Origin: a virus
Direction: 5' to 3' (one strand)
DNA: 31,840 nucleotides
Virus record (IMG/VR): IMGVR_UViG_3300031772_007818
Coordinates: 1 to 31,840 of that record
Shown here: one piece after another, positions 1 to 31,840 of the stretch
Numbering within the stretch: the stretch's first letter is position 1
Layout: every line of letters begins with the position of its first letter
Notes under the pieces: generated by a model
Database searches by the model: none
The model's input: the letters and a program-made list of their open reading frames with translations, nothing else
What the model was told of the DNA's origin: nothing
Translations under genes and position numbers: made by a program

Positions 1-88
1 CGTTCGCCAACTCGGTGCTGGGAGTCGTGCCAGCGGCTCCGCAGTAAATCTTGGCGTTCATGCCCATCGCATAAGTTGTTAACGCCAT
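1..88 (-). CDS. Probable major tail tube protein (N-terminal fragment)
   Basis: The first 29 codons of a minus-strand gene that runs off the left edge of the window. The start is an ATG at 88-86, preceded on its strand by AGGGAGGGACAC, a strong ribosome binding site. The peptide begins MALTTYAMGMNAKIYCGAAG. I associate this kind of opening with phage tail tube proteins, but the match is from memory and the fragment is short. Position supports the call: the gene follows the tail-completion genes in the usual late order (capsid, connectors, tail terminator, tail tube). Without the rest of the gene, another tail structural role cannot be excluded. Confidence 0.55.
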   Translation of the reverse strand, partial: MALTTYAMGMNAKIYCGAAGTTPSTELAN

Positions 89-106
89 GTGTCCCTCCCT
101 AATCTG

Positions 107-553
107 TTACTTCACACTGTCGCGCCACTTGGGCGGCAGTTGTTTCAGTTCTGTATCGAATGCAGGCTGCATGTAAGGCCGCTTCTCAACGCGAACCCGT
201 CTGCGCTTGCCATATTTCTTGCGCTTGGAGTCGAAGAATCGCGTCGTGGTTGTTCCACCGTGTTCCAGAAGGCGCGGCGCTTCGCCTTTTCCCTTGCGCA
301 ATTTCTCCGGCCCGACGACTACGGAGCGTTTGCCCGGGTCGTACCCGAAGAAGATGTTGTCCCTGAGCAGGCCGGTGTGGCTGTATGGCGGCTGCCCCGG
401 GCGCGACGTTCCCTTGCGCTTGCGGATGCTCGTGCGCGACCGTGTCCGCGTGTACGCGCCAAACTTGCTCAGGACCTTGCGCGTGGCCTTGTCCGTGCGG
501 CTCGTCACGGCCTTCCTGTCAAAGAAGAACTTCTTCATGTCGCAGCGAATCAT
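107..553 (-). CDS. HK97 gp10-like head-tail/tail-completion protein
   Basis: A 148-aa basic protein with many Arg/Lys in residues 1-50. It carries a GQPPYSHTGLLRDNI stretch near the middle and ends with RPYMQPAFDTELK, the type of C-terminus seen in HK97 gp10-like tail-completion proteins. Such proteins act at the head-tail junction or on the growing tail. The gene starts 5 nt after the stop of the 143-aa gene and lies just before the tail tube gene, as expected for this function. The ATG at 553 has only a weak ribosome binding site, so translation may depend on coupling to the gene before it. Family assignment rests on the C-terminal motif, composition and gene order. Confidence 0.6.
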   Translation of the reverse strand: MIRCDMKKFFFDRKAVTSRTDKATRKVLSKFGAYTRTRSRTSIRKRKGTSRPGQPPYSHTGLLRDNIFFGYDPGKRSVVVGPEKLRKGKGEAPRLLEHGGTTTTRFFDSKRKKYGKRRRVRVEKRPYMQPAFDTELKQLPPKWRDSVK

Positions 554-558
554 GGGTA

Positions 559-990
559 CTAGTCCGCCATCCTGTAAGTCAGCGTGATGATGCTTGTGAG
601 CATTCGCTTATCCTGCATGTGCTCCGGCGAATAGACCGGCGCGTGCTCGACTTTCAAGAGAACCGCTCCCAACTCCGCGAGTACGCGATTTTGCGCAAAC
701 ATCTCGGCGATCTCCTCAACGAGCGCTACCAGCGGGTCGAGTTCCGCAGCGTCCTCGGTTTTGTACTTCTTCTGGACCGCGACATCGACCTTCGTCTCAT
801 TTGCCATCGTTGTGCGCGTATGCTGCGTCAAGACCACGCTGTCCGGCACGACCGTGACGTGCAACGTGGACATATCCGGCAAATCGAAGAAAGGCCGATA
901 GAGCCGTTGCGCCGTGAACGCCAGCGAGAACTTTCCTGCGTTAAGCGCCGCGACTACGGCGTCCGCGAGTTGCACGAGTTTAGACGGCAC
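559..990 (-). CDS. Phage late protein, possible tail terminator
   Basis: A 143-aa protein that I do not recognise by sequence. The start is a GTG at 990 with GAGG about 6 nt upstream; it overlaps the end of the preceding gene by 11 nt. The sequence is an alpha/beta mix. An N-terminal helix (LVQLADAVVAALN) is followed by strands (TLHVTVVPDSVVL) and a helix (LDPLVALVEEIAEMF), with a strand at the C-terminus. That order resembles the compact fold of tail terminator proteins, and the position between the head connector genes and the gp10-like gene fits. The function is inferred from synteny only. Confidence 0.45.
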   Translation of the reverse strand: MPSKLVQLADAVVAALNAGKFSLAFTAQRLYRPFFDLPDMSTLHVTVVPDSVVLTQHTRTTMANETKVDVAVQKKYKTEDAAELDPLVALVEEIAEMFAQNRVLAELGAVLLKVEHAPVYSPEHMQDKRMLTSIITLTYRMAD

Positions 991-1267
991 ACTTCACCTC
1001 GTTCTCCAGCAGGCACGGTTTGCGCTCCAGCGTCAGCCTGAGGCCATTGAGCGCGACCGAGATGTTGTTCTGCGCATCTACACTACGCGCCACGAGGGCG
1101 ACGAGGGTTTTCTCAAGGTCATTGATGCGGTTCGCCATTCGCGCCTCGCGGTTCTGCGCGGCCTTGCGGTCGGCCTCGCTCGCTGCCGCCATCCGCCAGA
1201 CCAGGAATGCGGCAAGGGCAGTGAAGCCGCCTTGCATCACGAGTTGTATGAGTGTTGCTTCAGGCAT
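980..1267 (-). CDS. Small membrane-anchored coiled-coil protein, holin-like
   Basis: A 95-aa protein with one hydrophobic segment near the N-terminus (residues about 10-27, GGFTALAAFLVWRMAAA). A long charged heptad-like helix follows (residues about 30-75, EADRKAAQNREARMANRINDLEKTLVALV). One short membrane anchor followed by a coiled coil resembles BhlA/UviB-type holin-like proteins, but no lysis enzyme is visible next to it. It may instead be a structural or scaffold-associated membrane protein. The ATG directly follows the TAA of the previous gene, with GGAG upstream. It sits in the head-tail connector block and is presumably a late gene. Confidence 0.5.
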   Translation of the reverse strand: MPEATLIQLVMQGGFTALAAFLVWRMAAASEADRKAAQNREARMANRINDLEKTLVALVARSVDAQNNISVALNGLRLTLERKPCLLENEVKCAV

Positions 1268-1618
1268 TTACGTCTCCGCGCCAACGTCTTTGGTGTGAAT
1301 CCGATAGGTCGTCATGTGCGAACCAGTCCACTGCCAACAACCGTCCGGCCCCAAGTCCATCACTTCATATCTCCGTCCGCCCGCGATTATCACGTCGCCC
1401 GCCTTCGGCTCGAATTCCAAGTCCGCCACGAGTACCAAGAAGTCCCAGAGATGTGCTCTGATGGAAACGCCGTTTTCATCAGTGACTTCAAATTTCGGTT
1501 TGCCCTTCGATGCGTTGAACGTGATAGGTGCGCGCCCAGCGCGTCTGTATTCGACCTGGCATGGATCGTGAGCGATAAGCCCACGATCCAGCCAAGCCAG
1601 CCCCTCTCTCAAGTTCAC
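1268..1618 (-). CDS. Probable head-tail connector protein
   Basis: A 116-aa protein starting at a GTG that overlaps the stop codon of the decoration gene (GTGA), so translation is likely coupled. It begins with a short helix (LREGLAWLDRGLI) and continues as mostly beta sequence. The segment KAGDVIIAGGRRYEVMDLGPDGCWQ resembles the SH3-like barrel of gpFII/gp16-type head completion proteins. Such proteins plug the portal and form the surface that binds the tail. Location right after the capsid and decoration genes supports this. The family is inferred from size, predicted fold and position. Confidence 0.5.
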   Translation of the reverse strand: MNLREGLAWLDRGLIAHDPCQVEYRRAGRAPITFNASKGKPKFEVTDENGVSIRAHLWDFLVLVADLEFEPKAGDVIIAGGRRYEVMDLGPDGCWQWTGSHMTTYRIHTKDVGAET

Positions 1619-1953
1619 TGTTCCAGCCTCACGCGCACCGTTGCGTCCGCGTCAACCGCCGCTTTCACGACCTTGCCGATGTACTTGTTGCTGGTCGCGG
1701 TCGCAGTCGCCACCTTGTTCGTCGCGTCCCAATAGACCTTTGTGCCCGCTGCGATAGCGGTACTAGTCCCGGTCGCCTTCGCAAAGTCGAAGACACCGCT
1801 TACGGCGAGCGAGCCGAGCGCATTGGCTGCAATGGGCGTCTTTGCCACGCCCACAAGATCGCCCTGAACAACCACGTCGCCAACAGCCACTGCGCTGCTC
1901 GGCGTATAGTCGATGCTCTTACCTTCATGAACAAAAAGTGCTTGAAATGCCAT
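1615..1953 (-). CDS. DUF2190-type capsid decoration-like protein
   Basis: A 112-aa protein that is almost entirely short beta strands rich in Ala, Val, Gly and Thr. It contains VGDVVVQGDLVGVAKTPIAA and, later, AAGTKVYWDATNKVATATA. This matches the DUF2190 family (RecA/RadA-recombinase-like annotation in older databases), which decorates or stabilises phage heads. It is encoded right after the major capsid gene, the usual place for this family. The start is the ATG at 1953 behind AGGAGTCATAT. It ends in a GTGA overlap with the connector gene. Confidence 0.75.
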   Translation of the reverse strand: MAFQALFVHEGKSIDYTPSSAVAVGDVVVQGDLVGVAKTPIAANALGSLAVSGVFDFAKATGTSTAIAAGTKVYWDATNKVATATATSNKYIGKVVKAAVDADATVRVRLEQ

Positions 1954-2019
1954 ATATGACTCCTGTCAGTTGGGGCAGGCGGGCAGCAGTACACCGCCCA
2001 CCTGCCAGCTTGTTGTCGC

Positions 2020-3957
2020 TTACGCTTCGCCCTTCATCTTCACGCCGCCGCGCGGGTCCTGAAGCGCGACGCCGAAGTCGTGGTAGCCGCGCATCTGTAC
2101 GCCTAGTACGTTGAAGTCCGCGACGGCGATATCGATGACCGGTGCCTCCCGGCCGTCCAAAAACGCGACCTCGATGACCGGAAGGTCGTTCGGGTCCGCC
2201 AGCAGATACCACGCCTTCGAGGAGTTGCCGGGGAACACAGTGTTGGAAAGATACCGGCTGACCTCCGCGCGGAACTTGCCGACGTGGGGGTTCGCCACTG
2301 GGTACTTCACGCCCGTGGATGTGTCGCGCACCTCCAGAGACTTCTGCAACTGCGTGGCCATCGCGGAGAGCGCAACCGGCACCAGTATTATCGCTGGCAT
2401 AATGCCCGTGGGCTTGCCGTCCGAGTCGGTCAAGTTCATGAACTGCGCCTCGCCCGCAGTGAGTCCATCGATGCTCAGAGCGGTTGTCGCACCGGTGAGA
2501 TAGTTGTTGTTGCCCGCCGCGAAGAAGGCGGAGTTGTTCATGAACGCCGTCCAGAACACGTCGCAGATTTTGAGACCGCTGCCGCGGCCGAGTTTCCGAG
2601 GCACGAGCGTTATCGCGCCGAGGTCGTCGTTGATGATGTCGCGCCTGTCGATGGTGAGTATGAGTCCGTGGGTGTCGGCCTTGTTGCTGTACGTCTCGTT
2701 CCCAAGCGTGCCGTGCTTGAGTTCCCCGCCCGGCGCGACCAGCTCGTACTGGTCCTTGCCGATGAGCCGGTAACTCATGACGGTCTTGAAGTCGGGCACG
2801 TTACGCACGGAGCAGATGTTCCGCCACGTGCGCTCCACGGCGTAGAAGCCCTCCAGCAAAAACTTGTTCGTCACGTTGGAGAGAATCCCGCCAAGGTCGA
2901 CGGTGGAGAAGCCGGCACGGACTTCCTTGCCGAATGCAAAGCGCATGACCTCGCGGCTGTCGCGGAACGAGCGTCCGGTGTACCCGTTCGCCCACGCCGC
3001 CTCCAGGAAGAGTTCCTGCAGGCCCATGCCACGGAAGCGCTTATCCGCCTGGTCGAGGATCTCCTCTTTGTAATGCTTCTCAGGCTGGTTCAGGTTCTCC
3101 GCGAGCGCGCACGCGGCCTCCAGCACCGCCGCAGTTATCGGGCTCCCAGCCCCGCTCGGTATTTCCGGGGGCATCGGGCGGTCCGCGCGCAGTTTTGCCA
3201 GTTCGCACTCCGTGATGTTCCACTTCTCACGGATGGCCTTTGCCTCGATGTCCTTGTGTTCGCCGCCGAATATCTTCTGAATGGCCGCGATGCGCTCCGT
3301 CTCGGCCGCAGCCTCTTCACGCATCTGTGCCGCGATGTCCGTCTGCGGCGCGGTTATCTCCGGCTTCTTTACGCCAGCCGCAGCGGTCTGCGCATCCTTA
3401 TTCTCAGTGTCCTGATTCATGCCGTCCTCCTTGGCCTTAGCGGCCACACGGGCGCTGGTTTCGCCGTCCGCGCCCAAATCCACGAAACTGATCTCGCCGA
3501 GAGTTGCCTTGCGCACAACGTTCAGCGGCCCCGACCACTCGCGGCCGTTCACGACCGCCTTCTGGCCCTCGCGGATGAACTCCGCCTCCTCAACGCCCGC
3601 GCCGATGGATGCCTGCCACGGAAAGCCGTTCCGCGAGGAAACGACAACTTCCTTGGCTGCGCTGGTGTCACGCGACACGACGCCACTCGCCACGAGATGG
3701 CTGCCTTGAACAAGTATTGAGTCCGTGTGTCCCACGCCCTGAGCGGAATCGTGGCCCATGCGGATGGGGCGGTTTTGCGAGGGGATTGTCAAACCCGACA
3801 GTTCCACGATGACCGGATATCGCCAGCCGGTGAGTTTCATTGGCCCGCCGGTGTACGCCGTCATCGAGAAGCGCGGCAGTCCCGCTGGCTTGCCGTCGGC
3901 TACGGCGGCGGCTTCAATCCATTGGGGTGAGCATCCGAAGGTCACGTTCTGGTTCAT
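2020..3957 (-). CDS. Fused prohead protease (S78-like) and Mu gpT-like major capsid protein
   Basis: One 645-aa chain holds two head-assembly functions. The N-terminal ~175 residues look like a caudovirus prohead protease. A candidate catalytic His lies in RMGHD (His69) and a candidate Ser in WQASIG (Ser117). A Glu/Ala-rich, coiled-coil-like linker (about 175-260) probably serves as scaffold or delta domain. The C-terminal ~380 residues resemble Mu gpT-type, HK97-fold capsid proteins, with LLEGFYAVERTW, the LTIDRRDIINDD region and a C-terminal RGYHDFGVA. I chose the ATG at 3957: it has AGGAGA 6 nt upstream and lies one base after the portal stop. An in-frame ATG at 3987 lies inside the portal gene and has no better site. 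Normally protease and capsid are separate genes, so the precursor is probably cut by its own protease. Confidence 0.85.
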   Translation of the reverse strand: MNQNVTFGCSPQWIEAAAVADGKPAGLPRFSMTAYTGGPMKLTGWRYPVIVELSGLTIPSQNRPIRMGHDSAQGVGHTDSILVQGSHLVASGVVSRDTSAAKEVVVSSRNGFPWQASIGAGVEEAEFIREGQKAVVNGREWSGPLNVVRKATLGEISFVDLGADGETSARVAAKAKEDGMNQDTENKDAQTAAAGVKKPEITAPQTDIAAQMREEAAAETERIAAIQKIFGGEHKDIEAKAIREKWNITECELAKLRADRPMPPEIPSGAGSPITAAVLEAACALAENLNQPEKHYKEEILDQADKRFRGMGLQELFLEAAWANGYTGRSFRDSREVMRFAFGKEVRAGFSTVDLGGILSNVTNKFLLEGFYAVERTWRNICSVRNVPDFKTVMSYRLIGKDQYELVAPGGELKHGTLGNETYSNKADTHGLILTIDRRDIINDDLGAITLVPRKLGRGSGLKICDVFWTAFMNNSAFFAAGNNNYLTGATTALSIDGLTAGEAQFMNLTDSDGKPTGIMPAIILVPVALSAMATQLQKSLEVRDTSTGVKYPVANPHVGKFRAEVSRYLSNTVFPGNSSKAWYLLADPNDLPVIEVAFLDGREAPVIDIAVADFNVLGVQMRGYHDFGVALQDPRGGVKMKGEA

Positions 3958-3958
3958 G

Positions 3959-5458
3959 TCATTTCTCCTGAGAAGAATTCTCTTCATCGTCTTGTGGCGT
4001 CATATCAACTGCGGGCTTTGGGGCCGCCTGCGCCACGGTTAGGCCCGCCTCCTTCAAAAGCGCCGCCTCTTTGCCGCATTGCCGAATCTCGGCCATGTAA
4101 TCTTTCCCGCGTTTGGCATACTCCTCCGCCAGCGTCGTCGTATGGTTGCGGAGCCGCGTCTCCTGGGCGTTCGCTTCTTTCGCGGGATCAACGTGCTCGT
4201 GCCCATCCCAAAACCACTGGTGCTTCGCGCCAAGAAGAGCGGACTCGGTCAAGCCGCGTCTCACGTTGTCGGGAATCATCACGGCCTCCGCGAGCCACGC
4301 CTTCAAGACGCGGTCAAGCACCACCTTCTCGATGTGTGACTGTTCTACGCGAATAGCCTTGTAGTACGTCTGGTGGTCGAGCCGCCCGGAAGCGTAGTTG
4401 TAGCCGCTCGAATTCCCCGCCGCGATGTTGAACGGCATGTTCAGACACCGCGCAATCTCGTTCAAAATCTCGTGCTTGAATTCCGCGTAAGTCGTAGCGG
4501 GCTGCTCCGCGTGAGTCTGACCGAGTTTCCAGCCGCCCGGCATGACCGTTGCCATGCGCTTTTCCAACTCTACCGTGTCCATTGGCGCAAGTTCTTCAGC
4601 CTCACCGTTGGCGGGCGCGTCGGTATAGATGACAAGCGCGTGGTCAGCCGCCGTCTCCGCCGCCGCAATCACGGCCAGTGTGTAACGTCGGAGTTGTGCG
4701 AAGAGAGGAAGGCCGGACATAATCTCCGGTATTCCGCGTGCCTGGCCTGGGCGATCCGCGCGGAAGTAGTGAATCATCGCGTTCGCCGCCACACGGTTGA
4801 ACTCCTGCGGCATTTGTGCGCCGTCGTCGCCGGGATGATTCTTGAGCACGTGATACTCGACAGGATTTCCCCACGAATCGAACACTATCCCGTCAACGGC
4901 GTTGCCTTTGGTTTGCGGGAAGTAGGGCGTCGTTACCTGATCCCCCTCCACAAGCCGCAAATCGAGCAGGGTCGGAGTCGGGAGCGCTGGGTTAGTGATA
5001 AGCATGGCGAACGCCTCGCCGTCTTCCGCCTTCGCCATGCGCATCGTGCGCAACTTGTCGGCAAGCCCAACGGCCTGTGCCCATTCAAAGAACGCGCTCT
5101 CGATGATGTTGTTGACTTCCTCGGTCTCCGTCAGCATCTGAAGCCTCGGGCCGGTGCCGACGCAGTCGTTGGCCAGCGTCAGAACAATGCCCTTGGCATA
5201 TGAGTTGTTCGCCACCTCATACCGAGCGTTGTTCCTAAGACGCCGACGCACTTCCGGGGAGTTTGCCGCGTTCGCAGACAGCCCGTCCGCATTTGCCCAA
5301 TGACGGCGGTTGTCGTCGTTGATCGTCGCGGCGTCATACCGGCCGCGAACGACCTGTCCGCCGCGAAGCGGCGAGATCCCGCCAAGGGCGGACACCCGCC
5401 TTGGCAGGCTCACGGTCTCAGTCTTCCTATGTCCAAAGATTCTGTTCAGGAATCCCAT
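3959..5458 (-). CDS. Phage portal protein, lambda gpB family
   Basis: A 499-aa protein that forms the dodecameric ring at one capsid vertex, through which DNA is packaged and the tail is joined. It shows features of the lambda portal family. These are an N-terminal segment followed by RRLRNNARYEVANNSYAKGIVLTLANDC, a central region with VEGDQVTTPY, and the later stretch NMPFNIAAGNSSGYNYASGRLDHQTYYKAI, which is typical of the wing/clip region. Length is near the lambda portal's 533 residues. The start overlaps the stop of the small upstream gene at 5458. The end is one base before the protease-capsid start, so portal and capsid are likely coupled in translation. Confidence 0.92.
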   Translation of the reverse strand: MGFLNRIFGHRKTETVSLPRRVSALGGISPLRGGQVVRGRYDAATINDDNRRHWANADGLSANAANSPEVRRRLRNNARYEVANNSYAKGIVLTLANDCVGTGPRLQMLTETEEVNNIIESAFFEWAQAVGLADKLRTMRMAKAEDGEAFAMLITNPALPTPTLLDLRLVEGDQVTTPYFPQTKGNAVDGIVFDSWGNPVEYHVLKNHPGDDGAQMPQEFNRVAANAMIHYFRADRPGQARGIPEIMSGLPLFAQLRRYTLAVIAAAETAADHALVIYTDAPANGEAEELAPMDTVELEKRMATVMPGGWKLGQTHAEQPATTYAEFKHEILNEIARCLNMPFNIAAGNSSGYNYASGRLDHQTYYKAIRVEQSHIEKVVLDRVLKAWLAEAVMIPDNVRRGLTESALLGAKHQWFWDGHEHVDPAKEANAQETRLRNHTTTLAEEYAKRGKDYMAEIRQCGKEAALLKEAGLTVAQAAPKPAVDMTPQDDEENSSQEK

Positions 5459-5655
5459 CAGTCCGCCCCCGGCGGAAGCATCTTTGCGCGCCGCAAACCG
5501 AAAGGCTTCTTCTTCACGGCCTCCGTGGACGCGAGAAAGCGTGCCGACTCGATCTGCTGTGTCAGGTCATGCTGTTCAATCTCGCCCGAATCGCCCTTGG
5601 CCCGCTTGGGGCCTTCAGCGTTGTTCTTGATTGTGTTTTCTAGGGTGTCGGCCAT
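5458..5655 (-). CDS. Small head protein in the gpW position
   Basis: A 65-aa hydrophilic protein (ENTIKNNAEGPKRAKGDSGEIEQHDLTQQI in its first half) ending RRAKMLPPGAD. It sits exactly where lambda carries gpW, the head-tail joining protein, between terminase and portal. The size fits too, but I see no convincing gpW sequence match. I recall similar small proteins ahead of lambda-type portals in related prophages. Its ATG at 5655 is 20-25 nt downstream of the first copy of the 37-bp promoter-like repeat, so it is probably the first gene of the head operon. There is no obvious strong ribosome binding site. Confidence 0.6.
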   Translation of the reverse strand: MADTLENTIKNNAEGPKRAKGDSGEIEQHDLTQQIESARFLASTEAVKKKPFGLRRAKMLPPGAD

Positions 5656-5676
5656 GCTGGAAATACCTCGTGTCCT

Positions 5677-5713
5677 CTACCTTCTATATCTCCACGAGAG
5701 GCATATTTGCCGC
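5677..5713 (-). promoter_or_regulatory. Phage-specific promoter-like repeat, copy 1
   Basis: First of three near-identical 37-bp elements. Read on the minus strand it is GCGGCAAA, seven variable bases, then CTCGTGGAGA, TATAGAAG and GTAG. GGCAAA and TATAGA are separated by 17 nt, the usual distance between -35 and -10 boxes. It lies just upstream of the small head gene at 5655 and so would drive the portal-capsid-tail block. Promoter activity is inferred; the three-copy repeat itself is directly visible. Confidence 0.6.
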
Positions 5714-5760
5714 GTGGTTTTGGTTAGATTTTGGAAGTAATGCGAAGAATATGTCAGAAA

Positions 5761-5778
5761 GGTTCTACCGGTAGAACC
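5761..5778. repeat. Perfect 18-bp palindrome
   Basis: GGTTCTACC followed directly by GGTAGAACC forms an uninterrupted palindrome. It lies in the gap between the zinc-ribbon gene and the head operon, upstream of promoter-like repeat copy 1. It could be an operator for a dimeric regulator. There is no T-run, so it does not look like a terminator. Confidence 0.6.
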
Positions 5779-5792
5779 GAGAGGATGGATAC

Positions 5793-5826
5793 AATTACCT
5801 CCACTTGTGAACAAGTGACGGTAATT
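5793..5826. repeat. Interrupted inverted repeat downstream of the zinc-ribbon gene
   Basis: AATTACC (5793-5799) pairs with GGTAATT (5820-5826), and inside it CACTTGT (5802-5808) pairs with ACAAGTG (5811-5817). Two mismatched positions separate the paired blocks. As RNA it would fold into a stem of 7 + 7 pairs about 20 nt after the zinc-ribbon stop codon. It has no U-tract. It may protect or process the terminase mRNA, or bind a regulator. Confidence 0.5.
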
Positions 5827-5846
5827 CTATACATCAGCATCTTGTC

Positions 5847-6029
5847 TTATCTCTCATAGGTCGTCACTCGACGTCCGCAATGCCTGCACTCTCGGCGGCG
5901 CATAATCCGGCCGCCCGACGCGGCGCGAGTGTAGAGGACGTAGAAGTGCTTGCACCCGCATTTGCGGCATTCGAGACCGCGTTTGCTGTCTACGAGATAG
6001 TCCGTGATATGTTTCCGGTCATTTGTCAT
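5847..6029 (-). CDS. Small zinc-ribbon protein
   Basis: A 60-aa protein carrying CRKCGCKHFYVLY near residue 20 and CRHCGRR near the C-terminus. These two CxxC knuckles make a zinc ribbon like that at the N-terminus of NrdR, but no ATP-cone domain follows. The start used here is the ATG at 6029, which overlaps the terminase stop (TGATG). A longer in-frame start at 6137 would lie inside terminase and adds only arginine-rich shadow sequence. Small zinc-ribbon proteins of this sort are common in phage packaging regions. The role is unknown; nucleic-acid binding during packaging or transcription is a guess. Confidence 0.7.
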   Translation of the reverse strand: MTNDRKHITDYLVDSKRGLECRKCGCKHFYVLYTRAASGGRIMRRRECRHCGRRVTTYER

Positions 6030-8296
6030 CACACACCCCGCTGAAGATCGGACAGCCGCACGCGTTGAACCTTCCGCGCTGCTCTCTCGTCGGTGCCGGG
6101 GAGGACCGCACCTTGAATGGATGCGGCGACGGCGCAACCGACGAGGCAGTCGAGCCAGTGGTTGTCCTTAGATTCCGGGCGCGGTTTCCATTCGTCGACG
6201 ACGCGGCCACGGCCTTCGGTTTTCACGCGGTATTCGGCGGTGAGATGTTCCGCGAGGAGCCGGTGCGTCTGCGGGTCGCGGCCAAAGAGGGAAAGACAGC
6301 CCCGGTCGCCCATCGGCACTGCCAAGCGAGAGTGAATGAAACTCTTCCAGTAATTCGAGTCAAAGAGCGCGTGGCGAATGGCACGTTTGCCCTGAACGTT
6401 CGGAATGCGCCAATTGTGGCCGACGCGGTCGCCACGCTTGCGCTTGTATTCCTGAAACGGCACGCTTGCCGCACCGACGAATCGCCCGTGGCTGGGAAGC
6501 AGGTTTGCCGCGAACTCGCTTTGCCTGCAGAATTGATAGACGATATCCGTTGATGTGCCCCAGTTGGCGTCGATGAGACAACGCTCGATATGCATCAATG
6601 CGCCGTCGTCGCGCCGCCATTCACGTCGGAGGCATTCTTTGGTGAGCGATTCCAGCCCAGCGTATATAGAGCCTTCCAGACCTGTGCCCGTGGCAACGGA
6701 CTGCAGCGTTTTCTGGGAGTCTCGAAGAGTGAAGTAAGTGCGCCGCTGGTCGGGATACGCGCCGTAGTCGATGGTGTACCCGGTGAAGTCGTCCTCGAAC
6801 GCGGCAACGAGCCAGAAGAGGAGTTTGCCCTGCACGTCGATGAACATCGTCAGATGGTTCGCGCCGACAGGGACTTCACCGCGTTTCATGCCGTTCAACT
6901 TCGTAGCGATTTCATCCGCCGAGAGAAGTTCTTCATCCTCCACGCCTTTCTCAGGAAGCGGATCGTTTTGGTATTCTGCGAAGAACGCCGCCTCGTCCTG
7001 CAACTTGAGATTCATGGCATGTTGGACGGCGGACGCCTCGTCGTGGTTGAAGCGTTCGGGCCAAGCAATGACCGCGCCCTCGTCCAGTGCCTCACGGTTC
7101 GCTTCATAGAACGCAGTTGCGTCGCGCAGGTCGCCATACATGTGAAGAGATTCCGCACGGACTTCAGCATACTTGGCCCAGAGTTTCTCGTTGGTGGGGA
7201 ACTCGTAGACCATCCGCGTGCGCTCGCCGTTCCACTCAGGATGCTTGTCGCGGTCGAGAATGTAGTCTGCCATGTCTCCTGGACGGATGACGGTGCAAGG
7301 CATGATACCGCTTATCTTCTTGCCTGGACCTGCAAGTCCTAGCACAGCGCCCGCAAGAATCCGCTCTCGCGTAGCGCACTGCGAGAGCGACCGTGCGGAC
7401 TCATCTGTCTGCGGATCGTCGAGCACTACGAGCGATGGGCGCACGGGCTGGCCGTCGGCGCGCTTGTACTTCATGCCGCGAATACGCCCGGTGATGCCGG
7501 TCACCTTGATAATAGCGCCGCTGGCTTTCGATTCGGGAATCGTAGGCAGAATCACCTCGTTCGCGGTCCATCCGATGTGCGTCCGCTCGCCCTTGTAGAT
7601 TTGCCCCGAACACCGATTGGCGATGCCGTCGATGCGGTGAATCGGAAACACGACCTCGGGGAAGTCTGCCTCCAGGAAGTCGTTCGCCTCCAGTTCCATC
7701 TTGATGCTGTCAAGCATTTCAACCGCGTGAACTTCCGACGCGCCGATGAGGCATACGAAATCGCGGTGGCCATAGAGCACCGACCACAGACACGCGCATT
7801 CAGCGATGGACGTTTTCCCACTTCCGCGCGGCATTGCCAACGAGAACAATCCGCCGTGCAACACCGCCTGCTCTACCTTGTTGATAATCTTCAAGTGGTC
7901 TGGCGACCACGCGAGATGAAACGTGCGCGGGAAGTACGCCTCGCAGAAGTACTGGAAGTTGTTTTCCGCCCGCGCCTTTCGCTCCGTGTCGACAACGGCA
8001 GGCAGTTCTCCGATGTCGCGCCCGGCTTCCGATTTCGCGCGATTGCGAGCGGCCGCACGCGCTTTTAGTGTCTCATAGTCTATGACAGGGTCAACGACCT
8101 TCTTGGGCGCGTTCCGCTGTTCTATGAGCCACGCCACATAACGCAGAAGATCGACACGCCGCCCATCGCCGATTCGGAACCCCGCGCGCATTCTGTGACG
8201 GTAGAGTTGCCTCTCGTCGATGACCGTGCCGAGCGGCGTCGAGTTGAGAAGCCGCGCGAGGTCGGACGGTTTCATGTTTCTGGAATCAATCGCCAT
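6029..8296 (-). CDS. Terminase large subunit (ATPase-nuclease)
   Basis: A 755-aa packaging motor that cuts concatemeric phage DNA and pumps it through the portal. The ATPase is clear: Walker A at residues 156-162 (PRGSGKT) followed by SIAECACLWSVLYGHRDF, and Walker B near 288-294 (LVVLDDPQ). The C-terminal half contains candidate acidic metal sites of the nuclease (TMFIDVQG, and ESKDNHWLDCLVGC near the end). The first ~65 residues are an added small helical domain (PSDLARLLNSTPLGTVIDERQLY) that resembles the separate protein encoded just upstream. The ATG at 8296 overlaps that gene's end. The whole is longer than most single-subunit terminases and best fits a GpA-like group. Confidence 0.9.
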   Translation of the reverse strand: MAIDSRNMKPSDLARLLNSTPLGTVIDERQLYRHRMRAGFRIGDGRRVDLLRYVAWLIEQRNAPKKVVDPVIDYETLKARAAARNRAKSEAGRDIGELPAVVDTERKARAENNFQYFCEAYFPRTFHLAWSPDHLKIINKVEQAVLHGGLFSLAMPRGSGKTSIAECACLWSVLYGHRDFVCLIGASEVHAVEMLDSIKMELEANDFLEADFPEVVFPIHRIDGIANRCSGQIYKGERTHIGWTANEVILPTIPESKASGAIIKVTGITGRIRGMKYKRADGQPVRPSLVVLDDPQTDESARSLSQCATRERILAGAVLGLAGPGKKISGIMPCTVIRPGDMADYILDRDKHPEWNGERTRMVYEFPTNEKLWAKYAEVRAESLHMYGDLRDATAFYEANREALDEGAVIAWPERFNHDEASAVQHAMNLKLQDEAAFFAEYQNDPLPEKGVEDEELLSADEIATKLNGMKRGEVPVGANHLTMFIDVQGKLLFWLVAAFEDDFTGYTIDYGAYPDQRRTYFTLRDSQKTLQSVATGTGLEGSIYAGLESLTKECLRREWRRDDGALMHIERCLIDANWGTSTDIVYQFCRQSEFAANLLPSHGRFVGAASVPFQEYKRKRGDRVGHNWRIPNVQGKRAIRHALFDSNYWKSFIHSRLAVPMGDRGCLSLFGRDPQTHRLLAEHLTAEYRVKTEGRGRVVDEWKPRPESKDNHWLDCLVGCAVAASIQGAVLPGTDERAARKVQRVRLSDLQRGV

Positions 8297-8498
8297 TACC
8301 GAGTTCCCTCACAAGCCACGCCGCGTAATGCACGATGCTGATGGTCCCGTCCGCGTTCACCGGCGCGCCCGCATCGATGTCCTTCTGCAACATCTCCACG
8401 GTAACGAGTCTGCCGCCGGTCTTGGACAGAAGTTTCGCCGCGTCCGAAAGCGACAACGCGTTTGGTCTCGCGCTCGCGCTAGGCATGTTTTCGGACAT
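8286..8498 (-). CDS. Small terminase-side helical protein
   Basis: A 70-aa protein starting at an ATG behind AGGAGAGAGAGG. Its core, LSDAAKLLSKTGGRLVTVEMLQKDIDAGAPV...YAAWLVRE, lines up with the first 60 residues of the terminase (PSDLARLLNST...QLYRHRMRAGF...YVAWLIEQ). The two appear to be copies of the same helix-turn-helix-like domain. The gene overlaps terminase by 11 nt. It occupies the position of a small terminase subunit, which recognises the packaging site on phage DNA, though it is short for one. It could act together with the fused copy on terminase. Function is inferred from position and this internal resemblance. Confidence 0.6.
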   Translation of the reverse strand: MSENMPSASARPNALSLSDAAKLLSKTGGRLVTVEMLQKDIDAGAPVNADGTISIVHYAAWLVRELGNGD

Positions 8499-8630
8499 CC
8501 TCTCTCTCCTAAAATGTCGGGCTTCGCAGAAATCTTCCGGTCATCATCGACTGTCGCGCAGGGTACGCCACATGTCCGCATGTTTACGCTAGTTACGACG
8601 TCGCGGGATTGCGCGAAATTCTCGCACACA

Positions 8631-8664
8631 TGCCTTCCCTTTGCGCCAAAGCATCGTATGATCC
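8631..8664 (+). promoter_or_regulatory. Repeated phage promoter, copy 1
   Basis: TGCCTT, 20 bases, then TATGAT within GCATCGTATGATCC. The same arrangement with the same spacing recurs at 9624-9657, again about 45 bp before a plus-strand gene. TATGAT is a good -10 box. The -35 side is not a consensus sequence, which suggests activator dependence. It would transcribe the three small genes from 8712. The remaining DNA between 8499 and 8711 shows no other gene. Confidence 0.65.
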
Positions 8665-8711
8665 GATCAACGTAAGTGATGAAGCGACAACCATATACGA
8701 CGGAGGACAAA

Positions 8712-8960
8712 ATGAAAAAGACGACGAAGACAACGATGAAACGCGGGCAGCACGCCACCTACGAGTGGATGATTCAAACCGTGAAACGCAACGTCGCGGG
8801 GCGCTGGGTTTGGGTTCCGCGCATAAAGCGACTCAGTTGGAAACGCCTCGCGGAAATCTACTTCGACGACCGGACGACGAACGACGTCAAGAAAATGATT
8901 GAACGCGAAGCCCGCAGGTGCGGATACAACCCCAAAACGATTCTTACCCTGAACGCATGA
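8712..8960 (+). CDS. Small basic phage protein of unknown function
   Basis: An 82-aa protein, very basic at the N-terminus (MKKTTKTTMKRGQ). It has tryptophans in GRWVWVPRIKRLSWKRLAEIYF and a C-terminal helix DVKKMIEREARRCGY. I do not recognise a family; the composition fits a small nucleic-acid-binding protein. I start it at the ATG at 8712 because GGAGGAC sits 5 nt upstream. An in-frame ATG at 8676 has no such site. It is the first of five small plus-strand genes that run against the late operon, and it lies just downstream of the repeated promoter. Confidence 0.65.
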   Translation: MKKTTKTTMKRGQHATYEWMIQTVKRNVAGRWVWVPRIKRLSWKRLAEIYFDDRTTNDVKKMIEREARRCGYNPKTILTLNA

Positions 8961-8970
8961 GGAGGCGACG

Positions 8971-9231
8971 ATGACAAACGAAATGAATAAGCACACGCAC
9001 ACGATGGACCGCGAGACATACGAGTACACCATAGAGTTCGAGGCCATCGAGTTCACGAACATCAACGAGGCAATCGCGCACGCGGAGGCCGCTGATTTGG
9101 AGGCCATCCACCTCAACGGAAAATACTTCGTGCTTGACCCGCTGGAAGCCGACCGCCTTGACGAAGCGGGCGCAACATTCGCATTCGTGTACGACTTGGA
9201 CGGCAAGATTGTAACGATCCCCGTGAACTGA
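8971..9231 (+). CDS. Small acidic phage protein of unknown function
   Basis: An 86-aa acidic protein with an ATG behind GAGGAGGCGACG, ten bases after the previous gene. It is rich in Glu/Asp (YEYTIEFEAIEFTNINEAIAHAEAADLEAI) and ends in a beta-type stretch (FVYDLDGKIVTIPVN). No family is recognised. Its acidity beside a basic neighbour might suggest a pair or a DNA-mimic-type inhibitor, but that is only a guess from composition. Confidence 0.65.
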   Translation: MTNEMNKHTHTMDRETYEYTIEFEAIEFTNINEAIAHAEAADLEAIHLNGKYFVLDPLEADRLDEAGATFAFVYDLDGKIVTIPVN

Positions 9232-9245
9232 ACAGGAGGACGACG

Positions 9246-9554
9246 ATGAACATGAAACCATTTACGGAAGGCGACTGGCACGCATTCGCAGGAGCGGACG
9301 GGTGGGGCGAGGACGAATCCGTTGCCCCGCTCATCGCGGAAGGCACGTTCAAGAACGGCGTCGAGTTTACGCTGGTCTTGGCGCACAACGGCGGGACGCT
9401 CCTCGCGGACGATGAAACAGCCGCGTACGGCGGGTATGTCCTGCCACGCTATTTCAACACGCCCGACGAAGCGCGTGCCTTTGCGGAACGCCTTGGCGAA
9501 CCGGAAACCATCGACGCGTTTCTTGCGGTGGGATTCCAAAGCCAAGCATTTTGA
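9246..9554 (+). CDS. Small acidic phage protein of unknown function
   Basis: A 102-aa protein with an ATG behind AGGAGGACGACG, 14 bases after the previous stop. Its sequence includes FTEGDWHAFAGADGW, a beta segment (GVEFTLVLAHNGGTLLADD) and a C-terminal helix (PDEARAFAERLGEPETIDAFLAVGF). It is an acidic soluble protein and I do not recognise the family. It shares operon and ribosome-site style with the two genes before it, so the three are probably expressed together from the promoter at 8631. No hairpin terminator is apparent after it. Confidence 0.65.
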   Translation: MNMKPFTEGDWHAFAGADGWGEDESVAPLIAEGTFKNGVEFTLVLAHNGGTLLADDETAAYGGYVLPRYFNTPDEARAFAERLGEPETIDAFLAVGFQSQAF

Positions 9555-9623
9555 GGCGCATGAAATGCCTAACATATTACCTAACACAGTATTAGAAAAT
9601 AAGTTACATGATTTCTGGAATGT

Positions 9624-9657
9624 GCCTTGGTTTTCACACCCCGCATCGTATGATCCA
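9624..9657 (+). promoter_or_regulatory. Repeated phage promoter, copy 2
   Basis: TGCCTT, a 20-nt spacer, and TATGAT inside GCATCGTATGATCC, matching the element at 8631-8664 block for block. Only scattered spacer bases differ. It precedes the gene at 9702 by about 45 bp. The upstream gap (9555-9623) is AT-rich, contains CCTAACA twice, and shows no gene. Confidence 0.65.
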
Positions 9658-9701
9658 TGCGACGTGTTGAACATACGACCATTACACAACGGAGGACAAC
9701 G

Positions 9702-10082
9702 ATGACCGAGAAGAAAAAGACGTACAAGACGCTTTTGGACGCGCGATTCCCAAGCGCGGACGCGGAGAAAGAGGAGCGCAGGCAGATCGAGCGCGAGCGC
9801 GTAAAGCACCAACTCAACCAGACCGCAGGCGAGCGGTACGCGGACGCGAAGAACGACATTTCGGCGATCCTCGACCTGATTGGCGAAGAGATGCGTGTCC
9901 ATGCCCAGGGCGCGGAAGCGCACCCGAAGAACTGGGGCAACGTCGGAGACGCGACGAACATTCGCACCAGCCTCGAGAACGTCCTCGAATTCCTGCTGAT
10001 TGGTCGCTACGGATGGACAGAAACCGAAGCGTCGCGATTCATCGAGGACCACCTCGAGTCGCTGCGCGAAGACAAGAGATAA
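9702..10082 (+). CDS. Hypothetical phage protein, mostly helical
   Basis: A 126-aa charged protein. After a basic start (MTEKKKTYKTLLDARF) come long helices (ADAEKEERRQIERERVKHQLNQ; ERYADAKNDISAILDLIGEEMRVHAQ; TSLENVLEFLLIGRYGWTETEASRFIEDHLESL). It has no membrane segment. I do not recognise the family. The ATG at 9702 follows GGAGGACAACG; an in-frame start at 9657 lies inside the promoter and is rejected. It is transcribed from promoter copy 2 with the HARE-HTH gene behind it. Confidence 0.65.
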   Translation: MTEKKKTYKTLLDARFPSADAEKEERRQIERERVKHQLNQTAGERYADAKNDISAILDLIGEEMRVHAQGAEAHPKNWGNVGDATNIRTSLENVLEFLLIGRYGWTETEASRFIEDHLESLREDKR

Positions 10083-10121
10083 CGAACCCTTTTCCCTTTT
10101 TCCAAAACACGGAGGATTACC

Positions 10122-10586
10122 ATGAAGAAGAGCACGAAAACCGCGAAGAAAGAAACCAAGAAGTCCGCGAAGACGAACGGAACGTTGGAGAAGAACTACA
10201 TGGCCACCGTCAAGCGCGTCGCCCTGGACGAGAAGGCACCCGCGAAGAAGGCCATGCGCCTGCCGCGCACCAAGACGCAGAAGGCGACGGACGCGGCAAA
10301 GAAGGACGACGGCGTGGCGCGTACCGCCGAAGACCTTGTCATCATAGACAAGGACGAGAAGAAGATGTCCGGGCTGGACGCCGCCGCGAAGGTTTTGACC
10401 GAGGCAGGCGAACCGCTCAACACCAAGACGATGGTGGAACGCGCCATCGAGAAGGGTTACTGGACGACGAACGGCAAGACGCCAGCCGCGACGATATACG
10501 CCGCCATCATCCGCGAAATCGCGGTGAAAGGTGACGCGTCGCGCTTCGCCAAAGCCGAGAGAGGTATGTTTACCATCAAGAAGTAA
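10122..10586 (+). CDS. HARE-HTH domain protein
   Basis: A 154-aa protein. The first ~75 residues are Lys/Ala-rich and probably flexible ([19 protein letters not shown]), like a histone tail. Residues about 83-154 look like a HARE-HTH winged helix: [32 protein letters not shown], then [14 protein letters not shown] and a terminal [15 protein letters not shown] domains occur in RNA polymerase delta subunits, ASXL proteins and restriction systems, and are thought to bind DNA or the transcription machinery. A phage copy with a basic tail could package, regulate or protect DNA. The ATG follows GGAGGATTACC. A strong hairpin follows the gene. Confidence 0.8.
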
Positions 10587-10983
10587 CATCGCACGGGCCT
10601 CCCGAATTGACCACCCCAGCGCACGCTGGGGTTTGGTCAGTGATCGCGCCCTTGATCCGACCGTCCGGTTCCACGAACACAACCCGCTTTCCAAGCGCCA
10701 TCGCCATTGCAATCTCCGCTTGCACGCCCGTTGACGTTTTCCACCCGTCCAACATGAGCACCCATACCTCATCGCACATCGCCAGGAACTTCAGGTCATA
10801 TTCGCGCCAAAACGCCCAGTCGCCCGGCACGCCGTATTCCACCAGTGGGTGCGAGTGGCAAATTGGCGAGAAGGCATGGATGCCGCATCGCAGCATTTCC
10901 GCCACTTGGCGACACACGGCATGATACCGTGCCTCGCGCACGGCGGGGTCAGGGTCCGTGTAAGGACTCGCGACGTAAATCAT
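10576..10983 (-). CDS. DUF1937 protein, nucleoside deoxyribosyltransferase-like fold
   Basis: A 135-aa protein beginning [20 protein letters not shown], the signature start of DUF1937 proteins, which resemble nucleoside 2-deoxyribosyltransferases. The motif [10 protein letters not shown] in the middle and [22 protein letters not shown] near the end match the fold, including the acidic residue of the QAEI helix. In phages such proteins may act in nucleotide salvage or nucleoside hypermodification; the substrate is unknown. I use the ATG at 10983 because the family starts there, though its ribosome site is weak. A TTG 16 codons upstream is possible. The last ~20 residues run through a hairpin and overlap the convergent gene by 11 nt, so the tail may not be conserved. 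Confidence 0.8.
10609..10638 (+). terminator. Hairpin after the HARE-HTH gene
   Basis: CCCCAGC, a GCAC loop and GCTGGGG form a 7-bp GC-rich stem. It is flanked by GACCA and TGGTC, which can extend it, and followed by TTT. It lies 23 bp after the plus-strand stop and would end that transcript. It also lies within the end of the convergent DUF1937 gene, so it could act in both directions. The T-run is short. Confidence 0.55.
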
Positions 10984-11016
10984 TCGAATCTGCCCGTAAA
11001 TCTTAGTAAAGAGTTC

Positions 11017-11044
11017 TTGACTATCCGGCAACGCTAGTTAAGAT
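11017..11044 (+). promoter_or_regulatory. Promoter of the Fic gene
   Basis: TTGACT (11017-11022), a 16-nt spacer and TAAGAT (11039-11044) make a good sigma-70 promoter for the Fic gene at 11088. The -10 box lies inside the large palindrome described next, so binding of a repressor there would block polymerase. Confidence 0.65.
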
Positions 11045-11057
11045 ATCTTTACTAGCG
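11032..11057. promoter_or_regulatory. 26-bp palindromic operator over the Fic promoter
   Basis: CGCTAGT-T-AAGATATCTT-T-ACTAGCG is a palindrome with only the central-arm T/T pair mismatched. The half-site TAGTAAAG (its reverse complement CTTTACTA) recurs at 11003-11011 as TTAGTAAAG and at 11065-11073 as CTAGTAAAG, on either side of the dyad. A central full site plus flanking half-sites is typical of a tightly autoregulated gene. The likely binder is the Fic protein's own C-terminal winged helix, but that is an inference. Confidence 0.7.
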
Positions 11058-11087
11058 ACCGACACTAGTAAAGGAGGGTTTACCAGC

Positions 11088-12254
11088 ATGACACGCATTA
11101 CCGGAACGTATCGAAGCACCGTTGTCGGAAAGGAAAAGGTCGACGCCTTCATTCCTTTTCCGCTTCCGCCCAACAAGCCGCCGCTTGTCATCGACGCGAA
11201 ACTGGGCGCGTTCCACGCCAAGGCGCTCGCGGCTATAGATAACCTCTCCGTCGCCGGGGACATGGTGCCCAGCGCCGAGTGGTTCCTCTACGGCTTTGTG
11301 CGCAAAGAAGCGCTGATTTCCTCGCAGATAGAGGGCACGCAGGCCACGTTGCTGGACGTGCTGACATACGAGGCTACGAGCGAAGCGGAGCGTCCCGCCG
11401 ACGCGGCAGAGGTCTGTAACTACGTCGAGGCCCTTTCTTATGCCCGCGCCGAGATCGCAAAGCCGAAAGGACTGCCTTTGTGCATGCGCCTGCTTTGCGA
11501 GGCCCACAAACGCCTGATGCACGGCGCGAGAGGCGCTGAAAAGCAGCCGGGAGTTGTTCGCACATCGCAAAACTGGATCGGCGGCAGCCGCCCCGGCAAC
11601 GCCCGCTTCGTGCCGCCTCCCCCGGACGCCGTCCCGGAAGCGCTCTCGGCGCTCGAACGCTGGATTCACGCGAAAGACCGTCTGCCGCCGCTCATTCGCG
11701 CCGGGCTTGCGCACGTGCAGTTCGAGACGATACATCCGTTTCTCGACGGGAACGGGCGCATCGGACGGCTTCTCATCGCGCTCCTCATCGAGCACTGGGG
11801 ACTTATCAAGACGCCGCTCCTGTATTTGAGCCTGGCATTCAAGCGGCACCGGGATGAGTACTACCGTAGGCTTCTGGAAGTCCGCACCAAGGGCGACTGG
11901 GAGGGCTGGACGGCCTTCTATCTCCGGTGCGTCAGCGAGTCCGCCGATGACGGCATCAACGCCGCCAAACGCCTCTTCGCACTTATCGACAAAGACCGGC
12001 GCACCGTGGCCGACAGCGAGGCGACGACGATTCCGGCGGTCAGGCTTTTCAACCTTCTGCCGGAGCATCCCATCGTCACGGTGTCCAGCGCGATGAAATT
12101 GACCAAGACCAGCAAGCCGACTGCGATGAAGGCCATCGATGCGCTCCGCAAGGCAGGCATTCTCAAGGAGACCACGGGCAAGCGACGCGACCGTGTTTAC
12201 GCCTACGATGCATACCTGAAAGTCCTGGCCGAAGACACCGCGCAGATTGAGTAG
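11088..12254 (+). CDS. Fic family protein with C-terminal winged helix
   Basis: A 388-aa Fic protein. Fic enzymes transfer AMP (or another nucleotide moiety) from a nucleotide to a target hydroxyl. The complete active loop HPFLDGNGRIGR is at residues 216-227, with catalytic His216. An N-terminal inhibitory helix motif, SSQIEGT (residues 78-84), is of the S/TxxxE(G/N) type. It supplies a Glu that blocks ATP, so this is a self-inhibited class II Fic. The N-terminal Fic_N region precedes it. Residues about 310-375 form a winged helix (HPIVTVSSAMKLTKTSKPTAMKAIDALRKAGIL). The gene has its own promoter, operator and AGGAGG site, and opposite orientation to the late genes, so it is an independently controlled moron gene, possibly active in the lysogen. 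Confidence 0.92.
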   Translation: MTRITGTYRSTVVGKEKVDAFIPFPLPPNKPPLVIDAKLGAFHAKALAAIDNLSVAGDMVPSAEWFLYGFVRKEALISSQIEGTQATLLDVLTYEATSEAERPADAAEVCNYVEALSYARAEIAKPKGLPLCMRLLCEAHKRLMHGARGAEKQPGVVRTSQNWIGGSRPGNARFVPPPPDAVPEALSALERWIHAKDRLPPLIRAGLAHVQFETIHPFLDGNGRIGRLLIALLIEHWGLIKTPLLYLSLAFKRHRDEYYRRLLEVRTKGDWEGWTAFYLRCVSESADDGINAAKRLFALIDKDRRTVADSEATTIPAVRLFNLLPEHPIVTVSSAMKLTKTSKPTAMKAIDALRKAGILKETTGKRRDRVYAYDAYLKVLAEDTAQIE

Positions 12255-12265
12255 AACCAGGAGCG

Positions 12266-13585
12266 TCATGCCGTCACCTCCGCCGCCACTCGCTCGGCTT
12301 TCTTGCCAGTGAACTCTTCCCATCGCTTCACGATGACATCGCAGTAGAGCGCGTCCAGTTCCATCAGAAAAGCGCGCCGCCCGGTTCTCTCGGCCGCGAT
12401 GAGTGTTGAACCCGAACCACCGAAGAGGTCAAGGACATTCTCGCCTGGCTTGCTGCTGTATGTCATAGCCCGGACCGCCAGTTCAGCGGGCTTCTCCGTC
12501 AAATGGATCATCGACTGCGGGTTGATTTTCTTCACGCTCCAGACGTCCGTCGCATTTTTGATTTCTGGATTGAAGTAATGCGCCGCGCCTTCGCGCCAAC
12601 CGTAAAAGCACCACTCGTGGTTCCCCATGAAGTCCTTCCGCGTCAGAACCGGATGCTCCTTCACCCATATAATCATTTGCGAGAAGTAGAGTTCGCAACC
12701 CTTGAGCGCGTTGGGGTAGTTCCAGATGTTGCTGTACCCGCCCCAGATGTAGTACGCTCGGCCGGGCTCCAGCACGCGTTGGACGTTACCGAACCACGCC
12801 CTGAGCAGTCGCGCGAATTCCTCGTCGGAAACAAAGTCGTTTGCGAGGGTGCGATCCCTCGGACGCAGTTTCGTCCGCGTGGTTTCGCTGGCTTTTGCCA
12901 TGCCCTCAATGCCGACATCCATCCCTTGAGACCCCACGAACTTGCCACCCGACGCACGCGCGACCGCGATCGCCGCATTACTCCGTGGAGCAACCTGGAC
13001 ATTGTACGGTGGGTCAGTGTTCACGAGGTGGATGCGTGCGCCATCGAGGAGACGATCAACATCCTCGGTCTTGCTGGAATCGCCGCAGAGAAGTCTGTGC
13101 TCTCCGAGTATCCAGAGGTCGCCCAGCTGCGTGATCGCCTCATCCGGCGGCGCGGGTACAGCGTCCGGGTCGGTCAGACCTTCAGTGCCTGTTGCACCGA
13201 GCATCTTCTCCAATTCCTCGGTGGAGAAGCCGAGCAGTTCCAAGTCCACATCCATGCCGCGCAGTTCGGACAGTTCGATGGGCAGGAGTTCCATGTCCCA
13301 CGAGGCCAGTTCGGCGACCTTGTTGTCCGCGATGCGGTACGCCTTGATCTGTTCCGGTGTCATGTCAGTGGCAACGTGGACCGGGACTTCCATGAGACCG
13401 AGTTTCAGTGCTGCCTTCAGTCTTGTGTGACCGACAATGATGACGCCGTCCTTGTCGACCACGATAGGTTGCCGGAAGCCGTACTTGCGGATGGAGTGCG
13501 CGACCGCCTCTACGGCTGCGTCGTTGTCACGTGGGTTCTTGTCGTAAGGCTTGATGTCTGTCGTCTTGCGCATTTCAATTTGCAT
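12266..13585 (-). CDS. ParB-like nuclease domain fused to DNA methyltransferase
   Basis: A 439-aa two-domain protein. Residues 1-100 are a ParB/Srx-type domain (KPYDKNPRDND, RQPIVVDKDGVIIVGHTR, YRIADNKV). Residues about 150-439 are an amino-methyltransferase of the beta class. Catalytic motif DPPYN is at 191-195 and the S-adenosylmethionine-binding motif FGGSGST at 388-394, the reversed order that defines this class. It would methylate adenine N6 or cytosine N4 in a short site. With no restriction partner nearby, it probably protects phage DNA or affects regulation. The ATG at 13585 follows GGAGGGGAACGCC and overlaps the end of the Mom-like gene. An in-frame upstream extension (to 13801) is a shadow of that gene. 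Confidence 0.9.
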   Translation of the reverse strand: MQIEMRKTTDIKPYDKNPRDNDAAVEAVAHSIRKYGFRQPIVVDKDGVIIVGHTRLKAALKLGLMEVPVHVATDMTPEQIKAYRIADNKVAELASWDMELLPIELSELRGMDVDLELLGFSTEELEKMLGATGTEGLTDPDAVPAPPDEAITQLGDLWILGEHRLLCGDSSKTEDVDRLLDGARIHLVNTDPPYNVQVAPRSNAAIAVARASGGKFVGSQGMDVGIEGMAKASETTRTKLRPRDRTLANDFVSDEEFARLLRAWFGNVQRVLEPGRAYYIWGGYSNIWNYPNALKGCELYFSQMIIWVKEHPVLTRKDFMGNHEWCFYGWREGAAHYFNPEIKNATDVWSVKKINPQSMIHLTEKPAELAVRAMTYSSKPGENVLDLFGGSGSTLIAAERTGRRAFLMELDALYCDVIVKRWEEFTGKKAERVAAEVTA

Positions 13586-14387
13586 GGCGTTCCCCTCCAA
13601 AAAGAAATCGTTGCTGTTCAGCATCGTTTGTTTGCAATGGAGCGGGGTGACGGAACCGCCCCGTCCCCTCCAGCCGGGGTGGCTGGCAGCTCTCTCTTGA
13701 GCCTTCCCCCGCATCGACCCACCAGCGGCAGTCCGCTGTCTTGGGATATACCTGCGCCCAGCGAACCGACGACTCGCGCAGGAGTCGTTTGCGTTCAGCA
13801 TGACCGCAGAGAAACTTCACGTAACGGAACTGGTAGCCTTTCCACTTCGAGAAACCTTGCCGCATCCATTCGGCGCGACTCCGCGTGCCGAGGCGCGTGA
13901 TCATCAGGCGCGGATGCACTGGTCCGCCGTGCTCGTCAACGTACAGGTCCGTCTTGATGAATCCGCCGTAAAGCCACGACGACGCCTGGTACACGTAACC
14001 CGGCTTGCCGCGAAGGCCGTCCGCCCATGTGAAGAGCAGTTTCACGGTGGGGGCGTTCTCTCGAATCCACTCTGTGCAGAGCGAAATGAAATGCGACTCG
14101 GAGTTGCGCGGCTCATCATCGCGCAGGCACAATCGGTTGAGTTCAAGGTAGTCGCCCACTCCAAGACTTGGAAAGAGCCGCTGAATTGTATGGCGCGGGC
14201 GCACACCCCAACCCCACATGGCGACGGCAATTAGTTCTCCGGCGCCGTTTCGCAGACCGAGGTTCACGAGACAGTGGGGTGGAAAGATTTTGGAGTAGTG
14301 CCAGCGCAGGACAAAGCGTTTCGCTTCCTGAAGCGAGATGCGCTCCACGTTACCGATGCTGGAACCCTTGCGAAACTCTGCGCTCAT
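13575..14387 (-). CDS. Mom-like DNA modification protein (GNAT fold)
   Basis: A 270-aa protein with the look of the phage Mu Mom family, GNAT-related enzymes that convert adenine in DNA to a bulky modified base and block many restriction enzymes. Supporting stretches are ISLQEAKRFVLRWHYSK near the start, GELIAVAMWGWGVRP, YLELNRLCLRDDEPRN, SHFISLCTEWIRENAP and LLFTWADGLRGKPGYVYQASSWLYGG. The last ~45 residues are low-complexity and overlap the methyltransferase start by 11 nt. The two genes form one operon, which suggests a DNA-hypermodification/anti-restriction unit. The ATG at 14387 follows GAGAGGGG. The exact modification is unknown. Confidence 0.75.
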   Translation of the reverse strand: MSAEFRKGSSIGNVERISLQEAKRFVLRWHYSKIFPPHCLVNLGLRNGAGELIAVAMWGWGVRPRHTIQRLFPSLGVGDYLELNRLCLRDDEPRNSESHFISLCTEWIRENAPTVKLLFTWADGLRGKPGYVYQASSWLYGGFIKTDLYVDEHGGPVHPRLMITRLGTRSRAEWMRQGFSKWKGYQFRYVKFLCGHAERKRLLRESSVRWAQVYPKTADCRWWVDAGEGSRESCQPPRLEGTGRFRHPAPLQTNDAEQQRFLFGGERHAN

Positions 14388-14843
14388 GCCAACCCCTCTC
14401 TCAAAACTCGCCTAATTACCGCGAACCCTTCGCGCCACGTTGCGATAAGGCGCGTCCTGTTGGCCAAGTCGTAGAATCGCTCGACCTTGCCAAAATTCCG
14501 GACAACCGAAACTCTGTGTGGTTATTCTTGCGGCTGTTCCCACGCGCGTAACCTTTCGATTTCCGCCGGAAGGAACCATGAAAACCGCCCAGTACGGGGT
14601 GAAAGAAACGAAACGGGTGAAAGAATAAAAAGCCGTAACCATTACCACAACGGGCACTTAAGTCATTCGATACATATTTCATTTCTTTCACCACCCCCTC
14701 ACGCGCATACATAAACGAGAAAAGAAAGAAGAAAAAATGAGAGGGGGGTAGGGGTGAAAGAGAGAAAGAAATATATAAGAATATATAGAATATATATTTA
14801 TATATATTAATACTTTCACTTTTCTTTCTCTTTCTTTCACCCC
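14388..14843. other. Candidate phage replication origin: repeated GGGTGAAAG motifs around an A/T tract
   Basis: This gap contains no convincing gene. It carries a repeated motif, core GGTGAAAG. Plus-strand copies are at 14596-14608, 14615-14625 and 14751-14760. Reverse copies are at 14682-14692, 14813-14821 (partial) and 14831-14843. Between the inward-facing copies at 14751 and 14831 lies a tract of almost pure A and T (14771-14812), which would melt easily. The last copy overlaps the primase stop codon. Iteron-like repeats, a melting tract and a neighbouring primase are the usual parts of a phage origin. The left part (14388-14590) shows only fragments of open frame without starts. Confidence 0.55.
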
Positions 14844-17155
14844 TTAGCCTCCAACTGATACAGCAAGGATGGACGCCCTTGTGCTGCTTGCGGAACCTTG
14901 GCAACCTTGATGTCACCCTGTTGACAAAGCGTGTCGACGATCTTCTGAAACGTCTGCGCATCGAGTTTCATGCGCTTGAGCAGAACGCTATGCGGTAGCG
15001 TTCTATCCGGCGCGTTTCGAAGCTTCTCCACAAACTTCAGACAGTCCGCATGGAACGGGTTGTCCGCGACATGGCTCTGAGCCATGAAGAGCATTCGTTT
15101 CGTCTGGTGCATCACAAACTTCGTAGCCCACTCCATCGCCGCCAGGCTAATGCGTGGCGCTTCGTGGTTCTCGCTCACGGCATAGATAAGAGCGAGTTTG
15201 CGTGTCTGCTCACTGACACGGCCCCAGACAGTTGTGCCAACGGGGTCGCCAGCGGTTTCGGCACTTGCGTACTCGGCTTCGGCCTGCTCTCGCGTCTCAA
15301 CGAGGACGCGCTTTGCCTCATCGGTATGCTCAATAATGCGGGGCTCGGGATGCCATTTCTCAAGATTACCGGTTCCTGGCTGAAAGTCCGCCCACCACTT
15401 TGCAGTAGCAAGAATTCGCGGCGGCAAATCGAGTATCTTCGGCTCCTGACCTTTCGGGCGTGGTCCGCTTTCCAGAATGACCATGCGCGCGAAGAATCCA
15501 TTTGTGAGCATGCGCTCCGAGAGCGCCTCGTAATAATGGTTTGGAATCGCAGTACCGAAAATAACGAGGTTTGGCTGATCAATTGCCCCTGGCGGCTCTT
15601 TGCTGGCCTTGCGACGCATTGGGAACACGCTGTTCGATGCAGAATAGAGCGTGAGAAGCGTGCTCATCACGTTCTCATGCCGAGCGTCTTTGGCCTTGTT
15701 GATGGTCTGCAGCATGCCGTCAATTTCATCAGTCTGAAAGAGCATGGACGGCTTGATGAAGAGCGCGTCTTGAATGCCTTCGCCGGAAGCGAAACGTTCG
15801 CCAAGACAATCGCTCATGCCAACCTGGTAAACGATGCGAGTGTTGACTTTGCGCGGCCAGTCTTTTCCTGCCGCAGAATGAGCGAGCCCCAAGAGATAGA
15901 CATTGGTCCGATTGTCGCCGGGATCGCGCACCTTGCGGCCGGCCAGGAAAGCCTGCAAAGCCAGCGCGCCACAGAACGCCATCGTGACGTTTGGGTACGG
16001 TGCAGTCTCCAACGAGTAGTCCATCACTTCAGAGACAAAGCCAGGAATGCGCAATAGTTCTTCTGGCAAGGGTCCGGGGTCGGGCGGGCCGGACGGTTCT
16101 GCATCACGGCATTGTGGCGCGGACAGGTCAAAATGCGAGAGATCAACACCGTTCTCGTCCGCCTCACTTCCGAAGCCCTCGGCGCGTAAACTGCTCGCGG
16201 CGCTGGCAAAATCGCCACCGTGCTCGAGGTGTGCATAAACCGCGAATGGCGCGTATGCTTGCTGAGGCTCGAACGGCGTTGCATTCGACGAGAACACGTA
16301 GAACACGTTATTCTTGAGTGTTGCCGACCAGCCGTGCGTTTTGCCTGGTCTGCGCCAGTATTCGTTCTCGCCGCCTTTCACCAGCGTCCAGCCGTGCTCC
16401 AACAGGAGTGCTCGAACGTCGCCGCGCGCGTTGAAATCGTCGCCTGGACGGCACGTGGAAGAGGGCGCGTTTAGAGTGCCGGGTTGAGTGGGCGTTAATC
16501 CCACCGGCTCTGGCACGTACTCGTTCAACGACCAGGCCGCTTCAAGCAGGCTCTCGCGCTCGTCCGCAGTCAATACGGGCAACTTCGTGAAGTCGCCTTG
16601 GACGAGCACATAGCCAGATGATGGTGCGCAAAGAAACAACCCACCTTCCCCGCGCGTCTCGATTAGCGTGGGGATGATGTGCCAGCGTCCGTCTTTATCT
16701 CGACGTGGTATGTACTCCTTGCCGTGAAGTATGACCGGCTCATTGCTCTCTACAATCATCTTGCGCTGGGCCAGTTTGATGCTGCCGCAGATCGTCGCTT
16801 CACACCGGTAGGCGACATGGCGGCCACCCGACGGACTCGTTTCGATTACGAGTCTGTCCGCAAGCGCAGGGGCAATCTCCCTGGCGCGGTCGCACCATCC
16901 TGCGAAGGCCTCACCAGCAAGATCAAAATCGAGTATCTCCAAATGGCCTGAGACATTTCCAGCGATGATGCAGAGAGCCTCGGTGCCGCCGCCAAACCAC
17001 GCCTCGACTTCCGCTCTTGTGGGAAGTTGTGACTGGTAGGGCTTCCAGTGTTTTATCGCTGCATACTTCAGCCTCAGATGCGCTGGAAGCACGCTTAAGC
17101 CTGCATCGAGATATGCAAGCGCGGGGTCAAGGAGTTCTATGTGCGAGTCGCTCAT
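14837..17155 (-). CDS. Primase-polymerase / DUF3987-type replication protein
   Basis: A 772-aa replication protein. The N-terminus is a bifunctional primase-polymerase (AEP) domain: catalytic acids in LDFDLAG (Asp76, Asp78) and the SGGRHVAYR motif at 109-117 that binds the incoming nucleotide. The C-terminal half resembles DUF3987-type helicase-like domains. It has a P-loop-like GLAHSAAGKD (422-431) and an acidic FQTDEIDG (472-479), but the P-loop is not canonical. It presumably primes phage DNA synthesis and helps open the origin. I use the ATG at 17155, which overlaps the previous stop as ATGA; an in-frame start 28 codons earlier lies in the preceding gene. The likely origin lies directly after the gene. 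Confidence 0.85.
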   Translation of the reverse strand: MSDSHIELLDPALAYLDAGLSVLPAHLRLKYAAIKHWKPYQSQLPTRAEVEAWFGGGTEALCIIAGNVSGHLEILDFDLAGEAFAGWCDRAREIAPALADRLVIETSPSGGRHVAYRCEATICGSIKLAQRKMIVESNEPVILHGKEYIPRRDKDGRWHIIPTLIETRGEGGLFLCAPSSGYVLVQGDFTKLPVLTADERESLLEAAWSLNEYVPEPVGLTPTQPGTLNAPSSTCRPGDDFNARGDVRALLLEHGWTLVKGGENEYWRRPGKTHGWSATLKNNVFYVFSSNATPFEPQQAYAPFAVYAHLEHGGDFASAASSLRAEGFGSEADENGVDLSHFDLSAPQCRDAEPSGPPDPGPLPEELLRIPGFVSEVMDYSLETAPYPNVTMAFCGALALQAFLAGRKVRDPGDNRTNVYLLGLAHSAAGKDWPRKVNTRIVYQVGMSDCLGERFASGEGIQDALFIKPSMLFQTDEIDGMLQTINKAKDARHENVMSTLLTLYSASNSVFPMRRKASKEPPGAIDQPNLVIFGTAIPNHYYEALSERMLTNGFFARMVILESGPRPKGQEPKILDLPPRILATAKWWADFQPGTGNLEKWHPEPRIIEHTDEAKRVLVETREQAEAEYASAETAGDPVGTTVWGRVSEQTRKLALIYAVSENHEAPRISLAAMEWATKFVMHQTKRMLFMAQSHVADNPFHADCLKFVEKLRNAPDRTLPHSVLLKRMKLDAQTFQKIVDTLCQQGDIKVAKVPQAAQGRPSLLYQLEAKG

Positions 17156-17496
17156 GCCGTCTCTCTGTTGATCTGATGCGCCTTGGCCAGCGCGCGTGCA
17201 TATTGTGCGTCGCAGTCCGTTCGCGTCGGCTCGGAGCATTGCGCTGGCGTGTCAAAGACGCACCGCGACATGCCAGTTAGCAGACAGACGCGAAACGGTG
17301 CGTTGTCGCCCAGACTGCCGGAGTAGATTGTGATCAGATACCTTGCCGCCGCTCTTCTGCTCATTTCGAGAATTTGTCCCGACAACCATATGATTGCGCG
17401 GAGTTCATCCTTCGTCAGTTCGCTCAGGATTTCCGGTGAACCTCTTTTGAGCCATTCGAGTTGGTGAAAGTAGTCTGAAATATTCGGCTCACGCAT
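17152..17496 (-). CDS. Hypothetical phage protein
   Basis: A 114-aa protein I do not recognise. The first half is helical (DYFHQLEWLKRGSPEILSELTKDELRAIIWLSGQILEMSRRAAARYLI). The second half has three cysteines (VCLLTG, SRCVFD, AQCSEP) without a clear metal motif. It is coupled at both ends: its ATG overlaps the stop of the 52-aa gene and its stop overlaps the primase ATG. Being in the middle of the replication operon suggests an early role. Confidence 0.6.
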   Translation of the reverse strand: MREPNISDYFHQLEWLKRGSPEILSELTKDELRAIIWLSGQILEMSRRAAARYLITIYSGSLGDNAPFRVCLLTGMSRCVFDTPAQCSEPTRTDCDAQYARALAKAHQINRETA

Positions 17497-17647
17497 TGAC
17501 GGCAGTCCTCCGTTTCCTTGCAGGTCGGAATTTCTGATACTTGTCTAGGCTGATGATTTTCTTCGCTTTGCACTCATCCCATGCTTCTCGCCAACCTCGT
17601 AACCATGCGGCAAAACAGTTGACTGCGAATCTCACGATTATGTTCAT
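17489..17647 (-). CDS. Tiny basic phage protein (52 aa)
   Basis: A short gene with good evidence. Its ATG at 17647 overlaps the stop of the gene before it (ATGA), GAGGAGAGG lies upstream, and its own stop overlaps the ATG of the next gene. The peptide starts MNIIVRFAVNCFAAWLRGWR, an amphipathic or membrane-associating helix, and ends with a very basic tail (PARKRRTAV). Its function is unknown. The chain of overlaps makes it unlikely to be a chance frame. Confidence 0.6.
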   Translation of the reverse strand: MNIIVRFAVNCFAAWLRGWREAWDECKAKKIISLDKYQKFRPARKRRTAVNA

Positions 17648-17847
17648 TGGTGGCCTCTCCTCATAGACTCCAATTCCGCCTCCAAGTCCCTCAGTTCAGC
17701 CTCGTATTCCATCGTGAGGGTATCCCGCTCATCAGCTTCCAAATCAGGCCCATCGTCGTCGCCCTCTAACACGTCGTGTAAATGCCGTTTTATTTCTTTC
17801 ATCCGCGTGCGAATCTCCTGGCGGCGTTCCTGGTTGTCACAAATCAC
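17644..17847 (-). CDS. Small coiled-coil phage protein
   Basis: A 67-aa charged helical protein: basic first third (NQERRQEIRTRMKEIKRHL), an acidic middle (EGDDDGPDLEADERD) and a C-terminal helix (YEAELRDLEAELESMR). It probably forms a dimeric coiled coil. It starts at a GTG at 17847 with GAGGGG 8 nt upstream, 12 bases after the helicase stop, and ends in an ATGA overlap with the 52-aa gene. No family is recognised. Confidence 0.6.
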   Translation of the reverse strand: MICDNQERRQEIRTRMKEIKRHLHDVLEGDDDGPDLEADERDTLTMEYEAELRDLEAELESMRRGHQ

Positions 17848-17859
17848 GGAGTATTCCCC

Positions 17860-19572
17860 TCAGAAAGGTGCTTCTTCAGTTACAGGTTCCGATTCAATTA
17901 ACGGCTCCACCTGATCCCAACCCGGCTCGCGGTAGTCGGGTTTCTCGCCAAGTTCATAGTTGGCAATGCAGTCATACTTCTCGCCCGTTATATGGCGCAC
18001 GGTAATCTTTGTGGTTTCGCAGAGCGCTCCATGCTCGGCCAGATGAACTGCCTCCTCCACGTTAGTTGGCACCGGGAACACAGCAGATCGTTGCCGCCAC
18101 CATGCCTCGGCCTTGTGGCGGGCGTAACCAGTGTGCTCAAAGCAAACCCATTCGGATTGCCAACGGCGAAAGCCGATTCGATAATCAACACGCATCGTGG
18201 GCGGCGCGGTGAAGGCTGCTTCGATATTGTCAGCACGGGGTGAACCGTTGCGCTTGTGGTGAATCGAGTACGTCACTTCCAGCACTTCATAATCTGCCAC
18301 CGTGACCTGTCCGCTCAAAATTCCCGCTTCGCTAGCCTTGGCGTCATGCTTCTCTCGCTCCGGTTTAGGGAACTCATATCCGCAGTCCGGGCAGATCGTG
18401 TATCCGGCCGCTATCACGGCGTTGCATTGCGGACACTCCTTTGCGGGTGCCTCGCCAGTGTCACATTCACGCGCTTTGATTCGCAGTGCGTCCACAGGCC
18501 CGTGCCGCATGATATTTCCGCCGAAGTCCAGCACGAGGCAGTCCTTCTTGCCTTCGCACAGCCGAAAGCCGCGACCGACCATCTGGTAGTAGAGGCCCGG
18601 CGACATGGTGGGACGGAGTATCGCCACGCAGTCGATATTGGGCGCGTCAAAGCCAGTGGTTAACACATTGACGTTCACGAGGTACTTCAACCGCCCAGCG
18701 CGGAAGGCTTGGAGTATGCGGTCGCGCTCGAAGTCCAGCGTTTCACCGAAGACTGTTTCCGCGTGAGCGCCATAACCCGCGAGTTTCTGCGCTACGTGGT
18801 TCCCGTGTTGGACGCCGCTGGCGAAGATGAGACATGCTTTTCGGTCTTGCGTGTAATGCAAAATCTCGCGACAGGCCGACTCGACGAGAACATCACTGTC
18901 CATAAGAGACTCGACCTCGCTCGCGATGAATTCTCCGGCGCGGATGTGAAGTCCATCGGTGTCTACCTTGTCCTTACCAGCCTTGCTTCTTAGCGGGCAA
19001 AGGTATCCTTGCGTGATGAGTTCATGAACGCCCACCTCATAGCAGGTTGCGTTGAGTATATTCTCAGGCGCGCAGATCGGTCCTGTTGTCATTCGAAAGG
19101 GTGTCGCCGTGAGGCCGATGATGCGCAAGCGCGGATTGGCCGTTTTCAAGTCAGCCAAAAGCGTGCGGTACATCCCATCACCATCCGGTGGAATCATATG
19201 CGCCTCATCGATGATGACGAGATCGAAGCGGCCAAGGTCCAGAGCACGCTTGTAGATTGACTGCACTCCCGCAACAATAATGGGGTGATCCGTGTCGCGG
19301 CTCCGTAAGCCTGCTGAATAGACGCCGACCTGCAGCAGCATTTCCGGTGCGACTTGGCGAATCTTATCCACGGCCTGTTCAAGAAGTTCTTTCACATGTG
19401 CCACGATTAGGACGCGGCCTTGCCAGAGACCAACAGTGTCCTTGCAGATTTGGGCAAGCAAGGGAGTTTTGCCGCTGGCCGTTGGCAAAACAACACAGGG
19501 GTTGTCCTGACGTTCGCGCAGGTATCGATAAACAGCCGCAATGGCCTCTTGCTGGTATGGTCTCAATTGCAT
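17860..19572 (-). CDS. Superfamily 2 DEAD/DEAH-box helicase with zinc ribbon
   Basis: A 570-aa helicase. Motif I PTASGKT (30-36), motif II DEAH (122-125), motif III TAT (near 155) and motif VI QMVGRGFR (330-337) are all intact, so it should be an active ATP-driven DNA or RNA translocase. Residues 380-397 hold CPQC...CPDC, a zinc ribbon, and a ~170-residue C-terminal region follows. It resembles phage helicases of the SSL2/UvsW type, which remodel branched DNA during recombination. It starts 1 base after the RusA stop (TGA, A, ATG), so with RusA it may process Holliday junctions and forks. Confidence 0.9.
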   Translation of the reverse strand: MQLRPYQQEAIAAVYRYLRERQDNPCVVLPTASGKTPLLAQICKDTVGLWQGRVLIVAHVKELLEQAVDKIRQVAPEMLLQVGVYSAGLRSRDTDHPIIVAGVQSIYKRALDLGRFDLVIIDEAHMIPPDGDGMYRTLLADLKTANPRLRIIGLTATPFRMTTGPICAPENILNATCYEVGVHELITQGYLCPLRSKAGKDKVDTDGLHIRAGEFIASEVESLMDSDVLVESACREILHYTQDRKACLIFASGVQHGNHVAQKLAGYGAHAETVFGETLDFERDRILQAFRAGRLKYLVNVNVLTTGFDAPNIDCVAILRPTMSPGLYYQMVGRGFRLCEGKKDCLVLDFGGNIMRHGPVDALRIKARECDTGEAPAKECPQCNAVIAAGYTICPDCGYEFPKPEREKHDAKASEAGILSGQVTVADYEVLEVTYSIHHKRNGSPRADNIEAAFTAPPTMRVDYRIGFRRWQSEWVCFEHTGYARHKAEAWWRQRSAVFPVPTNVEEAVHLAEHGALCETTKITVRHITGEKYDCIANYELGEKPDYREPGWDQVEPLIESEPVTEEAPF

Positions 19573-19573
19573 T

Positions 19574-19927
19574 TCACTGGTTTGCGATAGTGTTTATGCT
19601 GACAATTACCTTGCCGCCTGGAAATGTGGTGCGGCGGCGGATGTGAATGTCATCAATCTGGCTGTCATCGCGGTACACACCGCCGTGCTGAATCGCGTCA
19701 AATAGACTTTTTTGAACGTTGTCGATATCGCGTCTCCGGTGGTCCGGCGGGTAAACATCAACTTCCACCGTAAGAGGCCCGTCCATCCGACGCAGCCCCC
19801 GCGCCGCGAGGATCGAAACGACGCGTGCGCGAAATTTCCGACCCTCGCGGCTGATGAGCGTTCTGCCGCGCCATCTGCGGTAGTAATGATTCACCGACGG
19901 AGGAAACGGCAGCTCGAGCAGAATCAT
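19574..19927 (-). CDS. rusA: RusA-family Holliday junction resolvase
   Basis: A 117-aa nuclease that cuts four-way DNA junctions. It starts with the family's LLELPFPPSVNHYY motif. The catalytic aspartates lie in RRDIDNVQKSLFDAI (Asp67 and Asp69) and in YRDDSQI (Asp88 within it), and the end is PGGKVIVSI. I use the ATG at 19927 because it overlaps the stop of the DUF669 gene (ATGA). A start four codons upstream is possible. In phages RusA clears branched DNA before packaging. Confidence 0.9.
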   Translation of the reverse strand: MILLELPFPPSVNHYYRRWRGRTLISREGRKFRARVVSILAARGLRRMDGPLTVEVDVYPPDHRRRDIDNVQKSLFDAIQHGGVYRDDSQIDDIHIRRRTTFPGGKVIVSINTIANQ

Positions 19928-20388
19928 TTGCGCGCCCATGGGGCTGCGGCCTGCTGTGCGGGCGGTTGGGCTGGTTTCGCTGCGTTCGTGGTTTCACGCT
20001 TTGCGTAGCCAGTCGCCTCGTTGACCACGTCGCCGGTGTCCTCGCGTTTCTTGCACTTCACTTTGACGACCAGCGGAATGTTGTGCAACTCCGCGCTGTC
20101 GCCCGGCGTCATCACGCCGACTGCATGACAAATCGCCGAGAGCTGCGCACGCGCGATTTTGACCGTCTGCTGGTTGGGATGGTCCAGGCACAGCCGCGCC
20201 CAGACCATGCGGTCCTTGTACTCGCCTTCGAGGATGGTGAACGTCAGTTGCAGATAGTTGCCGCTGCCGTTCTTGGTGGGCTTGGCTTCCGACTCGGTAA
20301 TTGCCGCGACGTATTTGCCAGCGGGGATCGGGTCAAAAGATACGTTCGGTTCCACTTGGTTAGCGTTGAATCCGTTGAGATGTGCCAT
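19924..20388 (-). CDS. DUF669 protein, probable single-strand-binding partner
   Basis: A 154-aa protein of the DUF669 type, which accompanies Sak4-like ATPases in phages and is thought to bind single-stranded DNA. Core features are FDPIPAGKYVAAITESEAKPTKNGSGNYLQLTFTILEGEYKDRMVW, an OB-fold-like run of strands, then helices (QQTVKIARAQLSAICHAVGV). The C-terminus is a Pro/Ala/Gln-rich flexible tail ending in WARK. The gene follows the ATPase by 3 bases, consistent with a complex of the two products. Confidence 0.85.
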   Translation of the reverse strand: MAHLNGFNANQVEPNVSFDPIPAGKYVAAITESEAKPTKNGSGNYLQLTFTILEGEYKDRMVWARLCLDHPNQQTVKIARAQLSAICHAVGVMTPGDSAELHNIPLVVKVKCKKREDTGDVVNEATGYAKRETTNAAKPAQPPAQQAAAPWARK

Positions 20389-20391
20389 TGG

Positions 20392-21174
20392 TCAGTTCTC
20401 CTGGGGATTGAGGTTGATGGGGTTCACGATTGCATCCATGATTGCCTGCCACGACAGTGGCAACTCCGCAGGCATGGAGTAACGATTCTTCGCCACGCAG
20501 GCGGGCGAGCCGACGCAGCGCAGGATGCGTTCGCCGCCGTCCTTTCCGAGACCGGCAGCTATTGTGCGGTCGCGCCCGAAACCGGTGTCTTCCGTTTTGG
20601 TGATGATCTTACGCGTGGCAAAGAGCACTGCGTCGGCCCATTCTGTCACGACTGCTGTAGCGTGGCGGTTCAGGCGTGGGGAATACCGGTCGTATGCCAT
20701 TGCCTCGGGGTCTTCGTATCTCTCGACTCTCGCGTGCGCCAAAAGGATGACGCACATTCCGCGCGTGAAGCGCAGTTCATTCAGGTCGGCCAGCATATTG
20801 CGCCAGTGGTTGAGCGCGTGCGTGTAGCCCTTGGCGTAGCCGCCATCCACCTTCTCGATGCAGGAGACGCCGTACTGCTCGCACAGAGCGTCCCAGATGA
20901 GCCGCTCGAGCCAGTCGAGAGAATCAATTATCACGGTCTCGTAGTCGTGCTTCTGGTGAATCAGTTCCTGAATCGCGGCTTGCACGTCGTCGAAACGCTT
21001 GGCCAGCGGAAAACTGTTGCATGCGATCTGGTCGAGGCCGTCCTCGGTCGCGATGAAAATCGGTTTGGGGGCTTGCGCGGCGGTGGTGCTTTTGCCGATG
21101 CCCTCCGTGCCGTAAATCAAGATTCTTGGCGGTGTCTGACGCCTGCCACTGTGGACTTGTTCAAGCATTGACAT
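20392..21174 (-). CDS. RecA-like phage ATPase (Sak4-type recombinase)
   Basis: A 260-aa protein with Walker A YGTEGIGKST (21-30) and Walker B TVIIDSLDW (80-88). The later part (ADLNELRFTRGMCVILLAHARVERYEDPEA, then EWADAVLFATRK) is typical of the AAA_24/Sak4 phage nucleotide-binding family, which is related to the RecA core and promotes single-strand annealing or strand exchange. Paired with DUF669 and RusA it makes a recombination module. The ATG at 21174 follows GGAGGAACCCA and overlaps the sigma gene by 14 nt. Promoter-like repeat copy 2 lies 36 bp upstream, so it may have its own transcript. Confidence 0.88.
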   Translation of the reverse strand: MSMLEQVHSGRRQTPPRILIYGTEGIGKSTTAAQAPKPIFIATEDGLDQIACNSFPLAKRFDDVQAAIQELIHQKHDYETVIIDSLDWLERLIWDALCEQYGVSCIEKVDGGYAKGYTHALNHWRNMLADLNELRFTRGMCVILLAHARVERYEDPEAMAYDRYSPRLNRHATAVVTEWADAVLFATRKIITKTEDTGFGRDRTIAAGLGKDGGERILRCVGSPACVAKNRYSMPAELPLSWQAIMDAIVNPINLNPQEN

Positions 21175-21874
21175 TGGGTTCCTCCGTGTGATGGTTTAGT
21201 GATGTGCCCCTACCTTCTATATCTCCACGAGTGGCGAATTTGCCGCCTGGATTTTGGGGAGATTGCGTGTTTTCACCCAGAAAATGCATTCTGATGTTGG
21301 CAATGATGCGATAAATTGAATTGCGGTGAATGCCCAGCACCCGCGCGGCTTCGGGCGGAGAGAGGAACATAAGAAGTTCGCATGCCTCTCGCAGTTTGGA
21401 AGGCAGTTGCGAAAGCATCTCTTCCGTGTCGACGCGAAGAGCGACTTCGTCGAAATTCTCCGTGAAGGCAAATTCTTCGCGGTATTCGACGTGTGAATCG
21501 CCCTCGTCAGAGTCGCAGGAACACTCATCGTCCGGCAAGGGACACGGTTCATGCTTGCGCTGCAACATTTCATCGCGAATGAAATGCTTCACGTAGAGGT
21601 CCAGGACACGGCTGGCGAAGGTGTGCCACTGCGTCCTCGCGCGGTTGAACCGCGCTTTGGCCTGAAGGAGTTCAAGCCTCATGTCCTGTTCGATGTCATC
21701 GCGGCGGTCGTCATCAAGACCGAGATGCTTTGCCAGTTGATTTGCCTGGTATGTGATCCTTTTGACGATGTAGACGTCGAACAGTTCTTCAGGCAACAGG
21801 GGAGAGGGGTGCGAAGAAAGAGGAGTGGTATCGAAACATTTGGCAGTTCCACGCCGGTTTTGGGTCGTGATCAT
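21161..21874 (-). CDS. Phage sigma-70-like transcription factor
   Basis: A 237-aa protein. Residues about 50-105 resemble sigma region 2 (DDDRRDDIEQDMRLELLQAKARFNR...HTFASRVLDLYVKHFIRDE). Residues about 150-198 are a region 4 helix-turn-helix (LPSKLREACELLMFLSPPEAARVLGIHRNSIYRIIANIRMHF). An acidic, cysteine-containing linker (CPLPDDECSCDSDEGD) joins them. There is no region 1 or 3, as in ECF-type factors. It may direct host polymerase to phage promoters. I use the ATG at 21874, behind GAAAGGCGTGACA; the frame stays open upstream only to a poor TTG. The ~35 C-terminal residues overlap repeat copy 2. The terminator-like hairpin in the leader suggests control by attenuation. Confidence 0.8.
   Translation of the reverse strand: MITTQNRRGTAKCFDTTPLSSHPSPLLPEELFDVYIVKRITYQANQLAKHLGLDDDRRDDIEQDMRLELLQAKARFNRARTQWHTFASRVLDLYVKHFIRDEMLQRKHEPCPLPDDECSCDSDEGDSHVEYREEFAFTENFDEVALRVDTEEMLSQLPSKLREACELLMFLSPPEAARVLGIHRNSIYRIIANIRMHFLGENTQSPQNPGGKFATRGDIEGRGTSLNHHTEEPNVNA
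21210..21246 (-). promoter_or_regulatory. Phage-specific promoter-like repeat, copy 2
   Basis: Minus-strand reading: GCGGCAAA, seven bases, CTCGTGGAGA, TATAGAAG, GTAG. The 22-base right block is identical in all three copies. This copy lies inside the 3' end of the sigma gene, where it is read as GGKFATRGDIEGRGTS, and 36 bp before the ATPase start. It would allow the recombination/replication genes to be transcribed separately from the sigma gene. Confidence 0.6.
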
Positions 21875-21900
21875 TGTCACGCCTTTCTCGTGCTGTGCAC

Positions 21901-21948
21901 GAAAAAGGCTCGCTGAAGAACACCGGCGGGAGCGCTTCAGCGAGCCTT
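21901..21948 (-). terminator. Strong hairpin with T-run ahead of the sigma gene (terminator or attenuator)
   Basis: AAGGCTCGCTGAAG (21905-21918) is the exact reverse complement of CTTCAGCGAGCCTT (21935-21948), a 14-bp perfect stem with a 16-nt loop. On the minus strand it is followed by TTTTTC, a standard intrinsic terminator. It ends the cargo operon (stop at 22051). Only 27 bp remain to the sigma ATG, too little for a separate promoter. So the sigma gene is probably read through this hairpin, by leakage or by regulated antitermination. Confidence 0.75.
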
Positions 21949-21994
21949 GTAATGTGATTTCACCTCGCCGGTTTTCGCTCGCTACCGGCAAGGC

Positions 21995-22031
21995 GTCACA
22001 TCAGGCGTGATAAAATCACGTTCGGCGTGAT
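21995..22031. promoter_or_regulatory. Tandem dyad operator upstream of the sigma gene
   Basis: On the plus strand: GTCACA-TCAGG-CGTGAT, AAA, ATCACG-TTCGG-CGTGAT. CGTGAT and ATCACG alternate with 3- and 5-base gaps, giving one perfect dyad (ATCACG N5 CGTGAT) beside an imperfect one, plus a dyad across the AAA. Such arrays bind dimeric repressors cooperatively. It lies between the cargo stop and the sigma leader. Confidence 0.55.
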
Positions 22032-22050
22032 TTACGTGTTTTTCATGTTG

Positions 22051-23253
22051 TCATAGCACCCAATCTCTGGGGTCTGTAGGTTTGTACCTCATAGTCGTTC
22101 CAGTGGTTATGCCATTGCGGAAGTGAGACGCCAGCGCAGAACAGTTTTTTTCACAAATTCCATAAACACGTTTTATTGAACCGTAGATTGCCCTGTAAAT
22201 GCGATCTGGGTCATTCGACATCTTTCGTTTGCGCCCACCTAGGCCGTGCGAATTCAGCAGGGTTGAAGCCAGCACATTCATGTCTTCTTGTACCTGTTCA
22301 ATTTGACCGATGTCCCCATTGCTACGGGCGTTTTCCATATCTTCCTGAAGTTCCTGCAATTTTCTGCTGTAATCCTGAAAGGCCGTATCATCCAGTACTA
22401 CGCCGGTATCGCCTGCAGCCCGCACACGATTATCGCCAGTGATGTTGGCTTCCATTTCTACGACGGGCACATCACGTCCTTCGTATAAGAGCAAGTAATG
22501 GATATAATCTAGGCCATCCAAGTTGGGTACAGAGGCAGGCTGTCCCTCAAACCGGATTGTCCATCCGCCGTTTTCTTTGCGGAACACGTTGGGTGACGGA
22601 GCGGGCACAAGCGTACCCGGCATGGCCAGCATGATGAACGACTCGCGGTATCCGGCCCACGCGTCGTTAGCATGCCAAGCTTCTGTTATGATTTTATCCA
22701 ATGGTACAAGCAGGCTGTCATGCTTTCGCATCATCTCAACGGACGGCGACCAGAAGGTCCGCGTGGGTGTTAGCGCGAGGAAAGGCCGGTTCATTTCCAG
22801 TATCACCTGTCTGAGATCGGCCTCCAGGTCATGTTCAGAAGGAGAAAGGAAAAGAACGACGGCGAACTCGCTGCCGCTCTTTGGCGAGAACCAACCAACG
22901 CGATAAATGCGGGGCGAAATCCGTTCGTACATGACCCGCACGCCCAACGCCTGTGCAACAGCGGCGGCAATCTTGTCGACGGGCAATTCATACAGAACCA
23001 CGTCTGCGGCGCTCAACTCAATGCGCGTATCTTCATCTTCACGGCTTACGGCTACAAGCGACCCATTGCGATGGCGTATCACGCTGAGAAGTAGTCCGAA
23101 CGGGTTCGGATTCGGGTACGACGTCGCGGATTTGCCTGTGGGCCTGAGCATCTGATTCACCACGTCAAACGCACCGCCTGTTCGTTGCCGCCATTCTTCG
23201 AGGACGGCAACTGCGGGATTCCGCGATTCAAGGAATTTCCAGAACTTCTGCAA
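22051..23253 (-). CDS. Cargo protein B: unknown N-terminus plus winged-helix-like signalling domain
   Basis: About 400 aa. The N-terminal half (GGAFDVVNQMLRPTG, FGLLLSVIRHRNGSLVAVSRE, ARVMYERISPR-like VRVMYERISPRIYRVGWFSPKSG) matches nothing I know. The C-terminal ~175 residues resemble a domain I recall at the end of large bacterial ATPases and transcriptional activators. It has FRKENGGWTIRFEGQ, DGLDYIHYLLLYEGRDV, then a helical DYSRKLQELQEDMENARSNGDIGQIEQVQEDM, GLGGRKRKM, DPDRIYRAIYGSIKRV and a final TTGTTMRYKP. I start it at a TTG at 23253, since AGGAGG lies 9 nt before it. An ATG at 23262 sits directly against that site and is less likely. It overlaps cargo gene A by 26 nt, so the two are co-translated. 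Confidence 0.65.
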   Translation of the reverse strand: MQKFWKFLESRNPAVAVLEEWRQRTGGAFDVVNQMLRPTGKSATSYPNPNPFGLLLSVIRHRNGSLVAVSREDEDTRIELSAADVVLYELPVDKIAAAVAQALGVRVMYERISPRIYRVGWFSPKSGSEFAVVLFLSPSEHDLEADLRQVILEMNRPFLALTPTRTFWSPSVEMMRKHDSLLVPLDKIITEAWHANDAWAGYRESFIMLAMPGTLVPAPSPNVFRKENGGWTIRFEGQPASVPNLDGLDYIHYLLLYEGRDVPVVEMEANITGDNRVRAAGDTGVVLDDTAFQDYSRKLQELQEDMENARSNGDIGQIEQVQEDMNVLASTLLNSHGLGGRKRKMSNDPDRIYRAIYGSIKRVYGICEKNCSALASHFRNGITTGTTMRYKPTDPRDWVL

Positions 23254-24424
23254 CTTGAGCATCCTCCTTTTTCGTAGCAAGGCACACAAAACCGCGCTTC
23301 TCCATCCATTGATTCAGCGTCTCGCTGTCGGATTCCCGGTCATAGACCGTTTTGGCGGGCGGACTAATGACCACGGTGCGATGCCGCACGGCGTCTGCGA
23401 ACTTGACCTTGAATCCTGCTTTCAAAAGCGTCGCCTTCGGCGGAATCGGACGGCTGATCCTTTCCAGCCTTTCAAATACGTCATCGGCCTTGTGAATCTC
23501 GACGTGATTCTGGTCGCCATCATGCCTGAAATGCAAGTCGGTGAGGCGGATTTCTTCAATGCCCGAAACATCGTTGCAGACGAGGCATGCACGCCCATCC
23601 TCAATGATTGGGCGCAGAGTAAGATTGCCGCTGCGACCCTCGGCGTCAAAGAACGTCTCGCTGCCGAAAATGTGCTTGCCGAATATTTTGCAGTATGCTT
23701 CCTTCACGCCCTTCGTTTCAGCGTGAATTGCCAGTTCGCCAGTGTCCAGATTATAGGCCAGCACATCGAACTTTTCAGGGCGATAGTAGATGCTTGAGGG
23801 CTTATCGTCCTTGATTGTGCCTTCGCGCTTGTATGGCTCGCCGTGCCGCACGAGGAACTTGGCGTTTCTGTCGCGGTGAAAGGGGAACACCTTCGTGCCG
23901 CGTCCGCGTTTCTTGGTGGAGAACCAGTCGTTCAATTCGCGTTCAAGTCTGTCCGTCAATTCTTCAGATACATCAATGGACTTGGGCAGCGATGATGCCG
24001 TGGAAGGAAAAGAGTGAAATGACTTCGGCTTGGTTAAGAATCGTTCGGCATGCATCTCTTCGAGAACGTTGGGACATTTCAACCGCATCTGCAGGGCAAG
24101 GTCAGCCGGACTTACGTCCTGCTCATCGCCGAGGTCGATGCCCGATTTTGTTGCCTTTGTGCGAAGGTCGTCGAAATACTCTGGCATCGACATCTCATCG
24201 ACGAAAAACAGCCCATCAAGCAGTGCTTCCGGCGTCTTCCCGTCTGGCGTCATGAGAATACTGGCTAGCGCGTCGTAGTCGAACGCATCGCTGTCTTGCA
24301 GTTCGAAGCCACGTTCCGTAAGGAATGCACGATGTGGCTTCAGAAAGCGCACAAGAAGTTGGCGGGAAACGGTCTTGAGCGTGGCAGGGTTGGAAAAGTG
24401 GCGTAATTTGAAAGTACTGGGCAT
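23228..24424 (-). CDS. Cargo protein A: unknown 398-aa protein
   Basis: A 398-aa soluble protein with no family I can name. It opens FKLRHFSNPATLKTVSRQLLVRFLKPHRAFL. It contains DDWF-like LNDWFSTKKRGRGTKVFPF, a beta-rich KFLVRHGEPYKREGTIKDDKPSSIYYRPEKFDVLAYNLDTGELAIHAETKGVKE (written here as separate parts), and a later HKADDVFERLERISRPIPPKATLLKAGFKVKF. I recall similar proteins of unknown function in scattered bacteria. The ATG follows GAGGGGGTTCACC. A terminator lies 47 bp upstream, so this gene begins its own unit. Its product and protein B are translated together. Position between integrase and early genes is a common place for phage-carried defence genes, but no catalytic motif is evident. 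Confidence 0.7.
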   Translation of the reverse strand: MPSTFKLRHFSNPATLKTVSRQLLVRFLKPHRAFLTERGFELQDSDAFDYDALASILMTPDGKTPEALLDGLFFVDEMSMPEYFDDLRTKATKSGIDLGDEQDVSPADLALQMRLKCPNVLEEMHAERFLTKPKSFHSFPSTASSLPKSIDVSEELTDRLERELNDWFSTKKRGRGTKVFPFHRDRNAKFLVRHGEPYKREGTIKDDKPSSIYYRPEKFDVLAYNLDTGELAIHAETKGVKEAYCKIFGKHIFGSETFFDAEGRSGNLTLRPIIEDGRACLVCNDVSGIEEIRLTDLHFRHDGDQNHVEIHKADDVFERLERISRPIPPKATLLKAGFKVKFADAVRHRTVVISPPAKTVYDRESDSETLNQWMEKRGFVCLATKKEDAQVAEVLEIP

Positions 24425-24470
24425 GGTGAACCCCCTCTCTGTAACAGATTAATTTCTTGTTTTATCGACT

Positions 24471-24504
24471 AAAAAGACCCCCAAACACACGCCTATCAGG
24501 GGTC
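24471..24504 (-). terminator. Intrinsic terminator between integration operon and cargo
   Basis: On the minus strand GACCCC (24504-24499) and GGGGTC (24481-24476) pair across a 17-nt loop and are followed by TTTTT (24475-24471). It would end the recombinase operon transcript before the cargo genes. The loop is long, so strength is uncertain. Confidence 0.5.
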
Positions 24505-24635
24505 AATCGCCGGAAATATATCATGCCCCAGTGACATGTTCAAGGGGAAAATGGATGTGACCAAAAGCAGAGACAACTATGATGCTTTAGCAAGAGCAGC
24601 CCGCCAGTGAGAGTGAACGGGGTCACGGACCTTTT

Positions 24636-24668
24636 AATAGTATCACAAAGCGGTTTCGTGATACTATT
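24636..24668. repeat. 33-bp inverted repeat between recombinase operon and cargo
   Basis: AATAGTATCAC (24636-24646) and GTGATACTATT (24658-24668) are perfect 11-bp arms around an 11-nt centre (AAAGCGGTTTC). It lies just past the end of the KorB/ParB-like gene. No T-run follows in either direction. It may be the site bound by the KorB/ParB-like HTH protein or by the recombinase. The rest of 24505-24701 shows no gene. Confidence 0.6.
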
Positions 24669-24701
24669 TATCCACAATGCCCAGCAGTATGAAAGGTGCG
24701 G

Positions 24702-25112
24702 TTATCGAAGGCGAACCGTTATCCCCGCCCATATCGTTCTCTGCTTGCGCCAGTCGGGCTGGGCGGTGATGGGACGGAGGTGGCGTTCGCTGAGGGGGTC
24801 GTGTCCGTGCGTGGTGCGTGGAAGGTTGAGGATGGCTTCCTGGATGTCGGGGGCGAGGTGGAGGAGATTCATTATTTGCGTGACGCGGGCGCGGGTCACG
24901 TGGCCGAGTTCAGCTAGTTCCGCCTGGTCGCGCACAGCACCAGTGCGCAGAAGGTGGTCGAATTTTATCGCCAGTGCCATCAGACGGGCGACGCGTGGAA
25001 TACGGCCTTCTGTCGTGTCGCGGATCGGCTGCGGACCGGGCTTGATTTCCAGTTTGCTTCTCTTGGCTCGCACAAAGTGAAACTTCTCCGTTACGGTCAG
25101 GCCGTCTTGCAT
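24702..25112 (-). CDS. KorB/ParB-like HTH protein, last gene of the integration operon
   Basis: A 136-aa DNA-binding protein. After a basic N-terminus (KFHFVRAKRSKLEIKPGPQP) comes a helix-turn-helix of the KorB/ParB type: LMALAIKFDHLLRTGAVRDQAELAELGHVTRARVTQIMNLLHLAPDIQEAIL. Proteins like this follow large serine recombinases in several bacterial groups and may help recombination directionality or regulate the operon. The ATG at 25112 has AAGGAGGTCGC and overlaps the recombinase end by 16 nt. A perfect inverted repeat lies just downstream. Confidence 0.75.
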   Translation of the reverse strand: MQDGLTVTEKFHFVRAKRSKLEIKPGPQPIRDTTEGRIPRVARLMALAIKFDHLLRTGAVRDQAELAELGHVTRARVTQIMNLLHLAPDIQEAILNLPRTTHGHDPLSERHLRPITAQPDWRKQRTIWAGITVRLR

Positions 25113-26647
25113 GCGACCTCCTTGTGATTTCGTCCAAGTGTTTTAATACCGGTGGGATGGAACGTGATTGATATCGACTCCATCTCGCCATCGTACTCAA
25201 TGCAATCAACGAGCAGGTGGATGAGTTTTGTCTGCTGAGTCGGCGACATCGCGTTCCACATCGGGTCGAACGCCTCGACAGCGCCCGCTAGCTCGTCAGG
25301 GTCGAGCATCCGCTGACGTATCCCGGCCATGCGCTCATTGATTCCAACAATCATTTCCTGCTTTTCGCGCATTTCGTTTTGAAGTCGTCCAATCTCACGA
25401 GTTGCCCCTTCGTCGAAGCCCGCTCTTGAGGCAAGCGTTCCGATTTCGCGGCTGAGACCGCGCACTTTCTCTTCGATTTCTTCTCTCTGCCGTTTCAGTT
25501 CAGCAGTCTCATCAGTCAATCGGGCTTGCGTTGCGCGTAGTGCATCAGCCAGAATTGTATGATCTTTGCCAAGCCCTTTGATTCGCTCCACAACGAAATC
25601 TTCCAATTCTTTTGCAGGGAGGGACGGTGCCGGGCACTCCTTCCAGCCAAGTTTCTGAGCGCGGATACATACATAATAGCGGTAACGTTTGTTGCCACGC
25701 GTTGAGAAGTGGTGGCTCATTGCACATCCGCAGTGTTTGCACCGGACAAGCCCCTTGAGCATTGCGCCATGTTTGTTGCGGCATTCTTTCCCGCCAGAAA
25801 CGCGGTTTCTTCGGAGAAGTCCTTGCACGCGCCCAAAGAGATCTTCGTCAACGATTGCCGCATGTTCGCCGTCGAATACCTCGCCCTTGTAACTCATCTT
25901 GCCCAGGTAGATAACGCTGGTAAGCATCTTCTGCAATGCCGATTTCTCAAACTCCAGACCGCCTCGATTTTTGCCTTCGGTGGTTTGATACCGCTTAGTC
26001 TTCCACCCAAGTGTCCGCATCGCCTTGATCGTGGCGCTGAGCGTACCTTCTTTCAAGTACATTTCGAATATCTCCCGCACGCGTTCAGCTTCCGCCTTGT
26101 TTACGATAAGTTTGCCGCCGGTTCGCGCGCGCGCGCAGTCGTAACCTAAGACCAAAGGTCCTCCAGTCCATTTACCCTTGCGCCGCGCTGCGGCAATTTT
26201 GTCGCGGGTGCGTTCGGAAATTATCTCGCGCTCGAATTGGGCGAAGGAGAGCAGGATATTCAGCGTGAGTCGGCCCATCGAAGTTGTCGTATTGAATTGC
26301 TGCGTGACGCTTACCAGCGAAACGGAGCGACGTTCAAGAGCCTCCATTATCTTGGCGAAATCCATCAGCGAGCGAGAGAGACGGTCGATTTTATAGACCA
26401 CGATGCAGTTGACCTTGCCTTCTTCCACGGCAGCCATCAGTTGCTGGAAAGCAGGACGGTCAACGTTGCCTCCGGAGTATCCTCCGTCGTCGTAATGCTC
26501 CGGCAGGCACACCCAGCCAGCGTGCTTCTGGCTAGTGATGTAGGCTTCGCCAGCGTCGCGCTGAGCGTCGAGCGAGTTGAACTCCTGTTCGAGACCTTCT
26601 GCGGTGGATTTGCGCGTGTATATGGCGCATCGAACGTGCGTTGTCAT
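25097..26647 (-). CDS. Large serine recombinase (phage integrase)
   Basis: A 516-aa enzyme that integrates and excises the phage by cutting both strands at att sites through a covalent phosphoserine link. The resolvase domain holds catalytic Ser14 in YTRKSTAEG, DRLSRS near 108, and FAQFEREIISERTRDK. A recombinase domain follows (YLGKMSYKGEVFDGEHAAIVDEDLF). A zinc beta-ribbon with RCKHCGC and later C residues (YVCIRAQKLGWKECPAP) and a coiled coil (DETAELKRQREEIEEKVRGL) complete the usual architecture. The ATG overlaps the DUF2924 stop as ATGA. All key residues are present, so it is probably active. Confidence 0.94.
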   Translation of the reverse strand: MTTHVRCAIYTRKSTAEGLEQEFNSLDAQRDAGEAYITSQKHAGWVCLPEHYDDGGYSGGNVDRPAFQQLMAAVEEGKVNCIVVYKIDRLSRSLMDFAKIMEALERRSVSLVSVTQQFNTTTSMGRLTLNILLSFAQFEREIISERTRDKIAAARRKGKWTGGPLVLGYDCARARTGGKLIVNKAEAERVREIFEMYLKEGTLSATIKAMRTLGWKTKRYQTTEGKNRGGLEFEKSALQKMLTSVIYLGKMSYKGEVFDGEHAAIVDEDLFGRVQGLLRRNRVSGGKECRNKHGAMLKGLVRCKHCGCAMSHHFSTRGNKRYRYYVCIRAQKLGWKECPAPSLPAKELEDFVVERIKGLGKDHTILADALRATQARLTDETAELKRQREEIEEKVRGLSREIGTLASRAGFDEGATREIGRLQNEMREKQEMIVGINERMAGIRQRMLDPDELAGAVEAFDPMWNAMSPTQQTKLIHLLVDCIEYDGEMESISITFHPTGIKTLGRNHKEVACKTA

Positions 26648-27162
26648 TCAGCCTCCTTGCTTGGATCGGTCAAACCAAAGAAAAGGTAGCCATTCCATTG
26701 CGAGCCGGTTATGGCGTTCGCAACTGCGGAAAGACTGCGATAGACCTCGCCGTCATATGCAAAGCCGTTGTCGAGCACTTCAACTTCATATTCATGCCCT
26801 TTGAAAAGGCGCTTCAATATTACGCCGGGCATTGGCAATCGCGCGTCCAGATTGCACCGGATGCGCCTGTGCGTTGAAATGCTAATGCCGGACAAATCTT
26901 CGAGCGGCGGCATTTCCCATCCAGGAGGCGGCGTCATGCGAATATCCACGTCGCGTGCCAACTGCCTCGCGCGGTGCAATGCGCGGTCCGAAAGTCCGCC
27001 TTCAGCCAGTGACTGCAATCGCCACGCGCATCGGCGGAAAAGCCACAGACGATTTCCGGAGCGCGATTCCTCGCCAAAAAGTTCCAGATACTTTTCGCGG
27101 AGCGCCTTGGCCTTCATCTTCTTCAAGGCCGCAATCTCCGCCGGAATATTTTGTGCAATCAT
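26644..27162 (-). CDS. DUF2924 protein
   Basis: A 172-aa protein of the DUF2924 family, almost always encoded next to serine recombinases. Diagnostic parts are EIAALKKMKAKALREKYLELFGEESRSGNRLWLFRRCAWRLQSLAEG, the RIMPPPG-like segment IRMTPPPGW, and LPMPGVILKRLFKGHEYEVEVLDNGFAYDGEVYRSLSAVANAITGSQWNG, which is the conserved C-terminal core. Its biochemical role is not established; it may help the recombinase or act as a DNA-binding accessory. The ATG follows GGAGGACGC. Confidence 0.9.
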   Translation of the reverse strand: MIAQNIPAEIAALKKMKAKALREKYLELFGEESRSGNRLWLFRRCAWRLQSLAEGGLSDRALHRARQLARDVDIRMTPPPGWEMPPLEDLSGISISTHRRIRCNLDARLPMPGVILKRLFKGHEYEVEVLDNGFAYDGEVYRSLSAVANAITGSQWNGYLFFGLTDPSKEAE

Positions 27163-27208
27163 GCGTCCTCCATTCTCAAAGCGTTAACCGAACGGTCACA
27201 CTGATCCC

Positions 27209-27370
27209 TCAGTTCCGAGAACAACTCAAGGGCTTTTCCTGAGAATTCTGCGGAATCTTTTTGTGCGGAACTGTAGATGCAAGTGGCATGTTGGCCAGTA
27301 CTTCAGCGAGAATTGAAATGATTTCCGTCTTGCGTTGTTGTGGAGAAATTGACTTGTAGTTGGGCGACAT
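27209..27370 (-). CDS. Short first gene of the integration operon (53 aa)
   Basis: The peptide begins MSPNYKSISPQQRKTEIISI. This opening resembles short proteins often found before DUF2924 genes, which start with a SISP..R..EI motif and a short helix. The C-terminal half is Pro/Ser-rich and probably unstructured. The ATG at 27370 has AAGGAG 7 bases upstream. It lies 39 bp downstream of repeat copy 3 and would be the first gene transcribed from it. The gap to DUF2924 is 46 bp. Confidence 0.65.
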   Translation of the reverse strand: MSPNYKSISPQQRKTEIISILAEVLANMPLASTVPHKKIPQNSQEKPLSCSRN

Positions 27371-27408
27371 TAACGCTCCTTGCAGATATAGGGATAAAGG
27401 AAGTGCCT

Positions 27409-27445
27409 CTACCTTCTATATCTCCACGAGAGCCGTTTTTGCCGC
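27409..27445 (-). promoter_or_regulatory. Phage-specific promoter-like repeat, copy 3
   Basis: Same two blocks and the same 7-base gap as copies 1 and 2, upstream of the 53-aa gene. The integration operon would thus share control with the head and recombination operons. The remaining intergenic DNA (27446-27564) shows no gene. As it lies outside the recombinase operon, it is the most likely place for the right prophage end. Confidence 0.6.
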
Positions 27446-27564
27446 CTCATTTCGGACGACGATGTTAACCGATGATGTTACGTGGCATCGACAAGGGAAA
27501 TTGTGTGATTAGGTAGTTTGATCGCCGCGACACTGGCTGGTTTCGAAGTATTCGTGATGTTGTC

Positions 27565-28116
27565 TTAGTTTTGTTTCGGACGGTCCGCTGGGATGTACGG
27601 TATCAGGCCTTTGTTGTACGCGACGACCTGCGCCTCGCGCGGGGCCATGCGGATGTCAACAATGAGGCCGTTTACCTTTAGCAACCATACCAAAGGGTTG
27701 TCCTCCATCTTGCTAGGCAGCCACCACCGGAAATCGAGGGCGCGAATGTGGAGTCCTTCGCGGATTATCTTCGCCTTTGCCTGCATCGTGCTCGCGCTGA
27801 CGCCGAACCCGGCGGCGACCTGCGTCGATTTCATGTGCGGTGTCTGGCTGGGGTCGTGGAGAAAGTTGACCATGCCTACTGTATAAACGATTCCAGCGGC
27901 CCAGCCTTCGCTTTTACCTTTCAGCACAGGCGAACCTTTTTGGCATACCGAAACAACCATCTCGCGGCAGAGTTCCTTGTACTCGGCGTTGAGATGCTTA
28001 TCGCAGAACTTATCTGTGAGCATCACCATCTCGGCGAAACGCGCGGCATATTTTCCGGGAACATTCGCCAACATTGCGACCAATACCTCGTCAGGTTCAA
28101 ATTCATTGTTATTCAT
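27565..28116 (-). CDS. DUF6398-type protein
   Basis: A 183-aa protein. Its middle, VMLTDKFCDKHLNAEYKELCREMV, then KGSPVLKGKSEGWAAGIVYTVGMVNFLHDPSQTPHMKSTQVAAGFGVSASTMQAKAKIIREGL (written as consecutive parts), carries the helix-turn-helix-like pattern I associate with DUF6398. The C-terminus is the typical DNPLVWLLKVNGLIVDIRMAP and GLIPYIPAD. These proteins sit near pRiA4b ORF-3-like and SEC-C proteins, and their role is unknown. The ATG at 28116 follows AGGGGTTGATATAGC. It lies 21 bp after the GNAT-like gene, as the last gene of a small operon. Confidence 0.8.
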   Translation of the reverse strand: MNNNEFEPDEVLVAMLANVPGKYAARFAEMVMLTDKFCDKHLNAEYKELCREMVVSVCQKGSPVLKGKSEGWAAGIVYTVGMVNFLHDPSQTPHMKSTQVAAGFGVSASTMQAKAKIIREGLHIRALDFRWWLPSKMEDNPLVWLLKVNGLIVDIRMAPREAQVVAYNKGLIPYIPADRPKQN

Positions 28117-28136
28117 GCTATATCAACCCCTATGTT

Positions 28137-28556
28137 CTACAAAAGCGCTATTTGCCGATGCCGTTTCCGCATGGTCGCCCAGAAGCCATCGCTCCAATCC
28201 ATGAGGACGTATGCCATCCACTCCTTTGGCAAGGCGTTCATCACCGCCGCGACCATCCGCGAGCCATATCCTTTGACGGCGGACGTGACCTCGTAGAACT
28301 GGATTTCCTTGCGCTCCTCTTCCAGTATCAGGGAGATTCCGACAGCAGTGGGATGTCCCGGCTTGGTAACGGGATTTCGCCGGGAACCATACGTTTCACT
28401 TGATGCCGCGAGAAAGCCCCGAGTCACCTTCACAGTTCTTATGGCATCGATTTCGGAAAGATTGCGCGCAATCCGCCTGACAACCGGGTGTGTTCGTTTG
28501 TCAACAAAACGCGCCTTTCCCTCTGAACAATCGCGGACTGTCTTTTTCAGAGTCAT
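28137..28556 (-). CDS. Hypothetical protein, weak resemblance to GNAT acetyltransferases
   Basis: A 139-aa protein. The C-terminal half reads VTSAVKGYGSRMVAAVMNALPKEWMAYVLMDWSDGFWATMRKRH. The GYGSRMV step and the DWSDGFW stretch resemble an acetyl-CoA loop and last strands of small GNAT enzymes. The N-terminal half (HPVVRRIARNLSEIDAIRTV) fits no family I know. Its ATG overlaps the stop of the pRiA4b ORF-3-like gene (ATGA), so the two proteins are made together and may work together. The assignment is tentative. Confidence 0.5.
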   Translation of the reverse strand: MTLKKTVRDCSEGKARFVDKRTHPVVRRIARNLSEIDAIRTVKVTRGFLAASSETYGSRRNPVTKPGHPTAVGISLILEEERKEIQFYEVTSAVKGYGSRMVAAVMNALPKEWMAYVLMDWSDGFWATMRKRHRQIALL

Positions 28557-29077
28557 TCTTCCTCGTCCGGGTACTGCGGCGGGCTGTCGCCGACGCGCGC
28601 CGTAATTTTCGGATATTGTCCAGAAGGAGCAGTTTCCTCAATGGATGCCACCGTTATCTTGTGCCACCAGGAGTCGCCGAAGTCGAACCAGTAGAAAAAA
28701 TACTGACGCGGCTTCAATTTCAGCGACCCGATTCTCGTATCATGCACAATGCCTTTGTGCTTTGTTTCATCGCCGAAAGGGCCTTCGAGGGCAAACTCAT
28801 GCACATAGTTGCTGGCATCGCGGTCATGGGGTTCTTTGCCACCAACTTGGAATTCGTACAGGTGTTCTTCCTCACGGTCAAAGGCTTCGAAGATGGCGTT
28901 GTGGAGATCTTCAAGAGTTTGATCGCCGCGAATCTGGATGATTCGGGAAACGATTTTGCTCTTCTTCCAAAACTTCTCGGTGATTGGCCCACCGAAGATA
29001 AAGACATCCAGCGTGAAGAGCCGTTTGTCGTTCCGCGCTGGCATCCAAGTCTTTCCTGGTTTCCTGCTCTTTGCCAT
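28553..29077 (-). CDS. Plasmid pRiA4b ORF-3-like protein
   Basis: A 174-aa protein of the pRiA4b ORF-3 (IS1096 TnpR-like passenger) family. It shows RIIQIRGDQTLEDLHNAIFEAFDREEEHLYEFQVG, then DTRIGSLKLKPRQYFFYWFDFGDSWWHKI, the conserved DFGD..WxH core, and a short acidic end. Molecular function is not known, although the family is widespread and often encoded with regulators on mobile DNA. The ATG follows GGAGGATACCTC. Confidence 0.88.
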   Translation of the reverse strand: MAKSRKPGKTWMPARNDKRLFTLDVFIFGGPITEKFWKKSKIVSRIIQIRGDQTLEDLHNAIFEAFDREEEHLYEFQVGGKEPHDRDASNYVHEFALEGPFGDETKHKGIVHDTRIGSLKLKPRQYFFYWFDFGDSWWHKITVASIEETAPSGQYPKITARVGDSPPQYPDEEE

Positions 29078-29155
29078 GAGGTATCCTCCGCTCCATTGCC
29101 GGGGTTATAGCCTTGCTTGCCTGCTCAATGAAAGACCGCGATGGCGACATAGCCG

Positions 29156-29530
29156 CTATAACTCATCGTGCTCGATAGATCCCTTGCCCAAATCCATCAC
29201 CATGCTGCTGAAATGAATTTTGAAGAATATCTTGAAATTCCTGAACGAGCGGTCGGTCGGCCATGCCGCCTCGTCCGTCCACCAGCCGTTCAGTTCGGTT
29301 TCGAATAATATAAGGAAGTTTTTTCTGAGCCACGCATCGGGCTTGTAATCAATCTCCGGAATGAGATAGACCGTTCTTTCCTCATTCTCCCAACCATCGA
29401 GAAGATTCTTGGGATCTCCGCCGGGACAACTTCGCGCCCATTGCTTGAACGCCTCAGTCGGTTCCAACGTGATGGCGGATCGGTTCACGGTGGGCAGGTC
29501 ATCTAAACTATAGTACTCGTCGTTGTCCAT
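29156..29530 (-). CDS. Hypothetical protein, conserved-looking
   Basis: A 124-aa acidic protein rich in aromatic residues: TVYLIPEIDYKPDAWLRKNFLILFETELNGWWTDEAAWPTDRSF, then FKIHFSSMVMDLGKGSIEHDEL. This looks like a conserved small-domain protein often of unknown function; I recall similar ones without a name. The ATG at 29530 lies 9-10 bases after GGAG. It precedes the pRiA4b-like gene by 78 bp and may be cotranscribed. Confidence 0.6.
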   Translation of the reverse strand: MDNDEYYSLDDLPTVNRSAITLEPTEAFKQWARSCPGGDPKNLLDGWENEERTVYLIPEIDYKPDAWLRKNFLILFETELNGWWTDEAAWPTDRSFRNFKIFFKIHFSSMVMDLGKGSIEHDEL

Positions 29531-29578
29531 GCAATCACTTCTCCTCGTTCTTGTGCCGCCTACAGGATTAGGCGCGGC

Positions 29579-29640
29579 GTTTTCTCCGACATTTTCTCCG
29601 ACACTCTTCTCTGAACTCTTCTCCGAACATCATCTCCGAA
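29579..29640 (-). repeat. Degenerate 12-13-bp tandem repeat
   Basis: Five units on the minus strand: TTCGGAGATGATG, TTCGGAGAAGAG, TTCAGAGAAGAG, TGTCGGAGAAAA, TGTCGGAGAAAA. In one frame they read as FGEEF-like repeats, the type of low-complexity linker found before the C-terminal winged helix of AlbA_2 and Fic proteins. Frame changes between units show it is no longer coding. It is most likely a decayed linker. Confidence 0.55.
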
Positions 29641-29646
29641 CTGGCT

Positions 29647-29919
29647 TCAGCGCCATCCCCTTGATTGCTTAAGGACTGCCAGTCCGGCCTGTGTTGTTCT
29701 ATATTTTTGCATTCGGCTTCTTGGTTTATCAGGAATGGTTCGCTCCAGAACGCCCATGTTCATCAAGGGCGCGAGATAGTTTGACTGGAAGGTCTTCCAA
29801 TGCTTCAGTCCCAACTCAGCCATGATGGCTTTCGCCGATTTTGGCTTCTGGCAGAACGCCGCGACTTGTGCGGTAACTTCTGCGGTCACTTGTGCGCTGA
29901 CTTGTGAGAGGCAATTTGG
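29647..29919 (-). pseudogene. Remnant C-terminus of an AlbA_2- or Fic-type regulator
   Basis: The frame starts just after a TAG at 29922-29920 and reads PNCLSQVSAQVTAEVTAQVAAFC, then KSAKAIMAELGLKHWKTFQSNYLAPLMNMGVLERTIPDKPRSRMQKYRTTQAG. The VTAQVTAEV-type linker followed by a winged helix ending TIPDKPRSRxQKY is the standard tail of AlbA_2/Schlafen-type and some Fic proteins, and it normally follows a ~350-residue N-terminal part that is absent here. A GTG at 29889 could start an 80-aa protein, but there is no ribosome site. I call it a truncated remnant; expression as an isolated HTH protein is possible. Confidence 0.65.
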
Positions 29920-29995
29920 CTATAGGCTGTTTATTATTGTTCACTTGTTGTTTACGCCTCACGACAAATGAGGAAAATGCACAAGTTGCCGTGGC

Positions 29996-31360
29996 TTATT
30001 TGATGATTTCCCAGTGACCGCCTTTGTCGGGCCCTATGCGGCGTATTAGGCCACTTTGCTGCAATCGTTTTAGTTGATACTTGACGCCGCTTACGCTGAT
30101 CCCAATTGCTTTTGCCAGTTCACGGCCGGTTATCGCTTGGTTCTGTGCAATCAATGCAATGATTTTCTGGTCAGTTTTCTGGGTAGTTTTCTGGATAGTT
30201 TTCTGGGTAGTCCCTCGGTCGGTTTCGGGAACCCCTTGTCCTTCAGGACCTCGAGGCGAACGGTGAAAGACTGCTCGGAAAAACCCGTCCGGCTTGAAGG
30301 TCGGCTCGCGGAGCCCTGCCGCAACCATGGCATCCTTCATCTTCTGGATTCCCATGCCGATGCGCTCGACCTTATGCAGGCGGAAGAAAATGTCCGCGAT
30401 GAGTTCGTTCCTACGGATTGAGACCGTGCCAAGGTCTCGTACTGACATGCCTTTAGGCAGACCGCCAGGATTCACTATTTCCACCCGGTCGTCATACACC
30501 TCGACGCTCACTTGTGTGCCGGTGATGCTATAGTCACGGTGCATGAGGGCGTTCACCATGGCCTCTCGCAAGACCTCCAGAGGAATCTCGTAGATATCGT
30601 TCCGGTTCACGCCCCGGATTTCGCTACGGATGTTCAGGTGCTTTTTGAGGAAGGCAACGGCTTCGTTAAACTGGGTGAGCAGGTCGTCCCGGATGTCACG
30701 TCGGTCGTAAATGTGAACCCTGTCGGTGCCCTTAAACGCCAGGCATGTCATCTGCGCCTGATGCAGGTATGCATACACATCCTTGGCGAAGAAGAGGATG
30801 CCAGCGTTCTTAACCCGTATCTCGTCCGCAACTCGCAAACTACGTAGAAAGTCAGGAATGGCAGTACGGCCAATGCGAATGTCAGCCTCTTTAGTGAAGG
30901 CCGTAATTTTGGCTTGGGAGATGTCGTCGAACGTGAAGCCTTTGACGGTCTTCTCTTCGAATGGAAGGGGTTCGTGCTCCGCGAACATCGCGCGCAGTTC
31001 GTCATGGCTCATTTTCTGGGTGTTGCCGTTCAAACGGCGATAATAGCCGGAGCCGCAGGAATAAGGTTTCTCGGTTCCTTCCTCAACCTCGACCGCGATA
31101 ACCTTGTCAACCTGCGAGACATTGACCGAGACACTTGGCTTGCAGTTCCGCGCCAGGCTATTGATTCTGGCTTTGAGGTCATTTATGAGACGTTCGCCGA
31201 CGATGGTTCCGTCATCCCTTACGCCAAGGAGAATCGCCCCGCCCTTGGCGTTGGCAAGGGCGACGATATCCTCATCAATACGAGAGGTATATTTCTCTTT
31301 AAATTCAACTGTCAGTCCTTCGCCCTCGCGAATGAGCAGTTTCACTTTTTCCGCATCCAT
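29996..31360 (-). CDS. AlbA_2/Schlafen-type ATP-binding transcriptional regulator
   Basis: A 454-aa protein. The AlbA_2 domain occupies about residues 5-115 (LTVEFKEKYTSRIDEDIVALANAKGGAILLGVRDDGTIVG). A HATPase-like domain follows near 270-360 (LEVLREAMVNALMHRDYSITGTQVSVEVYDDRVEIVNPGGLP, then RIGMGIQKM). A TQKTIQKTTQKTDQK repeat linker leads to a C-terminal winged helix (GRELAKAIGISVSGVKYQLKRLQQSGLI). These proteins are often labelled RecG-like helicases, but they lack helicase motifs. They are probably ATP-dependent regulators; some are linked to defence. I use the ATG at 31360, behind AAGGAGCCAAT, not the start ten codons upstream. Confidence 0.88.
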   Translation of the reverse strand: MDAEKVKLLIREGEGLTVEFKEKYTSRIDEDIVALANAKGGAILLGVRDDGTIVGERLINDLKARINSLARNCKPSVSVNVSQVDKVIAVEVEEGTEKPYSCGSGYYRRLNGNTQKMSHDELRAMFAEHEPLPFEEKTVKGFTFDDISQAKITAFTKEADIRIGRTAIPDFLRSLRVADEIRVKNAGILFFAKDVYAYLHQAQMTCLAFKGTDRVHIYDRRDIRDDLLTQFNEAVAFLKKHLNIRSEIRGVNRNDIYEIPLEVLREAMVNALMHRDYSITGTQVSVEVYDDRVEIVNPGGLPKGMSVRDLGTVSIRRNELIADIFFRLHKVERIGMGIQKMKDAMVAAGLREPTFKPDGFFRAVFHRSPRGPEGQGVPETDRGTTQKTIQKTTQKTDQKIIALIAQNQAITGRELAKAIGISVSGVKYQLKRLQQSGLIRRIGPDKGGHWEIIK

Positions 31361-31735
31361 ATTGGCTCCTTGGCGTTCTCCCGGATACACAAAGCACGAA
31401 AGGCATTATCGTAACTTGCCAGATTCCGTCAAGAGGAAAATTGGATTGTTTGGATTGTTTTGTTTCCGCAATCAGTTATAATTTTTAACCACGAGCGTCT
31501 TGATTTCGATACGGAGTCCGCTCCAATCAAGGTTATAAAATTGAGAGGTTTTTGGGTGGTGAGAGTCTGAGAGTTTTAGGATTAGGGGCAAGAGTTGAGG
31601 GAATTGCGGTTAACGGGATGGAGAAAATGTTGCGTGGATTTTGGCGCGAGAGTTTTGCGGCGTGTTGCAATATCCTTGCGCCAAATAGGATATAACGGCG
31701 TATCGCGGGAAGCCCGTTTCCTTCCTATCCTACCA
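31361..31735. other. Intergenic region, no gene seen
   Basis: About 375 bp with no convincing coding frame on either strand. It contains a short tandem GGATTGTTT GGATTGTTT (around 31443-31460) and inverted pairs TTGGCGC/GCGCCAA (near 31640 and 31675) and TAGGATA/TATCCTA (near 31687 and 31726). None matches a known element. It presumably holds the promoter of the AlbA_2 gene at its left end. Confidence 0.5.
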
Positions 31736-31760
31736 ACAAAAACGAGCGCGCGGGCGCTCG
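31736..31760 (-). terminator. Intrinsic terminator of the tRNA-Asn transcript
   Basis: On the minus strand CGAGCGC, a CCGC loop and GCGCTCG make a 7-bp GC-rich stem, followed by TTTTTG. It lies 11 bp after the tRNA 3' end. Confidence 0.8.
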
Positions 31761-31771
31761 ATATCTGATAA

Positions 31772-31840
31772 TGGCTCCCCGGGCAGGACTCGAACCTGCA
31801 ACCAAGCGGTTAACAGCCGCCTACTCTGCCATTGAGCTAC
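31772..31840 (-). tRNA. tRNA-Asn(GUU), cut by the right edge
   Basis: Reading the minus strand from the window edge: GTAGCTCAATGGCAGAG (D arm), GCGG-CTGTTAA-CCGC (anticodon arm with GTT anticodon), GGTTCGAGTCC (T arm) and CCGGGGAGCCA (acceptor end with CCA encoded). About six bases of the 5' acceptor strand (expected TCCCCG) are beyond the edge. It marks chromosomal DNA. Its 3' end is not next to the phage integrase, so it is unlikely to be the attachment site. Confidence 0.93.

Follow-up and report, generated by a model that had tools for sequence, protein, structure and literature searches.

An undescribed gene pair in the lysogeny region of serine-integrase phages: a predicted RdgC-fold protein and a partner with interchangeable C-termini

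A and B are two neighbouring minus-strand genes of a 31,840-base IMG/VR virus record, the whole of which was analysed and is called the window below. They represent an undescribed and widespread pair of the lysogeny region, best regarded as a new variation on the RexA/RdgC theme that stands outside the RexAB and RdgC families. A is predicted to have an RdgC fold over most of its length, and B combines a constant N-terminal half with C-terminal modules ("heads") that are exchanged between relatives. The reading preferred here, to which we give an even chance, is that A and B form a co-translated DNA-binding complex of the lysogeny/induction switch in serine-integrase phages, in which B would pick the operators and A would act as a clamp.

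Layout, distribution and linkage of the pair

Upstream of A–B lies an integrase module, made up of the genes of a DUF2924 protein, a large serine recombinase and a small ParB-HTH-like protein. Downstream, a sigma-like gene is followed by genes for a Sak4-like ATPase, SSB, a helicase and a primase, and then by modification, terminase, portal and head genes. The features of the region are, from upstream to downstream:

26644–27162, minus strand: DUF2924 protein of the integrase module (E 4e-40)
25097–26647, minus strand: large serine recombinase (integrase), with Resolvase, Recombinase and Zn ribbon matches
24702–25112, minus strand: small ParB-HTH-like protein of the integrase module (phrog_14161, E 3e-18)
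24471–24504, minus strand: terminator-like hairpin upstream of A, with a U-tract on the coding strand (MFE -18.1, z -2.8)
23228–24424, minus strand: gene A, open reading frame of 398 aa, predicted RdgC-fold protein with 29 viral and 17 Myxococcota homologues (AF2 pLDDT 82)
23228–23262, minus strand: overlap of A and B, 35 nt, read from the sequence; the same overlap occurs in 11 viral loci and in the Myxococcota locus L072
22051–23262, minus strand: gene B, open reading frame of 403 aa, likely DNA-binding adaptor, downstream of A in relatives (AF2 pLDDT 90, pTM 0.57)
21996–22031, no strand assigned: two TCAC-N7-GTGA repeats (starts at 21996 and 22016, 20 bp apart), candidate operators upstream of the early operon
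21900–21948, minus strand: terminator-like hairpin downstream of B, with a U-tract and a perfect 14-bp stem (MFE -29.9, z -5.6)
21161–21874, minus strand: sigma-factor-like early gene downstream of B (phrog_1740, E 4e-8)

An earlier note on this DNA had described two coupled, uncharacterised genes set off by terminators, and this description is borne out. The ATG of B lies 35 nt within the end of A, directly at a GGAGG, and its position is the same in relatives; a hairpin with a U-tract stands on either side of the pair (24504–24471 and 21948–21900); and neither protein has a credible sequence match in Pfam, PHROG or the PDB. PADLOC returns no match for A and only a weak REase_I match for B (E 5e-4). 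Consensus promoters around A are no more frequent than expected by chance. The sigma-like gene starts only about 25 nt past the strong downstream hairpin (window 21874–21948), and early transcription may therefore depend on read-through, unless it begins beyond the hairpin. Flanked by the ParB-HTH-like gene on one side and the hairpin upstream of A on the other, a 33-bp near-perfect palindrome (24636–24668, 14-nt arms, 93%) could be an attP-type or a regulatory site.

With A or B as a single query sequence, neither genome contigs nor viral contigs gave a match. The way into the Myxococcota was the C-terminal pattern of B, which is found at 45 genomic loci, all of them actinobacterial except for one in a Sandaracinaceae MAG (Myxococcota), and which has no viral matches. 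Homologues of A were found in 17 of 284 Myxococcota genomes. When an alignment of six Myxococcota A proteins was used as the query, 29 further contigs with A were recovered in IMG/VR, with 33–53% identity. No relatives of A were found in 50,697 cultured phage records (two A queries) or in 72,556 plasmid records, and none was matched in 246 Actinomycetota genomes, in a search that had no positive control there.

The N-terminal half of B directly follows A in 27 of the 28 viral loci whose sequence beyond A can be read, the sole exception being L107 (the locus L116 is truncated). Together with the window, the 11 viral loci and L072 have an overlap of exactly 35 nt. In the Myxococcota, the group in which solitary B was sought, the B profile has five matches, each of them beside A, and a B lacking A was not seen in any of the 284 genomes. 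More distant Myxococcota loci encode A followed by a shorter protein, B', which matches the N-terminus of B at the profile level (97.6%). The question raised by the earlier note, whether A and B co-occur in other genomes, is thus answered: they are nearly always together and, as far as seen, are an obligate pair.

The two proteins also diverge together. The pairwise distances of A and of the B N-terminus are correlated with a Mantel r of 0.91 (0 of 5000 permutations), of which a part is the shared ancestry of whole phages; the correlations with recombinase distances are lower, 0.61 for A and 0.67 for the B N-terminus. In three Myxococcota loci A and B are encoded as apparent fusions, single chains of 598–742 aa: L084:1705-3933, for which the profile support is good (94–96%), L076:730-2526, for which it is weaker, and L088:9386-11569, which was recognized by eye only. 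A further A match on a Myxococcota contig, L074:788-2356, has one in-frame TGA close to its end, which leaves it uncertain where A ends and whether it is fused there. A few kb downstream of the distant A–B' loci, two proteins that lack a Pfam match, about 250 and 965 aa long, recur as a pair (L079–L086).

Setting in the lysogeny region

The earlier note had regarded the pair as cargo; the comparison of loci indicates instead that A–B belongs to the integrase/repressor region and is conserved there. A recombinase is present in 25 of the 29 viral loci and adjoins the majority of Myxococcota loci, including those that otherwise have little in common. This constancy could mean that A–B is an aid to the serine recombinase: it might keep hold of the att sites, for instance, or be the directionality factor for excision. 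Such a role is improbable, given that the recombinases beside A are very diverse (24–68% identity), that the divergence of A follows that of the recombinase less closely than that of B, and that head swapping would be left unexplained.

The genes immediately upstream of A point rather to the lysogeny switch. A LexA-like S24 repressor occupies this position in ten viral loci (two of them fragmentary) and in L078. In six viral loci and in L072 the place is taken by an XRE regulator with an ImmA/IrrE-like peptidase of the M78 family, and in L053 by the M78 gene together with the final part of an XRE gene. These LexA-like repressors and ImmR–ImmA-type switches are unrelated to A and B. Of the Myxococcota loci that lack such a repressor, three (L077, L081 and L073) have an SOS-box-like site upstream of A, which agrees with the Myxococcus SOS box, as quoted in PMC9705874, at 15–16 of 17 positions (0 of 200 shuffles each). 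These neighbours and sites place A–B in the lysogeny-switch region. About a dozen loci, including the window, have no known repressor gene directly upstream of A, and the SOS box is absent from the window, where the best site agrees at 12 of 17 positions; control of the type of a DNA-damage switch is therefore recurrent but not universal.

In the window, the TCAC-N7-GTGA repeat occurs in just two copies, between B and the early genes. The number expected by chance is 0.44 on average, and two copies are reached in 11 of 100 shuffles, so that the case for candidate operators rests on the 20-bp spacing and on the location of the repeats.

The repressor–A–B order, seen in 16 viral loci and not in the window, is that of lambda cI-rexA-rexB. 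In lambda and in the related systems (CarolAnn gp44/43, Sbash gp30/31, P. putida RexAB), as in A–B, a two-gene operon follows the repressor gene, and CarolAnn repressor–gp44–gp43 also lies beside a serine integrase. Research on lambda Rex goes back some 70 years, and only five RexAB-like systems have been described (PMC12894663).

Predicted fold of A

The part of A that is predicted to adopt the RdgC fold is the following:

23264–24034, minus strand: A residues 131–387, RdgC and CENP-N/CENP-L/Iml3-type fold (Foldseek, VIA; phage RdgC models in BFVD)

The model of A matches the centre and base domains of E. coli RdgC in Foldseek (E 7.8e-6, prob 1.00), and VIA aligns 226 residues with a Z of 10.3 and an rmsd of 5.7. 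Among viral models (BFVD), the top matches are mostly phage RdgC proteins. The next-best matches are the kinetochore proteins CENP-N, CENP-L, Iml3 and Chl4 (Z 8–9.5), which are eukaryotic, have no sequence similarity to A and are uninformative on function. The CENP-N matches start earlier than those of RdgC, at residue 66 (window 23264–24229, residues 66–387), so the helical N-terminal part of A aligns with CENP-N too. RnlA is a low-ranking neighbour (Z 4.6–4.9). Lambda RexA is absent among the fold matches listed for A, an absence that excludes nothing. RexA, RdgC, IML3 and CHL4 have been described as one fold (PMC11077077).

At the sequence level, 26 members of the A family have no Pfam match, be it to RdgC (PF04381), RexA (PF15969) or any other family. 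The hhalign probability is 0.2% for RdgC and 0.1% for both lambda RexA and CarolAnn gp44, and there is no match to DUF4747. The link to RdgC is therefore structural, and since it comes from one predicted model the fold assignment is provisional. Bacterial and phage RdgC proteins resemble A in the predicted fold of residues 131–387; A differs in having about 130 additional N-terminal residues, a fixed partner and a location in the lysogeny module.

Of the cultured phage records, 430 contain RdgC, and genes for Sak4, SSB, helicase and primase lie downstream of the pair. A could accordingly be seen as a recombination factor which acts with the products of these genes, with B as its regulator. This is very improbable: a terminator separates A–B from those genes in the window, no such genes are seen near the A–B elements of Myxococcota, and A and B are fused in some loci.

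Domains of B, head swapping and proposed function

Three parts can be distinguished in B:

22987–23145, minus strand: residues 40–92, zinc-ribbon-like segment; the cysteines are present in most other relatives and missing in the window and its near relatives
22615–22980, minus strand: residues 95–216, predicted restriction-endonuclease-like fold (Can2 Z 7.3, EcoT38I Z 6.0)
22051–22596, minus strand: residues 223–403, type I head, predicted winged helix with a coiled-coil insertion (SaeR DNA-binding domain), common to actinobacterial regulators

The matches of the middle domain, which extend over 113 residues for Can2, are weak and within the range of chance arrangements. No conserved catalytic D and (D/E)xK, or acidic-lysine, motif is found in the B alignments; B was considered as an active nuclease, and this was rejected for lack of conserved catalytic residues.

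The winged helix with which B had been said to end is recovered in the model. It is of the OmpR/PhoB type (SaeR Z 8.0 over 87 aa at 2.7 Å, GlnR 7.8, PhoB 7.5), and the distant B' proteins of group 2 have a weak Trans_reg_C match (E 0.0012). The last 181 residues resemble the C-terminus of actinobacterial AAA/STAND-TPR regulators (28–35% identity), where this domain ends large ATPases or TPR proteins; in the B family, its place can be taken by several other heads.

B proteins are a single family in their N-terminal halves, but six clusters can be told apart among their C-termini, and BLAST finds no similarity between one cluster and another. On the tree of A, the four carriers of the type I head imply four changes, each required by well-supported branches, and the nearest relatives of the window, L089 and L090 (51–53% identity in A), bear a type II head and not type I. 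Such swapping is in keeping with a DNA-binding adaptor that moves to new target sites. Head types II–V have weak HTH matches or none, and we infer that all heads bind DNA.

The earlier note had also proposed a sensor/effector pair, which is not supported since no effector or toxic domain was found. Its suggestion of a superinfection role is possible by analogy only, considering the predicted RdgC/RexA fold of A and the layout resembling that of cI-rexA-rexB. In this alternative, A–B would be a Rex-like system of superinfection exclusion (abortive infection) during lysogeny, with A sensing foreign phage DNA or intermediates and B recognizing or acting on them. The gene order and the occurrence of the RdgC fold in RexA, together with the fact that Rex-like pairs exclude phages, argue for it. 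Yet RexB is a four-TM protein, whereas B has no transmembrane segment (maximum 19-residue hydropathy 1.28, compared to 2.07 for gp43 and 2.39 for RexB); having neither a channel nor a catalytic motif, B shows no visible effector. An effector is also not expected to swap heads, and A lacks a sequence match to RexA, DUF4747 and gp44. Exclusion as the main function is thus unlikely. It is not incompatible with a switch function, as lambda RexA is reported to do both, and A–B may possibly exclude other phages in addition.

RexA dimers bind DNA non-specifically and RexA biases the lambda switch, and RdgC reduces the RecA-dependent cleavage of LexA (PMC11077077). In the preferred reading, that of a switch complex, A and B would be co-translated subunits of one DNA-binding complex. 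B would be a non-catalytic adaptor, the constant N-terminal half of which pairs with A, while the interchangeable C-terminal module would direct the complex to operators of the phage itself, for which the TCAC-N7-GTGA pair is a candidate in the window. Once delivered, A would bind DNA without sequence preference, as a clamp of the RdgC/RexA fold, and modulate early transcription and/or RecA-dependent induction. This reading draws on the observed linkage and fusions of A and B, their position, the types of repressor beside them and the swapping of heads, and on the predicted folds of both proteins. Against it count the RdgC match, which comes from one predicted model with a high rmsd (5.7) and no counterpart in sequence, the operator repeats, which are only mildly unusual, the weak HTH character of the type II–V heads, and the loci, about a dozen with the window among them, in which no known repressor gene directly precedes A. 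An extended version is more tentative and somewhat unlikely, namely that a clamp of the RdgC/RexA type and an adaptor with swappable heads constitute a new prophage switch component, which would gate RecA-dependent induction and exclude phages that use the same operators.

The A–B family, known from 29 environmental phage contigs and from Myxococcota elements, would provide a membrane-free solution for a protein of the RdgC/RexA fold in the lysogeny region. Head swapping in B opens the connection of operator choice with immunity to direct tests, and the recurrent association with LexA-like or ImmR/ImmA-like regulators or SOS boxes bears on how prophages tune RecA-dependent induction.

Two other parts of the window may be mentioned. 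At 12266–14387, a ParB-like/DNA methyltransferase fusion adjoins a Mom-like DNA modification protein, and the two are a possible anti-restriction set. Past the integrase, at 27565–31390, a DUF6398 protein, a pRiA4 ORF3-like protein and a Schlafen-AlbA_2/HATPase/winged-helix protein are encoded consecutively, as cargo or host genes.
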